Of a stretch of DNA of 64,000 nt, positions 1-64,000 are shown piece by piece. The DNA is from Blattabacterium cuenoti (GTDB lineage Bacteria > Bacteroidota > Bacteroidia > Flavobacteriales > Blattabacteriaceae), in NCBI RefSeq assembly GCF_014252355.1, contig NZ_CP059217.1, forward strand, positions 227,273 through 291,272, given 5' to 3'. Positions within the stretch are counted from its first letter, which is position 1. The number at the start of each line of letters is the position of its first letter. Both the position numbers and the translations under genes were made by a program. The notes beneath the pieces are model-generated. The model ran no database searches and was not told the origin of the DNA. It saw nothing but the letters and a program-made list of their open reading frames with translations.

Positions 1-150
1 AAAAATATCAACAAAAAAAAGCTAAACAAAAAAAATATCAACAAAAAAAAGCTAAACAAAAAAAATATCAACAAAAAAAAGCTAAACAAAAAAAATATCA
101 ACAAAAAAAAGCTAAACAAAAAAAATATCAACAAAAAAAAGCTAAACAAA
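1..150. repeat. Five perfect 30-bp tandem repeats
   Basis: The unit AAAAATATCAACAAAAAAAA followed by GCTAAACAAA occurs five times without a mismatch, and the array may continue beyond the window edge. Thirty bases equals ten codons, so the array keeps frame. Read in frame 3 each unit encodes KYQQKKAKQK with codons typical of the neighbouring genes. Read in frame 1 it encodes KNINKKKLNK with rarer codons (AAG, CTA, AAC). Frame 2 is closed by TAA in every unit. The identity of the copies points to recent expansion. It is probably the coding repeat of a lysine-rich protein tail. Confidence 0.95.
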
Positions 151-231
151 AAAAATAAAAAACATACAGTTCTTACTACTACAAAAGCTAGACAAAACAA
201 TTTAAAAACTAAAAAAATCAAAAAACACTAA
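1..231 (+). CDS. 3' end of a lysine-rich protein gene, partial at the window edge
   Basis: Frame 1 is open from base 1 to a TAA at 229-231. It encodes five decapeptide repeats and a basic tail ending KTKKIKKH. The tail in frame 1 (HTVLTTTKARQNN) uses codons typical of the genome and contains KARQ, which resembles KAKQ of the repeat read in frame 3. This suggests that the repeat was originally read in frame 3 and that an A-tract between about 148 and 161 shifted the frame. The gene converges on tatC with a 15-bp gap. The protein is not recognised. Lysine-rich C-terminal tails occur on several DNA- and RNA-binding proteins, but no domain is visible here. Confidence 0.4.
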   Translation, partial: KNINKKKLNKKNINKKKLNKKNINKKKLNKKNINKKKLNKKNINKKKLNKKNKKHTVLTTTKARQNNLKTKKIKKH

Positions 232-246
232 TTTGGATATTGCTAT

Positions 247-1045
247 TTAGTTTTTTTTTGTAGTAGAAAAATATTTAGATATATAAATACTAATTTGATA
301 TAAAATTAATAATGGAATTAAAACAATTATTGTACTTATTAGATCTCCTGGTGTAATTGCCGATGAAAAAATTAAAATAATTAAAAAAGCATGTTTTTTA
401 TATTTTGTTAAAAAAATATTAGAAAGTAATTCTAATTTCGTTAACATATATATAAATAATGGAAAAAGAAATGTTATACCCATAGATAATATTGTGTTTA
501 TTATTAATGATATATAATCGGATAAATCAAATATATTTTTAGGTATAGAACTAATTTGAAAGTTTGTGCCAAAAAAAATAATAAAAGGAAATAATACAAA
601 ATAACCGAAACATATACCAAATAAAAATAATAATGATGCAATGATTAAAATATTTTGAGTATATTTTTTTTCTTGGTTAGATAATGCAGGACATATAAAC
701 ATCCAAAATTCATAAAATATGTACGGAAAGGATAATATAACCCCCCCCCATAAACAAGCCCATATATAAATATTAAATTGACCAAAAATTGATCTATTTT
801 GTATTTCTAAATGTTTTTCTGAAAACATTGAATAAATTGGAGTATGAAAAAAAAAATGATAATTTAGAAATAATTCTATAAGTAAAAAAATTGTTTTTAA
901 CAGGACCAAAAAGTATATAATCAAATATAAAATATTTATTCTGCATAAGAATAATTGTTGCAATCACAATTGCAATAAGACTACGTATTATATGTTTTCT
1001 TAATTCTTCAATATGTCTCCACACAGGCAGTATTTTTTCTTTCAT
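247..1045 (-). CDS. tatC: Twin-arginine translocase subunit TatC, frameshifted at an A10/T10 run
   Basis: TatC is the multi-spanning receptor of the twin-arginine export system in the inner membrane. The 5' part, from the ATG at 1045, reads MKEKILPVWRHIEELRKHI and continues through GPVKNNFFTYRIISKLSFFF. The reading then has to move to a second frame to continue with HTPIYSMFSEKHLEIQNRS, QFNIYIW, FWMFICPAL, ITPGDLIST and PLLILYQISI, all TatC family blocks. The switch falls exactly at an A10 run on the + strand (847-856). Removing one base restores a protein of about 265 residues, a normal TatC length. A G9 run lies inside the gene at 741-749. No other lesion is visible, so the gene may be rescued by polymerase slippage rather than be dead. 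Confidence 0.85.
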
Positions 1046-1111
1046 ATTTTTTTTTATATATGCTTTTTTTTAATATAAATTAAATAAAGAAATACAAAAT
1101 AAATTAATTAT

Positions 1112-2137
1112 ATGAAATGTGGAATTGTTGGATTACCTAATGTAGGAAAATCAACGTTTTTTAATTTTATTTCTAATTCTAAAGCTAGATCAGCCAATTT
1201 TCCTTTTTGCACTATTGAACCAAATTATGGATATACAATAGTTCCAGATACAAGATTAATAAACTTAAAAATGCTTATTAATTCTATTAAAATAATTCCA
1301 TCTGAAATTCAATTAGTAGATATTGCAGGATTAATAGAAGGATCACATGAAGGTAATGGATTAGGAAATAAATTTTTATCTAATATTAGAGAAACAAATG
1401 TTATTATTCATATCATTAGATGTTTTAAAGATATCAAAATTATTCATGTAGAAAATAATATTAATCCAATAAGAGATAAAGAAATTGTAGATATAGAATT
1501 ACAATTAAAAGATTTAGAAACAATAGAAAATAAAATTAATAGATTATTAAAAATAAATAAAAAATTATATAAACAAGATATGTTGGATACTTTAAATAAA
1601 ATTCATGTGTTTTTAAAACAGGGAAAAAATATAAGAATGTGTCCATTAACAGAAAATGAAATTGATTATATACAAGATTTACATTTATTAACACTTAAAC
1701 CAGTGATTTATGTAGCAAATACAAATCAAAAACATGAAGATTATAATATTAGTTCTTTACAAGAACTCACTGAAAAAGAAAAAGCTCCATTTTTTATTTT
1801 ATCTTTAGATGAGAAAAAAAAATATTTATACAAATCAAAAATTGGTGAAATTATTAATATGGTATATAAGTTATTCAACTTAAAATGCTTTTTTACAATA
1901 GGAAAAAACGAAATACGTTCTTGGTCTATTCCAAATAATTGGACTAGTTATCTAGCTTCTTCTAAAATTCATACAGATTTAAAAAAAGGATTTATTTGTG
2001 CTGAAGTAATTCATTATAATGATTTTATTAAATATAAATCAGAAGAAAAAGTAAAAGAAGCTGGAAAAAAATTAGTAGTTGGAAAAAATTATCTCATTAA
2101 AGATGGAGATATTATTAAATTTAAATTTAATAAATAA
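1112..2137 (+). CDS. ychF: Redox-regulated ATPase/GTPase YchF (Ola1 family)
   Basis: YchF is a cytosolic Obg-related P-loop NTPase that associates with ribosomes and usually prefers ATP. The P-loop GLPNVGKS is at residues 7-14. A G3 motif DIAGL follows near residue 70, then GNGLGNKFL. The NxxE-type motif that replaces NKxD is seen as ANTNQKHE near residue 200. The C-terminal TGS domain covers roughly residues 250-341, with FFTIGKNEIRSW and DGDIIKFKF. The length of 341 residues is slightly below the usual 360. Its last 11 bases overlap the end of the convergent peptidase gene. Confidence 0.96.
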   Translation: MKCGIVGLPNVGKSTFFNFISNSKARSANFPFCTIEPNYGYTIVPDTRLINLKMLINSIKIIPSEIQLVDIAGLIEGSHEGNGLGNKFLSNIRETNVIIHIIRCFKDIKIIHVENNINPIRDKEIVDIELQLKDLETIENKINRLLKINKKLYKQDMLDTLNKIHVFLKQGKNIRMCPLTENEIDYIQDLHLLTLKPVIYVANTNQKHEDYNISSLQELTEKEKAPFFILSLDEKKKYLYKSKIGEIINMVYKLFNLKCFFTIGKNEIRSWSIPNNWTSYLASSKIHTDLKKGFICAEVIHYNDFIKYKSEEKVKEAGKKLVVGKNYLIKDGDIIKFKFNK

Positions 2138-3227
2138 AAAATTTTTTTTCATCATTATTAATTTCTTTAATAGTTTCAAATATTAATTGTACTGTTTGTT
2201 CAACATCATTTCTATGAACCATTTCAACAGTAGTATGCATATATTTAAGGGGAATAGAAATCAAAGCTGATGAAACACCTTTATTAGAATATGCAAATGC
2301 ATCTGTATCTGTTCCAGTATTGATAGATGTTACTAAACGTTGAAAAGATAATTTATTTTTATTAGCTGTATTTATTAATAATTCTCTCAAATATTTTTGT
2401 ATAGATGTAGAATAGACAATAACTGGACCACTTCCACATTTAACATTACCATGAATTTTTTTATCAATCATAGGAGTAGACGTATCATGAGTTACATCAG
2501 TAACAATAACAATATTAGGATTTAATATATTAGAAATTATTTTTGCTCCTTTTAATCCCACTTCTTCTTGAACAGAATTTACAACGTATAATCCAAATTT
2601 TAAATTTATTTTATCTTTGACTATTTTTTTCAATACTTGTGCAATGATAAAACCTCCTATTTTATTATCTAATGATCTACAAACAAAATAATTTTTATTA
2701 AGAATAAAAAACTGATCAGGATAAGTAATTAAGCATCCAACATGTATTCCCATATTTTCTACTTCTTTTTTATCAGAAGCTCCAACATCAATAAAAATAT
2801 TATCTACATTTGGATATTTATCTTCTGAGAAAGTTTTTCTAGTATGAATTGCAGGCCATCCAAACACTCCATATTTTAATCCTTGTTTTGTATGAATAAC
2901 AATTTTTTTAGATATAGCAATTTGATGATCTATTCCTCCATTTCTAGAAACATATATAATTCCATTATCAGAAATGTAATTAACATACCAAGAAATTTCA
3001 TCAACATGTGCTTCAATAATTAATTTATATGGAGAATTATTAGGATTGAGTATACCAACAACCGTTCCATATAAATCTGTTTGTATTTTATTCACATAAT
3101 GTTTTATATAATTTGTCCATATATTTTGACTTTCACTTTCATCTCCAGATGGAGAAACACTATTTAAATATTTTTGTAAAAATTTAATATCTTCTTCGTT
3201 AATATTGTAACAATAATTTTTATCCAT
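2127..3227 (-). CDS. M42 family metallopeptidase (glutamyl/leucyl aminopeptidase-like)
   Basis: This is a cytosolic di-metal aminopeptidase of the M42 family, expected to trim peptides during protein turnover. Metal ligands and catalytic residues appear in order: HVDEI near residue 75, SLDNKIGG near 185, the catalytic pair QEEVGLKGA near 215, the DVTHDTSTP block, TGTDTDAFA near 308 and the ligand-bearing PLKYMHTTVEM near 328. A length of 366 residues fits the family. Some relatives are annotated as endoglucanases, which is a historical misnomer. The gene lies just upstream of dapF on the map and on the same strand, with 15 bases between them. Confidence 0.9.
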   Translation of the reverse strand: MDKNYCYNINEEDIKFLQKYLNSVSPSGDESESQNIWTNYIKHYVNKIQTDLYGTVVGILNPNNSPYKLIIEAHVDEISWYVNYISDNGIIYVSRNGGIDHQIAISKKIVIHTKQGLKYGVFGWPAIHTRKTFSEDKYPNVDNIFIDVGASDKKEVENMGIHVGCLITYPDQFFILNKNYFVCRSLDNKIGGFIIAQVLKKIVKDKINLKFGLYVVNSVQEEVGLKGAKIISNILNPNIVIVTDVTHDTSTPMIDKKIHGNVKCGSGPVIVYSTSIQKYLRELLINTANKNKLSFQRLVTSINTGTDTDAFAYSNKGVSSALISIPLKYMHTTVEMVHRNDVEQTVQLIFETIKEINNDEKKFFIY

Positions 3228-3242
3228 ATTATCTAAAATGTT

Positions 3243-4046
3243 TTAAATATTAATTAATCCTTTAAAAATTAATTTAGTTGATCCTGTTAAATAAATTTCT
3301 TTATATTTATTGTTAATTGCAATAAATGAAACCCACAATTTTCCTCCATTAGTATAAGTTAAAATTTTTTTTGTAACATTGATTTTATTCATTTTATATG
3401 AGGCAATAACAGATGCAACAACTCCTGTTCCACATGAAAGAGTTTCATGTTCAATTCCTCGTTCATAAGTTCGTATGATAAGTTCATTATTTTTTAATAA
3501 TTGTACAAAATTAACATTTACTCCTTCTTCTAAATATTCATTTTTAAATTGTATTTTTTTTCCACATTGATTAACATCTATATTCTTTATATCTTTTACA
3601 AAAATAATATGATGAGGTGAACCTGTATTTAAAAATATATATTTTGTATTTATTTTAATTGTATTTGAATCAATATTAAGCATTTGTATAGATACTAAAT
3701 GATTTTTTAAAATTGTTCCATAATGTTGACCATCTATAGCTCTAAAACTAATCATATTTTGTTGTGATATTTCCATATGTTTTGCAAACAATATTGCACA
3801 ACGACCTCCATTTCCACACATAGTACTTTCTTTTCCATCAGAATTATAATACTTCATATAAAAATCATTCTTTGAATTTTTTTTATCGTCTGTAATTAAT
3901 ATAATTCCATCTGCTCCAATACCAAAATGTCTATTACATAATTTTTTTAAAAAATTTATATTATTATATGGAATAATGTGATATCTACAATCAATAATAA
4001 TAAAATCATTTCCAGTCCCTTGATATTTAAAAAAATTTATTTTCAT
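3243..4046 (-). CDS. dapF: Diaminopimelate epimerase
   Basis: DapF converts LL- to meso-diaminopimelate, the precursor of lysine and the cross-linking residue of peptidoglycan. Both catalytic cysteines are present: Cys77 in TMCGNGGR and Cys205 in LSCGTGVV. FKYQGTGNDF opens the protein, and FGIGADG, YYNSDG and RTYERGIEHET are further family blocks. At 267 residues it is full length. Meso-DAP specificity of MurE (the DNPR motif at 10150-11637) matches the need for this product. The gene is divergent from degP, with 58 bases between the start codons. Confidence 0.97.
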   Translation of the reverse strand: MKINFFKYQGTGNDFIIIDCRYHIIPYNNINFLKKLCNRHFGIGADGIILITDDKKNSKNDFYMKYYNSDGKESTMCGNGGRCAILFAKHMEISQQNMISFRAIDGQHYGTILKNHLVSIQMLNIDSNTIKINTKYIFLNTGSPHHIIFVKDIKNIDVNQCGKKIQFKNEYLEEGVNVNFVQLLKNNELIIRTYERGIEHETLSCGTGVVASVIASYKMNKINVTKKILTYTNGGKLWVSFIAINNKYKEIYLTGSTKLIFKGLINI

Positions 4047-4104
4047 ACATATTGTTTATAAAAAAATGCATATTTGCAGAATATAGAATATATTATATAA
4101 TATT

Positions 4105-5670
4105 ATGAAGAAAATAATTTTTTATGTTATCCTTAGTAGTATTATGAGTTCCATAATAACTATGACTACATATAAAAAATATACACAACAAAATGAATCT
4201 AATTTTCTTTATAATACTGCATATCCATTTAGATGGAATAATCCTATGTTAATCAGTAGTTATAATCATGGATTACCAGATTTTACTAAAGTGGTTAACA
4301 AAACTATTAATACAGTAGTAAATATTAAAAATTATTATAAAGATTATGGATCCAATGAAAAATTGAATTTTGATCCATTTGATTTATTTTTTGGATTTCC
4401 AGATCATTATAGATATAGAAAACATAGTATAGGATTAAAATTAAAAAATATAGTTTATAATAAGAAAATAGAAGAAGAAGAAGAAGAATGGCAAGGTATT
4501 CATGGGTCCGGTGTTATAATATCTTCTGATGGATACATAGTAACTAATTATCATGTAATTCAAAATGCTAATAAAATAGAAGTTACATTAAATGATCAAA
4601 GATCTTATAACGCTAAATTAATAGGAAAAGATTCTAGTACAGATATTGCTTTGTTAAAAATTAATGAAAAAGGATTACCATTTATTTCTTTTTCAGATTC
4701 TAATAAAGTACAAGTTGGTGAATGGGTTTTAGCAATTGGAAATCCTTTTGATTTAAATTCTACCGTTACTGCAGGAATAATAAGTGCAAAAAATCGGAAT
4801 TTAGGAATTTTAAGAGAAGGAAATAAAAATTTATCACCTATAGAATCTTTTTTTCAAACTGATGCAGCAGTCAATCCTGGGAATAGTGGCGGAGCATTAG
4901 TAAATACAAATGGTGAATTAATAGGTATTAATACAGCAATTTCGTCTAATTCTGGAAATTATATAGGATATAGTTTTGCAGCACCTTCAAATATAGTAAT
5001 CAAAGTGGTCCAAGATATTAAAAAATATGGTGTAGTTAAACGTGCATGTCTAGGAATTAAAGGAATTGAATTATCTAAATTAGAATCTTATGATAAGATA
5101 AAACCTAAATCAGGATTATTAATTGAAAAAATATATAATAAAAGTGGGGCTTATTATGCTGGATTAAAAATAGGAGATATTATTAAAAGTATCAATGGAT
5201 ATCCTATTCAAAATATATCTGATTTATCAATGATTATAGGGACAAAATCTCCTGGAGATAAATTAAAAATAACATTTTTAAGAACAGAACATATAATGGA
5301 TTGTGATCTTATTTTAAAAGAGTCACAAAATGATGAGGAGGATCAGGATCCACAACCACAAATACAACATAATAATATCAAACAATCCTCTTCTTTATTC
5401 TTAGGAGGTACTTTTAAAAAATTAGAAATAAAAGATAAAAAAACTTATAGACTAAATTATGGAATTAAAGTTATAAATTTGAAGAAAAATGGTAAGTTGA
5501 ATGAACTTGGAATAGATGTAGGTGACATTATAATATCTATTAATGGTAAAAAAATCAAAAATCCTAAAGATGTAGATAATTTTTTAAAAAAATATGAGAG
5601 ATATGATAGATATGTTACAATAAAAGCTATTAAATCAAATGGAGATATATATATAGCTAGTTTTAAGTAA
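4105..5670 (+). CDS. degP: Periplasmic serine protease DegP/HtrA family, two PDZ domains
   Basis: HtrA-type proteases degrade or refold damaged envelope proteins. A short hydrophobic N-terminal segment (residues 3-20) serves as a signal or membrane anchor. The trypsin-like domain carries the triad His150 (TNYHVIQ), Asp180 (SSTDIALL) and Ser261 (NPGNSGGAL). Two PDZ domains follow, at about residues 310-400 and 440-521. The linker between them (about 405-430) is acidic and glutamine-rich, and a run of six glutamates lies just before the protease core near residue 125. Length and layout match DegP/DegQ of Bacteroidetes. Confidence 0.95.
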   Translation: MKKIIFYVILSSIMSSIITMTTYKKYTQQNESNFLYNTAYPFRWNNPMLISSYNHGLPDFTKVVNKTINTVVNIKNYYKDYGSNEKLNFDPFDLFFGFPDHYRYRKHSIGLKLKNIVYNKKIEEEEEEWQGIHGSGVIISSDGYIVTNYHVIQNANKIEVTLNDQRSYNAKLIGKDSSTDIALLKINEKGLPFISFSDSNKVQVGEWVLAIGNPFDLNSTVTAGIISAKNRNLGILREGNKNLSPIESFFQTDAAVNPGNSGGALVNTNGELIGINTAISSNSGNYIGYSFAAPSNIVIKVVQDIKKYGVVKRACLGIKGIELSKLESYDKIKPKSGLLIEKIYNKSGAYYAGLKIGDIIKSINGYPIQNISDLSMIIGTKSPGDKLKITFLRTEHIMDCDLILKESQNDEEDQDPQPQIQHNNIKQSSSLFLGGTFKKLEIKDKKTYRLNYGIKVINLKKNGKLNELGIDVGDIIISINGKKIKNPKDVDNFLKKYERYDRYVTIKAIKSNGDIYIASFK

Positions 5671-5684
5671 TATTAATTTTATAA

Positions 5685-6815
5685 TTATAAACGGTGCATT
5701 AATATTGGAATAATTGATTTTTTCCAATGTACAAAAGTATTTTTTAATATTTTTTCTCTTGCTGTTTTCATAAGATGAAAATAAAAATTAAGATTATGTA
5801 TAGTAGCAATTTGTTGAGCTAAATTTTCTTTAGAATAAAAAAGATGTCTTACATAAGATTTACTATATGTTTTATCTACATAAGAAGTTCCAAATTCATC
5901 TAAACAAGAAAAATCTTTTTTCCATTTACTATTTTTTATATTTAAAATACCTTTCCAAGTAAATAATAAACCATGTCTTCCATTTCTTGTAGGAATGACA
6001 CAATCAAACATATCTATTCCCAGAGAAATAGCTTCTAAAATATCTGAAGGATTTCCAACCCCCATTAAATATCTAGGTTTGTTTTCAGGTAGTTGATCAG
6101 TTATTATATTTATAATATATTGCGTGTCTTCTTTTTTTTCTCCCAGACTTAATCCACCTATAGCATATCCATCATATTCTTGTATTAAACTAACGGTTTC
6201 CACTGAAGATTTTCTTAAATCGGGATATACGCTCCCATGGACAATAGGAAATAAACTTTGTTTATGATTATATATTTCTGGATTATTTTTTAAATAATTA
6301 GCACATTTTTTTAACCATAAATGTGTTCGTATTAAAGACTTTTTTGCTTCTATATAACTACAAGGATATGGTGGACAATCATCAAACGCCATGATTAAAT
6401 CTCCACCTATTATACGTTGAATTTTCATAGATTTTTCTGGATAAAAAAAATGAAGGCTCCCATTAAAAATAGATTTAAATTGTACTCCTTCTTCAGTTAT
6501 TTTATTTAATTTTTTCATAGAAAAAATTTGAAATCCTCCACTATCTGTTAGAATTGATTGATGCCAATTCATAAAAGAATGAAGTCCTTTAATTTTATGT
6601 AAAACTTCAACTCCAGGATAAAAAAATAGATGATATGCATTTCCAAGAATCATTTTATAACCGATTTTTTCTAATTCATGTTTAGAAACACATTGAATTG
6701 CTCCTTTTGTTGCAACTGGCATAAAAATTGGAGTTTCCATACTACCATGATCAGTTATTAAAATTCCTACTCTACTTTTAGTAAATTTATCCTTTTTGAT
6801 TAAATTGAATTTCAT
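5685..6815 (-). CDS. tgt: Queuine tRNA-ribosyltransferase, zinc-ligand cysteines absent
   Basis: Tgt exchanges guanine 34 of GUN-anticodon tRNAs for a queuosine precursor. Catalytic features are intact: Asp91 in TDSGGFQ, substrate-pocket residues DDCPPYP, and the nucleophile Asp270 in MFDCVIPTRN. The C-terminal zinc site normally reads CxCxxC. Here the aligned residues are Gly308, Ser310 and Asp313 in DEFGTSYVDKTYSK, so three of four ligands are missing although the surrounding sequence (YSKSYVRHLF, TIHNLNFY) is conserved. From memory, free-living Bacteroidetes share this loss, so it is probably not decay. The gene is 376 residues long and divergent from the division cluster. Confidence 0.95.
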   Translation of the reverse strand: MKFNLIKKDKFTKSRVGILITDHGSMETPIFMPVATKGAIQCVSKHELEKIGYKMILGNAYHLFFYPGVEVLHKIKGLHSFMNWHQSILTDSGGFQIFSMKKLNKITEEGVQFKSIFNGSLHFFYPEKSMKIQRIIGGDLIMAFDDCPPYPCSYIEAKKSLIRTHLWLKKCANYLKNNPEIYNHKQSLFPIVHGSVYPDLRKSSVETVSLIQEYDGYAIGGLSLGEKKEDTQYIINIITDQLPENKPRYLMGVGNPSDILEAISLGIDMFDCVIPTRNGRHGLLFTWKGILNIKNSKWKKDFSCLDEFGTSYVDKTYSKSYVRHLFYSKENLAQQIATIHNLNFYFHLMKTAREKILKNTFVHWKKSIIPILMHRL

Positions 6816-6892
6816 TCTTAAATGATAAATAATAATTTAAAATTATAAATACAATAATTGAAAAAAAGGAATTTTCAAAAAAAAATAAAAAT

Positions 6893-7786
6893 TTGTTTTA
6901 TCATAACCCAGTTATGTTACAAGAAAGCGTCAAATTACTAATTACAAATAAAAACGGAATTTATGTAGATGCTACATTTGGATGTGGAGGACATTCATTA
7001 GAAATATTAAAACAATTAGATACACAATCAATTTTAATTGCTTTAGATCAAGATAATGAATCTATAAAAAATAATTTTATTAAAGATAAAAGACTTCATT
7101 TATTTCATGATAATTTTATAAATATTAAACAAATTTTAAAAAAAATTAATATAAATAAAATATCAGGATTATTAGTAGATTTAGGGTTTTCTTCTTTTCA
7201 ACTCAATAATCCATCTAGAGGATTTTCACATCAGGTGAACGGAATTTTAGATATGAGAATGAATCAAACAATTCATTATTCAGCTTTAGATGTTATTAAT
7301 AAATCTTCAGAAAAAAAATTATTTTATATATTTTCTAAATATGGTGAATTTAATAATCCAATGAAAATTGTGAAAAAAATATTAAAGTTTCGTTTAAAAC
7401 AACCTATTATAACTACATATGATTTAATAAATTTATTTTTTTTAAAAAAATCTTCTTTTCATCAAAGAAAAAGATTTTTATCAAAATTGTTTCAGGCTAT
7501 AAGAATAGAAGTAAATAACGAAATTCAATGTTTACAAACTCTTCTTATAGAATCTTCTAATATTATATTGCCTGGAGGTAGAATTTCGTTTATATCATAT
7601 CATTCTATAGAAGATAGAATTATTAAATATTTTATTAAACAAGGAAAATTAAATAATATAAAAATCAATAATATTATACCACCATTTAAAATGATTCATA
7701 ATAAAGTAATAACACCAAATATAGAAGAAATGAAATGTAATCCAAAATCTAGGAGTGCAAAGTTAAGAGTAGCAGAAAAAATATAA
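6893..7786 (+). CDS. rsmH: 16S rRNA (cytosine-1402-N4)-methyltransferase
   Basis: RsmH (MraW) methylates C1402 in the decoding centre using SAM. The N-terminus has YHNPVMLQESV and the SAM-binding block VDATFGCGGHS; LVDLGFSSFQL and RGFSHQ follow, and SYHSIEDRI with KPRSAKLRV-like KSRSAKLRVAEK closes the protein. The chosen start is a TTG at 6893, since no ATG is available before the conserved block. An AAGGA at 6866-6870 lies too far upstream to act on it, and an ATT at 6857 is an alternative. It opens the division/wall cluster. The mraZ gene that usually precedes it is absent from 6816-6892. Confidence 0.94.
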   Translation: MFYHNPVMLQESVKLLITNKNGIYVDATFGCGGHSLEILKQLDTQSILIALDQDNESIKNNFIKDKRLHLFHDNFINIKQILKKININKISGLLVDLGFSSFQLNNPSRGFSHQVNGILDMRMNQTIHYSALDVINKSSEKKLFYIFSKYGEFNNPMKIVKKILKFRLKQPIITTYDLINLFFLKKSSFHQRKRFLSKLFQAIRIEVNNEIQCLQTLLIESSNIILPGGRISFISYHSIEDRIIKYFIKQGKLNNIKINNIIPPFKMIHNKVITPNIEEMKCNPKSRSAKLRVAEKI

Positions 7787-7793
7787 GTTTTTT

Positions 7794-8105
7794 ATGAAAA
7801 TTCAAGATATTTTAAAAGGAAAGTTTTTAGTAGAAAAACAATCTTATCATAATTGGAATTTTATTGTTTTCATTACATTTTTATCTTTAATCAGTATTAC
7901 TAGTTCTCATATAATGGATCAAGAAATAAGAAAAATAACTAAAATTAATGAAGAAATTAAAGAATTAAAATCTGAATATGCATCTATACAAAGTAGATAT
8001 ATTAAGATAAAATTATTATCTGTATTAAAAACATTATTGCAATCAACAGGATTAAAAAATTTGGAATACCCTCCATATGAGGTGATTTTAAAAGATGAAA
8101 AATAA
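7794..8105 (+). CDS. ftsL: FtsL-like cell division protein
   Basis: This is a 103-residue bitopic membrane protein. A cytoplasmic N-terminus of about 22 residues is followed by one membrane segment (about 23-40) and a coiled-coil-like region (about 43-80) rich in Lys, Glu and Ile. That is the FtsL plan, in which the coiled coil pairs with FtsB or FtsQ at the septum. Sequence alone is weak evidence. The position between rsmH and ftsI, 7 bp after rsmH and 8 bp before ftsI, is the diagnostic point. Confidence 0.8.
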   Translation: MKIQDILKGKFLVEKQSYHNWNFIVFITFLSLISITSSHIMDQEIRKITKINEEIKELKSEYASIQSRYIKIKLLSVLKTLLQSTGLKNLEYPPYEVILKDEK

Positions 8106-8113
8106 AATTATAT

Positions 8114-10153
8114 ATGAAACAATATAGTAATAGTAGTATAACTACAATCAAAAATAAAAAAAGATATTTTTTGTTATATAAATCTTATATAATTAGTTTA
8201 TTTTTTATTTCTATTTCTATATTAATTATTTTTAATTTATTTCACATTCAACATTCTTCAGATCATTATAAACAATCTTTGATAAATAATACAATTAGAA
8301 TCAATTTAATAAAAGCTAAACGTGGAAATATATATGCAACAGATAAAAGTATTTTAGCTATGTCGATTATACGATATGACGTACATATTGATTTTAAATC
8401 TATTTCAGATCAAGTTTTTGAACAAAATCTTTCTGCCTTGTGCAATTCTTTATCATCATTTTTTAAAAAACCAAAATCATTTTTTTATTATAAGTTTAAA
8501 TATGAAAAAAAAATTGGCAACAGATATTATTTGTTAGCAAAAAATTTAGATTATGCTAATTTTAAACTTTTGCAAAGTTTTCCAATTTTTAATAAAGGAA
8601 AAATAAAAGGTGGGTTTATTGTAGAAAATAAGATGTATAGAGTGCATACACTAGAAAATATTGGCAAAAGAACTTTAGGATATGATGATCATAGAGGAAA
8701 AGCTGGATTAGAAGGAGCATTTAGCAAATACTTAAAAGGAAAAGATGGTAAACGTTTAGAACAACGTATAAGTGCAAATATATGGAAACCATTATATTAT
8801 AAAAATGCAGTAGAACCAGAAGATGGAAAAGATGTTTATTCGACTATAGATATATATTTACAAGATATAGCATATCATGCTTTAATTAAAGAATTATATA
8901 AATCACGTGCAGATCATGGATGTGTTATTTTAATGGAAGTGAAAAGTGGCAAAATTAGAGCAATGATCAATTTAGAAATAACTAAAAATAATACTTATGA
9001 AGATGTTAGAAATTTTGCTGTATGGGAAGGTAGTGAACCAGGTTCTACTTTTAAAACTATTTCAATATTAGTAGCTTTAGAAGATAAAACAATAGACACA
9101 AATGAAATGATAAAAATTAATAATGGAGTTTTCAAATTAAAAGGAAAAGAAATAAGAGATAATAATATACTTTTTAAAAATAAAGTAATTAAAGAAATCA
9201 GTCCACAACAAATTTTAGAAAATTCATCAAATGTTGGAATTGCCAAAATTATTTATAATAATTATAAGGAACATCCTGAAAGATTTTTAAAATATTTGTT
9301 TGAATGGAATTTAAATAAAAAAATAGGAATAGATATTCCAGGAGAAAGTTATCCCATTATTCCAAAACCTGGAGACAAAAATTGGAGTAGTATTACACTT
9401 CCATGGATGACTTTTGGATATAATTTAAAATTAACTCCTTTACAAATTATTACTTTTTATAATGCTATTGCAAATCAAGGTAAAATGATTAAACCTATTT
9501 TTATTAGAGAAATAAAGTATCGTGGTAAAAGTCTTAAAAAATATACGACTCCAATAGTTATTAATCCTTCTATAGCAAAAGAATCTTCTATAAAAAAAAT
9601 TCAAAATATGTTAGAAGGAGTTGTAAAACATGGAACAGCAAAAAAATATTACAATCCAAAATATCCATATGCGGGAAAAACTGGAACTACACAATTAAAT
9701 TATTGGATTAAAAAACAACCGTTAACTTACAATAGTTCTTTTGTTGGATATTTTCCTTCAAAAAATCCAAAATATTCTTGTATTGTTGTTATTTCAAAAC
9801 CAAAAACTGGATACTACGGAATAGAAGTTGCTGTTCCAGTATTTGATAATATTGTACAATCCATTTATCCAATAATAGTACTACAAAATGGTAATAAATA
9901 TAATAATTATATTACCAACAAGAATATTATTATGGATTCTTTGAAAGAATTTAAAATATCAAAAATATATTTATTTAATAAAAATATTATACCAAATATT
10001 ATCTCAATACCTGGAAAAGAAATTATTCCAATATTGGAAAATTATGGATTGAAAGTAGAATATTCAGGAGTTGGAAAAGTGCTTTATCAATCTATCAAAC
10101 CGGGAAGCAAATTTAAAAAAAATCAAAAGATATTTTTGAAATTAGAAGAATGA
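8114..10153 (+). CDS. ftsI: Division-specific peptidoglycan transpeptidase (PBP3) with PASTA domain
   Basis: FtsI cross-links septal peptidoglycan in partnership with FtsW. One membrane anchor (about residues 22-44) precedes the PBP dimerisation domain. The transpeptidase domain has SxxK at Ser311-Lys314 (PGSTFK), the SxN motif in NSSNVG near 375, and KTG near 522 (AGKTGTTQ). The last 65 residues or so form a PASTA domain (PNIISIPGKEIIPILENYG), common in Bacteroidetes homologues. The gene is 679 residues long and its end overlaps the start of murE by 4 bp. Confidence 0.96.
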   Translation: MKQYSNSSITTIKNKKRYFLLYKSYIISLFFISISILIIFNLFHIQHSSDHYKQSLINNTIRINLIKAKRGNIYATDKSILAMSIIRYDVHIDFKSISDQVFEQNLSALCNSLSSFFKKPKSFFYYKFKYEKKIGNRYYLLAKNLDYANFKLLQSFPIFNKGKIKGGFIVENKMYRVHTLENIGKRTLGYDDHRGKAGLEGAFSKYLKGKDGKRLEQRISANIWKPLYYKNAVEPEDGKDVYSTIDIYLQDIAYHALIKELYKSRADHGCVILMEVKSGKIRAMINLEITKNNTYEDVRNFAVWEGSEPGSTFKTISILVALEDKTIDTNEMIKINNGVFKLKGKEIRDNNILFKNKVIKEISPQQILENSSNVGIAKIIYNNYKEHPERFLKYLFEWNLNKKIGIDIPGESYPIIPKPGDKNWSSITLPWMTFGYNLKLTPLQIITFYNAIANQGKMIKPIFIREIKYRGKSLKKYTTPIVINPSIAKESSIKKIQNMLEGVVKHGTAKKYYNPKYPYAGKTGTTQLNYWIKKQPLTYNSSFVGYFPSKNPKYSCIVVISKPKTGYYGIEVAVPVFDNIVQSIYPIIVLQNGNKYNNYITNKNIIMDSLKEFKISKIYLFNKNIIPNIISIPGKEIIPILENYGLKVEYSGVGKVLYQSIKPGSKFKKNQKIFLKLEE

Positions 10154-11637
10154 TGAACAAATCATTAAAATTTATATTACAAGATATTCCTGTGTTAAAA
10201 ATTATAGGAACTAATAATAAATTAATAAAAGGCATTTCTACAGATTCAAAATCTATTCAATCTAATATGATGTTTATAGCTTATAAAGGCCAAACAAAAG
10301 ATGGACATGATTTTATAGAAGAATCAATAAAAAAAGGAGCTACTGTTATAATTTGTGAAAAAATTCCGATATATTGTATTATTCATCATAAAATTACTTA
10401 TGTATTAGTAAAAAATTCCATAGATATTTTAGGAAAGATTGCTTCTAATTATTATGATAATCCAACAAAAAAAATAAAATTAATAGGAATTACAGGAACT
10501 AATGGGAAAACAACAGTATCATCTATTCTTTATCAATTATTTTATCATCTTGAAGAAAAACCATTACTAATTTCTACAATAGCTATTATAATATTAAATA
10601 AACAATTGGACACTATACATACTACTCCTAATATTATTGATATTAATAAATATTTAAATTTATCCATTAAAAAAGGATGTAAATATGCATTTATGGAAGT
10701 TAGTTCACATGGCATTCATCAAAATAGAATTAATGGATTATTTTTTTTTGGTGGAATATTGACTAATATTACACATGATCATTTAGATTATCATAAATCG
10801 TTTAATCATTATATCTCTATTAAAAAAACTTTTTTTGAAAAATTTTTAACAAGACATTCTTTTGCATTAATTAATGCTGATGATCAATATTCACATATAA
10901 TGACGCAAAATTTATTAGCTAAGTTATATTTGTATGGAATTATACATCAATATAATTGCAAAATTAAAATCATTCATCAGACTTTTAATGGACATTTATT
11001 AATGATTAATGGATATAAATTCATGTTTCCTTTAATTGGAAAATTTAATGTATATAATCTTTTAGCAAGTTATATAACAGCTACTATACTATTGGATGAC
11101 AAAAAAAAAATTATCATTTTAAAAAACTTAAAAAATATTATACCAATAAAAGGACGTTGTGAACAATTTATTACTTCTTATGGAGTTCGTATAATAGTAG
11201 ATTATGCTCATAATCCAGATGGATTAAAAAATTTGTTAATATCTGTGAATAATTTAAAATCCCAAACATCAAAATTGTTATGTATTATAGGATGTGGAGG
11301 AAATAGAGATAAAACAAAACGTCCTTTAATGGGCCAAATAGTTTATAATATTTGTGATATATCAATTTTTACTTCAGATAATCCTAGAAATGAGGATCCA
11401 GAAGAAATACTATATGATATGAAAAAATTTATATTGTTTACTACAAAAAAAGTTTTACTCACAATAGTAGATAGAGAAAAAGCTATTAAATCTGCAATTA
11501 AAATGGCAAAAGCAAAAGATATCATTCTGATTTTAGGAAAAGGGCATGAAAATTATCAAGAAATTCAAGGGACTCGTTATCCATTTAATGATATGATTGT
11601 AGTTAAAAAATTTTTTAATAAAAAAATAACTCATTAA
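10150..11637 (+). CDS. murE: UDP-MurNAc-L-Ala-D-Glu:meso-DAP ligase
   Basis: MurE adds meso-diaminopimelate to the UDP-MurNAc dipeptide, using ATP, in the cytosol. The ATP loop GITGTNGKTT is near residue 116, the EVSSHG and THDHLDYH blocks follow, and the DAP-specificity motif DNPR (TSDNPRNEDPEE) is near residue 410. GKGHENYQ closes the third domain. DNPR rather than the lysine-type motif means meso-DAP peptidoglycan, consistent with dapF in this window. The start overlaps ftsI by 4 bp (ATGA), which suggests translational coupling. Confidence 0.97.
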   Translation: MMNKSLKFILQDIPVLKIIGTNNKLIKGISTDSKSIQSNMMFIAYKGQTKDGHDFIEESIKKGATVIICEKIPIYCIIHHKITYVLVKNSIDILGKIASNYYDNPTKKIKLIGITGTNGKTTVSSILYQLFYHLEEKPLLISTIAIIILNKQLDTIHTTPNIIDINKYLNLSIKKGCKYAFMEVSSHGIHQNRINGLFFFGGILTNITHDHLDYHKSFNHYISIKKTFFEKFLTRHSFALINADDQYSHIMTQNLLAKLYLYGIIHQYNCKIKIIHQTFNGHLLMINGYKFMFPLIGKFNVYNLLASYITATILLDDKKKIIILKNLKNIIPIKGRCEQFITSYGVRIIVDYAHNPDGLKNLLISVNNLKSQTSKLLCIIGCGGNRDKTKRPLMGQIVYNICDISIFTSDNPRNEDPEEILYDMKKFILFTTKKVLLTIVDREKAIKSAIKMAKAKDIILILGKGHENYQEIQGTRYPFNDMIVVKKFFNKKITH

Positions 11638-11671
11638 TTACTTAATTAGTTATTTTAATAATATTTATGTT

Positions 11672-12832
11672 ATGTCTTTATACTGTTTATTAATATCTTT
11701 TATATTATCAATTATTATATCATTATTATCTAATAAAGCCATAATTTATTGTAATATCAAAAAGCATAATATTATAGCAGACAAAATAAGAAATCTTGGT
11801 CTTTGTGGGCAAAGAAAAAAAGAAGGAACTCCAACATTTGGTGGAATTAGTATTATCATTTCTACATTAATTCCAACATTTTTTTTTTCTCAATTGAATA
11901 ATATATATGTACTTATGCTTATAAGTACAACATTATGGATGGGGGCTATAGGTGTCATTGATGATTATATCAAAATAAAATATAATAAAAAAGGATTAAA
12001 TGGAATTTTTAAAATATTGGGTCAATTAATATTAGGAATATTTATAGGTTGTACAATGTATTTTAATAGAAACATTACTATAATTGACAATGCAAAAGTG
12101 AATATTATTAATAACTATACTAATGATAATAGTACTAAAAAAATACATTGTTTGAAAACAACTTGTCCTATTTTTTTTCGTAATGATGAATTAGATTATA
12201 CTTCTATTATGACTTATTACAATAAAACATGGTATAAATATACTTGGATAATTTTTGTGCCTATTATTATGTTATTAATTGTATTTATGTCTAATAGTGC
12301 TAATTTATCTGATGGACTAGATGGATTAACATCTGGAGTTTCTTCTATAATTGTAATTACTTTATTTTTATTTACTTGTTTTTCAAGTCATAAATTTTAT
12401 CACAAACATTCTCATTTTATGTGTATTACAAATATAGAAGAAATTATGATATTTTCTATTTCTCTTTTAGGTGCGTTAATTGGATTTTATTGGTATAATG
12501 CATATCCAGCTCAAATATTTATGGGAGATACAGGAAGTTTGACTATAGGAAGTGTACTAGCAGTAATATCAATTTTTTTAAGAAAAGAATTATTATTTCC
12601 TGTAATATTTGGAATTTTCTTTGTTGAAAATATTTCTGTAGTGATACAAGTATTGTTTTTCAAATTTTATAAAACAATGTATGGAATTGAAAAAAGAATT
12701 TTTTTGATGTCTCCTATTCATCATCATTTTCAAAAATTAGGTTATCACGAAAATAAAATAGTTAATCGTTTTTGTATAATACAAATTATACTATCTTCTT
12801 TAATAATTTTTTATTTAATTAATGCGCAATAA
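11672..12832 (+). CDS. mraY: Phospho-MurNAc-pentapeptide transferase
   Basis: MraY transfers phospho-MurNAc-pentapeptide to undecaprenyl phosphate, producing lipid I in the inner membrane. Multiple membrane segments are evident. Family motifs are GTPTFGG near residue 51, DDYIK near 100, NLSDGLDGL near 212, MGDTGSL near 287 and the histidine motif SPIHHHFQK near 350. An extra hydrophilic loop (about 135-185) lies between membrane segments, in the place where Bacteroidetes MraY is known to be longer. At 386 residues it is complete, and it is followed after 3 bp by murD. Confidence 0.97.
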   Translation: MSLYCLLISFILSIIISLLSNKAIIYCNIKKHNIIADKIRNLGLCGQRKKEGTPTFGGISIIISTLIPTFFFSQLNNIYVLMLISTTLWMGAIGVIDDYIKIKYNKKGLNGIFKILGQLILGIFIGCTMYFNRNITIIDNAKVNIINNYTNDNSTKKIHCLKTTCPIFFRNDELDYTSIMTYYNKTWYKYTWIIFVPIIMLLIVFMSNSANLSDGLDGLTSGVSSIIVITLFLFTCFSSHKFYHKHSHFMCITNIEEIMIFSISLLGALIGFYWYNAYPAQIFMGDTGSLTIGSVLAVISIFLRKELLFPVIFGIFFVENISVVIQVLFFKFYKTMYGIEKRIFLMSPIHHHFQKLGYHENKIVNRFCIIQIILSSLIIFYLINAQ

Positions 12833-12835
12833 ATA

Positions 12836-14239
12836 ATGAATAACAAACAATTAATAGTGATATTAGGTGGTGGGGAAAGTGGAGTAGGAGCGGCATTGTT
12901 AGCTAAAAAAATGGGATTTAAAATCTTTGTATCTGATTCAGGTTGTATTTCTCATAATAACAAAACAATTTTATTAAAAAATAAAATTTCTTTTGAAGAA
13001 AACAAACACACGGAAAGTATAATTTTAAATAAATCTAATAAAATTATAAAAAGTCCAGGACTTTCAACAAATGATAGAATTATCAAAAAAATAAATCATT
13101 ATGGAATTCCTATGATGTCGGAAGTAGAATTTGGAAAAAATTATAACCAAGATTCTTATATAATTAGTATTACTGGTACAAATGGAAAAACTACTACATC
13201 AATGATGATTTATAAAATACTTAAACAAGAAGGTATGCAAGTTGGAATAGCAGGAAATATAGGAAAAAGTTTTGCAAAAGAAGTTTTGAAAAAAAAAAAA
13301 ATTTATGTATTAGAATTAAGCAGTTTTCAATTAGATGATTGTTCCAAATTTCGTTCTAATATTGCAGTATTATTAAATATAACTAGAGATCATTTAAATA
13401 TATATTCTAATATAAAAAATTATATTTTTTCTAAATTTAGAATAGCAACATTGCAAAAAAGTAAAGATATATTTATTTATAATTATGATGATCCTATTAT
13501 TAGAGAAGAAATGAAAAATTTTTCCATTAAATCTCACTGTATTCCTTTTTCTATACAAAAGGAATTATCGTTAGGAGCATATATAAAAAACAATTCTATT
13601 TTCATTAGAAATCCAAATTACAAAGAGTCCCATATATTAGAACTACGAAATATACCTTTAATAGGAGATCATATTATTTACAATATTTTAGCTAGTATAT
13701 TAGCCTCTAGTTTTTTAAATGTTACTAATCAATCTATAACTTCTACTATCTTAGGAATGAAACCAATAGAACATCGTATGGAACCTATCATGAAGATCAA
13801 TGGAGTTTCATTCATTAATGATTCTAAAGCTACTAATGTAAGTTCTGTTTTTTATGCATTAAAAAGTTTAAGTTATCCTATAATATGGATAGCTGGAGGA
13901 AAAGATAAAGGAAATGATTATTTAGAATTATTAACATTAGTTAAAAAAAAAGTAAAATTTGTTATTTTATTAGGTAAAGAAAATAGTAATTTTAAAACTT
14001 ATTTTAAAAATATTATTGATATTATTTTGGAAACACAAAATGTTAGAAAAGCTGTTCGTATAGCATATTTTTTGTCGGTTAGTGGAGATCATATTATTCT
14101 TTCTCCTGCTTGTTCTAGTATCGATCTATTTAAAAATTATATAGATAGAGGAAGAAAATTCAAAAAAGAAGTTAAAAAACTGTTTTGTTATGATGAAAAC
14201 AATAAATTCTTTTTTAGCAAAACATATAAAAGGAGATAA
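12836..14239 (+). CDS. murD: UDP-MurNAc-L-alanine:D-glutamate ligase
   Basis: MurD adds D-glutamate to UDP-MurNAc-L-alanine. It starts with a Rossmann-like LGGGESGVGAA. The ATP loop SITGTNGKTT is near residue 112, followed by ELSSFQLD, the NITRDHLN block, the HRME motif and NDSKATN. An A13 run at 13289-13301 encodes the lysines just before IYVLELSSFQ and is in frame, so slippage there would yield truncated products. The end overlaps the start of ftsW by 50 bp. Confidence 0.96.
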   Translation: MNNKQLIVILGGGESGVGAALLAKKMGFKIFVSDSGCISHNNKTILLKNKISFEENKHTESIILNKSNKIIKSPGLSTNDRIIKKINHYGIPMMSEVEFGKNYNQDSYIISITGTNGKTTTSMMIYKILKQEGMQVGIAGNIGKSFAKEVLKKKKIYVLELSSFQLDDCSKFRSNIAVLLNITRDHLNIYSNIKNYIFSKFRIATLQKSKDIFIYNYDDPIIREEMKNFSIKSHCIPFSIQKELSLGAYIKNNSIFIRNPNYKESHILELRNIPLIGDHIIYNILASILASSFLNVTNQSITSTILGMKPIEHRMEPIMKINGVSFINDSKATNVSSVFYALKSLSYPIIWIAGGKDKGNDYLELLTLVKKKVKFVILLGKENSNFKTYFKNIIDIILETQNVRKAVRIAYFLSVSGDHIILSPACSSIDLFKNYIDRGRKFKKEVKKLFCYDENNKFFFSKTYKRR

Positions 14240-15347
14240 ATATTTATGGGCTTTTATCAGTTTATTGTCCATATTTTCTTTTCTCCCTGTTTATTCCGCA
14301 TGTACTAATTTAGTTTATACATATGGTGGAGATACTACTGTTTTTAATTATTTATTTAAACATGCTTTTTTTTTACTAATTGGTTATTTAATTCTTTTTA
14401 TATCTCAATTTATTAATTATAAATATTGTTATCGTCTGTCTGTCTTTGCAATTCCTATAATTTTAATTTTATTGGTATTAACTCTTATACAAGGTAAAAA
14501 ATTAGATGGAGTTAACGCTTCTAGATGGTTATCTATTCCCATTATCAATATATCTTTTCAAACTTCAAGTATTGCTGGACTAGTAAGTTTTATTTATTGT
14601 GCTAGATATTTATCAAAAAACAACAAAATTAATATTTTTCACTCTTTTGTTTTTTTATTATTTCCAATATTTTTAATTATTGGATTAATATTTCCTGCAA
14701 ATGGATCTACAGCAATTATTGTGTTTGTTTCAGTTTTAATGATTCTTTTTATGGGTGGATATCCATTAAAAGGATTGATTATTTTTTTTATAATTGTAAT
14801 ATTATCAGCAAGTATCTATATTTATTCTGTAATAAAATTAGTAGAAACAAATTCAATGAATAGAGTAAATACTTGGATTAGTAGAATAGAAACTTTTTTT
14901 GATCCAAAATCTAATAATAGTTATCAAATGAAACAATCTAAAACAGCTATTTTTTTAGGTAAAAAATTTGGTAGAGGTCCTGGAAAAAGTGTTTTAAAAG
15001 CATTTTTGCCGCAATCTTATTCTGATTTTATTTATTCAATCATTATAGAAGAATATGGATTGTTTGGTGGAGTAATACTATTATTCATATATATTATGAT
15101 TTTATTTAGAATTATAGTGATTGCTACAAAAGTAGATAATTATTTTTGTACTTTATTAGTTCTTTCCGTAGGATTTCCTATTATTAATCAAGCATTAGTA
15201 AATATGGGAATAGCTGTTGGATTATTTCCCGTTACAGGACAAACACTGCCTCTTATTAGTGCAGGAGGAACTTCTATGTGGGTTACTTTTTTTAGTTTTG
15301 GTATTATATTGAGTGTTAGTAGAATGATTGAACAAAAACAAGAATAA
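14190..15347 (+). CDS. ftsW: Septal peptidoglycan polymerase FtsW (SEDS family)
   Basis: FtsW is a SEDS glycosyltransferase that polymerises lipid II at the septum together with FtsI. About ten membrane segments are visible. Characteristic blocks are FLPVYSA near the N-terminus, GVNASRWLSI, the PANGSTA segment (equivalent to PDxGT), YSDFIYSIIIEEYG and TLPLISAGGTSM near the C-terminus. The start at 14190 lies inside murD. It is preferred because the sequence GDKYLWAFISLLSIFSFLP, close to the start, matches the usual flavobacterial N-terminus. The protein is 385 residues long. Confidence 0.95.
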   Translation: MMKTINSFLAKHIKGDKYLWAFISLLSIFSFLPVYSACTNLVYTYGGDTTVFNYLFKHAFFLLIGYLILFISQFINYKYCYRLSVFAIPIILILLVLTLIQGKKLDGVNASRWLSIPIINISFQTSSIAGLVSFIYCARYLSKNNKINIFHSFVFLLFPIFLIIGLIFPANGSTAIIVFVSVLMILFMGGYPLKGLIIFFIIVILSASIYIYSVIKLVETNSMNRVNTWISRIETFFDPKSNNSYQMKQSKTAIFLGKKFGRGPGKSVLKAFLPQSYSDFIYSIIIEEYGLFGGVILLFIYIMILFRIIVIATKVDNYFCTLLVLSVGFPIINQALVNMGIAVGLFPVTGQTLPLISAGGTSMWVTFFSFGIILSVSRMIEQKQE

Positions 15348-15366
15348 ATCAATAGCTTGTAATGCA

Positions 15367-16494
15367 ATGAAAAAAAAAAAAATACCAAAAATAATTATTG
15401 GAAGTGGAGGAACATGTGGTCATATTTATCCTGGAATAGCTATAGCTGAAGAATTAAGTACTAAAGTACCAAAAAGTCATATTTTGTTTATTGGATCTAA
15501 AAATCATATGGAAATGCAGGAAATTCCTAAATTTGGATATTTATTTGAAGGAATTCGTATTTCAGGGGGAAAAAATAAATTTTGTTCTATAGTATCAGGA
15601 ATGATTTTATCTATGGAATTAATTTATAGTTTTTTTTTAATCAAAAAAATTTTTAATAAATTTTGCCCAGATATAGTAATTGGAACAGGTGGTTTTGTAA
15701 GTTTTCCTACACTATATGCAGCACACAAATGCAAAATTCCTATTTTGCTACAAGAACAAAATTCATTTCCTGGATTTACTAATAGAATTTTTTCTAGATA
15801 TGCTAGAAAAATATGTGTTGCTTATAATGAAACAAAAAAAAATTTTCCAAAAAAAATAAAACACAATATTATTACAACTGGAAATCCTATTAGATCTGAA
15901 ATCATGCACAAAATATTGTTAGATAAAAAACAAGCATGTTTGAATTTAGGATTAAATGTGAATAAACCAATTATTTTATCTATAGGTGGAAGTCAAGGAG
16001 CTCATAGCATTAATATGGCTTGGATTAATGGATTAAATAAGTTAATAAATTTAGATATACAACTTATTTGGCAAGTTGGAAAAATAGATATTATAAAAAT
16101 ATCCAAAAATATAAATTTTTATCATAAAAATATTATTATCATGGATTTTATTGAAAATATTAGAATTTATTATTCAGCAGCAGATATTGTAGTATCTAGA
16201 GCTGGTGGATTAACTATATCAGAAATATCTTTAATAGGAAAACCTTTTATACTCATACCTTTGCCTTTCGCATCTGATGATCATCAAAATAAAAATGCTA
16301 AAATGTTGGAGGAACAAGATGCAGCTTTAATTATAAACAATGAAGAAATAGAACAAAAATTAGTAGATGCTACTATAGATCTTTTAAACGACTCTATAAG
16401 ACAAAATAGAATGATAAAAAATATTTTAAAATTAGGTAAACCTAAAGCAACATATAACATTGTTAAAGAAATTTCACATATTATTGATTTATGA
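15367..16494 (+). CDS. murG: Lipid II synthase MurG (GlcNAc transferase) with altered glycine loop
   Basis: MurG adds GlcNAc to lipid I at the inner face of the membrane. The N-terminal loop reads GSGGTCGHIYPG, where the family has GGTGGH, so a Cys replaces a Gly. The donor-site blocks are regular: GGSQGAHSIN, VSRAGGLTISE and PFASDDHQNKNA. The ATG at 15367 is preferred because homologues start about ten residues before the glycine loop. An in-frame ATG at 15328, inside ftsW, is the longer alternative. An A13 run (15370-15382) immediately follows the chosen start codon. The end overlaps murC by 4 bp. Confidence 0.95.
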   Translation: MKKKKIPKIIIGSGGTCGHIYPGIAIAEELSTKVPKSHILFIGSKNHMEMQEIPKFGYLFEGIRISGGKNKFCSIVSGMILSMELIYSFFLIKKIFNKFCPDIVIGTGGFVSFPTLYAAHKCKIPILLQEQNSFPGFTNRIFSRYARKICVAYNETKKNFPKKIKHNIITTGNPIRSEIMHKILLDKKQACLNLGLNVNKPIILSIGGSQGAHSINMAWINGLNKLINLDIQLIWQVGKIDIIKISKNINFYHKNIIIMDFIENIRIYYSAADIVVSRAGGLTISEISLIGKPFILIPLPFASDDHQNKNAKMLEEQDAALIINNEEIEQKLVDATIDLLNDSIRQNRMIKNILKLGKPKATYNIVKEISHIIDL

Positions 16495-17885
16495 ATTTGG
16501 ATGATATTAAGGCTTTTTATTTTATAGGAATAGGTGGTATGGGAATGAGTTCTTTAGCTAGCTATTTAAATTATATAGGTAAAAAAGTTTCTGGTTATGA
16601 TAGATCGAGAAGTTTTTTAACTCACAAATTAGAACAAGAAGGCATTTCAATCATTTATCATGATAATATAGACTTATTACCATCATGGATCTATTCTGAA
16701 CAATGTTTAATTGTTTATACCCCTGCTATTACAAAGAATAATAATAAACAATGGATATTTTTACAAAAAAATGGAAAAAAAAATATTCAAAAAAGATCTC
16801 AGTTATTATCTTTGATTACTAAAAATAAAATATGTATAGCTATTGGAGGAACTCATGGTAAAACTACAACTGGTGTTTTATTAGGACATATATTGAAAAT
16901 CACAGGTAAAAATATCACTGCTTTTCTTGGAGGAATTTCTGAAAATTATCAATCTAATTTAATTTTAAATGGAAATGATATGTTTTTAGTAGAAGCAGAT
17001 GAATTTGATCATTCATTTTTACATTTGAATCCAAATATAGCATGTATTACTTCTTTAGATCAAGATCATGTAGATACTTATCCCAAAAAAGATAATTTAG
17101 TTCAAGCATATATAAAATTTTCTCAAAGAATACGACATCCATATAAAACAATATTTCTTTGTAAAGAGGAATCTTATTATAGTTTGTCTAAAACTATAAC
17201 AACAAACATAATATATTATTCTATTCTAAAAAAAGAAAAAGGAATTTATTATTCTAATCATATTTATATAAAAGAAAATAAATGGTATTTTGATTTCCAT
17301 ACTCCAAAAGAAACTTGGAAAAATCTTACATTACCACTTCCAGGATATCATAATTTAAAAAATATAACAGCTGCATTAGCAATTTCAGATTATTTAAAAC
17401 TTAAAGAAAATGAAGTAAGAAAAGCTTTGTGGTTATTTAAAGGAATTCATAGAAGATATTCTATTCATTTTCAATCTAAAGAAAAAATTTATATTGATGA
17501 TTATGCTCATCATCCAACAGAAATTAATGCGTTAATTAATACTATTAGAAAGTGTTTTATAAATAAACAAATATTGGGAGTATTTCAACCTCATTTATTT
17601 AGTAGAACTAAATTTTTTGAAGAAGATTTTGCCAGAAGTTTAGAAAAATTAGATATTTTAATTTTGTTAGATATTTATCCCGCTAGAGAATTACCTTTAT
17701 ATGGAGTGAATTCTTATAAATTATTAGATAAAATAAAAATGAAAAACAAAGAAGTTTCTAATATGAGTAATTTATTAAATCAAATAGAAAAAAAACAATT
17801 TGATATTTTGCTTACTATAGGAGCAGGAAGTATTGATTCATTGGTATATACTATTAAAAATTGGTTTCACAAACGATATGGATAG
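16491..17885 (+). CDS. murC: UDP-N-acetylmuramate:L-alanine ligase
   Basis: MurC adds the first amino acid, L-alanine, to UDP-MurNAc. The start has FIGIGGMGMSSLA. The ATP loop AIGGTHGKTTT is near residue 120, followed by VEADEFDHSF and SLDQDHVDTYP. IDDYAHHPTEI near 345 and FQPHLFSRTK near 365 mark the C-terminal domain. The ATGA overlap with murG and direct abutment with ftsQ place it firmly in the operon. At 464 residues it is full length. Confidence 0.97.
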   Translation: MNLDDIKAFYFIGIGGMGMSSLASYLNYIGKKVSGYDRSRSFLTHKLEQEGISIIYHDNIDLLPSWIYSEQCLIVYTPAITKNNNKQWIFLQKNGKKNIQKRSQLLSLITKNKICIAIGGTHGKTTTGVLLGHILKITGKNITAFLGGISENYQSNLILNGNDMFLVEADEFDHSFLHLNPNIACITSLDQDHVDTYPKKDNLVQAYIKFSQRIRHPYKTIFLCKEESYYSLSKTITTNIIYYSILKKEKGIYYSNHIYIKENKWYFDFHTPKETWKNLTLPLPGYHNLKNITAALAISDYLKLKENEVRKALWLFKGIHRRYSIHFQSKEKIYIDDYAHHPTEINALINTIRKCFINKQILGVFQPHLFSRTKFFEEDFARSLEKLDILILLDIYPARELPLYGVNSYKLLDKIKMKNKEVSNMSNLLNQIEKKQFDILLTIGAGSIDSLVYTIKNWFHKRYG

Positions 17886-18620
17886 ATGTATAATCTAAAA
17901 AAAAGAATGTTTATTACAATTTTATATTTTACTTTGATAAGTATATTATTTTTTTTTTCTCAACAAACATCTAAAAATAGAAAATTTACAAAATTAAATA
18001 TTATTATTTATCCATTATATAAGGATCATTTGATTAATGAAGATATTGTAAAAAATATTTTATTTGATAAAGACAAAGGATATATAACAAAAAAAATTGG
18101 TCAATTGTGTATATTAAGAATGGAAAAAAAGTTGAATCATTATCCTTTTATAAAAAAATCTGAAATATTTTTGAGTGTGGATGGGACCTTAAACATTAAA
18201 ATTCAGGAACAACAACCAATTTTGAGAATCAAAACTGGAAACAAAGAACATTATCTAACTCAGGATGCAGAATATTTAGAACTTTCTTCTTATTATTTTA
18301 AAACCAGAGTTATATTATTAGCTACCGGAGAATTTTCAAAAGAAGAAAAACAAGAATTAGTCAAGTTAGTCAATGTCATAAATTCAGATGAATTATTAAA
18401 ACATCAAATTATTAGCATAAAAAAAACAAAAGACAATATATTTAGTTTAATACCAAAAATTGGTAATCATTATATAATATTAGGAAATCTAAAAAATTTT
18501 AGAAAAAAATTGAAAAAATTGAAAGCTTTTTACAAGCAGTATCTAAATAAAATAGATATTAATCAATATCGATTAATTGATTTACAATATAAAAATCAAG
18601 TAGTAGCAAAAAAAAGATAA
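17886..18620 (+). CDS. ftsQ: Cell division protein FtsQ
   Basis: FtsQ is a bitopic protein linking early and late septal components. The 244-residue product has a short cytoplasmic part, one membrane segment (about residues 8-26) and a periplasmic region. A POTRA-like part is followed by blocks typical of the FtsQ beta domain (INIKIQEQQPILRIK-like, AEYLELS, IDLQYKNQVV). Sequence conservation is low, as expected for FtsQ, and the placement between murC and ftsA decides the call. The start follows the murC stop codon directly. Confidence 0.88.
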   Translation: MYNLKKRMFITILYFTLISILFFFSQQTSKNRKFTKLNIIIYPLYKDHLINEDIVKNILFDKDKGYITKKIGQLCILRMEKKLNHYPFIKKSEIFLSVDGTLNIKIQEQQPILRIKTGNKEHYLTQDAEYLELSSYYFKTRVILLATGEFSKEEKQELVKLVNVINSDELLKHQIISIKKTKDNIFSLIPKIGNHYIILGNLKNFRKKLKKLKAFYKQYLNKIDINQYRLIDLQYKNQVVAKKR

Positions 18621-18624
18621 GTCT

Positions 18625-19977
18625 ATGGAATATCAAGATATAGCTATTGGTCTAGATGTTGGGACTACGAAGATTGTAGCTATGGTAGGAAGAAAAAATG
18701 AATATAATAAAATTGAAATTTTAGGAATTGGAAGATCTAAAAGTATAGGAGTACATAGAGGAGTAGTTAACAATATTACTCAAACTATTGAATCAATTAG
18801 AGAAGCTGTAAATGAAGCGGAACATAGTTCTGGATTAAAGATAAAAGAGGTTATTGTTGGTATTGCTGGTCAGCATATTAGAAGTCTTCAACATAGTGAT
18901 TATATCACTAGATTAGATTTTGAAAATGTTATTAATATAAAAGATATACAACAATTAATTGATCAGGTTCATAAACTTGTTATGCTTCCAGGAGAAGAAA
19001 TAATTCATGTTCTTCCACAAGAATATAAAGTTGATAGTCAAGCAGAAATATGTGAACCAATTGGAATGTATGGAAATAGATTAGAAGCTAATTTTCATGT
19101 AGTAGTAGGTCAGATTTCTTCTATTAGAAATATTGGTATATGTGTGAAAGCAGCTGGACTCAATTTAGCTGGTATGACTTTAGAACCTCTAGCTTCTGCA
19201 GAAGCTGTTTTGAATACAGAAGAAAGAGAAGCAGGAGTTGCTTTGGTTGATATAGGAGGAGGAACTACTGATTTAGCTATATTTAAAGATAATATTATTC
19301 GTCATACTGCTGTGATTCCTTTTGGAGGAAATATGATAACTGAAAATATCAAAACAGATTGTTTAATTATTGAAAGACAAGCAGAATTATTAAAAGTCAA
19401 GTTTGGATCTGCTTGGCCAGGAGAGAATAAAGAAACAGAAATTGTTTGTATTCCTGGATTAAGAGGAAGAGATCCTAAAGAAATTTCTTTAAAACGTCTT
19501 TCTAGAATTATTCATTCTAGAGTAAGTGAAATTTTGGAACAAGTTAATATCGAATTAAAAACTTATGGAAATGAAGAACACAAGAAAAGACTTATAGCAG
19601 GAATAGTTATGACAGGAGGGGGATCACAATTAAAACATCTTCGTCCGTTAACAGAATATATTACAGGAATGGATGTACGTATTGGATATTCTAATGAACA
19701 TATTTATGGATTAGGAAATGGAATGATTAGTAATCCAGAATATGCTACATCTATAGGATTAGTAATTAGGGGATTGAAAGATAAAAATCACAAAATTTTT
19801 AACTATTCTACAGAAATAGAAGAAACTAATCAGGTTTTCAAAAAAAATAAACATAATAGATTTTCTTCTTATAAATGGAATTTTCATAATAAAACTTCAC
19901 AATATAAAAATAAATCAAAATCTTTTTTTGAAATTTGGGCAGATAAGTTTCGTCAAATACTGAATGATACAGAATAA
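18625..19977 (+). CDS. ftsA: Cell division protein FtsA
   Basis: FtsA is an actin-like ATPase that tethers FtsZ to the membrane. The phosphate-1 motif IGLDVGTTKIVAMVG is at the N-terminus. The SHS2 (1C) domain with VGIAGQHI follows, phosphate-2 is LVDIGGGTTDLAIF near residue 207, and the adenosine motif VMTGGGSQL lies near 331. The C-terminal FFEIWADKFRQILND can form the amphipathic membrane-targeting helix. At 450 residues it is complete. One base separates its stop codon from the preferred ftsZ start. Confidence 0.97.
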   Translation: MEYQDIAIGLDVGTTKIVAMVGRKNEYNKIEILGIGRSKSIGVHRGVVNNITQTIESIREAVNEAEHSSGLKIKEVIVGIAGQHIRSLQHSDYITRLDFENVINIKDIQQLIDQVHKLVMLPGEEIIHVLPQEYKVDSQAEICEPIGMYGNRLEANFHVVVGQISSIRNIGICVKAAGLNLAGMTLEPLASAEAVLNTEEREAGVALVDIGGGTTDLAIFKDNIIRHTAVIPFGGNMITENIKTDCLIIERQAELLKVKFGSAWPGENKETEIVCIPGLRGRDPKEISLKRLSRIIHSRVSEILEQVNIELKTYGNEEHKKRLIAGIVMTGGGSQLKHLRPLTEYITGMDVRIGYSNEHIYGLGNGMISNPEYATSIGLVIRGLKDKNHKIFNYSTEIEETNQVFKKNKHNRFSSYKWNFHNKTSQYKNKSKSFFEIWADKFRQILNDTE

Positions 19978-19978
19978 G

Positions 19979-21376
19979 ATGAAAAAAGAAAATGTTATTA
20001 TACAACAAAAAACAGAAAATAATAATAATCAAAAAGACAATATTAAAGGGTTGAATAAAAATCGTTCTGCCTCCATAAAGGTTATTGGAGTTGGAGGTGG
20101 TGGAAGCAATGCATTGAGTTATATGTTTGAACAAGGAATTAACGGAGTTGATTTTATAGCGTGTAATACAGATTCTCAAGCTTTGCAAAATAATCCAGTG
20201 CCTTTAAAAATTCAATTAGGGGCTTCTATTACAGAGGGCTTAGGAGCTGGAGCAGATCCAGAAATTGGAGAAAAAGCAGCTCTAGAGAGTTTAGAAGAGA
20301 TAAAAAATATTTTAGATTCTAATACCAAAATGACTTTTATAACAGCTGGAATGGGAGGTGGAACAGGAACAGGCGCCGCACCAATTATTGCAGGTATTTC
20401 AAAAGAAAAAGGAATATTAACTGTAGGTATAGTGACTATTCCGTTTCACTTTGAAGGCAAAATGAGATTGCAACAAGCTCAAAAAGGAATAGAATCTTTA
20501 AGAAAAAATGTAGATTCATTGATTGTTATAAATAATGATAAATTAAGAGAATTATATGGTAACCTTGGATTTAAAGCAGGATTTGCTAAAGCAGATGAAG
20601 TATTAACTACTGCAGCAAAAGGAATTGCAGAAGTTATTACACATCATTATAAACAAAATATTGATTTAAGAGATACCAGAACAGTATTAAAAGAAAGTGG
20701 AACTGCAATTATGGGATCAGCTATTTCTATAGGAGAAAATAGAGCAAAAGAAGCAGTTATACAAGCATTGGATTCTCCTCTTTTAAATGATAATAAAATA
20801 ACTGGAGCAAAAAATGTTCTTTTGCTAATAGTTTCAGGAAAAATTGAAATTACAATAGATGAAATAGGAATAATTAGTGATTATATTCAAGCAGAAGCTG
20901 GAAATAATGCAAATATTATTATGGGATTAGGAGAAGATGAAAAATTAGAAGAAAGTATTTCCGTAACTATAGTAGCGACTGGATTTCCTACAGAAGTACA
21001 AAGATTTATTAATCATGAAGAAAAGAAAATATTTCATAAGTTAGAGGATAATAAAAAATTAAAACAAGATGGAATACATCCTTATTCTATAATCGATACG
21101 GAGCCATATAAAAAAAAACCTGGATACTACAAACAAAGTACATCTGAAAATTTAGATACTTATTCTTTAGATAACAATAACAAAAATGACTCTTTTTTTA
21201 ATCAGATTAATAAGAATGGTAATAACACTATTAATGAAAAAAAACAAATTCAGTATTATAAAACACAAGAACATAAAAAAAAATACTTACTTGAAGATCA
21301 TTTTGATCTTCCTATTTATTCTAATTATAACGAAGACTTAAATAATAATAATAATAATCATACTCAAAAAAAATAA
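19979..21376 (+). CDS. ftsZ: Cell division protein FtsZ
   Basis: FtsZ is the tubulin-like GTPase that forms the division ring. The nucleotide-binding GVGGGGSNAL is near residue 37, the tubulin signature GGGTGTGAAP near 125, and the synergy-loop region AKADEVLTTAAKG near 205. The globular core ends near residue 340. It is followed by a long hydrophilic linker rich in Asn, Lys and Asp that ends NEDLNNNNNNHTQKK, without an obvious canonical C-terminal peptide. The ATG at 19979 is preferred over the in-frame one at 19964 because the latter overlaps ftsA. This is the last gene of the cluster. Confidence 0.97.
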   Translation: MKKENVIIQQKTENNNNQKDNIKGLNKNRSASIKVIGVGGGGSNALSYMFEQGINGVDFIACNTDSQALQNNPVPLKIQLGASITEGLGAGADPEIGEKAALESLEEIKNILDSNTKMTFITAGMGGGTGTGAAPIIAGISKEKGILTVGIVTIPFHFEGKMRLQQAQKGIESLRKNVDSLIVINNDKLRELYGNLGFKAGFAKADEVLTTAAKGIAEVITHHYKQNIDLRDTRTVLKESGTAIMGSAISIGENRAKEAVIQALDSPLLNDNKITGAKNVLLLIVSGKIEITIDEIGIISDYIQAEAGNNANIIMGLGEDEKLEESISVTIVATGFPTEVQRFINHEEKKIFHKLEDNKKLKQDGIHPYSIIDTEPYKKKPGYYKQSTSENLDTYSLDNNNKNDSFFNQINKNGNNTINEKKQIQYYKTQEHKKKYLLEDHFDLPIYSNYNEDLNNNNNNHTQKK

Positions 21377-21408
21377 TAAATAAAATTAGCATCATAAATC
21401 AGCATTAT

Positions 21409-22878
21409 ATGGATGATTTTGTAATTCCAAAAGGAACTAGAGATTTTTCATCTATAGAAATTAAAAAAAGAAATTACTTAATTAAAATTATTAGAGAAAA
21501 ATTTGAGATTTTTGGGTTTTCTCCTATAGAAACTCCTTCTTTTGAAAATTTATCCACTCTTATGGAAAAATATGGACAAGAAGGAGATTATTTAATATTT
21601 AAATTACTTCGTTCTGGGGATATTTTAAAAAATAAACTTTTAAATTATTTAAATAATAACAAAAATAATTTTGATATTATTAATTATACTACTATAATTA
21701 AAGAAATATCTAACAAGGGATTAAGATATGACTTAACAGTTCCCTTTGTTCGTTATGTATCTATGCATAGAAATGAAATAACTTTTCCTTTTAAACGATA
21801 TCAAATACAACCTGTATGGAGAGCTGATAATCCACAACAAGGAAGGTTTAGAGAATTTTATCAATGTGATGCAGATATGATAGGATCTCAATCTGTTTCT
21901 TCATTATGGCAAGAAATTGATTTTTTGAAATTATGTGATGAGATTTTTAATGCATTAAATTTTTCTGTTATTATCAATATTAACCATATAGATATTTTAA
22001 AAGGATTAGCAGAAATATCTGGTATAAAAAATCATCTATGGAAAGATTTTATTGCTTCTTTAGATAAATGGAATAAAATGGGAAAACATGTAGTGAAACA
22101 CGAAATGATACAAAAAGGAATTTCGTATAAGTCTTTTGAAAAGATATCTATTTTTTTTGATATGAAAGAAGATTTTGACAAAAAAATAGATATTATAATC
22201 AAAGCTTTTCAATATTCCAAAACAGGAATAAAAGGAGTGAAAGATATTAGTTTTATATTTCAAAATATGAATAAGTTGTCTTTAAAAAAGATCAAATTAC
22301 AATGGAACATGTCTTTATCAAGAGGAATGAATTATTATACAGGAACTATATTTGAAATCACAGCTAAATCTATTATAAAAAAACAAAATGATGTAGTAAA
22401 ACATAAACAATCTATCGGAGGTGGAGGAAGATATGATAAATTATCTAGTTATTTTGGAATGAAAAATTTTTCTGGTATAGGAATTTCTTTTGGATTAGAT
22501 AGAATATATATATATATGGAAAAACATAATTTATTTTCTATAATTAATAATTGCAAATTTCCACCATCAAAAGTATTATTTATTAATTTTGGAGAAACAG
22601 AAGTGATACATGCATATCATATGATAAGTTGTTTAAGAGATCATGGAATTTCTACTCAATTATATCCTAATGCAATCAGTATAAAAAAACAATTTTTGTA
22701 TGCTGATAAAAATAATATTCCATTTACCATTAGTATAGGCAAACAAGAGATAGAAAATAAAAAAATAAAAGTAAAAAATATCAACAATAGAATTGAAATA
22801 GAATATGATAATTTACAAAATGTAATTCAACATTTAACTTCTTATTTTAAATCAAATGCAAGTTTATTTGTTGAATAA
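21409..22878 (+). CDS. hisS: Histidyl-tRNA synthetase
   Basis: HisRS charges tRNA-His; a tRNA-His gene lies at 39807. Class II motif 1 is represented by the PKGTRDF start and ETPSFE. Motif 2 is RADNPQQGRFREFYQCDAD, and the histidine-specific blocks SLSRGMNYYTG and GGGGRYD follow. Motif 3 is SGIGISFGLDRI. The C-terminal anticodon-binding domain covers the last 95 residues or so. At 489 residues it is slightly longer than the typical 430-460, with an insertion near residues 75-95. It lies 32 bp after ftsZ on the same strand. Confidence 0.96.
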   Translation: MDDFVIPKGTRDFSSIEIKKRNYLIKIIREKFEIFGFSPIETPSFENLSTLMEKYGQEGDYLIFKLLRSGDILKNKLLNYLNNNKNNFDIINYTTIIKEISNKGLRYDLTVPFVRYVSMHRNEITFPFKRYQIQPVWRADNPQQGRFREFYQCDADMIGSQSVSSLWQEIDFLKLCDEIFNALNFSVIININHIDILKGLAEISGIKNHLWKDFIASLDKWNKMGKHVVKHEMIQKGISYKSFEKISIFFDMKEDFDKKIDIIIKAFQYSKTGIKGVKDISFIFQNMNKLSLKKIKLQWNMSLSRGMNYYTGTIFEITAKSIIKKQNDVVKHKQSIGGGGRYDKLSSYFGMKNFSGIGISFGLDRIYIYMEKHNLFSIINNCKFPPSKVLFINFGETEVIHAYHMISCLRDHGISTQLYPNAISIKKQFLYADKNNIPFTISIGKQEIENKKIKVKNINNRIEIEYDNLQNVIQHLTSYFKSNASLFVE

Positions 22879-22953
22879 CTAATAATATACTATAAATTTT
22901 ATATTACTATTAATGATATTATTATAATACAAATGTTAATGATTTTATTTTTT

Positions 22954-23610
22954 TTATTTAAAATCTATAATATAAACTAAATAATGATCATCTATTTTTC
23001 GATAAAAAGCAGAAAATTTTTTACTATAGGATTCCTTAATTACCCAACAAGATATAGAAGAAGTTTTATAATTTGTATCTATACAAAAAGGAGATACTTT
23101 ATAATGATCTAAAAAACTATAAAATTGACCTCCCTCTAATTTATATAAACTTTCTTTAATTCCCCATATAATATGCAAATAATCTTCTTCATAATGAGGA
23201 TTAATAAAAATTGATTCATCTTCTCTCAAAAATTTTTTCTTAATTTTCAATATTTTTTTGTCTTGTCTCAATTTTTCTATATCTATCCCTATATGATATG
23301 AACTGACAGCTATTGCTATCTTCTCAAAAGAATGACTAAATGAAATATATTTATTTTTTTCTTCATTTTCAATAAATGGTTTTCTTTTATGATTATAAAA
23401 AATATTGTTATTAATGCCTATATATTTTAGAGCATAACGTATCCCTAAATATTCTTTTTTTCTTTTTTCAGATAAAGAAAAAAAATGTTTTTTTTCTTTA
23501 TCTGAAAGAATTACAGGTTCTAAATAATTGTTTTTTAAATATTCCCATCTAAAAACAATAATTTGTGTGTGTAATGTAGTAGTACGAATATTATCAATGT
23601 ACATGAACAA
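22954..23610 (-). CDS. 4'-phosphopantetheinyl transferase superfamily protein (Sfp-type)
   Basis: This enzyme family transfers phosphopantetheine from CoA to a carrier-protein serine, here presumably acyl carrier protein for the fatty-acid pathway that includes fabI. Family blocks are HKRKPFI, SFSHSFEKIAIAVS, the magnesium-binding GIDIEKL and WGIKESLYKLEGG. At 218 residues it is about the size of Sfp-type enzymes from Bacteroidetes and larger than AcpS. It stands alone on the minus strand between hisS and mrp. Confidence 0.85.
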   Translation of the reverse strand: MFMYIDNIRTTTLHTQIIVFRWEYLKNNYLEPVILSDKEKKHFFSLSEKRKKEYLGIRYALKYIGINNNIFYNHKRKPFIENEEKNKYISFSHSFEKIAIAVSSYHIGIDIEKLRQDKKILKIKKKFLREDESIFINPHYEEDYLHIIWGIKESLYKLEGGQFYSFLDHYKVSPFCIDTNYKTSSISCWVIKESYSKKFSAFYRKIDDHYLVYIIDFK

Positions 23611-23678
23611 AATATGTCTTAATTTATTTTTTATTTAATTTTAAACTACTATTCATTACTATTTTTTATAATAATAAA

Positions 23679-24749
23679 ATGAGTGATTTGGTTTCACAAA
23701 AACAACAAATTATAAAAGCATTAGAAACTGTTTTTATAGAAAATAAAAAACAAAATATTATTCAATCTGGAATGGTTGAAAAAATAGATATTGATGAAAA
23801 TGAAATTATTATTTTCATAAAATTAAATAATCCTACGATGCATGTAAAACAAAAATTGAAACAAACAATTTTTAAAACTATAGACATCTATAATAACAAT
23901 ATAAAACAAAAAGTGCGATTAGAAATCGCAAATAAATTAAATTATCGAAATAACAATAATAAAAAATTTACTGGCATCAAAAATATTATAGCAATAGCTT
24001 CTGGAAAGGGTGGTGTTGGAAAATCTATAGTTTCTACTAATATTTCTGTAACTTTAGCAAACATGGGATTTCACGTAGGTTTATTGGATGCCGATATTTA
24101 TGGACCGTCTATTCCTATTTTGTTTAATATAAAAGAAAAAGATTTCTATTATGGTATAATTAAAAAAAACGAATGTACTGAAAGTTATATAATGAAACCT
24201 ATTATAAAAAATAAAGTACATATTCAATCTATAGGATTTTTTTCTAAAGCTGGACAGGCTATAGTTTGGAGAGGCCCGATGGCTAGTAAAGCATTACATC
24301 AATTAATTCATGAAACTGAATGGGGATATTTAGATTTTTTAATTATTGATCTTCCACCTGGAACAAGTGATATACACTTGTCTATTTTACAAGATTTATC
24401 TATGACAGGGGTTGTTATGGTTAGTACACCACAAAAATTATCATTATCAGATGTTCATAGATCTATTGGTATGTTTCGTATTAATACCATATATGTTCCG
24501 ATCATAGGAATTATAGAAAATATGTCGTCTTTTATTGACAACAGTCAACCTTTATTTGAACAAAATACAGTAAAAGAATTTGCCATAAAATTAGATTTAT
24601 TTTTTTTAGGAAAGATCCCAATGATTAAAAAAATTCAAGAATATTCTGATTTAGGCATTCCAGTTGTTTTAAAAAATTACAAAGTAAAACAAATTTTTTT
24701 GCAAATAACAAAAAATATTATACGTAAATTAGATGAATTGGTTGAATGA
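23679..24749 (+). CDS. mrp: Mrp/ApbC family Fe-S cluster carrier ATPase
   Basis: This is a cytosolic P-loop ATPase of the Mrp/NBP35 group, implicated in Fe-S cluster transfer. An N-terminal MIP18-like domain covers about residues 1-90. The deviant Walker A SGKGGVGKS is near residue 109, switch regions are DADIYGPS and DLPPGTSD, and VSTPQKLSLSDV follows. The CxxC seen near the C-terminus of many Mrp proteins (after ENMSxF) is absent here, so cluster binding through that motif is not supported. The length of 356 residues is normal. Confidence 0.9.
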   Translation: MSDLVSQKQQIIKALETVFIENKKQNIIQSGMVEKIDIDENEIIIFIKLNNPTMHVKQKLKQTIFKTIDIYNNNIKQKVRLEIANKLNYRNNNNKKFTGIKNIIAIASGKGGVGKSIVSTNISVTLANMGFHVGLLDADIYGPSIPILFNIKEKDFYYGIIKKNECTESYIMKPIIKNKVHIQSIGFFSKAGQAIVWRGPMASKALHQLIHETEWGYLDFLIIDLPPGTSDIHLSILQDLSMTGVVMVSTPQKLSLSDVHRSIGMFRINTIYVPIIGIIENMSSFIDNSQPLFEQNTVKEFAIKLDLFFLGKIPMIKKIQEYSDLGIPVVLKNYKVKQIFLQITKNIIRKLDELVE

Positions 24750-24773
24750 ATAATAATGCATTTATTTATACAA

Positions 24774-25805
24774 TTATTTTATTATATCTACTTCGAGTGA
24801 TAATGTTATATTAAATTTTGTTTTTATATTTTGTATTATTTTTTTTGAAAAACAGTATATTTCTTTTCCACTAGCGTTTCCATAATTGACTAAAATTATC
24901 GGTTGTTTTTTATATGATCCTACATTACCAATTTTTTTACCTTTCCACCCAATTGTTTCAATCAATGAACTTGCAGATAATTTTGCTTTTTGTTTAGAAA
25001 CTTGAATACCTTTTATAGTTGGATATTTATCTTTTAATTTATTAAACTTTAATTTATTAACAATAGGATTTTTGAAAAAACTTCCTGCATTTCCTATTTT
25101 TTTTGGATTTGGAAGTTTTTTGGTTCTTATATTATAGATAGCTAGGCTTACATCGTAAATAGTAGGTTGTTTAATTTTCAGATTTTCTAATTCTTGTTGA
25201 ACTTCAAGATAAGAAGTATTTATATTATGATATCTTTTTCTTAATAAAAAAGAAACAGATACGATAATGAATTGATTTATATAAGATGGATGCTTAAAAA
25301 AAGAATAACGGTATTTTAGTTTACATTCATTTTTTGAAAATATTATAAATTTATCTTTATTTATTTCATATACTTGAACTTCCAATAATACATCTTTTAT
25401 TTCTGTTCCATATGCTCCAATATTTTGTATTGGAGCAGCGCCAACTGTTCCAGGAATATGAGATAAATTTTCTAAACCACCAAATCCTTTTTTTATTGTC
25501 CAATTAACAAAATTATTCCAATTTTCGCCACAAAAAGCTTGAACAATAACTTGATGTTTTTTTTCATATATTACTTTTTTTCCGGATATTTCCATTTTTA
25601 CTACAATTCCAGGATAATAATTATTTATAAATAATATGTTGCTACCATTTCCTAAAAAAAATTTTGGTATTTTTGGATATATATTGCCTAATATATGTAG
25701 ATTATGTAAATCTTTTATATTTTTAATAGTTAAAAAGTAATGTGCATATACCATTATGCCAAATGTATTCAGTTTTTGAATACAAAAATTATTTTTTATA
25801 TACAT
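24774..25805 (-). CDS. murB: UDP-N-acetylenolpyruvoylglucosamine reductase
   Basis: MurB is the FAD enzyme that reduces UDP-GlcNAc-enolpyruvate to UDP-MurNAc. FAD-binding blocks are NTFGI near the start, LGNGSNILF near residue 55, GLENLSHIPGTVGAAPIQNIGAYG near 115 (given as consecutive motifs) and RYSFFK. The catalytic serine lies in GNAGSFFKNP. The frame stays open upstream to 26126, but the ATG at 25805 is chosen because it gives MYIKNNFCIQKLNTFG, as in homologues, a 343-residue length, and no overlap with the divergent small gene. Confidence 0.94.
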   Translation of the reverse strand: MYIKNNFCIQKLNTFGIMVYAHYFLTIKNIKDLHNLHILGNIYPKIPKFFLGNGSNILFINNYYPGIVVKMEISGKKVIYEKKHQVIVQAFCGENWNNFVNWTIKKGFGGLENLSHIPGTVGAAPIQNIGAYGTEIKDVLLEVQVYEINKDKFIIFSKNECKLKYRYSFFKHPSYINQFIIVSVSFLLRKRYHNINTSYLEVQQELENLKIKQPTIYDVSLAIYNIRTKKLPNPKKIGNAGSFFKNPIVNKLKFNKLKDKYPTIKGIQVSKQKAKLSASSLIETIGWKGKKIGNVGSYKKQPIILVNYGNASGKEIYCFSKKIIQNIKTKFNITLSLEVDIIK

Positions 25806-25818
25806 ACATATATAATAA

Positions 25819-25842
25819 ATGCACAAATACAATTTTGTGCAT
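25819..25842. promoter_or_regulatory. Perfect inverted repeat between divergent murB and a YtxH-like gene
   Basis: The arms ATGCACAAA and TTTGTGCAT (9 bp each) flank a 6-base loop. The site lies 14 bp upstream of the murB start and 43 bp upstream of the divergent small gene. It could be an operator or a hairpin in a 5' leader. There is no poly-T run to suggest a terminator. Confidence 0.35.
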
Positions 25843-25884
25843 AAGTATTGTATGATTAAATTTATCATTAAAAAATAATATAAT

Positions 25885-26160
25885 ATGAAAAAAAATGGAA
25901 ATTTTATTTTTGGAGTCATTTTTGGTTCTTTAGCAGTCTTAATATTAAGTAAATTTTTTTCATCAAAATCAAAAGAAGATAAAATGATAAATATGTTTGG
26001 AGAAACAACGGAAAAAATCAAAGAAAATTTTAAAGAACTTGTAAAAAAGTTTGGAAAAATAGTTAAAGAAATGAAATATAATTTTGAACATAATAAATGT
26101 TGTAGTAAGAAAAATAAAACAGACAAAATAGATCAAGTAGAGGAAGAATTGGGGACATAG
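25885..26160 (+). CDS. Small YtxH-like membrane-anchored protein
   Basis: The 91-residue product begins with a glycine-containing hydrophobic segment (about residues 6-22, IFGVIFGSLAVLILSKFF). A charged helical tail rich in Lys and Glu follows, with a CC pair near residue 72. This is the plan of YtxH-domain proteins, found in many Bacteroidetes just upstream of a phage-holin-like membrane gene, as here. The precise function is unknown. The coding call rests on typical codon use, the ATG start and the conserved gene pair. Confidence 0.7.
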   Translation: MKKNGNFIFGVIFGSLAVLILSKFFSSKSKEDKMINMFGETTEKIKENFKELVKKFGKIVKEMKYNFEHNKCCSKKNKTDKIDQVEEELGT

Positions 26161-26185
26161 ACCATTTTATTATTGGTTAAATAAT

Positions 26186-26503
26186 ATGTTTTTTTTTATT
26201 AAAAATTTATTAATAAAAAAAATTTCATCCTTAAAAAAGGAAATGGTTATATGGATAATTAACATTATGACAGAAATTTTACTTATTTTTTTTTTTATTA
26301 TACTTTTTATAATTATTTTGTTTGTAGGTAGTATTTTACTGTCTTTCATTTTATCTTATTATTTTAACAACTATATTTTTGGTTTTGGTTTAGTTGTACT
26401 TATTTATTTTTTTATTTTATTTTTTACATTTTTTGTTTTCAAAAATATTATTCGATTTTTCATTAAAAATTCACTACAAAAAATGTTTGATAGATATAAT
26501 TAA
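26186..26503 (+). CDS. Small two-span membrane protein, Holin-X-like
   Basis: The 105-residue product has a charged N-terminus and two strongly hydrophobic segments (about residues 22-56 and 60-90) followed by a basic end. It resembles the putative Actinobacterial Holin-X type of short membrane proteins that accompany YtxH-like genes. The match is by topology and neighbourhood rather than by motif. It lies 25 bp after the YtxH-like gene and 6 bp before rlmB, so the three are probably co-transcribed. Confidence 0.6.
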   Translation: MFFFIKNLLIKKISSLKKEMVIWIINIMTEILLIFFFIILFIIILFVGSILLSFILSYYFNNYIFGFGLVVLIYFFILFFTFFVFKNIIRFFIKNSLQKMFDRYN

Positions 26504-26509
26504 TTTTTT

Positions 26510-27295
26510 ATGAAAACATTTCAAATTATTTATGGAATTCATCCGTTAATAGAAGCTATTAAAGAAAAAAAAATTATAAAAAAATTATTTTTTCAAAAAG
26601 AAATTAATATCAAAATAGGAGCCAATTATAAAAAATTACTATACTTGTCGAAACAAATGAATATTCCTGTACATTTTGTTTCTAAACATCGATTTGATCA
26701 TGATCAATTAAAATATAAAAACCATCAAGGAGTTTTTGCCTTGTTATCACCTATAAAAACTTTTAATATAAAAAACTTACTACCAACATTTTATAAACAA
26801 CATAAAAATCCACTATTGCTTGTTTTAGATCGCATTACAGACGTAAAAAATTTTGGATCTATTATTCGTACTGCAGCTTGTTCAGGTGTACATTCTATTA
26901 TTATTCCAAATAAATCTACAGCAAGGATTAATTCCGATTCTATTAAAACTTCTTCAGGGGCTTTATTCAAAATTCCAATATGTAAAGAAAACAACATTCA
27001 AACAACTATCAGATATTTAATTAAATCTGGATTACAAATTATCTCAGCAACAGAAAAATCTGATATTTCTTGGTATAAAATAGACTTTTCTGGTCCTACC
27101 GCTATTATACTTGGAAATGAAGAAAATGGTATTTCTAGCAAATATTTAAAGTTATCTTCATATCAAGTCAAAATTCCATTATCAATACAAGGCATATCTT
27201 CTTTGAATGTTTCAGTAGTTTGTGGAATATTATTATATGAAGTTTTTAGACAAAGAAAAATTAAAAATCAGATTGAAAGTGCCGTAAAAAATTAA
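26510..27295 (+). CDS. rlmB: 23S rRNA (guanosine-2251-2'-O)-methyltransferase, SpoU family
   Basis: This SPOUT-fold enzyme methylates a 2'-hydroxyl of rRNA with SAM. The N-terminal substrate-binding part has [10 protein letters not shown] and HQGVFALL. The three SpoU motifs are [19 protein letters not shown] near residue 107, [10 protein letters not shown] near 205 and [19 protein letters not shown] near 224. At 261 residues it fits RlmB better than TrmH. Its last 35 bases overlap the 3' end of the convergent pheS gene. Confidence 0.9.
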
Positions 27296-28250
27296 TATCA
27301 TTCTCAAAATAAATTCTTATATCATTAATTTTATAAATTAATATAGAAAGTCTTTCTATCCCTATTCCAAAAGCAAATCCTGAGTAAATTTCTGAATCAA
27401 TATTTACGTTTTTTAATACTTCTGGATCTATCATTCCACAACCCATAATTTCTATCCAACCCATTGTTTTTCCAAAATATATGTCCACTTCTGCACTTGG
27501 TTCTGTAAATGGAAAATATGAAGGGCGAAATCTGACTTTTGTTATATCACCAAAAATAGAATGTATTAAATATAGAATAGTTTGTTTCAAATCTAAAAAA
27601 GTAACTTTTTTATCGATATAAAATCCTTCCGCTTGGTGAAACATAAAATGAGAATGTGTAGATATTGTCTCATTTCTATATACTTTTCCTAAAGATATTA
27701 TTCTAAAAGGTGGAACATGTTTTTTCATATATCGTATTTGTACAGAAGATGTATGTGTTCTCAGTAAACTATTTATATGTTTATATAGGAAAAAAGTGTC
27801 TTGCATTTCTCTAGATGGATGTTCTGGTGGAATATTTAAAGCTGTAAAATTATGCCAATCATCTTCTATTTCAGGTCCTTCTACAACAGAAAATCCAATT
27901 TTAGAAAATAAATCTATGATTCTATGTATTAAAATAGATATAGGATGCATAGATCCTATTTGTTTATATGTCCCTGGTAAAGTTGGATCAAAATGAGGTA
28001 TCTTTTCTTTTTTTTGAAATTTTTTTAATTGTATTTTTTCTTTTACCTGTTTTTTTAAATTATTAATAATTTTTCCAAAATACTTTTTGTCTTGAATAGA
28101 AAAATTTTTTAATTTTTTAAATAATAAAGTTAAAATACCATTTTTTTTACCTAAAAATTTAATTCTAAATGATTCTAATTCAGAATCACTTTTTGCATCA
28201 AATACTTTGATTTCTTCTTTTATTTGTTCTATTTTTTGTTGTATTTCCAT
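27261..28250 (-). CDS. pheS: Phenylalanyl-tRNA synthetase alpha subunit
   Basis: PheS carries the class II catalytic core of the alpha2-beta2 PheRS. An N-terminal coiled-coil region (about residues 1-90) precedes motif 1. [22 protein letters not shown] (listed as adjoining motifs) and [11 protein letters not shown] are followed by SVQIRYM, motif 2 ([19 protein letters not shown]) and motif 3 ([14 protein letters not shown]). At 329 residues it is normal. The beta subunit is not in this window. It is divergent from cvpA. Confidence 0.96.
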
Positions 28251-28396
28251 ACATAAATAATATTCATGTAATCTTATTATATTATATTACTTGATTTACT
28301 GCTGAAGTGATACAAATAAATTATTTAAAATTATACATATTGCGAAATATTATATAAAATTTTTGAATTTATATTTATTTATGATATTTTTTTGAA

Positions 28397-28930
28397 ATGA
28401 ATAATATTACAGACATAATTATTGTATTAATATTTTTATATAGTGGATATTCTGGATATCAGAAAGGATTAATTGATCAACTATTTAAGTTTATTATACT
28501 ATTTATTATCCTATATAAAGGAATTATTGTTTTTCAGTTAGTTTCTAAAGTTGTTTCAGAATATGTTCTTCATAATCATGAACTTGTAAATAAAAATCAA
28601 TTATTATTTTATATTTATTCTATATATTTTTTGATGATAATATTTATATCTTTTTCAATTAAAAAAATAATAGAAATTTTATTAAAAACGACTTGTGGTC
28701 CTTTTATTAATAAAATATTAGGAAGTTTACTAGGAATTACAAACTCTTTTGTTTATATCTCTATATTAATTTCTTTTTTGAAAGAAATGAATAATAAAAT
28801 TCATTTCATTCCTTATAAATATTTTCACAAATTCTTCTTTGAAGAAGAATTTCAATATATTTTCTTGATATTTAAAAATGTTTTTATATTTTTTTTAAAA
28901 AAAATGGCAGCATTGTATGATATACTTTAA
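28397..28930 (+). CDS. cvpA: CvpA family membrane protein
   Basis: The 177-residue protein has four hydrophobic segments and begins TDIIIVLIFLYSGYSGYQKG, the CvpA pattern in which the first helix is followed by a glycine- and lysine-containing turn. A GSLLGITNSFVYIS block matches the last conserved helices. CvpA was named for colicin V production, but its role elsewhere is unclear. Placement divergent from pheS is usual in Flavobacteriia. A 14-bp palindrome (ATACTTTAAAGTAT, 28922-28935) spans its stop codon. Confidence 0.8.
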   Translation: MNNITDIIIVLIFLYSGYSGYQKGLIDQLFKFIILFIILYKGIIVFQLVSKVVSEYVLHNHELVNKNQLLFYIYSIYFLMIIFISFSIKKIIEILLKTTCGPFINKILGSLLGITNSFVYISILISFLKEMNNKIHFIPYKYFHKFFFEEEFQYIFLIFKNVFIFFLKKMAALYDIL

Positions 28931-29115
28931 AGTATGGTATGTTGAAATAATAAATAAATTGACAATAAAATCTTTTTACTTTACTAACATCATAGTATTA
29001 TATTAGTTACATCATCTGTGTATTAGTATTAATTATTATAATCAATTTGTTTTATATGTTGTATGTAGTACTATGTAGTAGTATGTAGTATGTAACAAAT
29101 AGAATTAATCATGAT

Positions 29116-30810
29116 TTATAAAATTTCATAATATTTTTTTAAAGTTGTTTCTAAAGTAAAATTTCCATTTTTAAGAATCGTTGTTTTTTCCATAACTGTT
29201 TTATCTGATGTTTTTTGAGAAGTTTTATAACTTTTATAAAAAACAAATGTTATTAAACATAAAAAAAATATCATTGCCCATTCTTTTAAAAAATCTAAAA
29301 TAGTAGCCGTAATACCAGACATTGTAAATGCAATTAATCCAGTTAGAAACCAGCCTCTTATAACTTTTAAAACTCCTGAAACCCTGTATACTGCAGTTTA
29401 TATATCCCAAGCTATATCTGAAAGCGATGTTCCCATAGAAACCATGAAAGTAACAAAAGTAGTAGATAGTGGAAGTTTATGAACAGTAGCTATATAAATA
29501 AGTATACTTGATATGGTTAAATTTGAAGAAGCTATTACTAGATCAAAGGCAATACTGTCATCTTTTTGTATTTTTTGTTTAAAATTTTTTTCTATTTTAA
29601 CTAAAAACCGTTTGGAAAATAAATTGAAAAATTTATTTCCAACGAATAAAAAAAATCGAACAATTTTTCTAGACATAACAAAATTTGACAAAAAAGTGTC
29701 ATGGTCATGTTCTTCATGTTTTCTGCTTAAATTAAGTTCTGTGCTAGAAATTTTTTTAGTTGTTGTAGAAACCCAAAGTGTTAATATCATAATAATTCCT
29801 GAACAAATTAAAATTAAAGAAGGAACAGGAACTTTTCCAGATAAACTTGTCATATGTAATTTTTCCGCTGGAGGACAACCTGCTGATGTCCATATGTTGT
29901 AAGACTGAATACTCGCTATAGGTATTCCGATAAAATTTACTATATCATTTCCTGAAAAAGCCATTGATAAAGAAAATATCTCATATAATACAACAAATTT
30001 TAAAATGTTATATCCTAATAAAGAAACCAATAGCTTTGATCCCAATAGACATATAAAAAATAACAATAACAAAACAAGATAAAAATGATGATGTATACAC
30101 ATGATCAAAGGATGTATCAATAAAGAAAATTTTGTTAAATGCTCTTCCATCACTTTATGTATTACTTTAAAAATATGTCATAATACTCAATGAAATAGCA
30201 GACCATATCATATAACTCCTATACATGGTAATTTACTTTTATATTCAAAGCTGAATAAAAAACGAATAAAATAGTGAATTAATGAACCAGAAGTAAAAGA
30301 AATTAAAATAGATAAAAAAATTACTATTCCAATTTGAAGTGTTTTTTCTGCTTTAATATAATGACTTAAATGATGTAACGGTTCATTACATAATGGAGAA
30401 TACATTTTAATTATTGCTATACTCAATGCACCTCCTAATAAACAAAACACCATTGATACTGTGGTAGAAGATGTTGGTAATTGGTAATCCTAAAGTATTA
30501 AAAATATACAATAATATGATATCTGAAATCATGACAGCTAGAAAAATCAAAATTAGATCAGATAAATAAAAATAAGAAGGATCAAAAACTCCTTTTCTTG
30601 CTACTTACATCATTCCGCTACGCTAGACAAAAAAGAACCAAACAATAATATTCCCAAGTTAGCAAATATCATAATAGTTTTTCTAGAAGCTACTTTAGAT
30701 CCAAGAGCAGAATTTAGAAAATTGACTGCATCATTAATTAAACCAACAATAAGATCAAAAATAGATAAAATAAACAAAATCACTATAATTAATGGATAAA
30801 AAAGTTTCAT
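29116..30810 (-). pseudogene. pit: Decayed Pit-type inorganic phosphate permease
   Basis: Fragments of one Pit phosphate transporter lie in order. They are DLIVGLINDAVNFLNSALGS with SRKTIMI (30610-30810), VARKGVFDPSYF, TVSMVFCLLGGALSIA (30208-30453), AFSGNDIVNFIGIPIA and LPLSTTFVTFMVSMGTSLSD (29398-30153), and AVYRVSGVL to the end at 29116. The lesions seen are a TAGCG duplication (30616-30625), a Glu-to-TAA nonsense (30605-30607), a TTACCAA duplication (30474-30487), an ATATG duplication (30204-30213), a one-base indel near 30169-30173 and a nonsense TAA (29398-29400). Undoing them restores family sequence at each junction. Preservation between the lesions is high, so inactivation looks recent. 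Confidence 0.92.
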
Positions 30811-30864
30811 AATAAAAATGAATAATTATATCAAACAAATTATATATTTATTTATGAAAAATTT

Positions 30865-31452
30865 TTACAATTCTTTTAAAGATTCCTTGATAATATTTTC
30901 TAAATCCAATTTTGGATTTTTATTTATAACATGATCCAAAACTTTTTTAGAGTCTTTATGAGAAAACCCAAGTGTTATTAAAGCTCTTAAAGCTTCTTGT
31001 TGTTTGTATTGATATTCATTTTTTGTATTTTGAGTAATAATAACTGGGTCCATTTTATCTTTAAGTTCTATAATTATTCTTTTTGCAGTTTTATTTCCAA
31101 TTCCTTTAATTTTTATAAATACTTCTGGATCCTCTTTATATATAGATTGTTCTATTTCATTTGGAGTTAAGTAAGATAATAAATTTATAGCTGAACTTGG
31201 CCCTATTCCATTCACTGAAATTAAATGTGAGAACATTTTTCTTTCTATTTTATCAAAAAAACCGTACAATAACTGTTTATGTTCTTTCGTAAACAGATAA
31301 GTATATATGATAATTTCTTTCCCATTTTTTTGTTCTGACAAAGAATAATAAGTATATACAGATATATATATATAATATCCAACTCCGTTACAATCTATAA
31401 TTAAATTAGATTGATTTTTTTCTATTAATTTTCCTCTTAAATGTGTTATCAC
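30865..31452 (-). CDS. ruvA: Holliday junction DNA helicase subunit RuvA
   Basis: RuvA binds four-way junctions and guides RuvB-driven branch migration. The GTG at 31452 is chosen as start because it gives MITHLRGKLIEK, the usual RuvA beginning; a TTG at 31467 would add five residues. DCNGVGYYI follows, and helix-hairpin-helix motifs are seen as SVNGIGPSSAINLL and IKGIGNKTAKRIIIEL. The C-terminal domain III (ALRALITLGF) is present. At 195 residues it is full size. No ruvB is in this window. Confidence 0.94.
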   Translation of the reverse strand: MITHLRGKLIEKNQSNLIIDCNGVGYYIYISVYTYYSLSEQKNGKEIIIYTYLFTKEHKQLLYGFFDKIERKMFSHLISVNGIGPSSAINLLSYLTPNEIEQSIYKEDPEVFIKIKGIGNKTAKRIIIELKDKMDPVIITQNTKNEYQYKQQEALRALITLGFSHKDSKKVLDHVINKNPKLDLENIIKESLKEL

Positions 31453-31492
31453 TGTAATATTTTTCAAACATAAACAATGAAAAATTTTTTAT

Positions 31493-32836
31493 TTATTTTT
31501 TTATAAATAAAATTGTTATTGGAACTCCTATAAAATCAAAATGATATCGTATTTTTTTTTCAGTAAATCTTTTGTAAGATTGTTTTATTAAATGTGGATA
31601 ATTAGAGAAAAAAATAAATTTAGGAGTAGCAGACGTTGTGGATTGAGTACAATATTTAATGTAAATCCTTTTTTGTTTTATAGAAGGTGGTGGATATTTT
31701 TTTAGAATTGGTAACATGATATTATTTAACATATTTATTTTTAATTGTTTTTTACGCATTTCTAAAATGCGTTGAGCTATAGGAAATATATTAGATAATC
31801 CATCTCTATTTTTTGCAGAAATAAATAAAATTGGAACATTATAAAATGGGGAAATTTTGTGTCTAATGAAAATTTCTAAATTTTTCATAAAAAAATAATA
31901 ATTATTTTGGTTTTTTAATAAATCACATTTATTAATAAGAATAATTATTCCTTTCTTATTTTTTTCCACTAACCTAAATAAGTTACTATCCTGAGATTCC
32001 CATCCTTGCATGGCATCTATCAGAAGAAAACATATATCTGTATATTCAATCGTTTTGATAGTCCTTATCATAGAATAAAAATCTAAACTGTCAACAATTT
32101 TAGATCTTTTTCTTACTCCTGGGGTATCTACTAACATACAATTATATTTTTGAGAAAAAACATCTAAACTATCTCTAGTAGTTCCAGAACAAGGAGTAAC
32201 TATATTATGATATTTTTCTAAAAAAGAATTAATTAATGTAGATTTTCCCACATTTGGACGACCTATAATAGCAAAATTTGGAATGGTTAATTTATTTTCT
32301 TGAATTTTATTATTATATTTTTCTAAATATATTTCTATTAACTTTTCTAATAATTCTCCTATTCCACTTCCATTGATAGAAGATATACAGCAATAAGAAA
32401 CAAATCCTAAACGAAAAAAATCTGTATCAGAATACATATTTTTTCCTTTATCTACTTTATTTACTACTAATACAATTGATTTATTACTTTTTCTTAACAA
32501 TTGTGAAATTACAATATCAGTATCTAAAATTCCAATTGTGATATCAACTACAAATAAGACTACATCAGATTCTTGAATTGCTATTAATATTTGTTTTTTA
32601 ATTTCTGTTTGAAGTAGTACATTTAAAAATTTTTTATCATGACTATCTTTATCTGTATATCCACCAGTATCTATGATAGAAAAAATAATTCCATTCCATT
32701 GCAATTTTCCATAAACTCTATCTCTTGTAACTCCACTATTTGCATGTACTACTGATTTTTTTCTTCCCACAAGACGATTGAATAATGTAGATTTTCCTAC
32801 ATTTGGACGTCCAACTATCGATACCACATAACTCAT
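31493..32836 (-). CDS. der: Ribosome assembly GTPase Der (EngA)
   Basis: Der has two tandem G domains and acts in 50S maturation. The first P-loop GRPNVGKST is at residues 8-16 with DTGGYTDKD and NKVDKG. The second P-loop, again GRPNVGKST, is near residue 191 with DTPGVRKRS and NKCDLL. A KH-like C-terminal domain closes the 447-residue protein (KKYPPPSIKQKRIYIKY). It lies 40 bp upstream of ruvA on the minus strand. Confidence 0.97.
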   Translation of the reverse strand: MSYVVSIVGRPNVGKSTLFNRLVGRKKSVVHANSGVTRDRVYGKLQWNGIIFSIIDTGGYTDKDSHDKKFLNVLLQTEIKKQILIAIQESDVVLFVVDITIGILDTDIVISQLLRKSNKSIVLVVNKVDKGKNMYSDTDFFRLGFVSYCCISSINGSGIGELLEKLIEIYLEKYNNKIQENKLTIPNFAIIGRPNVGKSTLINSFLEKYHNIVTPCSGTTRDSLDVFSQKYNCMLVDTPGVRKRSKIVDSLDFYSMIRTIKTIEYTDICFLLIDAMQGWESQDSNLFRLVEKNKKGIIILINKCDLLKNQNNYYFFMKNLEIFIRHKISPFYNVPILFISAKNRDGLSNIFPIAQRILEMRKKQLKINMLNNIMLPILKKYPPPSIKQKRIYIKYCTQSTTSATPKFIFFSNYPHLIKQSYKRFTEKKIRYHFDFIGVPITILFIKK

Positions 32837-32962
32837 TTATGATAATAATTAATTTACATACAATCCATAAAATTATATTTTTTTTATTTATTAGTTTTAA
32901 TGATTTGATTCATTCATGTTTTATCTTTTTATCAAAGTGTATTATATTTAAATCAAAAAATA

Positions 32963-33616
32963 ATGCGTATAGATATTGTTAGTATTTTTCCTAGATTATT
33001 TAATGAATTTTTATACAATTTTCCTGTTAAAAAAGCAATTCATAAAGGACTTTTAGAAGTTCATGTTCATGACTTACGTAAATATGGCATAGGCAATAAA
33101 AAAAAAGTAGATGATTATCCATATGGAGGAGGTGGAGGAATGGTATTAAAAATAGAACCTGTATATCAATGTTTTAATACACTTTTATCAGAACGACATT
33201 ATGATGAAACCATTTTTATGACTCCAGATGGCAAGTGTTTTACACAAGAATACGCCGAACAGTTAACCAATACAACGAACTTATTAATTCTTTGCGGTCG
33301 TTACAAAGGAGTTGATCAAAGAATTATAGATCATTTAATATCTAAAGAAATATCCATAGGGCCTTATATTTTATCTGGTGGAGAATTAGCAGCAGCTGTT
33401 ATTGTTGAATCTATAACTAGGCTTTTACCTGGAGTATTGAATAATTCAAATTCTATTGTTGGGGGCAGCACTTATACGACGACGTATCCTATTTATACCC
33501 GTCCATGTATTTATAAAGGCTGGACTGTTCCACAAATACTTTTGTCGGGAAATCATATCAAAATTAAAAATTGGCGAAGAATTAATTCAAAAAATCAAGA
33601 TAAAAAATTCATATAA
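32963..33616 (+). CDS. trmD: tRNA (guanine-37-N1)-methyltransferase, with an abnormal catalytic segment
   Basis: TrmD methylates G37 next to the anticodon to prevent frameshifting. The N-terminal knot domain is recognisable: IDIVSIFPRLF, YPYGGGGGM, LILCGRYKGVDQRI and LSGGELAAAVIVESITRLLPGVL. Two places are odd. Pro134 stands where SIGDY is usual. Residues 164-173 (SIVGGSTYTT) replace the segment that normally contains DSF, with the aspartate used as general base. The matching DNA (about 33460-33487) is unusually GC-rich and holds an ACG triplet repeat. The C-terminus is also short. The frame is intact; activity is doubtful. Confidence 0.88.
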   Translation: MRIDIVSIFPRLFNEFLYNFPVKKAIHKGLLEVHVHDLRKYGIGNKKKVDDYPYGGGGGMVLKIEPVYQCFNTLLSERHYDETIFMTPDGKCFTQEYAEQLTNTTNLLILCGRYKGVDQRIIDHLISKEISIGPYILSGGELAAAVIVESITRLLPGVLNNSNSIVGGSTYTTTYPIYTRPCIYKGWTVPQILLSGNHIKIKNWRRINSKNQDKKFI

Positions 33617-33971
33617 TATATTTTATTTGGTTTATTATATTTTCGATTTTTTACATTTTTACACGTCCCATTTGAGCATCATATAATACTACTATACCAT
33701 TGTAATTTAATGTTTTGCAAAACATAATAATATTGTAAGTTTTTTATGTGTTAAGCTTTATTTTATGTCAAAGTTTAACCTAACCATACATACATAACCA
33801 GCAAGCAGCATATCATACTAAAGTATTTTTTATACTAAACTTTATCATGGATGTATGATTGTTTATTTACCAAATTTTCACCTTATAACATGTTTTATAT
33901 CTATATTTATTGTAAAACTATAATTTTTTGTTAAACAAAATAATAAAACTTTATAATCAAATTCATATAAT
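33617..33971. other. Gene-free interval upstream of gyrB
   Basis: These 355 bases hold no open frame of note and no tRNA or other RNA gene that could be recognised. A small palindrome ATACTAAAGTAT lies at 33815-33826 and short repeats of CATA occur near 33785-33795. The promoter of gyrB is presumably within the AT-rich part just before 33972, but no clear consensus was found. Confidence 0.6.
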
Positions 33972-35909
33972 ATGATCAAAAGGACAGATTATACGGCAGA
34001 TAGTATACAATCATTAGAAGGTATTGAACATATCAGAATGAGACCTTCTATGTATATAGGAGATATTGGAACTAGAGGATTACATCATTTAGTGTACGAA
34101 TTAATAGATAATTCTGTCGATGAGTCATTAGCCGGATTTTGCAATAAAATATGGGTTACTATTCATAACAATGGATTTATTACAGTTTTAGATAATGGAC
34201 GTGGAATTCCAATTGATATTCACAAAAAAGAAGGTAAATCTGCATTAGAAGTAGTTATGACTAAAATTGGAGCAGGAGGAAAATTTGATAAAAATTCTTA
34301 TAAAGTATCTGGAGGATTACATGGAGTAGGAATTTCTTGTGTCAATGCGTTATCCACCAATTTGATTGCTACCGTTTATCGTCATGGAAAAATATATCAA
34401 CAAGAGTATTTTAAAGGGAATCCTACTGGACAAGTAAAATGTCTAGGAGAAACTAAGATGCAAGGTACAAAAATACATTATATAGCGGATATATCTATTT
34501 TTACAACTTCAACATATAATTATGATTATATATCTAATCGTTTGCAAGAATTAGCTTTCTTAAATAAAGGATTACATTTATTCTTAAAAGATGAACGAAA
34601 AGATAATAATAAAAACCAAAAGAGTCAATATTTTTTTTCTAAAAATGGATTAAAAGAATACTTAACTCTTTTAGAAAAAGATAAAATATCATTAAATAAA
34701 AACATTATTTTAATTGAAGAAAAAAAAGACAATTCTATGATAGAAATTGCTATGCAATATAACAATTCTTTCAAAGAACGAATTTTTTCTTATGTAAATA
34801 ATATAAATACTTATGAAGGTGGAACTCATATTACCGGGTTTAGAAGAGCTTTAACAAGAACTTTAAAAAAATTTTTAGATTATACTATTACTACAAAAGA
34901 AAAAGATAAATTAGAATGGGTTGGAGAGGATTGTAGAGAAGGACTTACCGCAATTATTTCTATAAGAGTTGTAGAACCTCAATTTGAGGGGCAAACCAAA
35001 ACAAAATTAAGTAACCATGAAATTGGAGGAATTGTAGATAAGATTGTTGGAGAAAAGTTAAATAACTTTTTAGAAGAACATCCGAATGATAGAAAAAAAA
35101 TTCTTGATAAAATTTTGTTATCTGCTAAATCACGTCAAGCTGCAAAGAAAGCTCGTGAATTGATACAAAATAAGATACCAATACAACAAACTTGCATACT
35201 TCCAGGCAAATTAGCAGATTGTACTTTTAATGATCCAGATAACAGTGAAATTTATTTGGTAGAAGGAGATTCTGCAGGTGGCACTGCTAAACAAGGAAGA
35301 GATAGAAATTTTCAAGCTATTTTACCTTTGAGAGGAAAGATTATTAATGTTGAAAAATCTTCTGCATATAAAATCTTTGAAAATGAAGAAATTAAAAATA
35401 TATTTATATCTTTAGGAGTTACAATGGAAACAGAAGACAACAAAAATATTTTAAATATTCAAAAATTGAGATATAAAAAAATAATTATTATGACAGATGC
35501 AGATATAGATGGTAGTCATATTTCTACTCTAATTTTGACGTTATTTTTTAGGTATATGAAACCTTTGATCGAAAAAGGATATATTTATATTGCAACACCT
35601 CCATTGTATTTAATCAGAAAAGGAAGACATATTAAATATGCTTGGAATGAACAAGACCGTGTTAACATTATAAATAATTTAGGAGGCTCAAAACGTGTTA
35701 ACGTACAAAGATATAAAGGATTAGGAGAAATGAATGCAGAACAACTTTGGGAAACTACAATGAATCCAGAAAAAAGAACTTTACGAAAAGTTTGTATAAA
35801 CAATATATTAGAAGCAAACCAAATCTTCTCTATTCTTATGGGAGAATCAGTTCCGCCAAGAAGAGATTTTATAGAACATAATGCAAAATTTGCCAAAATA
35901 GACATATAA
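33972..35909 (+). CDS. gyrB: DNA gyrase subunit B
   Basis: GyrB is the ATPase subunit that powers negative supercoiling. The GHKL domain has RMRPSMYIGD, ELIDNSVDESLAG, DNGRGIPIDIH and SGGLHGVG. The TOPRIM domain has EGDSAGGTAKQGRDR near residue 427 and the metal site MTDADIDGSHI near 507. The C-terminus has QRYKGLGEMNAEQLWETTM. The 645-residue size and lack of the long proteobacterial insertion are normal for Bacteroidetes. ParE is the main alternative, but the sequence fits GyrB better. Confidence 0.94.
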   Translation: MIKRTDYTADSIQSLEGIEHIRMRPSMYIGDIGTRGLHHLVYELIDNSVDESLAGFCNKIWVTIHNNGFITVLDNGRGIPIDIHKKEGKSALEVVMTKIGAGGKFDKNSYKVSGGLHGVGISCVNALSTNLIATVYRHGKIYQQEYFKGNPTGQVKCLGETKMQGTKIHYIADISIFTTSTYNYDYISNRLQELAFLNKGLHLFLKDERKDNNKNQKSQYFFSKNGLKEYLTLLEKDKISLNKNIILIEEKKDNSMIEIAMQYNNSFKERIFSYVNNINTYEGGTHITGFRRALTRTLKKFLDYTITTKEKDKLEWVGEDCREGLTAIISIRVVEPQFEGQTKTKLSNHEIGGIVDKIVGEKLNNFLEEHPNDRKKILDKILLSAKSRQAAKKARELIQNKIPIQQTCILPGKLADCTFNDPDNSEIYLVEGDSAGGTAKQGRDRNFQAILPLRGKIINVEKSSAYKIFENEEIKNIFISLGVTMETEDNKNILNIQKLRYKKIIIMTDADIDGSHISTLILTLFFRYMKPLIEKGYIYIATPPLYLIRKGRHIKYAWNEQDRVNIINNLGGSKRVNVQRYKGLGEMNAEQLWETTMNPEKRTLRKVCINNILEANQIFSILMGESVPPRRDFIEHNAKFAKIDI

Positions 35910-35950
35910 TTTATAATTGATGTTATACAGTCATACAATTAATTTCATTA

Positions 35951-36766
35951 ATGAATTATATTCAATCCATACTTTTAGGGTTTATTGAAGGTGTAACTGA
36001 ATTTTTACCAATTTCTTCTACAGGACATATGATTTTTATTGCTGATATGATGGGGATTTTAGGAAAAAAAGTTACTAATTTATTTTTAATTTCTGTTCAA
36101 TTTGGAGCTATTTTGTCTGTTATTGTGTTTTATAGAAAAAAAATTGTATTGAAAAAATTGAATTTTTATATAAAAATTTTTATAGCATGTTTACCGATAG
36201 TATTTTGTGGATTGATTGTGAATCATCAAAATATATTATTATTTGACAAAACAATGTTAGTATCAATTTCTATGATTTTAGGAGGCATAATTATTTTACA
36301 AGTTGATAATTATTATAATAAAAAAATATTAAAAAATAAAAATATTACTTATTTTCAATCTTTTGTAATTGGATTAATCCAATGTTTTGCAATTATTCCA
36401 GGTATATCTAGAAGTGCTACTACTATAATTACTTGTATGTTACAAAATATTAATAAAATACAGTCTATTGAATTTTCTCTATTCTTGTCTATTCCTATCA
36501 TTATCATTGCAACATGCAAAAATTTATTAGATTATTTTTTACAAATCAATTATTTTATTTATCCATTTGAACTACATATTTATCCTTTATATTTTGATTA
36601 CGAAGAAATAAAATTTTTAATAATTGGAATCATAGTATCTTTTGTCACTGGACTTTGTGCAATCAGATGGGGTGTAGAATTTATGAAAAAACATAGTTTA
36701 AAATTTTTCGGATATTATAGAATTCTTTTTGGTTTTATTTTTATGTTGTATTTGATTTTTTATTAA
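35951..36766 (+). CDS. uppP: Undecaprenyl-diphosphatase (BacA family)
   Basis: UppP regenerates undecaprenyl phosphate, the lipid carrier of peptidoglycan precursors, and so serves the mraY and murG steps encoded here. Its seven or eight membrane segments carry the two conserved blocks GFIEGVTEFLPISSTGHM (residues 10-27) and IPGISRSATTI near residue 155. At 271 residues it is complete. The 3' end overlaps the convergent rpsP gene by 26 bp. Confidence 0.96.
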   Translation: MNYIQSILLGFIEGVTEFLPISSTGHMIFIADMMGILGKKVTNLFLISVQFGAILSVIVFYRKKIVLKKLNFYIKIFIACLPIVFCGLIVNHQNILLFDKTMLVSISMILGGIIILQVDNYYNKKILKNKNITYFQSFVIGLIQCFAIIPGISRSATTIITCMLQNINKIQSIEFSLFLSIPIIIIATCKNLLDYFLQINYFIYPFELHIYPLYFDYEEIKFLIIGIIVSFVTGLCAIRWGVEFMKKHSLKFFGYYRILFGFIFMLYLIFY

Positions 36767-37091
36767 CCAACCATACATTAAATTTTTGATTTGCTTCTTC
36801 ATTAGTTAATCCCCCTTTCTTAACTCCCTCTAACAAATGTTTTTTAAACAGAACTCCATTTTTTCTAAAAATTGATTTTACTGTATCTGTTGGTTGAGCT
36901 CCTTTGACTAACCATGATATAGATTTATTAATATTTAATATTGCATGGTTATGTTCTTCTTTATGTGGATTATAATTTCCTAATTTTTCAATAAATTTTC
37001 CATCTCTTGGAGAACGAGAATTAGCTACCACTATATGATAAATTGGTTTGTGTTTTTTACCAATTCTTTTTAAACGAATTTTCAATGACAT
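36741..37091 (-). CDS. rpsP: 30S ribosomal protein S16
   Basis: bS16 is an assembly protein of the 30S 5' domain. MSLKIRLKRIGKKHKPIYHI is the standard N-terminus, and VVANSRSPRDGKFIEKLGNYNP follows as the family signature (adjoining blocks). The C-terminal 35 residues or so form a basic extension containing GLTNEEANQKFNVW. At 116 residues it is longer than the E. coli protein but short for Bacteroidetes. An (AAT) triplet run lies at its 5' side (about 37106-37120). Confidence 0.96.
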   Translation of the reverse strand: MSLKIRLKRIGKKHKPIYHIVVANSRSPRDGKFIEKLGNYNPHKEEHNHAILNINKSISWLVKGAQPTDTVKSIFRKNGVLFKKHLLEGVKKGGLTNEEANQKFNVWLVNKKSNTT

Positions 37092-37202
37092 AATAAAATT
37101 AAAAAATAATAATAATAATAAATCAACATGTATATTGATTTCATATTATATAAAATTATGCAGAATTATCATGTAAAAAAAATAATCTATATTTACACAG
37201 AT

Positions 37203-37273
37203 ATAGACCCGTTGTGTAAAGGAAGCACAGCAGATTTTGGTTCTGTTAGTTGGGGTTCGATTCCCTACGGGTC
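37203..37273 (+). tRNA. trnQ: tRNA-Gln (anticodon TTG)
   Basis: The acceptor stem AGACCCG pairs with CGGGTCT (37266-37272) at all seven positions. The D stem GTG/CAC, the anticodon stem GCAGA/TCTGT with loop TTTTGGT, and the T arm TGGGG/CCCTA around TTCGATT are all formed. The anticodon at 37235-37237 is TTG. No CCA is encoded. The gene stands between rpsP (minus strand) and the symporter gene. Confidence 0.93.
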
Positions 37274-37328
37274 TGTTACTGTAATACTTGATTTTGTTAA
37301 ATCATCCTGATTTTGAATTTTTTACAAA

Positions 37329-38720
37329 ATGATTATTGGAATGAAAGTAAAAAAAGAAAAAATTTTGCTGATAGCATTCTTAAGTTTTTTAGCTGCTATT
37401 TTGATGCATTTGTCAAAATCTTTTTTAGGGTTTAATAAATTTACCCTTTGTTTATTAAGATATTGTGTTATCTCTCTTTTCATGTTTTATGCTTGTTTGA
37501 AAAAAGACTTAACCACTTGGATTTTGTTATCTATTATTATAGGAATAGAAATTGGATTAGACCAACCTAAAATAGCAGTAGAACTTAGATTTTTTTCTCA
37601 AATCTTTTTAAGATTAATTAAAACAATCATAGCACCTATTTTATTTTCAACTTTGGTAGTTGGAATTGCAAGTCATTCGAATATTAAACAATTAGGTAGT
37701 ATGGGATGGAAATCCCTTTTATATTTTGAAATAGTGACAACGTTAGCTTTATTTGTTGGTCTTCTAGCAATTAATGTATCTCAAGCTGGCGTTGGAATTG
37801 CTATGCCAGCAGGAATTACTGAAAAACAATTACCTAAAGTAGAAAATCGATCTTGGCAAGAAACTATTATTCATGTATTTCCTGAAAATTTTGTTAAATC
37901 TATTTATCATGGTGATGTATTACCAATTGTTGTATTTTCGGTGATTTTCGGAGTATCTATGGTGTTTGTGGAAGAAAAGAAAAAAAACACCATACTGTTA
38001 TTTGCAGAAAGTCTTTCAGAAGTTATGTTTAAGTTTACTAAAATTATTATGTATTTTGCTCCTATAGGGGTTGGGTCTGCAATAGCTTATACTGTTGGGC
38101 ACATGGGATTGGATATATTATATAATTTATTTCAATTATTATTGACTCTGTATATTGCTTTAATAATCTTTTTATTAGTTATTTTATATCCTATTCTGTT
38201 ATGGATCAAAGTTCCTTTAAAAGCGTTCGTAAAGGCATTAACAGAACCTGTATCATTAGCTTTTGCTACTACAAGTTCAGAATCCGCTTTACCTCTTTTA
38301 ATGGAAAATTTGGAAAAACTAGGAGTACCTCGCAAAATTATAGCTTTTGTAATTCCTACAGGTTATAGTTTTAATTTAGATGGAACTACACTTTATTTAT
38401 CTTTAGCTACTGTATTTGTAGCGCAAGCTTCTGGAATACCACTTAGTTTTAGTCAGCAAATTATTATAGGATTAACTTTGATTTTAACTAGTAAAGGAGT
38501 AGCCGGAGTTCCTAGAGCCTCTTTAGTAATACTTTTATCAACTGTAGCATCTTTTGGATTACCTACATGGCCTATATTAGCAATTATAGGAATAGATGAA
38601 TTAATGGATATGGCTAGAACTACTGTTAACGTAATTGGCAATGGATTAGCAAGTTGTGTCATTGCTCGTTCAGAAGGAGAATTAAATGATAAAAAAATGT
38701 TGGAATACAATAAAAACTAA
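37329..38720 (+). CDS. gltP: Dicarboxylate/amino acid:cation symporter (SLC1/DAACS family)
   Basis: This membrane carrier takes up glutamate, aspartate or C4-dicarboxylates with Na+ or H+. Family motifs are FLRLIKTIIAPILFSTLVVG, the hairpin-1 serine-rich TTSSESALPLL, the TM7 motif SFNLDGTTLY, hairpin-2 LTSKGVAGVPRAS and the TM8 block MDMARTTVNVIGN, where the arginine-containing ARTTVN corresponds to the acidic-substrate site. At 463 residues it is somewhat long because of an extra N-terminal membrane pair. A second ATG at 37341 is possible. It overlaps mvaD by 35 bp. The exact substrate cannot be read from sequence. Confidence 0.9.
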   Translation: MIIGMKVKKEKILLIAFLSFLAAILMHLSKSFLGFNKFTLCLLRYCVISLFMFYACLKKDLTTWILLSIIIGIEIGLDQPKIAVELRFFSQIFLRLIKTIIAPILFSTLVVGIASHSNIKQLGSMGWKSLLYFEIVTTLALFVGLLAINVSQAGVGIAMPAGITEKQLPKVENRSWQETIIHVFPENFVKSIYHGDVLPIVVFSVIFGVSMVFVEEKKKNTILLFAESLSEVMFKFTKIIMYFAPIGVGSAIAYTVGHMGLDILYNLFQLLLTLYIALIIFLLVILYPILLWIKVPLKAFVKALTEPVSLAFATTSSESALPLLMENLEKLGVPRKIIAFVIPTGYSFNLDGTTLYLSLATVFVAQASGIPLSFSQQIIIGLTLILTSKGVAGVPRASLVILLSTVASFGLPTWPILAIIGIDELMDMARTTVNVIGNGLASCVIARSEGELNDKKMLEYNKN

Positions 38721-39738
38721 ATCTGTAGAAGGAGAAATATTAAAAAAAAGTCCTTCCAATATAGCTCTAATAAAATATTGGGGAAAACAAAAAAATAAAA
38801 TTCAAATTCCATTAAATTCATCAATTAGTTATTCCCTAGGAGGTATTTATACCGTTACTAAACTAATTTTTTATCCTAGAAAAGAAAAAAAACAATCAAT
38901 TAGAGTTTTTTATTCTGGAAAAGAAAAAATTAGTTTTATTCCAAAAATATTAGAATTTTTTAAACGAATTTCATATTATTGTTCTTATTTAAAACATTTT
39001 AATTTTATAATTAATACTTATAATACTTTTCCACACAGTAGTGGACTAGCTTCTTCTGCATCATCTATGAGTGCATTAGCTTTATGTATCATGGAAATAG
39101 AAAAAAAATTCAAAATTACTATTAATAAAAATTTTTTTTTTAAAAAAGCATCTTTTTTAGCCCGTTTAGGTTCCGGTAGTGCATGCAGATCAGTTTATTC
39201 TGGATTGGTTGTATGGGGATATCATAAATCGATCATAGGTAGCAATAATTTGTATGCTATTCCCTATCCTTATAAAATACATAGAATTTTTAAAAATATA
39301 AGGAATACTATTTTAATCATAGATGACAAACCTAAATATGTGTCTAGTTCTGACGGCCATAAATTTATGCTTAAGAATCCTTATTATAAAGAACGAATAA
39401 AATGCGCAAATAAAAATATGGATAGAATGATTTATCTTCTTAATACTGGAAATTTTAAAGCATTTGGAGAATTAATAGAATATGAAGCATTAAATCTTCA
39501 TGCAATGATGATGACTTCAAATCCTTATTTTTTATGTATGAGACCAAGCACCTTGAAAGTACTTTATAAAGTATGGCAATTTCGAAAATTAAGCAAAAAT
39601 AATGTTTTTTTTACATTAGATGCAGGAGCAAATATTCATTTGTTATATCCAAATAAAGAAAGAAAAGATATTATAAAATGGATTCATAGTGATTTATTAT
39701 ATAATTGTAAAAAAATTATCAATAGTTATTGTAAATAA
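38686..39738 (+). CDS. mvaD: Diphosphomevalonate decarboxylase
   Basis: MvaD makes isopentenyl diphosphate in the last step of the mevalonate route, the isoprenoid pathway used by Flavobacteriia and needed for undecaprenyl carriers and quinones. SPSNIALIKYWGK near residue 22, LNSSISYSLGG, the GHMP loop PHSSGLASSASSMSAL near 112 and ARLGSGSACRSVY near 155 are the family signatures, and TLDAGANIHLLYP lies near the C-terminus. At 350 residues it is full length. It shares 35 bp with the end of gltP, so the two are likely co-transcribed. Confidence 0.95.
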   Translation: MIKKCWNTIKTKSVEGEILKKSPSNIALIKYWGKQKNKIQIPLNSSISYSLGGIYTVTKLIFYPRKEKKQSIRVFYSGKEKISFIPKILEFFKRISYYCSYLKHFNFIINTYNTFPHSSGLASSASSMSALALCIMEIEKKFKITINKNFFFKKASFLARLGSGSACRSVYSGLVVWGYHKSIIGSNNLYAIPYPYKIHRIFKNIRNTILIIDDKPKYVSSSDGHKFMLKNPYYKERIKCANKNMDRMIYLLNTGNFKAFGELIEYEALNLHAMMMTSNPYFLCMRPSTLKVLYKVWQFRKLSKNNVFFTLDAGANIHLLYPNKERKDIIKWIHSDLLYNCKKIINSYCK

Positions 39739-39806
39739 ATTTTATATTTGTTATTTTATTCATTCATCATACCATACAAAATTATAGTAGTAATAGTAAT
39801 AATGGT

Positions 39807-39882
39807 GGTGGATGTAGCTCAGTTGGTTTAGAGCATCAGATTGTGGTTCTGAGGGTCGCCGGTTCGAATCCGGTCGTCCACC
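39807..39882 (+). tRNA. trnH: tRNA-His (anticodon GTG)
   Basis: The acceptor stem GTGGATG (39808-39814) pairs with CGTCCAC, with one G-U pair, and the extra 5' G typical of tRNA-His is encoded at 39807 opposite C73. The D arm (GCTC/GAGC), the anticodon stem TCAGA/TCTGA with loop TTGTGGT, and the T arm GCCGG/CCGGT around TTCGAAT are complete. The anticodon is GTG at 39843-39845. A C8 run follows at 39885-39892. No CCA is encoded. Confidence 0.96.
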
Positions 39883-39916
39883 CACCCCCCCCTACACACT
39901 AACTACTCCAACCATA

Positions 39917-41107
39917 TTAATACCCTAATACTTGTTTTATTCTTTTAAAAGCTTCTATAATATTACTTTCTGTGGAAGCATACGAAATACGTAAACATTC
40001 TTTATCTCCAAAAGCATTTCCACTAACAGTAGCTACTTTTGCTTCATGAAGTAATAAATTTGATAAATCTTCCGAATTATTAATAATTTTGTCTCTATAC
40101 TTTGTTCCAAAAAAAGATGAAACATTTGGAAATAAATAAAAAGCACCATCTGGTGTTATCACTTTAAATTCCGGTATTTCTTTAATTAAGTTTAAAATTA
40201 AGTTTCTTCTTTTCTTAAATTTTTGTATCATATATCCTAATTTATCTGAAGATACTTTTAATGCTGAAATGGCAGCACGTTGTGCTATAGAATTAGCGCA
40301 AGAAGTAATTTGTCCTTGTATTTTATCACAAGATTTAGCAATCCATTCTGGAGCACCTATATATCCTATTCTCCATCCAGTCATAGAAAAAGATTTTGAT
40401 AATCCATTAATAGTGATCACTTGATGATATATATCAGGAAAAGAAGCTATACTTATGTGTTTCTCTGAATAGCAAATATGTTCATAAATTTCATCAGAAA
40501 GAATAATAATTTTTGGATTTTTTTTAAAAATTTCTGCTAATTCGTTTAATTCTTGATATGAGTAAACACTACCAGTAGGATTACATGGAGTACTGAAAAT
40601 AAACAGCTTCGTTTTATATGTGATATATTTTTTTAATTGTTGTGGATTAATCTTAAATTTTGTATCCATTGTGGTTGGAATAACGACTGGATTTGCTTCA
40701 CAAAATTTTACCATTTGATAATAACTTACCCAATATGGTGCTGGAATAATGACTTCATCATTTTTATTTAGTAAGGATAAAAGAATATTCATAATAGATT
40801 GTTTAGCCCCAGTAGAAACTACAATTTGAGATGGATGATACGTCAGTCCATTATCCCGATAGAATTTTTTACAAATCATTTCTCTAAGTTCTATAAATCC
40901 AGATACTGGAGTATAATAATGATATCCTTCGTTAATCGCTTTTTTAGCTTCTTCTAGAACAAAATTTGGAGGATGAAAGTCAGGTTCTCCTAAACTTAAA
41001 TTAATGACATTGTATCCTTTATTTTTTAGTTCTCTCGCTTTTTTAGACATAGCTAGAGTTTGGGAATAAGATATATTTTTTAATCTTTTAGACAACCTAT
41101 TGTTCAT
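39917..41107 (-). CDS. aspC: Aspartate aminotransferase (class I PLP enzyme)
   Basis: This PLP-dependent transaminase most likely interconverts aspartate and oxaloacetate, feeding the DAP, lysine and aromatic pathways. INLSLGEPDFHPP lies near residue 36, followed by STGAKQSIMN, APYWVSY, TPCNPTGSVY, DEIYEH and the PLP-lysine motif GLSKSFSMTGWRIGY. RISYAST at the C-terminus binds a substrate carboxylate. The start at 41107 (MNNRLSKRLKN) is preferred to the open-frame ATG at 41137. At about 396 residues it is normal. Other class I aminotransferases cannot be excluded. Confidence 0.9.
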   Translation of the reverse strand: MNNRLSKRLKNISYSQTLAMSKKARELKNKGYNVINLSLGEPDFHPPNFVLEEAKKAINEGYHYYTPVSGFIELREMICKKFYRDNGLTYHPSQIVVSTGAKQSIMNILLSLLNKNDEVIIPAPYWVSYYQMVKFCEANPVVIPTTMDTKFKINPQQLKKYITYKTKLFIFSTPCNPTGSVYSYQELNELAEIFKKNPKIIILSDEIYEHICYSEKHISIASFPDIYHQVITINGLSKSFSMTGWRIGYIGAPEWIAKSCDKIQGQITSCANSIAQRAAISALKVSSDKLGYMIQKFKKRRNLILNLIKEIPEFKVITPDGAFYLFPNVSSFFGTKYRDKIINNSEDLSNLLLHEAKVATVSGNAFGDKECLRISYASTESNIIEAFKRIKQVLGY

Positions 41108-41170
41108 CATAAAATAGATAATTTGAAATGTGTACAAATCTAAATAAATTTGATTATAATTTTTTTTCTG

Positions 41171-41833
41171 ATGGATATGGATAACATAGAATTAATTAAA
41201 AAATATTTTCCTAATCTCTTGGAATTTCAAATAAAAAAATTTTCTTCTTTGAAAATATTGTATGCATATTGGAATACTTATGTAAATCTTATATCTAGAA
41301 AAACCTTCAATCATTTTTATAAACAACATGTTTTATTTTGTTTGGGAATCGCAAAAATTTTCTATTTTTATCCTGGATCTATTGTAATGGATTTAGGAAC
41401 AGGTGGGGGATTTCCAGGAATTCCATTATCAATTTTTTTTCCTAATACCAAATTTATATTAGTTGATTCTATCTACAAAAAAATTTGTATTGTCAATAAA
41501 ATTATTTCCAATTTACATTTGGATAATGTACATACTATGTGTATTCGTGCAGAACAATTAGAAGATATAAAAATAGATTTTGTTGTTAGCAGAGCAGTAG
41601 CTAAAATAGATAAAATACAAAATTGGACAAAAAATAAATTCAGATTTAAATCAAATTATAACATACAAAATGGATCATTTTATTTTAAAGGAGGTGATTT
41701 GACCGATGAATTAAAAAATTATCCTCATGCAATAGAATATCCTTTAATTAATTTTTTTAAAGAAAAATTTTTTTTTACTAAAAAAATAATTTGGATATCA
41801 AATAGAAATACTAAAAAAACACATGAATCCTAA
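41171..41833 (+). CDS. rsmG: 16S rRNA (guanine-527-N7)-methyltransferase
   Basis: RsmG (GidB) methylates G527 in the 530 loop. IKKYFPNLLEFQIKKF opens the protein, NLISRK follows, and the SAM-binding block is MDLGTGGGFPGIPLSI near residue 70. SRAVAKIDK and YFKGGDL come later. The ATG at 41171 fits homologue starts; a TTG at 41150 would add seven hydrophobic residues. The product of about 220 residues overlaps the next gene by 11 bp. Confidence 0.93.
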   Translation: MDMDNIELIKKYFPNLLEFQIKKFSSLKILYAYWNTYVNLISRKTFNHFYKQHVLFCLGIAKIFYFYPGSIVMDLGTGGGFPGIPLSIFFPNTKFILVDSIYKKICIVNKIISNLHLDNVHTMCIRAEQLEDIKIDFVVSRAVAKIDKIQNWTKNKFRFKSNYNIQNGSFYFKGGDLTDELKNYPHAIEYPLINFFKEKFFFTKKIIWISNRNTKKTHES

Positions 41834-42782
41834 ACAAATTTTTATTACAAAAGTCAAACAAAAAGGAGGATGGGTAAATGCACATGCTCATTTGGATAGA
41901 GCTTATACTATTACAAAACAAAATTTTAAATATGTATATTATTCTATAAAACAAAAATGGTATTTAGTAGATGACATGAAACGTTTAGCTACAATAGACG
42001 ATATTTATATGCGTATGGAAAAAGCATTAGAATATTTTTTAATACAAGGGACACAAGCTCTGTGTACATTTATTGATGTAGATGAAATTATAGAAGATAG
42101 AGCATTAAAAGCTGCTGAAAAATTGAGAAACAATTATGGAGCTTCTATTCATCTTCGTTTTGCCAATCAAGTGCTTAAAGGTGTATTGGATAAAACAGCA
42201 AAATATTGGTTTGATAAGTCCATAGAATTTGTCGATATTATGGGTGGATTACCATCTAAAGATCATGGTAAAGAAGAAGAGCATTTAGATGTTGTATTGG
42301 TAACGGCTAAAAATCATAAAAAATATGTGCATGTGCATGTAGATCAATTTAACATTAATGATGAGAGAGAAACTGAACAACTTGCAAAAAAAACCATTGA
42401 ATATGGAATGCAAGGAAAAGTAGCAGCAATTCATAGTATTTCTTTAGCTGCACACGATAAAATATATCGTGATAAAACATATAAATTAATTAAAAAAGCA
42501 GATTTAATGGTCATATCTTGTCCTATTGCGTGGATTGATCACAAAAGAAGTGAACGATTAACTCCAAGTCATAATTCTATAACTCCTGTCGATGAAATGA
42601 TTCCTAAAGGGATTGTTGTTGCTTTTGGAACAGATAATATTTGTGATATATATAAACCATTTTCTGATGGAAATTTATGGCTTGAATTGCGTGTTATGTT
42701 AGAAGCTTGTCATTATTATGATATCGATAATTTAGTTAAAATAGCTACAGAAAATGGATTAAAAGTTTTAGGAATAAAATAA
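41823..42782 (+). CDS. Amidohydrolase superfamily protein, cytosine-deaminase-like
   Basis: The protein has the TIM-barrel amidohydrolase metal site: HAHLDR (His21, His23), VHVHVDQFN (His172), AIHSISLAA (His204) and FGTDNICD (Asp271). This layout is closest to the cytosine deaminase / isopropylammelide hydrolase branch. In E. coli cytosine deaminase the third motif is HCDE, with the glutamate shuttling protons. Here it is HVDQ, with Gln175 at that place, so deamination of cytosine is not assured. At 319 residues it is about 100 shorter than typical because the flanking beta-sandwich is missing. It is coupled to rsmG by an 11-bp overlap. Confidence 0.8.
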   Translation: MNPKQIFITKVKQKGGWVNAHAHLDRAYTITKQNFKYVYYSIKQKWYLVDDMKRLATIDDIYMRMEKALEYFLIQGTQALCTFIDVDEIIEDRALKAAEKLRNNYGASIHLRFANQVLKGVLDKTAKYWFDKSIEFVDIMGGLPSKDHGKEEEHLDVVLVTAKNHKKYVHVHVDQFNINDERETEQLAKKTIEYGMQGKVAAIHSISLAAHDKIYRDKTYKLIKKADLMVISCPIAWIDHKRSERLTPSHNSITPVDEMIPKGIVVAFGTDNICDIYKPFSDGNLWLELRVMLEACHYYDIDNLVKIATENGLKVLGIK

Positions 42783-42801
42783 AATTGATTATTAATTAAT
42801 A

Positions 42802-44346
42802 TTATTTTTTAGTTTCTGGACGCATTTGAGGAAATAATAAGACTTCTTGAATAGAATTTTGTTTTGTCATTAACATAACCAATCTATCTATTCCAATTCC
42901 AATTCCTGAAGTTGGTGGCATTCCAAATTCTAAAGAACGTATAAAATCTTGATCAAGAAACATTGATTCATCTTCTTTTTCTTTGTCTGATACTGATAGT
43001 GATAATTGAATTTGTTCTCTAAATCGATTTAATTGATCAATAGGATCATTAAGTTCTGAATATGCATTAGCAATTTCTTTTCCATTAATAATAAGTTCAA
43101 AACGTTCTGATAAATTTTTATTATTGCGATGTGTTTTTGATAAAGGACTCATTTCAATAGGATAATCAGTAATAAAAGTTGGATCTTTATAATTTGTTTC
43201 ACATTTTTCTGCAAAAATATTTTCAATTAATTTTGCTTTACTCATTTCTTGTTTGACCTCTATATTCAATTGTTTACAAACTTCTATTAACTCATTTGTA
43301 TTCATATTTTGAATATTAAATCCAGTATGTTGTTGAATAGATTCTATAATTGGTATTCTAGGAAATGATGATTGTAATTTTACAAAATCTTTTTTAAAAT
43401 TATATATTTCATTAGTTTCTAAAATTTTTTCATAAATATATTTCATTAATTCTTCTGTAAAATTCATCATCCAATAATAATCTTTATACGCTACATACAG
43501 TTCTAATACCGTAAATTCTGGATTATGCATACGATCCATCCCTTCATTTCTAAAATTTTTAGAAAATTCATATACTCCATGAAATCCTCCAATAATTAAT
43601 CTTTTTAAATACAGTTCGTTAGCAATTCTTAAATACAAAGGAATTCCAAGCGTATTATGATAGGTTTTAAAAGGACGTGCAATAGCACCTCCAGGAATAG
43701 ATTGTAATATAGGTGTTTCGACTTCTAAATAACCTTTTTTGTCTAAAAACTTTCTAATTTCTTTAAAAATTAGTGTTCTTATTAAAAAAATATTTTTGAC
43801 ATGATCGTTCACAATAAGATCAACATAACGCATTCTATACCGTTGTTCTATATTTGAAAAAGCATCATATATTTTTTTATTTTTGTTATCTACTTTTACT
43901 TGTGGTAAAGGACGCAAAGATTTAGAAAGAAGAGTTAATTGTTTGACATAAATTGTGATTTCATTCATTTTAGTTTTAAATAAAAAACCTTCTACTCCAA
44001 TAATATCTCCTATATCTATAAGTCTTTGTTTAAAAAAAATATTGTAAAAATTTGGTTGTTCTTTGTCTTTTCTTGATGAATATGAATAAGAAAAATTTTT
44101 AAAATAACTTTGTATACGTCCTGTATGATCTTGAATTTCTCCAAACGACGCTTTTCCTAAAATGCGTAAACGTATTAAACGTCCAGCTATACGAATTTTT
44201 TTTTTTTCTATAAAATGTATAGTTCCAATTAAATGAGATATTTTATATTCTTTCGAAGGATAAGGATCTATTCCTAATGATTTGAGTTTAAATAATTTTT
44301 TTCTGCGTATAACTTGCTGTTCTGAACAATTGTCAAAATTAGACAT
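42802..44346 (-). CDS. lysS: Lysyl-tRNA synthetase (class II)
   Basis: LysRS charges tRNA-Lys. The N-terminal OB-fold anticodon domain (about residues 45-150) has IAGRLIRLRILGKASF. The catalytic core has motif 1 around GYLEVETPILQSIPGGA, motif 2 KNFRNEGMDRMHNPEFT and motif 3 GMPPTSGIGIGIDRLVML. At 514 residues it is full length. A T12 run on the + strand (44196-44207) encodes lysines ahead of IRIAG and keeps the frame. Confidence 0.97.
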   Translation of the reverse strand: MSNFDNCSEQQVIRRKKLFKLKSLGIDPYPSKEYKISHLIGTIHFIEKKKIRIAGRLIRLRILGKASFGEIQDHTGRIQSYFKNFSYSYSSRKDKEQPNFYNIFFKQRLIDIGDIIGVEGFLFKTKMNEITIYVKQLTLLSKSLRPLPQVKVDNKNKKIYDAFSNIEQRYRMRYVDLIVNDHVKNIFLIRTLIFKEIRKFLDKKGYLEVETPILQSIPGGAIARPFKTYHNTLGIPLYLRIANELYLKRLIIGGFHGVYEFSKNFRNEGMDRMHNPEFTVLELYVAYKDYYWMMNFTEELMKYIYEKILETNEIYNFKKDFVKLQSSFPRIPIIESIQQHTGFNIQNMNTNELIEVCKQLNIEVKQEMSKAKLIENIFAEKCETNYKDPTFITDYPIEMSPLSKTHRNNKNLSERFELIINGKEIANAYSELNDPIDQLNRFREQIQLSLSVSDKEKEDESMFLDQDFIRSLEFGMPPTSGIGIGIDRLVMLMTKQNSIQEVLLFPQMRPETKK

Positions 44347-44423
44347 TATATGAATATATTTGTAAGACGAAAATACATTTGTTTTTTTATTTTTTTAAAG
44401 AAAAATTTCAATAATCAAAAACT

Positions 44424-45152
44424 ATGATAAATAAAATCCTATTTTTCGAGGATTTAGGAAAAAAAGAATATCAAGAAACTTGGCAATATCAAAAAACTTT
44501 ATTCAATAAAATACTTAAACAAAAAAAATTAAAAAAAAAGTTATATGATTCCAATTCAGTTGGATATTTATTGTTTGTAGAGCATCCTCATGTATATACT
44601 ATAGGAAAAAATGGAAATCATAAAAATTTATTAGTCTCTTACGATTTTTTAAAAAAAATAGAAGTTCCTATTTATGAAACAGATAGAGGAGGAGACATTA
44701 CTTATCATGGCCCTGGACAATTAGTTATATATCCAATTTTGGATATGGATTATTTTTTTACAGATATTCATAAATATTTACGTTTTTTGGAAATAATGAT
44801 TATTCATTTTTTAAAATATTATGGAATCAAAGGACAAAGATTACAAGGTAAAACTGGAGTTTGGTTATTAAATGAAAATAATGGAGAAATTAAAAAGATA
44901 TGTTCAATAGGAATTAGAATGAGCCGTTGGGTGACTATGCATGGTATTGCCATTAATATAAATACAAACCTGCGATATTTTGATCATATTATTCCCTGCG
45001 GAATTAAAAATAAAAAAATGACTTCTTTAAAAGAAGAATTAAAACAAGAACATATTTCTTTTTCTGAAGCAAAAAATATAGTAAAACAATCTTTTCAAAA
45101 AATTTTTAAAGTTATTTTATTATCACAATCAAATTTCATGCAATTGATTTAG
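44424..45152 (+). CDS. lipB: Octanoyl-[ACP]:protein octanoyltransferase
   Basis: LipB moves octanoate from ACP to lipoyl domains of the 2-oxoacid dehydrogenases and the glycine cleavage system. The signature GGDITYHGPGQLVIYPI is near residue 92. GKTGVWL follows, and the catalytic lysine lies in KKICSIGI. HGIAININTNL precedes the catalytic cysteine in IIPCGIKNKKMTSL near residue 193. At 242 residues it is complete. Its end overlaps the convergent mtaB by 17 bp. Confidence 0.95.
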   Translation: MINKILFFEDLGKKEYQETWQYQKTLFNKILKQKKLKKKLYDSNSVGYLLFVEHPHVYTIGKNGNHKNLLVSYDFLKKIEVPIYETDRGGDITYHGPGQLVIYPILDMDYFFTDIHKYLRFLEIMIIHFLKYYGIKGQRLQGKTGVWLLNENNGEIKKICSIGIRMSRWVTMHGIAININTNLRYFDHIIPCGIKNKKMTSLKEELKQEHISFSEAKNIVKQSFQKIFKVILLSQSNFMQLI

Positions 45153-46461
45153 CTATCATCATTCCATCTTTTGGATCAAGTTTCATTAAAATTACTTTTT
45201 GAAAAGTATTTTGAAATATTGGATTGAAAAGTATTTTCGTTCTAATATAGTTTTCTGTATATCCATATAAATATTTTCGTTTTAAACGATTGTTTTCAAC
45301 TAATACAACTTTTTTCTTATTAATCTGTCTTTCACAAAAAGAAATATATTTTTTTTTTGATAAATTTCTTAATATTTTATTTCTTTGAATTTTTATTTTT
45401 TTAGATAAATCATGATTAAAATTGATAGATTTTGTTTTTGGTCTGTTAGAATAAGAAAATACATGCAAAGAAGAAATATTTAACTTTTCTAAAAACCAAT
45501 ATGTTTCCAAAAAATGTTGATGTGTTTCTCCTGGGAACCCTACAATAACATCAGAACCTATATAAGCATCAGGAGCACAATGTAATATATATTTAATTTT
45601 GTCTTTATAAAGTTCTATGTTATAACGTCTTTGCATTTTTCCTAAAATATAGTTACTTCCAGATTGCAAAGGAATATGAAAATGAGGAACAAAATGATTA
45701 CTTTTAGATAAAAATTCAATACATTCTGTTTTCAATAAATTAGGCTCAATGGATGATAAACGTATTCTACCTTCTTCTTTTATTTCATCTATTGCCTGTA
45801 TTAAATCAAAAAAAGTATAGGACCGTCGATTATAGTTTCCATATATTTTCTTTCCATAATCTCCTATATTCACTCCAGTTAATACAATTTCTTTAACGCC
45901 TTTATTGAAAATCTCTTTAATTTTATTTAATATATTTTCCAAACTATCAGATCTAGATGGGCCTCTGGTTATAGGAATAATGCAATAACTACATCGGTAA
46001 TCACAACCATCTTGAATTTTTAAAAAAGAACGAGTTCGTTCTCCAATAGAATAAGAAGAAAAAAAAGGATACGTTTTTCTAGATATTATTGTAGCAGGAT
46101 CAGGATATCTTTTTAATAATGGAAAAGATATATAATTTGTGATATTACATTTTTCTTCATAACCTAAAACAAGATCTACTCCTTTTATATAAGAAATTTG
46201 TTTTGGATTAAGTTCTGCATAACATCCTATTGCAATAACAAAAGCTTTTTCATTTTTATGCATTAAGGTCCGAATAATATAATGAAATTCATTTTCAGCA
46301 TTTTTTGTTACAGAACAACTATTAATAATATAAATATCTGCAAACTCTTTAAAACCAACTTGTTCATAAATTAAATTAGAAAATTTTCTGGATATAGTAG
46401 AGGTTTCTGCATAATTCAGTTTACAACCAATAGTATAAAATGCAATTTTTATTTTACTCAT
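45136..46461 (-). CDS. mtaB: tRNA t6A37 methylthiotransferase MtaB
   Basis: MtaB converts t6A37 to ms2t6A37 in tRNAs reading ANN codons. The N-terminal MTTase domain has Cys13 (TIGCKLNYAE), Cys49 (NSCSVT) and Cys80 (IGCYAE), which hold one Fe-S cluster. The radical SAM motif CDYRCSYC supplies Cys153, Cys157 and Cys160. A C-terminal TRAM domain of about 60 residues follows. GCKLNYAE rather than the MiaB-type start supports MtaB. A T10 run within the gene (45349-45358) is in frame. Confidence 0.93.
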   Translation of the reverse strand: MSKIKIAFYTIGCKLNYAETSTISRKFSNLIYEQVGFKEFADIYIINSCSVTKNAENEFHYIIRTLMHKNEKAFVIAIGCYAELNPKQISYIKGVDLVLGYEEKCNITNYISFPLLKRYPDPATIISRKTYPFFSSYSIGERTRSFLKIQDGCDYRCSYCIIPITRGPSRSDSLENILNKIKEIFNKGVKEIVLTGVNIGDYGKKIYGNYNRRSYTFFDLIQAIDEIKEEGRIRLSSIEPNLLKTECIEFLSKSNHFVPHFHIPLQSGSNYILGKMQRRYNIELYKDKIKYILHCAPDAYIGSDVIVGFPGETHQHFLETYWFLEKLNISSLHVFSYSNRPKTKSINFNHDLSKKIKIQRNKILRNLSKKKYISFCERQINKKKVVLVENNRLKRKYLYGYTENYIRTKILFNPIFQNTFQKVILMKLDPKDGMMIAKSIA

Positions 46462-46509
46462 ACTATACTTTCTATACTCTATACTTTACTTTGATTGAAT
46501 TTTTTCTCA

Positions 46510-47142
46510 TTATTCAGATAAATAATCCAAAAGTCCACTATAATTAGCTTTCATAGTTTTTTCTCCTTTTTTCCAATTAGCAGGACACACTTCTCCGTTT
46601 TGTTCATAAGATTGAATTGCATCTACAATTCTAATCGCTTCATTAACATTTCTTCCTAAAGGAAAATCATTAATTAGAAGATGTCTAATAATTCCTTTTA
46701 TATCTATTATAAACAACCCTCTATAAGCTATCAACTCTCCCTGATTTTTAACAAAAAAACACTCTTTATTGTAAATCCATTCACCAGATAACACTCCATA
46801 ATTGTAAGATATAATTTTATTAATATCAGATACTAAAGGATATGTAATTCCACATATACCCCCTTTTTCTTTTGGAATTTGCAACCAACTCCAATGAGCT
46901 TGTTCTGAATCCGTAGAAATAGCAATAAGTTGTACATTTTTAGATTTAAAAATTTTCAAATTATCTTGAAATACATATAATTCTGTAGGGCAAACAAAAG
47001 TAAAATCCTTTGGATAAAATAAAATAATGACATATTTTTTTCCGTGAAACTGTTCTAAAGTAAAATTTTGTACAATATTTTTACCATTCAAGACTGCAGA
47101 TGCTGAAAAATTAGGAGCTTTTTTTCCAATTAAGTTATTCAT
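46510..47142 (-). CDS. ahpC: Typical 2-Cys peroxiredoxin (AhpC/Prx1 type)
   Basis: This thiol peroxidase removes hydrogen peroxide and organic hydroperoxides. The peroxidatic Cys51 is in FYPKDFTFVCPTEL, the resolving Cys186 is in NGEVCPANW, and the conserved YPLVSD and RGLFIID blocks lie between. The C-terminal extension after the resolving cysteine (KKGEKTMKANYSGLLDYLSE) is of the longer Prx type. At 210 residues it is complete. The reductant is not encoded nearby. Confidence 0.93.
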   Translation of the reverse strand: MNNLIGKKAPNFSASAVLNGKNIVQNFTLEQFHGKKYVIILFYPKDFTFVCPTELYVFQDNLKIFKSKNVQLIAISTDSEQAHWSWLQIPKEKGGICGITYPLVSDINKIISYNYGVLSGEWIYNKECFFVKNQGELIAYRGLFIIDIKGIIRHLLINDFPLGRNVNEAIRIVDAIQSYEQNGEVCPANWKKGEKTMKANYSGLLDYLSE

Positions 47143-47202
47143 TATTTATCAATATTTTATACTACTAATTTACCAAAATTCTTTATAAGAATCAAAAACT
47201 CA

Positions 47203-49086
47203 TTATCCAATCACATATCTATGAAGTTTTTTATGAATCTTATTTTTTAAATATGTTAAATGCATGATTTTTTTTATAATTATATAGTGATTATCCTTTT
47301 CTATATTGTTTTTAAAATTTGTAATTTCTTTTTTAATTAATTTAGAAATACACTGAGACTTATATAATAATAAAATATCCATAAAATACTGACTAAATTG
47401 TTCTTCTTTGGAAGGAACTTCAATTCCTTTTTGATTCCATTTTGATAAAAAATAAGATTTATGTTGATTTGTTGCATTAAATTTTTTAATTATATCTAAT
47501 TTTTTCAATTGATCTATAGATCGTTTTTTTAACACAATTTGATAAAATAATTGTTTACGAGAATCAAAATCTATAAGTAAATAATCTTTATAAGATAACA
47601 AACTATCTTGTATTACTTTTAACAGTGTAATATGATTATTTTCTCCTTTTTTTATTATTTTATCTCCATAATTTAAAATTAATTGTATCAATTTTTTTTC
47701 AATATTATAAAAATTGGCAATTCTATTATCATTTGTTATTCTAGTTATTAGATCTATATCTTTTTTTATTTTATTTTTTTTGATTTTTTGTTTATTTATT
47801 ATTTTTTCTAATTCAGAATCAAGAATTTCTTTTTTTATGTCAAATAGCTGAGAAGTTTCTTGAAGATAAAATTCTTTTTGAATAGAATGAGAAATTTTTG
47901 AAATTATATTCAAAATATTTAAAACTAAAAACGATTTTTTAACTGTATCACCTTGATAAAATTTTTCAAAAATTTTTTTTTTGTATGAAATAAAACTATA
48001 ATTATTGTTATATATAAAATGTAACAATTGAGAATAAGAATATCGTTTTACCATAGAATCTGGATCTTCGCCGTTAGGAAGCAATAATATACGTAAATTC
48101 ATTTCTTGCTCAAGAATCATAGTGATTACCCTCAATGCAGCTTTAATTCCAGAACGGTCACCGTCATAAAATAGAATAATTGTTTTTGCAAATTTTTTGA
48201 TTAACAATATTTGATCAATAGTAAGAGATGTTCCCGAAGAAGAAACAACATTTGTTATTCCAAATTGATGTAATGAAAGAACATCAATGTATCCTTCTAC
48301 TAAATAACAAAATCCTTCTTTTAAAATACTTCTCTTAGCTTGAAATAATCCATATAGAATTTTACTTTTTTGAAAAATCTCACTTTCAGACGAATTAATA
48401 TATTTGGTATTATAAATATTATTGAGTATTCTACCTCCAAAACCTACTACTTTGCCATATAAATTATAAATCGGAAACATAACACGATTACGAAAACAAT
48501 CAAAATGATTTTGATTTTTATATCGAGTAAACCCAGATTGTTTTAAATCATTTATATGATATCCCTTTTCCAAATAAATTTTAGTAAATTTATCAACAGA
48601 AGTGGGTGCATATCCTAATCCAAATTTTGAAATTGTTGTCATATTCAACCCTCTCTTTTGCATAAGATATCTCAATCCATTTTCTTTGCCTTCTTTAGAA
48701 TAATATAATTGACGAATAAAAAAATAAGTAGCATCTTTTTGGATTAAATATAATTTTTCATATTTGTTATTTTTTTTTATTGTATTAAGACTACATTTAG
48801 TAGGTATTTGTATATTATATCTGTTTGCTAAATAATGCAAAGATTCTAAATAAGTAAAATGTTCGTGTTCCATCAGAAACGTGATTACATTTCCACCTTT
48901 TCCAGAACTAAAATCTTTCCATATTTTTTTTATTGGAGAAACAACTAAAGATGGTGTCTTTTCATTAGAAAATGGACTAAGTCCTCTATAATTCATTCCA
49001 CTTTTTTTTAAATTCACAAAATCTCCAATTACTTCTTCTATACAAGAAACAGAAAATATTTTTTCTATAATTTCTCTAGAAATCAT
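47203..49086 (-). CDS. dnaG: DNA primase, zinc-finger ligands replaced
   Basis: DnaG synthesises RNA primers at the replication fork. The N-terminal domain aligns with the CHC2 zinc finger (SPFSNEKTPS, WKDFSSGKGGN), but all four ligands are substituted: Ser37, Ser40, Asp58 and Ser61. From memory this is usual in Bacteroidetes rather than decay. The RNA polymerase core is regular: GFGGRIL near residue 215, VEGYIDVLSL (TOPRIM glutamate) near 265 and FYDGDRSGIKAA near 310. The C-terminal helicase-binding part is poorly conserved. The length of 627 residues is typical. Confidence 0.95.
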   Translation of the reverse strand: MISREIIEKIFSVSCIEEVIGDFVNLKKSGMNYRGLSPFSNEKTPSLVVSPIKKIWKDFSSGKGGNVITFLMEHEHFTYLESLHYLANRYNIQIPTKCSLNTIKKNNKYEKLYLIQKDATYFFIRQLYYSKEGKENGLRYLMQKRGLNMTTISKFGLGYAPTSVDKFTKIYLEKGYHINDLKQSGFTRYKNQNHFDCFRNRVMFPIYNLYGKVVGFGGRILNNIYNTKYINSSESEIFQKSKILYGLFQAKRSILKEGFCYLVEGYIDVLSLHQFGITNVVSSSGTSLTIDQILLIKKFAKTIILFYDGDRSGIKAALRVITMILEQEMNLRILLLPNGEDPDSMVKRYSYSQLLHFIYNNNYSFISYKKKIFEKFYQGDTVKKSFLVLNILNIISKISHSIQKEFYLQETSQLFDIKKEILDSELEKIINKQKIKKNKIKKDIDLITRITNDNRIANFYNIEKKLIQLILNYGDKIIKKGENNHITLLKVIQDSLLSYKDYLLIDFDSRKQLFYQIVLKKRSIDQLKKLDIIKKFNATNQHKSYFLSKWNQKGIEVPSKEEQFSQYFMDILLLYKSQCISKLIKKEITNFKNNIEKDNHYIIIKKIMHLTYLKNKIHKKLHRYVIG

Positions 49087-49115
49087 AAATAGAAATGTAC
49101 TTATTAATATTATAA

Positions 49116-49769
49116 TTAATATACAGATTTCATTTTTTTAATAATTGTTGTCGGATTAGAAGCAGAAAAAATACTACTTCCTGATACTAAAATATCAGCT
49201 CCATGTTTAAATAATACTGAATAATTATCTAAATTAATTCCACCATCTATTTCTATTAAAGCAGAAGATTGTTCTTTTGATATTAAATCTTTAGCCTCTT
49301 TTAATTTTTTATAGGTTTGTATAATAAATTTTTGGCCACTAAAACCAGGATTGACACTCATTAATAAAACAAAATCTATATATTTTATTAGGTCTTTTAA
49401 AAGAATGATAGGAGTATGTGGATTCAATGCCACACCAACCTTCATGCCATTTTCTTTAATAGAACAAATCGTTCTATTTAAATGAAGACATGCTTCATAA
49501 TGAATATGGATATGATCTGCTCCACATTGTTTAAACTGTTTGATATATCGTTCAGGTTGAAAAATCATTAAATGTACGTCTATGGGTTTGGATGCATATT
49601 TTTTTACATATTGAAGAAATAATCCACCAAACGAAATATTAGAAACAAAAGAAGAATCCATAATATCAATATGAAACCAATCTGCATCACTGTTATTTAA
49701 CATTTCTATATCTCTATATAGAAACGCTAAATCAGCAGATAATAAAGAAGGAGCTATAATTTTTTTCAT
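49116..49769 (-). CDS. rpe: Ribulose-phosphate 3-epimerase
   Basis: Rpe interconverts ribulose 5-phosphate and xylulose 5-phosphate in the non-oxidative pentose phosphate pathway, supplying erythrose 4-phosphate for DAHP synthase encoded nearby. APSLLSADLAFL opens the protein. Metal ligands appear in DWFHIDIMD and in DVHLMI, MSVNPGFSGQKF follows, and the second catalytic aspartate is in IEIDGGINLDN. At 217 residues it is complete. It lies 14 bp after fabI. Confidence 0.96.
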   Translation of the reverse strand: MKKIIAPSLLSADLAFLYRDIEMLNNSDADWFHIDIMDSSFVSNISFGGLFLQYVKKYASKPIDVHLMIFQPERYIKQFKQCGADHIHIHYEACLHLNRTICSIKENGMKVGVALNPHTPIILLKDLIKYIDFVLLMSVNPGFSGQKFIIQTYKKLKEAKDLISKEQSSALIEIDGGINLDNYSVLFKHGADILVSGSSIFSASNPTTIIKKMKSVY

Positions 49770-49783
49770 ATTTAAATAAATTA

Positions 49784-50584
49784 TTATGATATAATAGTAT
49801 CAACAATTCCAATTTTCGAAAACCCTCCATCATGATATAAATTTTGCATAGTAACTTTCCTAGTTAAATCAGAAAAAAGTGTAATAATATAATCTGCACA
49901 ATCTTTTGCAGAAGCATTTCCTAATGGGGATAATTTTTCCGAAAAAACAAAAACTTGTTTTAATCCTTTGATAGCATTTGCAGACCTAGTAATACTAGGA
50001 GATTGTGATACTGTATTAACTCTAACTTTATTTTTAATACCCCAATAATAACCAAAATTTCGTGTAATACTTTCTAAATAAGATTTATAATCAGACATAT
50101 CAACATAATTCGGAAAACATCGTTGAGATGCAACGTAAGTGATAGCAACTATAGATCCCCATTGATTCATAGCATTTTTTTGCCAAGCAGTTTTCATAAT
50201 CTTGTGGTAAGATACTGCGGATATATCCCATCCTTTTTTCAAAAAATCATAATTAATAGTAGGATAAGATATTTTCTTTCTAATATTAATAGACATAGCT
50301 ATAGAATGCAAAATAAAATCTATTTTTCCTCCAAAAAAATCTAAGCTTTTATCAAATAAAATGTCTAAATCATGCATAGAAGTAGCATCTGCTGGAATAA
50401 TAATAGACTCTGTTTTTTTAGATAATTCTTTAATATTTCCCATTCTTAATGCTGCTGGTGTATTTGTTAGAATAAAAGTAGCTTTTTCTTCATATGCCTT
50501 TTCTGCGACTTTCCATGCAATTGAAGATTCGTCTAAAGCTCCGAAAATTATTCCTTTTTTATCCTTCAATAAATTATAAGACAT
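49784..50584 (-). CDS. fabI: Enoyl-[acyl-carrier-protein] reductase (NADH)
   Basis: FabI reduces trans-2-enoyl-ACP in the last step of each fatty-acid elongation round. The start at 50584 gives MSYNLLKDKKGIIFGALDE, matching flavobacterial homologues; an ATG at 50608 adds eight residues. ILHSIAMSIN and AITYVASQRCFPNY follow, and the catalytic Tyr-x6-Lys pattern is seen in YVDMSDYK. VRVNTVSQSPS is typical of the Bacteroidetes branch. At 266 residues it is complete. Confidence 0.94.
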   Translation of the reverse strand: MSYNLLKDKKGIIFGALDESSIAWKVAEKAYEEKATFILTNTPAALRMGNIKELSKKTESIIIPADATSMHDLDILFDKSLDFFGGKIDFILHSIAMSINIRKKISYPTINYDFLKKGWDISAVSYHKIMKTAWQKNAMNQWGSIVAITYVASQRCFPNYVDMSDYKSYLESITRNFGYYWGIKNKVRVNTVSQSPSITRSANAIKGLKQVFVFSEKLSPLGNASAKDCADYIITLFSDLTRKVTMQNLYHDGGFSKIGIVDTIIS

Positions 50585-50620
50585 AATTTGTTTAAATTCA
50601 AATTTCAATTAATTTTTTAA

Positions 50621-51862
50621 CTAAAAATGAAAAATTTCTTTTATGCAAGAAACATAATCTAATTTTTCCCATGTAAAAAGTTCTACTTCTTTTTCCTTTT
50701 TATTTCCCATTAGATCAACAAAAGATTTTTTAGTTTTTATTGGAATTTTTCCCATATGTCCATATGTCGATGTTTCTTCATAAATGGGATTACTCAACTT
50801 TAATCTATCTATTATAGCATAAGGGTTAAAATCAAAATTTTTCCGTAGTTTTGAAACTATTTCTTCGTCATTAATTTTTTGTTTAGAAGTTCCATAAGTA
50901 TTAACAAAGATTCCTATAGGATCTGATATTCCAATAGAATAAGAAATCTGAATCAATAATTCATCTGCAATTCCTGCAGCAACAAGATTTTTAGCAATAT
51001 GACGAGCCGCATAAGATCCAGATCTATCTATTTTAGATGGATCTTTTCCAGAAAAGGCACCACCTCCGTGAGAACCTCTTCCACCATACGTATCTACTAT
51101 AATTTTTCTACCTGTCAATCCAGTATCTCCATGAGGCCCACCTATCACAAATCTTCCTATAGGGTTTATATAATACTTTGTTTTGTTTGTAAATAGTCTT
51201 TTTATTTTTTTTGAAAACAGTTTTTGTACCCTTGGTATTAAAATATTTCTAATATCTTTTACGATTTTTTGATGCATTTTTTCTTCTGTATCAAATTCAT
51301 CATGTTGAGTGGATATCACAATAGCATGAATATGAATAGGTACATGTTTATTAGAATATTCTAAAGTTACTTGTGATTTAGCATCTGGACGTAAATAAGT
51401 CATTTTTTCTCCTTCATATCTTATTGCCTGAAGTTCCCTTAACAAATGATTAGCCATTTCTAATGATAACGGCATATAATTCTCTGTTTCTTTGATAGCA
51501 TATCCAAATACTATTCCTTGATCTCCAGCTCCTTGATATTTTTTTTTATCTTTATATAAATCTAAAGATTGTTCTTGAATAGAAGATATAATTCCACAAG
51601 AATCTGCATTAAATTTATATTCATTTTTAGTATATCCTATTTTTCTCAGAAGATCACGAGCTATTTTTGAAAAATTTACCAAAATTTTAGAATTTACTTC
51701 TCCAGCTAATATAATTTGACCTGTGGTCACTAATGTTTCTATAGCAACTCTAGATTCTGAATCATATGCCAAAAAATGATCTAATATAGCATCTGATATT
51801 TGATCAGATATTTTATCAGGATGTCCTTCTGAAACAGATTCGCTAGTAAATAAATAAGACAT
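50621..51862 (-). CDS. metK: S-adenosylmethionine synthetase
   Basis: MetK makes SAM from methionine and ATP, the methyl donor for RsmH, RsmG, RlmB, TrmD and PrmC, all encoded in this window. TSESVSEGHPDKISDQISDA marks the N-terminus. GAGDQGIVFGYA is the ATP-binding hexapeptide region, PDAKSQVT and GGPHGDTGLTGRKI follow, and GGGAFSGKDPSKIDRS is the P-loop-like block. At 413 residues it is full length. It sits 9 bp after the DAHP synthase gene on the same strand. Confidence 0.98.
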   Translation of the reverse strand: MSYLFTSESVSEGHPDKISDQISDAILDHFLAYDSESRVAIETLVTTGQIILAGEVNSKILVNFSKIARDLLRKIGYTKNEYKFNADSCGIISSIQEQSLDLYKDKKKYQGAGDQGIVFGYAIKETENYMPLSLEMANHLLRELQAIRYEGEKMTYLRPDAKSQVTLEYSNKHVPIHIHAIVISTQHDEFDTEEKMHQKIVKDIRNILIPRVQKLFSKKIKRLFTNKTKYYINPIGRFVIGGPHGDTGLTGRKIIVDTYGGRGSHGGGAFSGKDPSKIDRSGSYAARHIAKNLVAAGIADELLIQISYSIGISDPIGIFVNTYGTSKQKINDEEIVSKLRKNFDFNPYAIIDRLKLSNPIYEETSTYGHMGKIPIKTKKSFVDLMGNKKEKEVELFTWEKLDYVSCIKEIFHF

Positions 51863-51871
51863 AAAATTATA

Positions 51872-52960
51872 TTACATATTTTTTTGAATATTTATAGATT
51901 CTTCATGTAAAAGTTTGAAAAAATTTTCTATAAGCCTTTCCGAAATTCCTAGTTGTCTTCCTAATTTCAAAGATCTATTCAATATATATTTCCATCTATC
52001 TGGCTGAACAAAAGATAAATATTTTGTTTTTTTCAAAATTCCTAATTGTTTAGATATTTTCATTCTTTCTGATAAAAGATAAATCATATTGTCATCTATT
52101 TCATCAATTAAAATTCTCAATGAATTCAAACTTGCCTGATCATCATCCTGTATTTTATTTTTTATATCATCTTTTAAATTTTTCAACAAATCTGTAACTT
52201 CTTCTGGTGTCATTTGTTGTTTAACATCACTCCATGCATGCAATGGATCACAATGACTTTCAATCATAAAACCATCATATTTAAATACATGATAAGCAAT
52301 TTTTGCTATATCATAAATTCCATTTTTATTTCCACAAATATGAGAAGGATCACAAATTAAAGGAATTCTAGAAAACATTTCCCTAAATTTTAACAATAGA
52401 TTCCAATTAGGTTGATTACGTAATCTTGAATTTTTATAGGTATAAAATCCACGATGTATGACTCCTAATTTTCTAATTCCTTTTGCAAATAAACGTTCTA
52501 TAGCACCTATCCATAATTCTAAATCAGGATGAATAGGATTTTTTACTAAAATGATTATTTTTTTATTTCCTTCTATAGAATCCGCTATTTCTTGAATAAT
52601 AAATGGACTGGAAGTACTCCTTGCTCCTATCCAAAGGACATCTATATCAAAGGATAGTGCTAGTTGTACATGTTGTTCATTAGCAACTTCTGTTGCTACC
52701 ATGTATCCTGTTTCCTGTTTTACTTTTTTGAGCCAATGCAACCCTTTTTCTCCTATTCCTTCAAAATTATTTGGTTTTGTTCTGGGTTTCCATATACCTG
52801 CCCTAAATATATTTATGTATTTTTTATCTAACCTTTTAGCAGTTTCTAAAACTTGGGCTTCACTTTCTGCACTACAAGGACCAGAAATCGTAATAGGTTG
52901 ATTAAATTTATCAATCCAAGACCTATCTATTTTATTATTAATAATATTTTTTTCCATCAC
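51872..52960 (-). CDS. aroG: Bifunctional DAHP synthase / chorismate mutase
   Basis: The first 260 residues or so are a KDO8P-synthase-like (type I-beta) DAHP synthase: ITISGPCSAESEAQ, FRAGIWKPRTKPNNFEG, KNPIHPDLELWIGAIERL (adjoining blocks) and DPSHICGNKNG. The last 90 or so are an AroQ-type chorismate mutase: LRILIDEIDDNMIYLLSERM and SKQLGILKK. The fusion is the usual Bacteroidetes form and lets a mutase ligand regulate pathway entry. The gene therefore covers both the first committed step of the shikimate pathway and the first step from chorismate to Phe and Tyr. The symbol is by function; aroA(G) is used by some. Confidence 0.93.
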   Translation of the reverse strand: MMEKNIINNKIDRSWIDKFNQPITISGPCSAESEAQVLETAKRLDKKYINIFRAGIWKPRTKPNNFEGIGEKGLHWLKKVKQETGYMVATEVANEQHVQLALSFDIDVLWIGARSTSSPFIIQEIADSIEGNKKIIILVKNPIHPDLELWIGAIERLFAKGIRKLGVIHRGFYTYKNSRLRNQPNWNLLLKFREMFSRIPLICDPSHICGNKNGIYDIAKIAYHVFKYDGFMIESHCDPLHAWSDVKQQMTPEEVTDLLKNLKDDIKNKIQDDDQASLNSLRILIDEIDDNMIYLLSERMKISKQLGILKKTKYLSFVQPDRWKYILNRSLKLGRQLGISERLIENFFKLLHEESINIQKNM

Positions 52961-52966
52961 AAAACA

Positions 52967-53821
52967 TTAATTTATATATATTTTTGATTTTTTGATCATA
53001 TCATTTGCTGTTTTTATATACTGATCAATACAATTCAATTTATTCTTTTTCAAAAGAATTTGAAATTTTTTTAAATAATTCATATAAACTTCTATAGATT
53101 TAATTAAATTTTCTCTATTAGAAAGAAAAATAGGGACCCACGTTTCAGATTTACTTTTTGCCAAACGTGTAGTGGATTCCCAACCACTACCCATCATATC
53201 AAACATTTTCTTTTTATCTTTTTTATCAAAAATAGAATTGGCTAAAGAAAAGGAAACTACATGAGGCAAATGAGATCCATAAGAAATATAAAAATCGTGT
53301 TCTTTGGAGGTTAAATAAATGATGCGCATTTTCATGATTGAGTATATTTTTTCTGTTATGGATATTGCATCTGGATCGCTATGTTCAGAATCACATAACA
53401 CACAATTTTTTTTATTAAATATACTAGAATTTGCTGAGATAGGTCCAGAAGTTTCAATTCCAGCAATAGGATGTGTAGCAACGAAACGACTTCTTTTTGG
53501 GTGAAAAAAAACACTATTACAAATATTAAATTTTGTAGATCCAGTATCTAAAATAACAGTATCACTTTTAATATTAGTTAAAATATTTGGAAGAAGTTTT
53601 TCTATTCCATCTACCGGAATAGACAAAATAATAACTGATGACTGCATAATAAGCTCATCTATTGGAAGAACCTCATCTATAATTCCTAATTTTATAGCAT
53701 TCATAGCATTTTTTTCATTTTCATCTGTACCTATAAATCGATTTCCAAAATTGGATTCTTTTAGTTTTAAACTGATAGATCCTCCAATTAATCCTAATCC
53801 TATAATTCCAATGATCATCAT
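52967..53821 (-). CDS. tyrA: Prephenate dehydrogenase
   Basis: TyrA oxidatively decarboxylates prephenate to 4-hydroxyphenylpyruvate for tyrosine. The NAD loop IGIIGLGLIGGSISL is at the N-terminus. ILSIPVDG and VILDTGSTK follow, and the prephenate-binding ATHPIAGIETSGP carries the conserved histidine. SHLPHVVSFSLA is also typical. At 284 residues it has no fused mutase or ACT domain. Its start overlaps the aminotransferase gene by 4 bp. Confidence 0.95.
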   Translation of the reverse strand: MMIIGIIGLGLIGGSISLKLKESNFGNRFIGTDENEKNAMNAIKLGIIDEVLPIDELIMQSSVIILSIPVDGIEKLLPNILTNIKSDTVILDTGSTKFNICNSVFFHPKRSRFVATHPIAGIETSGPISANSSIFNKKNCVLCDSEHSDPDAISITEKIYSIMKMRIIYLTSKEHDFYISYGSHLPHVVSFSLANSIFDKKDKKKMFDMMGSGWESTTRLAKSKSETWVPIFLSNRENLIKSIEVYMNYLKKFQILLKKNKLNCIDQYIKTANDMIKKSKIYIN

Positions 53822-54975
53822 GATGAAGAAATTCTATTTTTTGCCATTTTTAAAGTTGGAATAGAACTACACATAGATAATCTGACATAACCTTTTCCAT
53901 TATTACCAAACAAACTACCAGGAGTAATAAAAATGTGATATTTTTGTAAAATATTTTCCGACCACTTTATATCATTATACTCTCCATTTTTTATTTTTGC
54001 CCAAACAAATATTCCGGAACTTTCTTTTCTATATTTTAAAGATAAACGATCACATATTTTCCATATTATTTTTTTTCTTTTAGAATATTCTATATTCAAT
54101 TTATCAAACCAAGAATTATGTTGATTCATTGCTTCAATAGCCCCAATTTGAATTGGATAATACATTCCAGAATCCATTTGACTTTTTACTTTTAAAATAT
54201 TGTTCAAAAATTCTTGATTACCAATTAACATACCAATACGCCATCCTGCCATATTGTAACTTTTACTTAAAGAATTTAATTCTAAAGATATATCTTTAGA
54301 TTCTGGAATATTAAAAATGCTTAAAGGAGGTTGATTATTTAATATAAAACTATAAGGATTATCATGCACTAATAAAATATTATTTCTTTTTGCAAAACGT
54401 ACTATTTCTGTTAACTGATCAAAAGTTGCAATAGTACCTGTAGGCATATGAGGATAATTAATCCACATTATTTTAACATTAGTCAAATCTTGTTTTTCCA
54501 TATTTTTTATATTTGGAATCCAGTTTTCTTTTTCATGAAGATGATAATATATAATTTCTGATCCAACAAGTTTAGAAATCGACGAATAAACAGGATATCC
54601 AGGATTTGGAATCAATACTTTATTTCCTTTTTCCAGATAAGCCATACTAATATGCATAATTCCTTCTTTAGATCCCATTAAAGGTAAAATTTCTTTATTT
54701 GGATCTAAATCAACTTGATAATTATTTTTATACCAAACAGAAATAGTTTGTCTTAATTTTTCTATTCCAATATAACTTTGATAAGTATTTGCATAATATA
54801 ATTCTGAAGCATTTTTCATTTTTTGTATTACTTCATTTGGAGGAAGTAAATCAGGATTTCCAATCCCCAAATTAATAACATTTATTCCTTTTTTATTAAG
54901 ATTATAAATTTCTTTCATTTTCTCTGAAAAAAAGTATTCCGAGATATTATGCATTCTTTTTGCTACTAAAATCAT
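53818..54975 (-). CDS. Class I/II PLP aminotransferase of the aromatic operon
   Basis: This is a 385-residue PLP transaminase. VINLGIGNPDLLPP, LMGSKEGIMHI, PNPGYPVYSS and NYPHMPTGTIA are followed by the PLP-lysine motif SLSKSYNMAGWRIGM and a carboxylate-binding YVRLSMCSS. The sequence resembles the LL-DAP aminotransferase-like group. Placement between pheA and tyrA, with overlaps on both sides, suggests it transaminates phenylpyruvate and 4-hydroxyphenylpyruvate as the last step to Phe and Tyr. A role in making LL-DAP is an alternative. Confidence 0.88.
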   Translation of the reverse strand: MILVAKRMHNISEYFFSEKMKEIYNLNKKGINVINLGIGNPDLLPPNEVIQKMKNASELYYANTYQSYIGIEKLRQTISVWYKNNYQVDLDPNKEILPLMGSKEGIMHISMAYLEKGNKVLIPNPGYPVYSSISKLVGSEIIYYHLHEKENWIPNIKNMEKQDLTNVKIMWINYPHMPTGTIATFDQLTEIVRFAKRNNILLVHDNPYSFILNNQPPLSIFNIPESKDISLELNSLSKSYNMAGWRIGMLIGNQEFLNNILKVKSQMDSGMYYPIQIGAIEAMNQHNSWFDKLNIEYSKRKKIIWKICDRLSLKYRKESSGIFVWAKIKNGEYNDIKWSENILQKYHIFITPGSLFGNNGKGYVRLSMCSSIPTLKMAKNRISSS

Positions 54976-55817
54976 TATAATCTAATTATTCCTTGTTTAT
55001 ATTCTCCCATAATATAAAATTGATGAATACATGGGACCTTTTTAATCTTATTTTTCATCAATTTATAATCTTTTATGTTATTGAAAATAATATCCACATA
55101 AAAAGAATATTCCCATGGTCTTTGTATTATTGGAATAGATTGTATTTTAGTCATATTAATTCCTAAATTAGATATTAAACTCAATATCTTAGCAAGACTA
55201 CCTGTCGTATGCAATATTTTAAATATTAATGAAGCTTTATTAAAATTATCTTCCTCATTTTGTTTTTTTAAAAAATTTTTTATTATGAAAAATCTAGTAA
55301 AATTTTTATTAATAGTTTGGATATTGCTAGATATAATTTCCAATCCATATTCTATAGCTGCATCTTCAGATGCAATAGCTGCTAATCCTTTTTTTTTAAA
55401 ATTAGAAATATATTTTGCTGCTGAAGCTGTATCAGAATATTTAGATATTTGTATATCTGGATGTTCCTCTATGAATAGTTCACATTGCAATAATGCCATT
55501 GGATGAGAATAAATTTTTTTAATGTCCTCTATTGTTTGTCCAGGATAAGCCATTAAATGATGTTTAATTGGCATATAAACTTCTCCAACTATTCTTAAAT
55601 TATATTCATATAATAGACTATAATTAGTCAAAATAGTACCAGCAATAGTATTTTCTATAGCCATCACACCAATATCAACATTTGATCTAAAAACAGAAAA
55701 AGCCAATTCTCTAAAAGAAGAACATTCCATTAATGTATAACTACATCCTTTAAAATATTTTGAAACAGCTGCATGATGAAAACATCCCTTAACACCTTGT
55801 ATAGCTATTTTTTTCAT
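54975..55817 (-). CDS. pheA: Prephenate dehydratase
   Basis: PheA converts prephenate to phenylpyruvate. The catalytic domain starts IAIQGVKGCFHHAA and has VGVMAIENTIAGT-like GVMAIENTIAGTI and the catalytic TRF motif in NFTRFFIIK near residue 172. A C-terminal ACT domain (about 190-280) contains the segment QSIPIIQRPWEYSF, where the Phe-binding ESRP motif of other enzymes reads QSIP, so feedback sensitivity may differ. It has no mutase domain, in keeping with the mutase fused to DAHP synthase. It opens the operon and shares one base with the aminotransferase gene. Confidence 0.95.
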   Translation of the reverse strand: MKKIAIQGVKGCFHHAAVSKYFKGCSYTLMECSSFRELAFSVFRSNVDIGVMAIENTIAGTILTNYSLLYEYNLRIVGEVYMPIKHHLMAYPGQTIEDIKKIYSHPMALLQCELFIEEHPDIQISKYSDTASAAKYISNFKKKGLAAIASEDAAIEYGLEIISSNIQTINKNFTRFFIIKNFLKKQNEEDNFNKASLIFKILHTTGSLAKILSLISNLGINMTKIQSIPIIQRPWEYSFYVDIIFNNIKDYKLMKNKIKKVPCIHQFYIMGEYKQGIIRL

Positions 55818-56222
55818 GAAAAAATATATCCATTTACTTTACTCCTACTACTACTCACTATACTCCTACTTTATCCATAATATGAAAATAATATTTAAAT
55901 ATAAAAAATAATTTTATTTGATGCAATGCAATCAAAAATTTTATATACGAACTAAAGATTAGTTATCATCATAAATCATACCAAATGTAAAAAAATGAAT
56001 TATTCCAAATTATATATTTACATTCCAGCATTATTATTCAAACAATCAATAAATTATCCAATACCTGTTTAAGGTAAAAAATGGCAATTCAGTTCATTTA
56101 CGATATATACGCCACAAAATACGTAATTGGCCCCATCCTACCCATTGATTGATAAATAGTTATGATTTTTATTGAGTTATATTTTTTTTATCTAATATAC
56201 TGTTTTTAACAAAACAGGACCT

Positions 56223-56235
56223 ACATAAGTTATGT
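56223..56235. repeat. 13-bp perfect inverted repeat
   Basis: ACATAAGTTATGT is symmetric around a central G. It lies 11 bp from the palindrome ATATGCATAT (56246-56255), inside the gene-free interval upstream of pheA. In such AT-rich DNA a short palindrome can occur by chance. Confidence 0.5.
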
Positions 56236-56413
56236 GTGATCTTATATATGCATATCTGCACATAAAATATTGAATAATCAAATACTAATTTTTTTATCTG
56301 TAATATTTGTTTTTATATAGCGCTTATAACATATGAATAAAATTATAGTGACTTTATCTGTAAAAAATAGTAATATTGATTGTAAGGTTTTATTCAAATA
56401 TAAAATTGAAACA

Positions 56414-56432
56414 ATGTAGTTATTAACTACAT
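56414..56432. repeat. 19-bp perfect inverted repeat in the pheA upstream gap
   Basis: ATGTAGTTATTAACTACAT has 9-bp arms around a single central T. The symmetric form without a hairpin loop suggests a dimeric-protein site rather than a terminator. It lies about 600 bp upstream of pheA and 235 bp beyond the 3' end of rplI. Confidence 0.6.
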
Positions 56433-56666
56433 AATACAATATTTATAATCGGCCCAGCTGTTAGTTATTATTGTTGGGATCAATAAAACAAATAAACTGC
56501 ATATTTAAAGTCAAATTATTTTATCAATAGATACTGAATATACTGAAATGAAAAACAAATGGTATGGTATATATCATTTGTAAATGGCAATTTTTTGCAA
56601 AAAAATATTATTATATTGGACAATAACCATTATTATCGTCTATTTTTTATAGAAAAATATTTTTAT

Positions 56667-57116
56667 TTAATACGAAACTACTTCAAAATTAAAAGAAATT
56701 TCTATTTCTTTATGCAAACGAATAATAGCATGTTGTTTGCCAATTGTTTTTATAATTTTATTTCCAGGAATTCGTATTAGTTTTCTTTCGATAGAAATTC
56801 CTTTTTTGTTTAAAACTTCCATTAAATCTTTATTACTAACTGATCCAAATAATTTTCCCCCTTTTCCTATTTTAGCTTTTACCTGTAATGTTAATCCTTT
56901 TAATTTATTGTCTATTTCTTTAGATTTTTCAATTATAGATTGTTCTTTTTTAGAACGATGTTTCATAATTTCATTAATATCTTTAACCATTCCAGGAAAA
57001 GATAAAATTGCATAACCTTTTGGTATTAAATAATTTCTAGCATAACCTGGTTTAACTTCTAATTCATCATATTTAAAACCTAAATTTTCTACATCTTTTG
57101 TTAGAATAATTTTCAT
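56667..57116 (-). CDS. rplI: 50S ribosomal protein L9
   Basis: bL9 binds 23S rRNA domain V near the L1 stalk. MKIILTKDVENLGFKYDELE and the signature VKPGYARNYLIPKGYAI form the N-terminal domain. A connecting helix and the C-terminal domain with GKLFGSV-type GGKLFGSVSNKDLMEVL follow. At 149 residues it is complete. It ends the rpsF-rpsR-rplI operon, 5 bp after rpsR. Confidence 0.97.
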   Translation of the reverse strand: MKIILTKDVENLGFKYDELEVKPGYARNYLIPKGYAILSFPGMVKDINEIMKHRSKKEQSIIEKSKEIDNKLKGLTLQVKAKIGKGGKLFGSVSNKDLMEVLNKKGISIERKLIRIPGNKIIKTIGKQHAIIRLHKEIEISFNFEVVSY

Positions 57117-57121
57117 ATTAA

Positions 57122-58285
57122 TTATTTTAAATCATCTGTAACGAAAGGTAATAAACCAATTTGTCTACATTTTTTAATAGAAGAATTTAATTTTTTTTGA
57201 TTTTTTTGCAAAGTTCCCGTAATTCTACGAGGTAGAATTTTGCCTTGTGCATTTAAAAATTTTATTAGAAATGAAGGATCTTTATAATCTATATATTTAA
57301 TATTGTTTTGTTCAAAAAAGCAAAATTTTTTTTCTTTTTTTGTTTCTATCTTTAAGGGAGATAAATATCTGAAATTGCTTTCTGTTCCTGATGAAGATGA
57401 AGATGAAGATGAAACATAATCTATTTCTAGATTACCACTTGCTACTTTTTTCACTTCTTTTTCTACATTATCACTTTCTACTTTTTTTACTTCTTTTTCT
57501 ACATTACCACTTGCTACTTTTTTCACTTCTTTTTCTACATTACCACTTGCTACTTTTTTTACTTCTTGTTCTACATTACCACTTGCTACTTTTTTCACTT
57601 CTTGTTCTTCTACATTACCACTTGCTACTTTTTTTACTTCTTGTTCTACATTACCACTTGCTACTTTTTTTACTTCTTGTTCTACATTACCACTTGCTAC
57701 TTTTTTTACTTCTTTTTCTACATTACCACTTGCTACTTTTTTTACTTCTTGTTCTACATTACCACTTGCTACTTTTTTTACTTCTTTTTCTACATTACCA
57801 CTTGCTACTTTTTTTACTTCTTTTTCTACATTATCACTTTCTACTTTTTTTACTTCTTGTTCTACATTACCACTTGCTACTTTTTTTACTTCTTTTTCTA
57901 CATTATCACTTTCTACTTTTTTTACTTCTTGTTCTACATTACCACTTGCTACTTTTTTTACTTCTTTTTCTACATTACCACTTGCTACTTTTTTCACTTC
58001 TTGTTCTACATTACCACTTGCTACTTTTTTCACTTCTTGTTCTACATTACCACTTGCTACTTTTTTCACTTCTTGTTCTACATTACCACTTGCTACTTTT
58101 TTCACTTCTTGTTCTACATTACCACTTGCTACTTTTTTCACTTCTTGTTCTACATTACCACTTGCTACTTTTTTCACTTCTTGTTCTACATTACCACTTG
58201 CTACTTTTTTCACTTCTTGTTCTTCTACATTACCATTTTTATTTATTTGTTCTTTTTGTTTTGTATCTTTATCTACAATCATCAC
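57122..58285 (-). CDS. rpsR: 30S ribosomal protein S18 with a giant tandem-repeat N-terminal extension
   Basis: The C-terminal 80 residues or so are a regular Bacteroidetes bS18: FRYLSPLKIETKKEKK, KYIDYKDPSFLIKFLNAQGK, LPRRITGTLQKNQKK and GLLPFVTDDLK. In front lie 17 unique residues and 22 tandem units of GNVEQEVKKVAS (two are 13 long), then a linker with eight serines encoded by TCATCT repeats. The whole frame of 387 codons is open, against about 80-100 in homologues. No Met codon lies between the repeat and the S18 core, so no ATG can start a short form. It overlaps rpsF by 4 bp and precedes rplI by 5 bp, the normal operon. Confidence 0.93.
   Translation of the reverse strand: MMIVDKDTKQKEQINKNGNVEEQEVKKVASGNVEQEVKKVASGNVEQEVKKVASGNVEQEVKKVASGNVEQEVKKVASGNVEQEVKKVASGNVEQEVKKVASGNVEKEVKKVASGNVEQEVKKVESDNVEKEVKKVASGNVEQEVKKVESDNVEKEVKKVASGNVEKEVKKVASGNVEQEVKKVASGNVEKEVKKVASGNVEQEVKKVASGNVEQEVKKVASGNVEEQEVKKVASGNVEQEVKKVASGNVEKEVKKVASGNVEKEVKKVESDNVEKEVKKVASGNLEIDYVSSSSSSSSGTESNFRYLSPLKIETKKEKKFCFFEQNNIKYIDYKDPSFLIKFLNAQGKILPRRITGTLQKNQKKLNSSIKKCRQIGLLPFVTDDLK
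57437..58234 (-). repeat. 22 in-frame 36-bp tandem repeats inside rpsR
   Basis: Twenty units are 36 bp and two carry an extra GAA codon (39 bp), so all preserve frame. Most differ only at Gln/Lys in position 5, at a silent GTG/GTA position, and in the linked change ASG to ESD, which appears three times. The ESD variants occur in two-unit blocks, as expected if dimers were copied together. There are no spacers, so it is not a CRISPR array. Near identity implies recent expansion or concerted evolution. Confidence 0.97.
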
Positions 58286-58617
58286 TTTTTAATTTTATTT
58301 CTTCTTGTTTTTGCATATTCAATACCATATTTATTTAGTTTAACAGTAATAAAACGTAAAATACGTTCATCTTGTCTTAATTTCAATTCTAAACTAGAAA
58401 TTAAATTAGCATAAAACAAAAATTCAAATAAATGATAACAACCACTTTGTTTTTTTTTAATTGAATAAGCTAATTGTTTCAAGCCCCAATGTTCCTGATA
58501 AACTATCTGTCCATCTTTTTGTATCATATAATCCTCGTATTCTTTTACCGTTTGTTTTGCTTGTTCCTCAGAAAGAATAGGGGTAATGATTATAACACTT
58601 TCATAATGTGTAAGCAT
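58282..58617 (-). CDS. rpsF: 30S ribosomal protein S6
   Basis: bS6 forms a heterodimer with bS18 on the 30S platform. ESVIIITPILSEEQAK, EHWGLKQLAYSIKKKQSGCYHLFEF (given as adjoining blocks) and DERILRFITVKL are the family sequence. At 111 residues it is complete. It is the first gene of the operon. Its partner S18 is the protein with the repeat extension, so the S6-S18 interface is presumably intact. Confidence 0.96.
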   Translation of the reverse strand: MLTHYESVIIITPILSEEQAKQTVKEYEDYMIQKDGQIVYQEHWGLKQLAYSIKKKQSGCYHLFEFLFYANLISSLELKLRQDERILRFITVKLNKYGIEYAKTRRNKIKK

Positions 58618-58677
58618 TTAATTATACATTTAAAAAACATAAATCTATATTTTTATGCTTTATTGTCAAAAAAAATA

Positions 58678-60222
58678 TCAAATTTTTTCCATAATTTGTT
58701 TGATTAATTTATTTATCCTTCGTATGCAAGATGCTTGTCCTAACATTTCTAAAATAATTAAAAGATTCACACCTTTTAGTTTTCCTACTAAAGCAAAACG
58801 AAGTAATTCCATAATTTTACGTTTTACTTTTGTTTTTTCATCAAAAATATTTTTCAAATTTTCCAAATTAAACAAAGAAATATTGTATAATGATTTTTTT
58901 AAATCTTCTAACAAATCTAAATTTGGTACATTACAAATTTTTTTTAAAAAATCAGATTCATATGAATATGGATCCACAAAAAAGTAAAAAGTGTGTTCCC
59001 ATATATCATGAATAAAATAAAGTCTATCAATGACAAGATGTATAATTTTTAAAAGATAAGTTCTATTATTATATTGTATTGAACGCTTTTTCAGTTCATT
59101 TTGAAGAAATAAAATGATAATATTATCTATATTTTTTGTTTTTTTTAAATATTGTTTATTCAACCATTGTAACTTTTTAAAATTGAAAACAATTCCTGAT
59201 TTTGATATTTGTTTTAAAGAAAATAAATGAATTAATTCTTTTTTTGAAAAAATTTCTTTTTTCCCTACCCCCCCTACAGGATTCCATCCCAATAAAGCTA
59301 ACATATTTACAATAGTTTCTGGAAAAAATCCTAATTCTCGATACCCTTTGATTGTTGTAGTATTATCTTTTTTCCATTGCAAAGGATAAATTGGACAATC
59401 TAAACTCATGTTTCTTTTACTTATTTTGCCTATTCCATTATTGTTTAATATCAAAGGTAAATGTGCAAATTTAGGATTGTTCCATCCAAATGCTCTATAT
59501 AATAACAAGTGAAATGGCATAGAGGGCAACCACTCCTCTCCTCTAATAACATGAGTAATTTTCATTAAAAAATCATCAATTGTACTGGCCAAATGATAAG
59601 TAGGATAACCATTAGATTTTAATAAAATTTTATCATCTAACTCATCGGTATTTATTTCTATATTGCCACGAATCAAATCATATATTTTTAATATTTTACC
59701 TGGTTGTATTTTGAATCGAATCACATAAGGGATACCAGAATTAATTTTGATTTTTAATTCTTGTTTATTCATAGACAATGAATTATTTAAATTCATTCTA
59801 ATACTATAATTATAAGAAAAATTTAATCCAAGATTATTATATTCTTTTCTTTTTTCATTTAGTTCTTTATCTGTATCAAAAGCATAATATGCATTATCTT
59901 TATCTAATAATTTGTTCAGATAAAAACGATAAATATCTAAACGTTTAGATTGATAATAAGGAAAATAAGGGCCACCATATCCTACTCCCTCATCAGGCTC
60001 TATTTTACACCATTTCAATGCCTCTAAAATATAAGATTCAGAATTAGGAACCAATCTTTGTCTATCAGTATCTTCTATTCTAAGAATAAATTTTCCTCTA
60101 TGTTTCTTAGCAAAAAGATAATTATATAATGCTGTTCTAAGTCCTCCTAAATGTAAAGGACCAGTAGGACTAGGAGCAAAACGTACTCTAACTACTACTC
60201 TTCTATCTACTATATCTAACAC
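58678..60222 (-). CDS. gltX: Glutamyl-tRNA synthetase
   Basis: GluRS charges tRNA-Glu. The class I HIGH motif is seen in RFAPSPTGPLHLGGLRTALY near residue 20, and RIEDTDRQR follows. The KMSKS motif is represented by GKISKRNMS near residue 247. The helical anticodon-binding domain makes up the last 170 residues or so. At 514 residues it is full length. A C7 run (+ strand, about 59269-59275) encodes the glycines of NPVGGVGKK and keeps the frame. Whether it also charges tRNA-Gln cannot be told from this window. Confidence 0.96.
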   Translation of the reverse strand: MLDIVDRRVVVRVRFAPSPTGPLHLGGLRTALYNYLFAKKHRGKFILRIEDTDRQRLVPNSESYILEALKWCKIEPDEGVGYGGPYFPYYQSKRLDIYRFYLNKLLDKDNAYYAFDTDKELNEKRKEYNNLGLNFSYNYSIRMNLNNSLSMNKQELKIKINSGIPYVIRFKIQPGKILKIYDLIRGNIEINTDELDDKILLKSNGYPTYHLASTIDDFLMKITHVIRGEEWLPSMPFHLLLYRAFGWNNPKFAHLPLILNNNGIGKISKRNMSLDCPIYPLQWKKDNTTTIKGYRELGFFPETIVNMLALLGWNPVGGVGKKEIFSKKELIHLFSLKQISKSGIVFNFKKLQWLNKQYLKKTKNIDNIIILFLQNELKKRSIQYNNRTYLLKIIHLVIDRLYFIHDIWEHTFYFFVDPYSYESDFLKKICNVPNLDLLEDLKKSLYNISLFNLENLKNIFDEKTKVKRKIMELLRFALVGKLKGVNLLIILEMLGQASCIRRINKLIKQIMEKI

Positions 60223-60264
60223 AAGTATTAATATTTATAATTTATATATCTATATATCATTATA

Positions 60265-61668
60265 TCATTTTCCAATACAAAATTTAGAAAAAATATTGCT
60301 CAAAACTTCTTCATTGGTAATTTCTCCGGTAATTTCTCCTAAAAAACGAAAAGATTCTCTTATATGTATAGAAATTAAATCTATTGAAATATTATTATTT
60401 AACGCATTATAAGCCATTGAAATCTCTTCTAATGTTTTTTTCAACGCTTCATAATGTCTATTGTTTGTTACAATAATTCTTTTTTTCGCAAATTGATCCA
60501 AAAAAAATTTACTTAATACATCTAACAATTTATTTATTCCTTGATTATTTTTAGATGATATATTAAATATTATAACTGATGAATGTAAATTACAAAAATC
60601 TTGAAAAGAAGATATATCTGATTTATTTGCAATAGCAAAAATTTTTTTCATTGGATATTTTTCATTTAAAGTTTTAATGTTTTTAATAATTTGTTTTTGT
60701 TTTTCTATTCCATCATCTGCCTCAAAAAGATATAAAATTACATGTGCATCCTTTATGCTTTTTATAGTTTTATTAATTCCTAATAATTCTATTGGATTTG
60801 TTGTTTTACGAATTCCTGCTGTGTCCACAAAACGAAAGGGAATACCTTTCAAAATAACATTACCTTCTAAACAATCTCTAGTAGTACCAGAAACATGTGA
60901 TACAATAGAACGATTTTCTTGTAAAATTTTATTAAATAATGTGGATTTTCCTACATTAGTATTTCCAATAATGACTACAACAATTCCTGTTTTTATAGAA
61001 TTTCCTAGCGAAAAAGATTCAATTAAATTGATTAAAGACACTTGTAAATCTTTTAAAATAGATAAAAGTGCTGATTTTTTTAAATAAGGAATATTTTCTT
61101 CAGGAAAATCTAATTCTAATTCTAACAAAGAAGAAAAATTCAATAACTTTTTTCTTAACGATTTAATCGATTTTTTCAATGTTCCTTTTATCTGTTGCAA
61201 AGATATTTCATGATTCGTTTTATTTTCAGAACAAATAATATCAGAAATTGCTTCTGCTTGTGATAAATCTATTTTTTTATTTAAAAAAGCACGAAATGTA
61301 AATTCTCCAGGTTTAGCTAATCTAATACCTTGTCCTTGTTGTAAAAATAACTTGATTATATATTCTTGAATATATTGAGATCCATGACAAGATATTTCAA
61401 TCATATTTTCTCCTGTGTAAGAACAAGGTTCTCTAAATATTGATATCAATACTTGATCTATTAATTCTTGATTTTTTTTATCTGAAATATATCCTAAATG
61501 AATTGTATGTGTTGACTGATCTTTCAGTTTTTTTCCATGTTTAGCAGAAATAAAAAGACTATCCACTGTAGATATTGATTGTTTTCCAGATAAACGAATC
61601 ACAGAAATTGCACTGTACCCCATTGGTGGTGTAGCTAACGCAATAATAGTATCATCATTAAATAACAT
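60265..61668 (-). CDS. mnmE: tRNA modification GTPase MnmE
   Basis: MnmE works with MnmG to install the cmnm5 group on wobble U34. The folate-binding N-terminal domain starts DDTIIALATPPMGYSAISVIRLSG (adjoining blocks). HGS and FTFRAFLNKKIDLSQAEAI follow. The inserted G domain has GNTNVGKST near residue 228, the DTAG motif in FVDTAGIRKT and NKSD. The family C-terminus FCIGK is intact. At 467 residues it is complete. Confidence 0.96.
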   Translation of the reverse strand: MLFNDDTIIALATPPMGYSAISVIRLSGKQSISTVDSLFISAKHGKKLKDQSTHTIHLGYISDKKNQELIDQVLISIFREPCSYTGENMIEISCHGSQYIQEYIIKLFLQQGQGIRLAKPGEFTFRAFLNKKIDLSQAEAISDIICSENKTNHEISLQQIKGTLKKSIKSLRKKLLNFSSLLELELDFPEENIPYLKKSALLSILKDLQVSLINLIESFSLGNSIKTGIVVVIIGNTNVGKSTLFNKILQENRSIVSHVSGTTRDCLEGNVILKGIPFRFVDTAGIRKTTNPIELLGINKTIKSIKDAHVILYLFEADDGIEKQKQIIKNIKTLNEKYPMKKIFAIANKSDISSFQDFCNLHSSVIIFNISSKNNQGINKLLDVLSKFFLDQFAKKRIIVTNNRHYEALKKTLEEISMAYNALNNNISIDLISIHIRESFRFLGEITGEITNEEVLSNIFSKFCIGK

Positions 61669-61705
61669 TTTTAATAAAAATCCGTATTTTATTTTTTATT
61701 TATGT

Positions 61706-62593
61706 ATGAATATAGATAAATATTATCAGTTGTTTTGTAAAACTCTTCATTCAAGATATTCAGAATATAGAGAATTAGAAAATATTTTTTTTTTGTTAAC
61801 CACTCATGTATTTCAATGTGATAAAATTTCTATTATGTTAAAATTATATCACAAAGAAGAAATAGACAATGTTATATACCACAAACTAATTAGAAAATTA
61901 TGGGAATTAAAAAATAATAGACCTATTCAATATGTTATTAGTAATTCATATTTTTTTGGAATGAAATTTTTTGTCAATGAAAATGTCTTTATTCCAAGAC
62001 CAGAAACAGAAGAACTTGTATATTGGATTATCCAGGATCATCACTACTATTATAGTAATGATGATAAAAATATACAAATATTTGATTTAGGAACAGGAAG
62101 TGGATGTATCGCAATTACATTAAAAAAATTTTTTAAATGTATAGTTCATGCTTTCGATTTGTCTTATAAAGTTATTTTTATTGCTAAACACAATTCCTAC
62201 ATGCATAACGAAAAAATCATTTTCAGAAAAATAGATCTTTTAAAAGATTTAATTGATACTTATGTTTCTAATAAACACAAGGTTAATATTGTTGTTAGTA
62301 ATCCACCTTATATAAAATTTTCTGAAAAAAAATATCTCCATCCCAATATTGTTCAATATGAACCTTTTCAGGCATTATTCGTTCCGGATGAAGATCCATT
62401 TATATTTTATAAAACAATAATTCTTTGGATTAAAAAAAAATTTTATAATAAAGTATATTTATACTTTGAAATTAATTCATCAATTGATTTAGCAAATCTT
62501 ATTAATTTTATGAACATACAAGGAATTTACAATATTGAAATTAGAAAAGATTGTCATGGATTATTAAGAATGATTCGGATCATTATTATATAA
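61706..62593 (+). CDS. prmC: Peptide chain release factor N5-glutamine methyltransferase
   Basis: PrmC (HemK) methylates the GGQ glutamine of release factors. The N-terminal helical domain is followed by NRPIQYVISNSYFFG and VFIPRPETEELV. The SAM loop is FDLGTGSGCIAITL near residue 128, and the catalytic NPPY is in VVSNPPYIKFSEK near residue 195. At 295 residues it is normal. It is divergent from mnmE (37 bp between starts) and is followed after 14 bp by ligA. Confidence 0.95.
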   Translation: MNIDKYYQLFCKTLHSRYSEYRELENIFFLLTTHVFQCDKISIMLKLYHKEEIDNVIYHKLIRKLWELKNNRPIQYVISNSYFFGMKFFVNENVFIPRPETEELVYWIIQDHHYYYSNDDKNIQIFDLGTGSGCIAITLKKFFKCIVHAFDLSYKVIFIAKHNSYMHNEKIIFRKIDLLKDLIDTYVSNKHKVNIVVSNPPYIKFSEKKYLHPNIVQYEPFQALFVPDEDPFIFYKTIILWIKKKFYNKVYLYFEINSSIDLANLINFMNIQGIYNIEIRKDCHGLLRMIRIIII

Positions 62594-62607
62594 ATATATC
62601 TATTATT

Positions 62608-64000
62608 ATGAATAATAATTATCATAAAATTAGACAAAAAATATTGAAACTCAGAAAAGAATTATCAATGTATAATTATCAATATTATGTATTAAATCAA
62701 TCAAAAATATCTGATGAAGAATTTGATCAAAAATTAAAAAAATTATCTTTTTTAGAAAGAGATTACCCAGAATTATTTGACATAAAATCTCCTACTTTAA
62801 CAGTAGGTAATAAATTAACTTCCTATATTTCTACTTTTCATCACAAGTATAGAATGTATTCTCTTAAAAATACTTATTCAAAAAAAGAATTTTTGATTTG
62901 GATACAACGCATAAAAAAAATTATTTCTGATTCTTTTTCTTTAGTTTGTGAACTAAAATACGATGGTGTTTCTATTAATTTAATTTATCAAAATGGATTT
63001 TTATCTCATGCTTTAACTCGTGGAGATGGAAAACAAGGAGAAAACGTTATAGAAAATGTACGAACTATCAAATCTATACCATTCAAGTTAAAAGGGGCCA
63101 ATTATCCTAAATATATTGAAATACGTGGAGAAATTTTTTTTTCAAAAAAAATGTTTTCAGAAATCAATGCAAAAAGAATTAAACAAGGGTTACGCCCTTA
63201 TTCTAATCAAAGAAATACAGCTAGTGGAACACTACAAATTAAAGATACACAAGTAGTTGCTGACAGAAATTTATCTTTTATACCATATTACGTTATAGGA
63301 CACAAATTACCGTTTAATACACAATATCAATCTTTTAAATATTTAAAATTATGGGGATTTCATGTTCCAAAACTTATTTGTTGTTGCAATACAATAGAAG
63401 AAATTTTACATTTCATAGACTATTGGAATAATAAAAATCATATATTACCTTATTATACTGATGGAATTGTTATCAAAATCAATGAATATAAAAATCAATA
63501 TATTATTGGATATACTAATAAATATCCTAAATGGGCAATTGCTTATAAATTCCAACCTAACAAATTATCTGAAACTAATTTATTGAATATTACTTTTCAA
63601 GTAGGACGTACTGGAATTATTACTCCTATTGCTAACGTATATCCAGTTAAAATTTCTGGAACAATAATAAAAAAAGTAGGTCTTTATAATGATCGTTTTA
63701 TACAAAACATGCAAATTCATAATGGAGATTCATTTTTTTTAGAAAAAGGAGGTGGAATTATACCAATATTAAAAAAAATTAATATAAAAAAACGATTAAT
63801 TAAAACAAATCCTATATGTTTTCCTAAAAAATGTCCATCATGTCAAAGTGTCTTAATCAAAAAGAAAGATTTGTATTATTGTCCTAATAGTCTAACTTGT
63901 CCAAGTCAAAAACAAAGAAAAATACAACACTTTGTTAGCGAACATGGAATGAATATCAAAGGAATTGGAAAATCAATGATTCAAAAATTATACAAAAAAG
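62608..64000 (+). CDS. ligA: NAD-dependent DNA ligase, 5' part (cut by window end)
   Basis: LigA seals nicks in DNA using NAD. The frame is open from the ATG at 62608 to the end of the window (464 codons). YNYQYYVLNQSKISDEEFD is the NMN-binding Ia domain. The adenylation lysine is in CELKYDGVSI, RGEIFF and ASGTLQIKD follow, and DGIVIKIN and AIAYKFQPNK complete the nucleotidyltransferase. The OB fold has VGRTGIITPIANVYPV. The four-cysteine zinc finger (CPSC, YCPNSLTCPSQ) is present, and the helix-hairpin-helix region begins at the edge (NIKGIGKSMI). No lesion is visible in this part. Confidence 0.96.
   Translation, partial: MNNNYHKIRQKILKLRKELSMYNYQYYVLNQSKISDEEFDQKLKKLSFLERDYPELFDIKSPTLTVGNKLTSYISTFHHKYRMYSLKNTYSKKEFLIWIQRIKKIISDSFSLVCELKYDGVSINLIYQNGFLSHALTRGDGKQGENVIENVRTIKSIPFKLKGANYPKYIEIRGEIFFSKKMFSEINAKRIKQGLRPYSNQRNTASGTLQIKDTQVVADRNLSFIPYYVIGHKLPFNTQYQSFKYLKLWGFHVPKLICCCNTIEEILHFIDYWNNKNHILPYYTDGIVIKINEYKNQYIIGYTNKYPKWAIAYKFQPNKLSETNLLNITFQVGRTGIITPIANVYPVKISGTIIKKVGLYNDRFIQNMQIHNGDSFFLEKGGGIIPILKKINIKKRLIKTNPICFPKKCPSCQSVLIKKKDLYYCPNSLTCPSQKQRKIQHFVSEHGMNIKGIGKSMIQKLYKK

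Follow-up and report, generated by a model that had tools for sequence, protein, structure and literature searches.

A homopolymer frameshift in tatC, probably inherited by two Blattabacterium species and bypassed by slippage at the run

According to Tamas et al. (2008, in PNAS) and Wernegreen et al., as cited in PMC3017870 and PMC5009743, frameshifts in poly(A) or poly(T) tracts of Buchnera and Blochmannia genes are reportedly corrected by transcriptional slippage. Homopolymer frameshifts that are conserved and selectively kept are an established kind in insect endosymbionts (PMC3017870 and references therein). In Blochmannia vafer, dnaX, dnaG, pth, and other genes each carry one poly-A/T frameshift, and at least one of these, that of dnaX, has also been inferred in a second species (PMC3017870). 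For frameshifted Buchnera and Blochmannia genes, the fraction of corrected transcripts was 12–50% according to a review (PMC5009743). In E. coli, RNA polymerase makes indels on T runs of at least 7, prefers poly-T over poly-A for slippage from 7 T up, and also makes deletions on T8 (PMC6260861).

The tatC gene of the Blattabacterium studied here resembles the slippage genes of Buchnera and Blochmannia in that it belongs to an AT-rich insect endosymbiont, has its one indel within a long A/T run, is otherwise intact, shares its frameshift with another species, and is under purifying selection. It is also like the B. vafer genes in having one poly-A/T frameshift per gene and like dnaX in recurring in a second species (PMC3017870), and the slippage proposed for it would be of the kind seen on the T runs of the E. 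coli reporters, although those data come from engineered constructs and from the E. coli polymerase, not that of Blattabacterium (PMC6260861). Buchnera and Blochmannia are Gammaproteobacteria, whereas the tatC case lies in Bacteroidota. The phenomenon itself is known from Buchnera and Blochmannia; what tatC would add is an example from another phylum, Bacteroidota, and from another gene, with good comparative support. A search by titles and abstracts in a partial literature collection found no paper on slippage-rescued Blattabacterium genes.

The genome analyzed here (G000), that of a Blattabacterium, a cockroach endosymbiont, is a single contig of 567,420 bp, and the window, the whole 64,000-nucleotide stretch of DNA under analysis, corresponds to its positions 227273–291272. 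The features of the tatC locus, in window coordinates, are as follows.

247–1045, minus strand: the whole tatC gene in two frames, assigned from the frames, Pfam TatC, and TatC relatives in PDB
857–1045, minus strand: the 5' part of tatC, frame 0, 63 codons, with the N-terminal HIEELRKH motif and the first membrane helix
847–856, minus strand: the T10 run, A10 in plus-strand letters, which shifts the frame and is where slippage is proposed
794–846, minus strand: the tail read out of frame in the product made without slippage (SYSNLFNVFRKTFRNTK, then a stop)
247–846, minus strand: the 3' part of tatC, +1 frame, with membrane helices 2–6, under purifying selection
741–749, minus strand: an in-frame run of G9 (C9 in plus-strand letters; WGGV in the protein), outside the mechanism

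From the ATG at 1045, the zero frame of tatC reaches a stop after 83 codons (ORF 794–1045); codon 63 is TCA, directly followed by the T10 run. The +1 frame (ORF 247–963) carries the remaining TatC (Pfam TatC, E 6.5e-44). The match to PF00902, the TatC family, covers positions 10–208 of 208 and thereby reaches the last family position, and the beginning of the family is matched by the short 5' ORF (TIGR00945), indicating a TatC family match over the full length. A structure-database comparison likewise found TatC relatives in PDB. The TIGR04519 profile had no match here and none in any control either, so it is uninformative, and a scan for promoters and terminators gave matches no more frequent than chance. 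The preliminary description, made from the window alone, had stated that the A10 run at 847–856 breaks the tatC frame, and the run (T10 in the coding strand) is indeed present with the ORFs split at it. When the T10 run is read as nine T, KLSFFF is joined to HTPIY and a 265-aa TatC results, a length usual for the genus (mostly 257–271 aa among congeners), in agreement with the normal-length product that had been predicted. The frame is regained by U9 (−1) or U12 (+2). The T10 frameshift was also rightly described as the sole lesion of tatC.

A search of 36 congeners turned up TatC in every one, and it was intact in 35 of them. The only other broken copy is that of G036, which has the identical T10 run at the same position, with the same flanking bases and the same frameshift. 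The lesion thus consists of one indel within a long A/T tract; the gene is otherwise intact, and the frameshift is conserved between species. G036 shares 91% DNA identity with G000 over 176 kb; in both a TatC tree and a YchF tree, it is the sister of G000, and G002 is the next branch. At the corresponding position, G002 has a T12 run that is in frame, so the T10 length can be viewed either as one base extra or as two fewer than the T12 of G002. Because the next branch beyond the sister carries this in-frame run, the T run is probably older than the split of G000, G036, and G002, and the out-of-frame length most simply goes back to an ancestor that G000 and G036 share.

A different history would have an in-frame ancestor, with T10 either arisen separately in the two lineages or present as a common allele in both populations; the gene would then have been intact while selection acted on it, and the present copies would be new losses or polymorphism. 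Long T runs are generally mutable, T10 has no direct date, and the selection signal averages the whole divergence, all of which speak for such a history. However, it needs the same change twice, and among uninterrupted non-coding runs of at least 8, length was kept between G000 and G036 in 14 of 16 cases, making two identical independent T10 events less likely. The lack of a second lesion in tatC also weighs against a recent or flickering frameshift, which we consider unlikely. In-frame T or A runs of 8–12 occur in the same variable TatC loop in G002, G007, G008, and G027, and these genomes are therefore one indel away from the frameshifted state.

To assess selection past the run, the 3' parts of G000 and G036 were compared. 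They differ at 44 sites, distributed 10/4/30 over codon positions 1/2/3 (chi-square p 3e-6), and neither contains a stop in the +1 frame. The dN/dS 3' of the run was 0.17, or 0.15 over 195 codons in a later comparison, and that of the 5' part was 0.29. For the whole gene, dN/dS was 0.18, below that of 134 of 155 genes of the same genome pair, whose median was 0.33. Only 15 amino-acid changes were observed 3' of the run, compared with about 32.5 expected without constraint. When the same base changes were scattered at random in a neutral simulation, none of the 20,000 simulated copies had as few as 15 amino-acid changes, and about 95% gained a stop. The dN/dS values, the third-position bias, and the simulations together demonstrate purifying selection 3' of the frameshift; the relaxed selection and accumulating lesions of a pseudogene were not seen in tatC. 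If the frameshift is ancestral, all of the selection measured here acted on a gene that was out of frame in its DNA.

Since the sister has the identical lesion and the protein is still guarded by selection, the extra base is most likely skipped when the gene is read. We consider it probable that tatC is a working gene whose frameshift dates from an ancestor common to two or more Blattabacterium species, and that slippage bypasses it, RNA polymerase on poly-T being the likeliest agent. The coding-strand T10 would set tatC out of frame, and RNA polymerase on this run would produce a part of the transcripts with one U lost (U9) or two gained (U12), which would encode full-length TatC in sufficient amount. 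The run falls in a variable loop that follows the first membrane helix and tolerates one more Phe, as with the in-frame T12 of G002. The remaining transcripts would give a short, useless peptide of 76–83 aa. The possibility of slippage and retained function had already been raised in the preliminary description, and it gains support from the shared lesion, the selection downstream, the lack of a second lesion, and the lack of an alternative start in G036.

The selection data would be accounted for equally well by ribosomal +1 frameshifting, in which the tRNA-Phe on UUU slips ahead by a single base inside the U run and translation continues in the downstream frame. The sequence UUU UUU UUU U permits perfect re-pairing one base on, and small endosymbiont genomes permit corrective frameshifting (review PMC5009743). 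However, the codon after the run is UCA, so that neither a stop nor a clearly slow codon stands there, the folds beside the run form no notable stimulatory structure (z −1.5 and +1.0), and the insect-endosymbiont precedents are transcriptional (PMC3017870 and PMC5009743). Rescue by the ribosome therefore seems improbable.

The two tatC ORFs could also be translated separately and their halves assemble, and in G000 the downstream frame does have TTG codons upstream of the run and an ATG 18 nt after it. In G036, however, ATA stands in place of this ATG, the downstream frame is closed by a TAA 27 nt upstream, and no ATG, GTG, or TTG occurs for 150 nt after the run. With no ordinary start codon near the run in G036, halves that start separately are very unlikely. 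Nor is the tail of the 5' ORF conserved: in G036 it reads SYSNLFNIFI before the stop, unlike SYSNLFNVFRKTFRNTK in G000. We reject an internal restart on the start and stop pattern of G036, and we give a split gene practically no credence.

Slippage at the T10 run remains the preferred reading, and some points speak against it or against a purely functional view. Among Buchnera transcripts examined by CirSeq, insertions dominate in runs and no indel restored a reading frame (PMC5574713). The commonest slippage product elsewhere, +1, leaves the tatC frame unrestored, and −1 or +2 is required. If only function counted, reversion to T9 would be expected, and it is absent in G000 and G036. A more far-reaching idea is that T10 is maintained, not just tolerated, with slippage fixing a low Tat dose for few substrates, in which case tatC would be an example of programmed frameshifting in Bacteroidota; we regard this as quite unlikely.

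Long coding runs were surveyed in 180 kb of G000, and 40 A/T runs of at least 10 were found in frame inside ORFs of at least 100 aa. A long A/T run per se is therefore ordinary, and that of tatC is unusual in being out of frame and common to G036. Homopolymers are a classic site of sequencing or assembly error, and the real run might be nine T. Against this, the run has equal length in two divergent genomes, the 40 other long runs of the same assembly read in frame, which makes homopolymer miscalling unlikely, and no second frameshift of the tatC kind occurs in the 180 kb. We hold an error to be very improbable. Whereas eight genes are frameshifted in one genome of B. vafer (PMC3017870), tatC is the only one in the 180 kb of G000 examined, where further single-lesion frameshifts were not found. 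The other junctions flagged there proved to be ORFs antisense to ribosomal-protein genes, an indel at the C-terminal end of rpsP, an ORF in rRNA, and multi-lesion decay of cdsA.

The BLAST junction search overlooked one decayed gene because BLAST runs through stops, and a comparison of ORF lengths found it:

28900–30810, minus strand: a decayed PiT-type phosphate transporter gene with several stops and out-of-frame stretches, its C-terminus lost

In the sister G036, this transporter is intact, with 762 codons. The phosphatidate cytidylyltransferase gene cdsA, which lies outside the window at about 380.9–381.7 kb of G000, has several breaks and is likewise intact in G036; cdsA is usually essential. 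Unlike tatC, the truly lost genes of G000 (PiT and cdsA) carry several lesions.

The genome also contains partners and a candidate substrate for TatC. Two TatA-family genes (PF02416) are present in G000 and two in G036, all intact. An ActB-like ORF of about 970 codons, which starts with the twin-arginine motif TSRRDFLK, is intact in both genomes; its TIGR01409 match of 15.9 bits is slightly under the curated cut-off of 16.7. This gene lies directly 3' of a multiheme cytochrome gene, as in alternative complex III (ActA-ActB). QrcA/QrcB matches at the pair are below cut-off, and the name ActB-like rests on these matches and the gene order. Given the intact tatA genes and this twin-arginine protein, there would be something for a Tat channel to transport, and TatC with the two TatA proteins would export Tat substrates including the ActB-like respiratory subunit. 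Automatic annotation would score tatC as broken and the Tat pathway as lost, and the comparison indicates otherwise. Our reading would carry the idea of slippage rescue into a second bacterial phylum, and the locus offers a clean test case: one gene and one run, two out-of-frame species, an in-frame outgroup, and decayed genes as controls.

The G9 run at 741–749 had been put forward as a second slippery site. The run is real and lies in frame, and in G036 it is broken up, reading GGGGTGGAG with synonymous changes only; slippage there would therefore only do harm, and this part of the proposal is not supported. At the start of the window, whose directly preceding bases are masked, positions 1–231 of the plus strand hold the 3' end of a gene for a beta-barrel-like membrane protein, whose lysine-rich tail consists of a 30-bp tandem repeat; G036 has a different repeat at this place.
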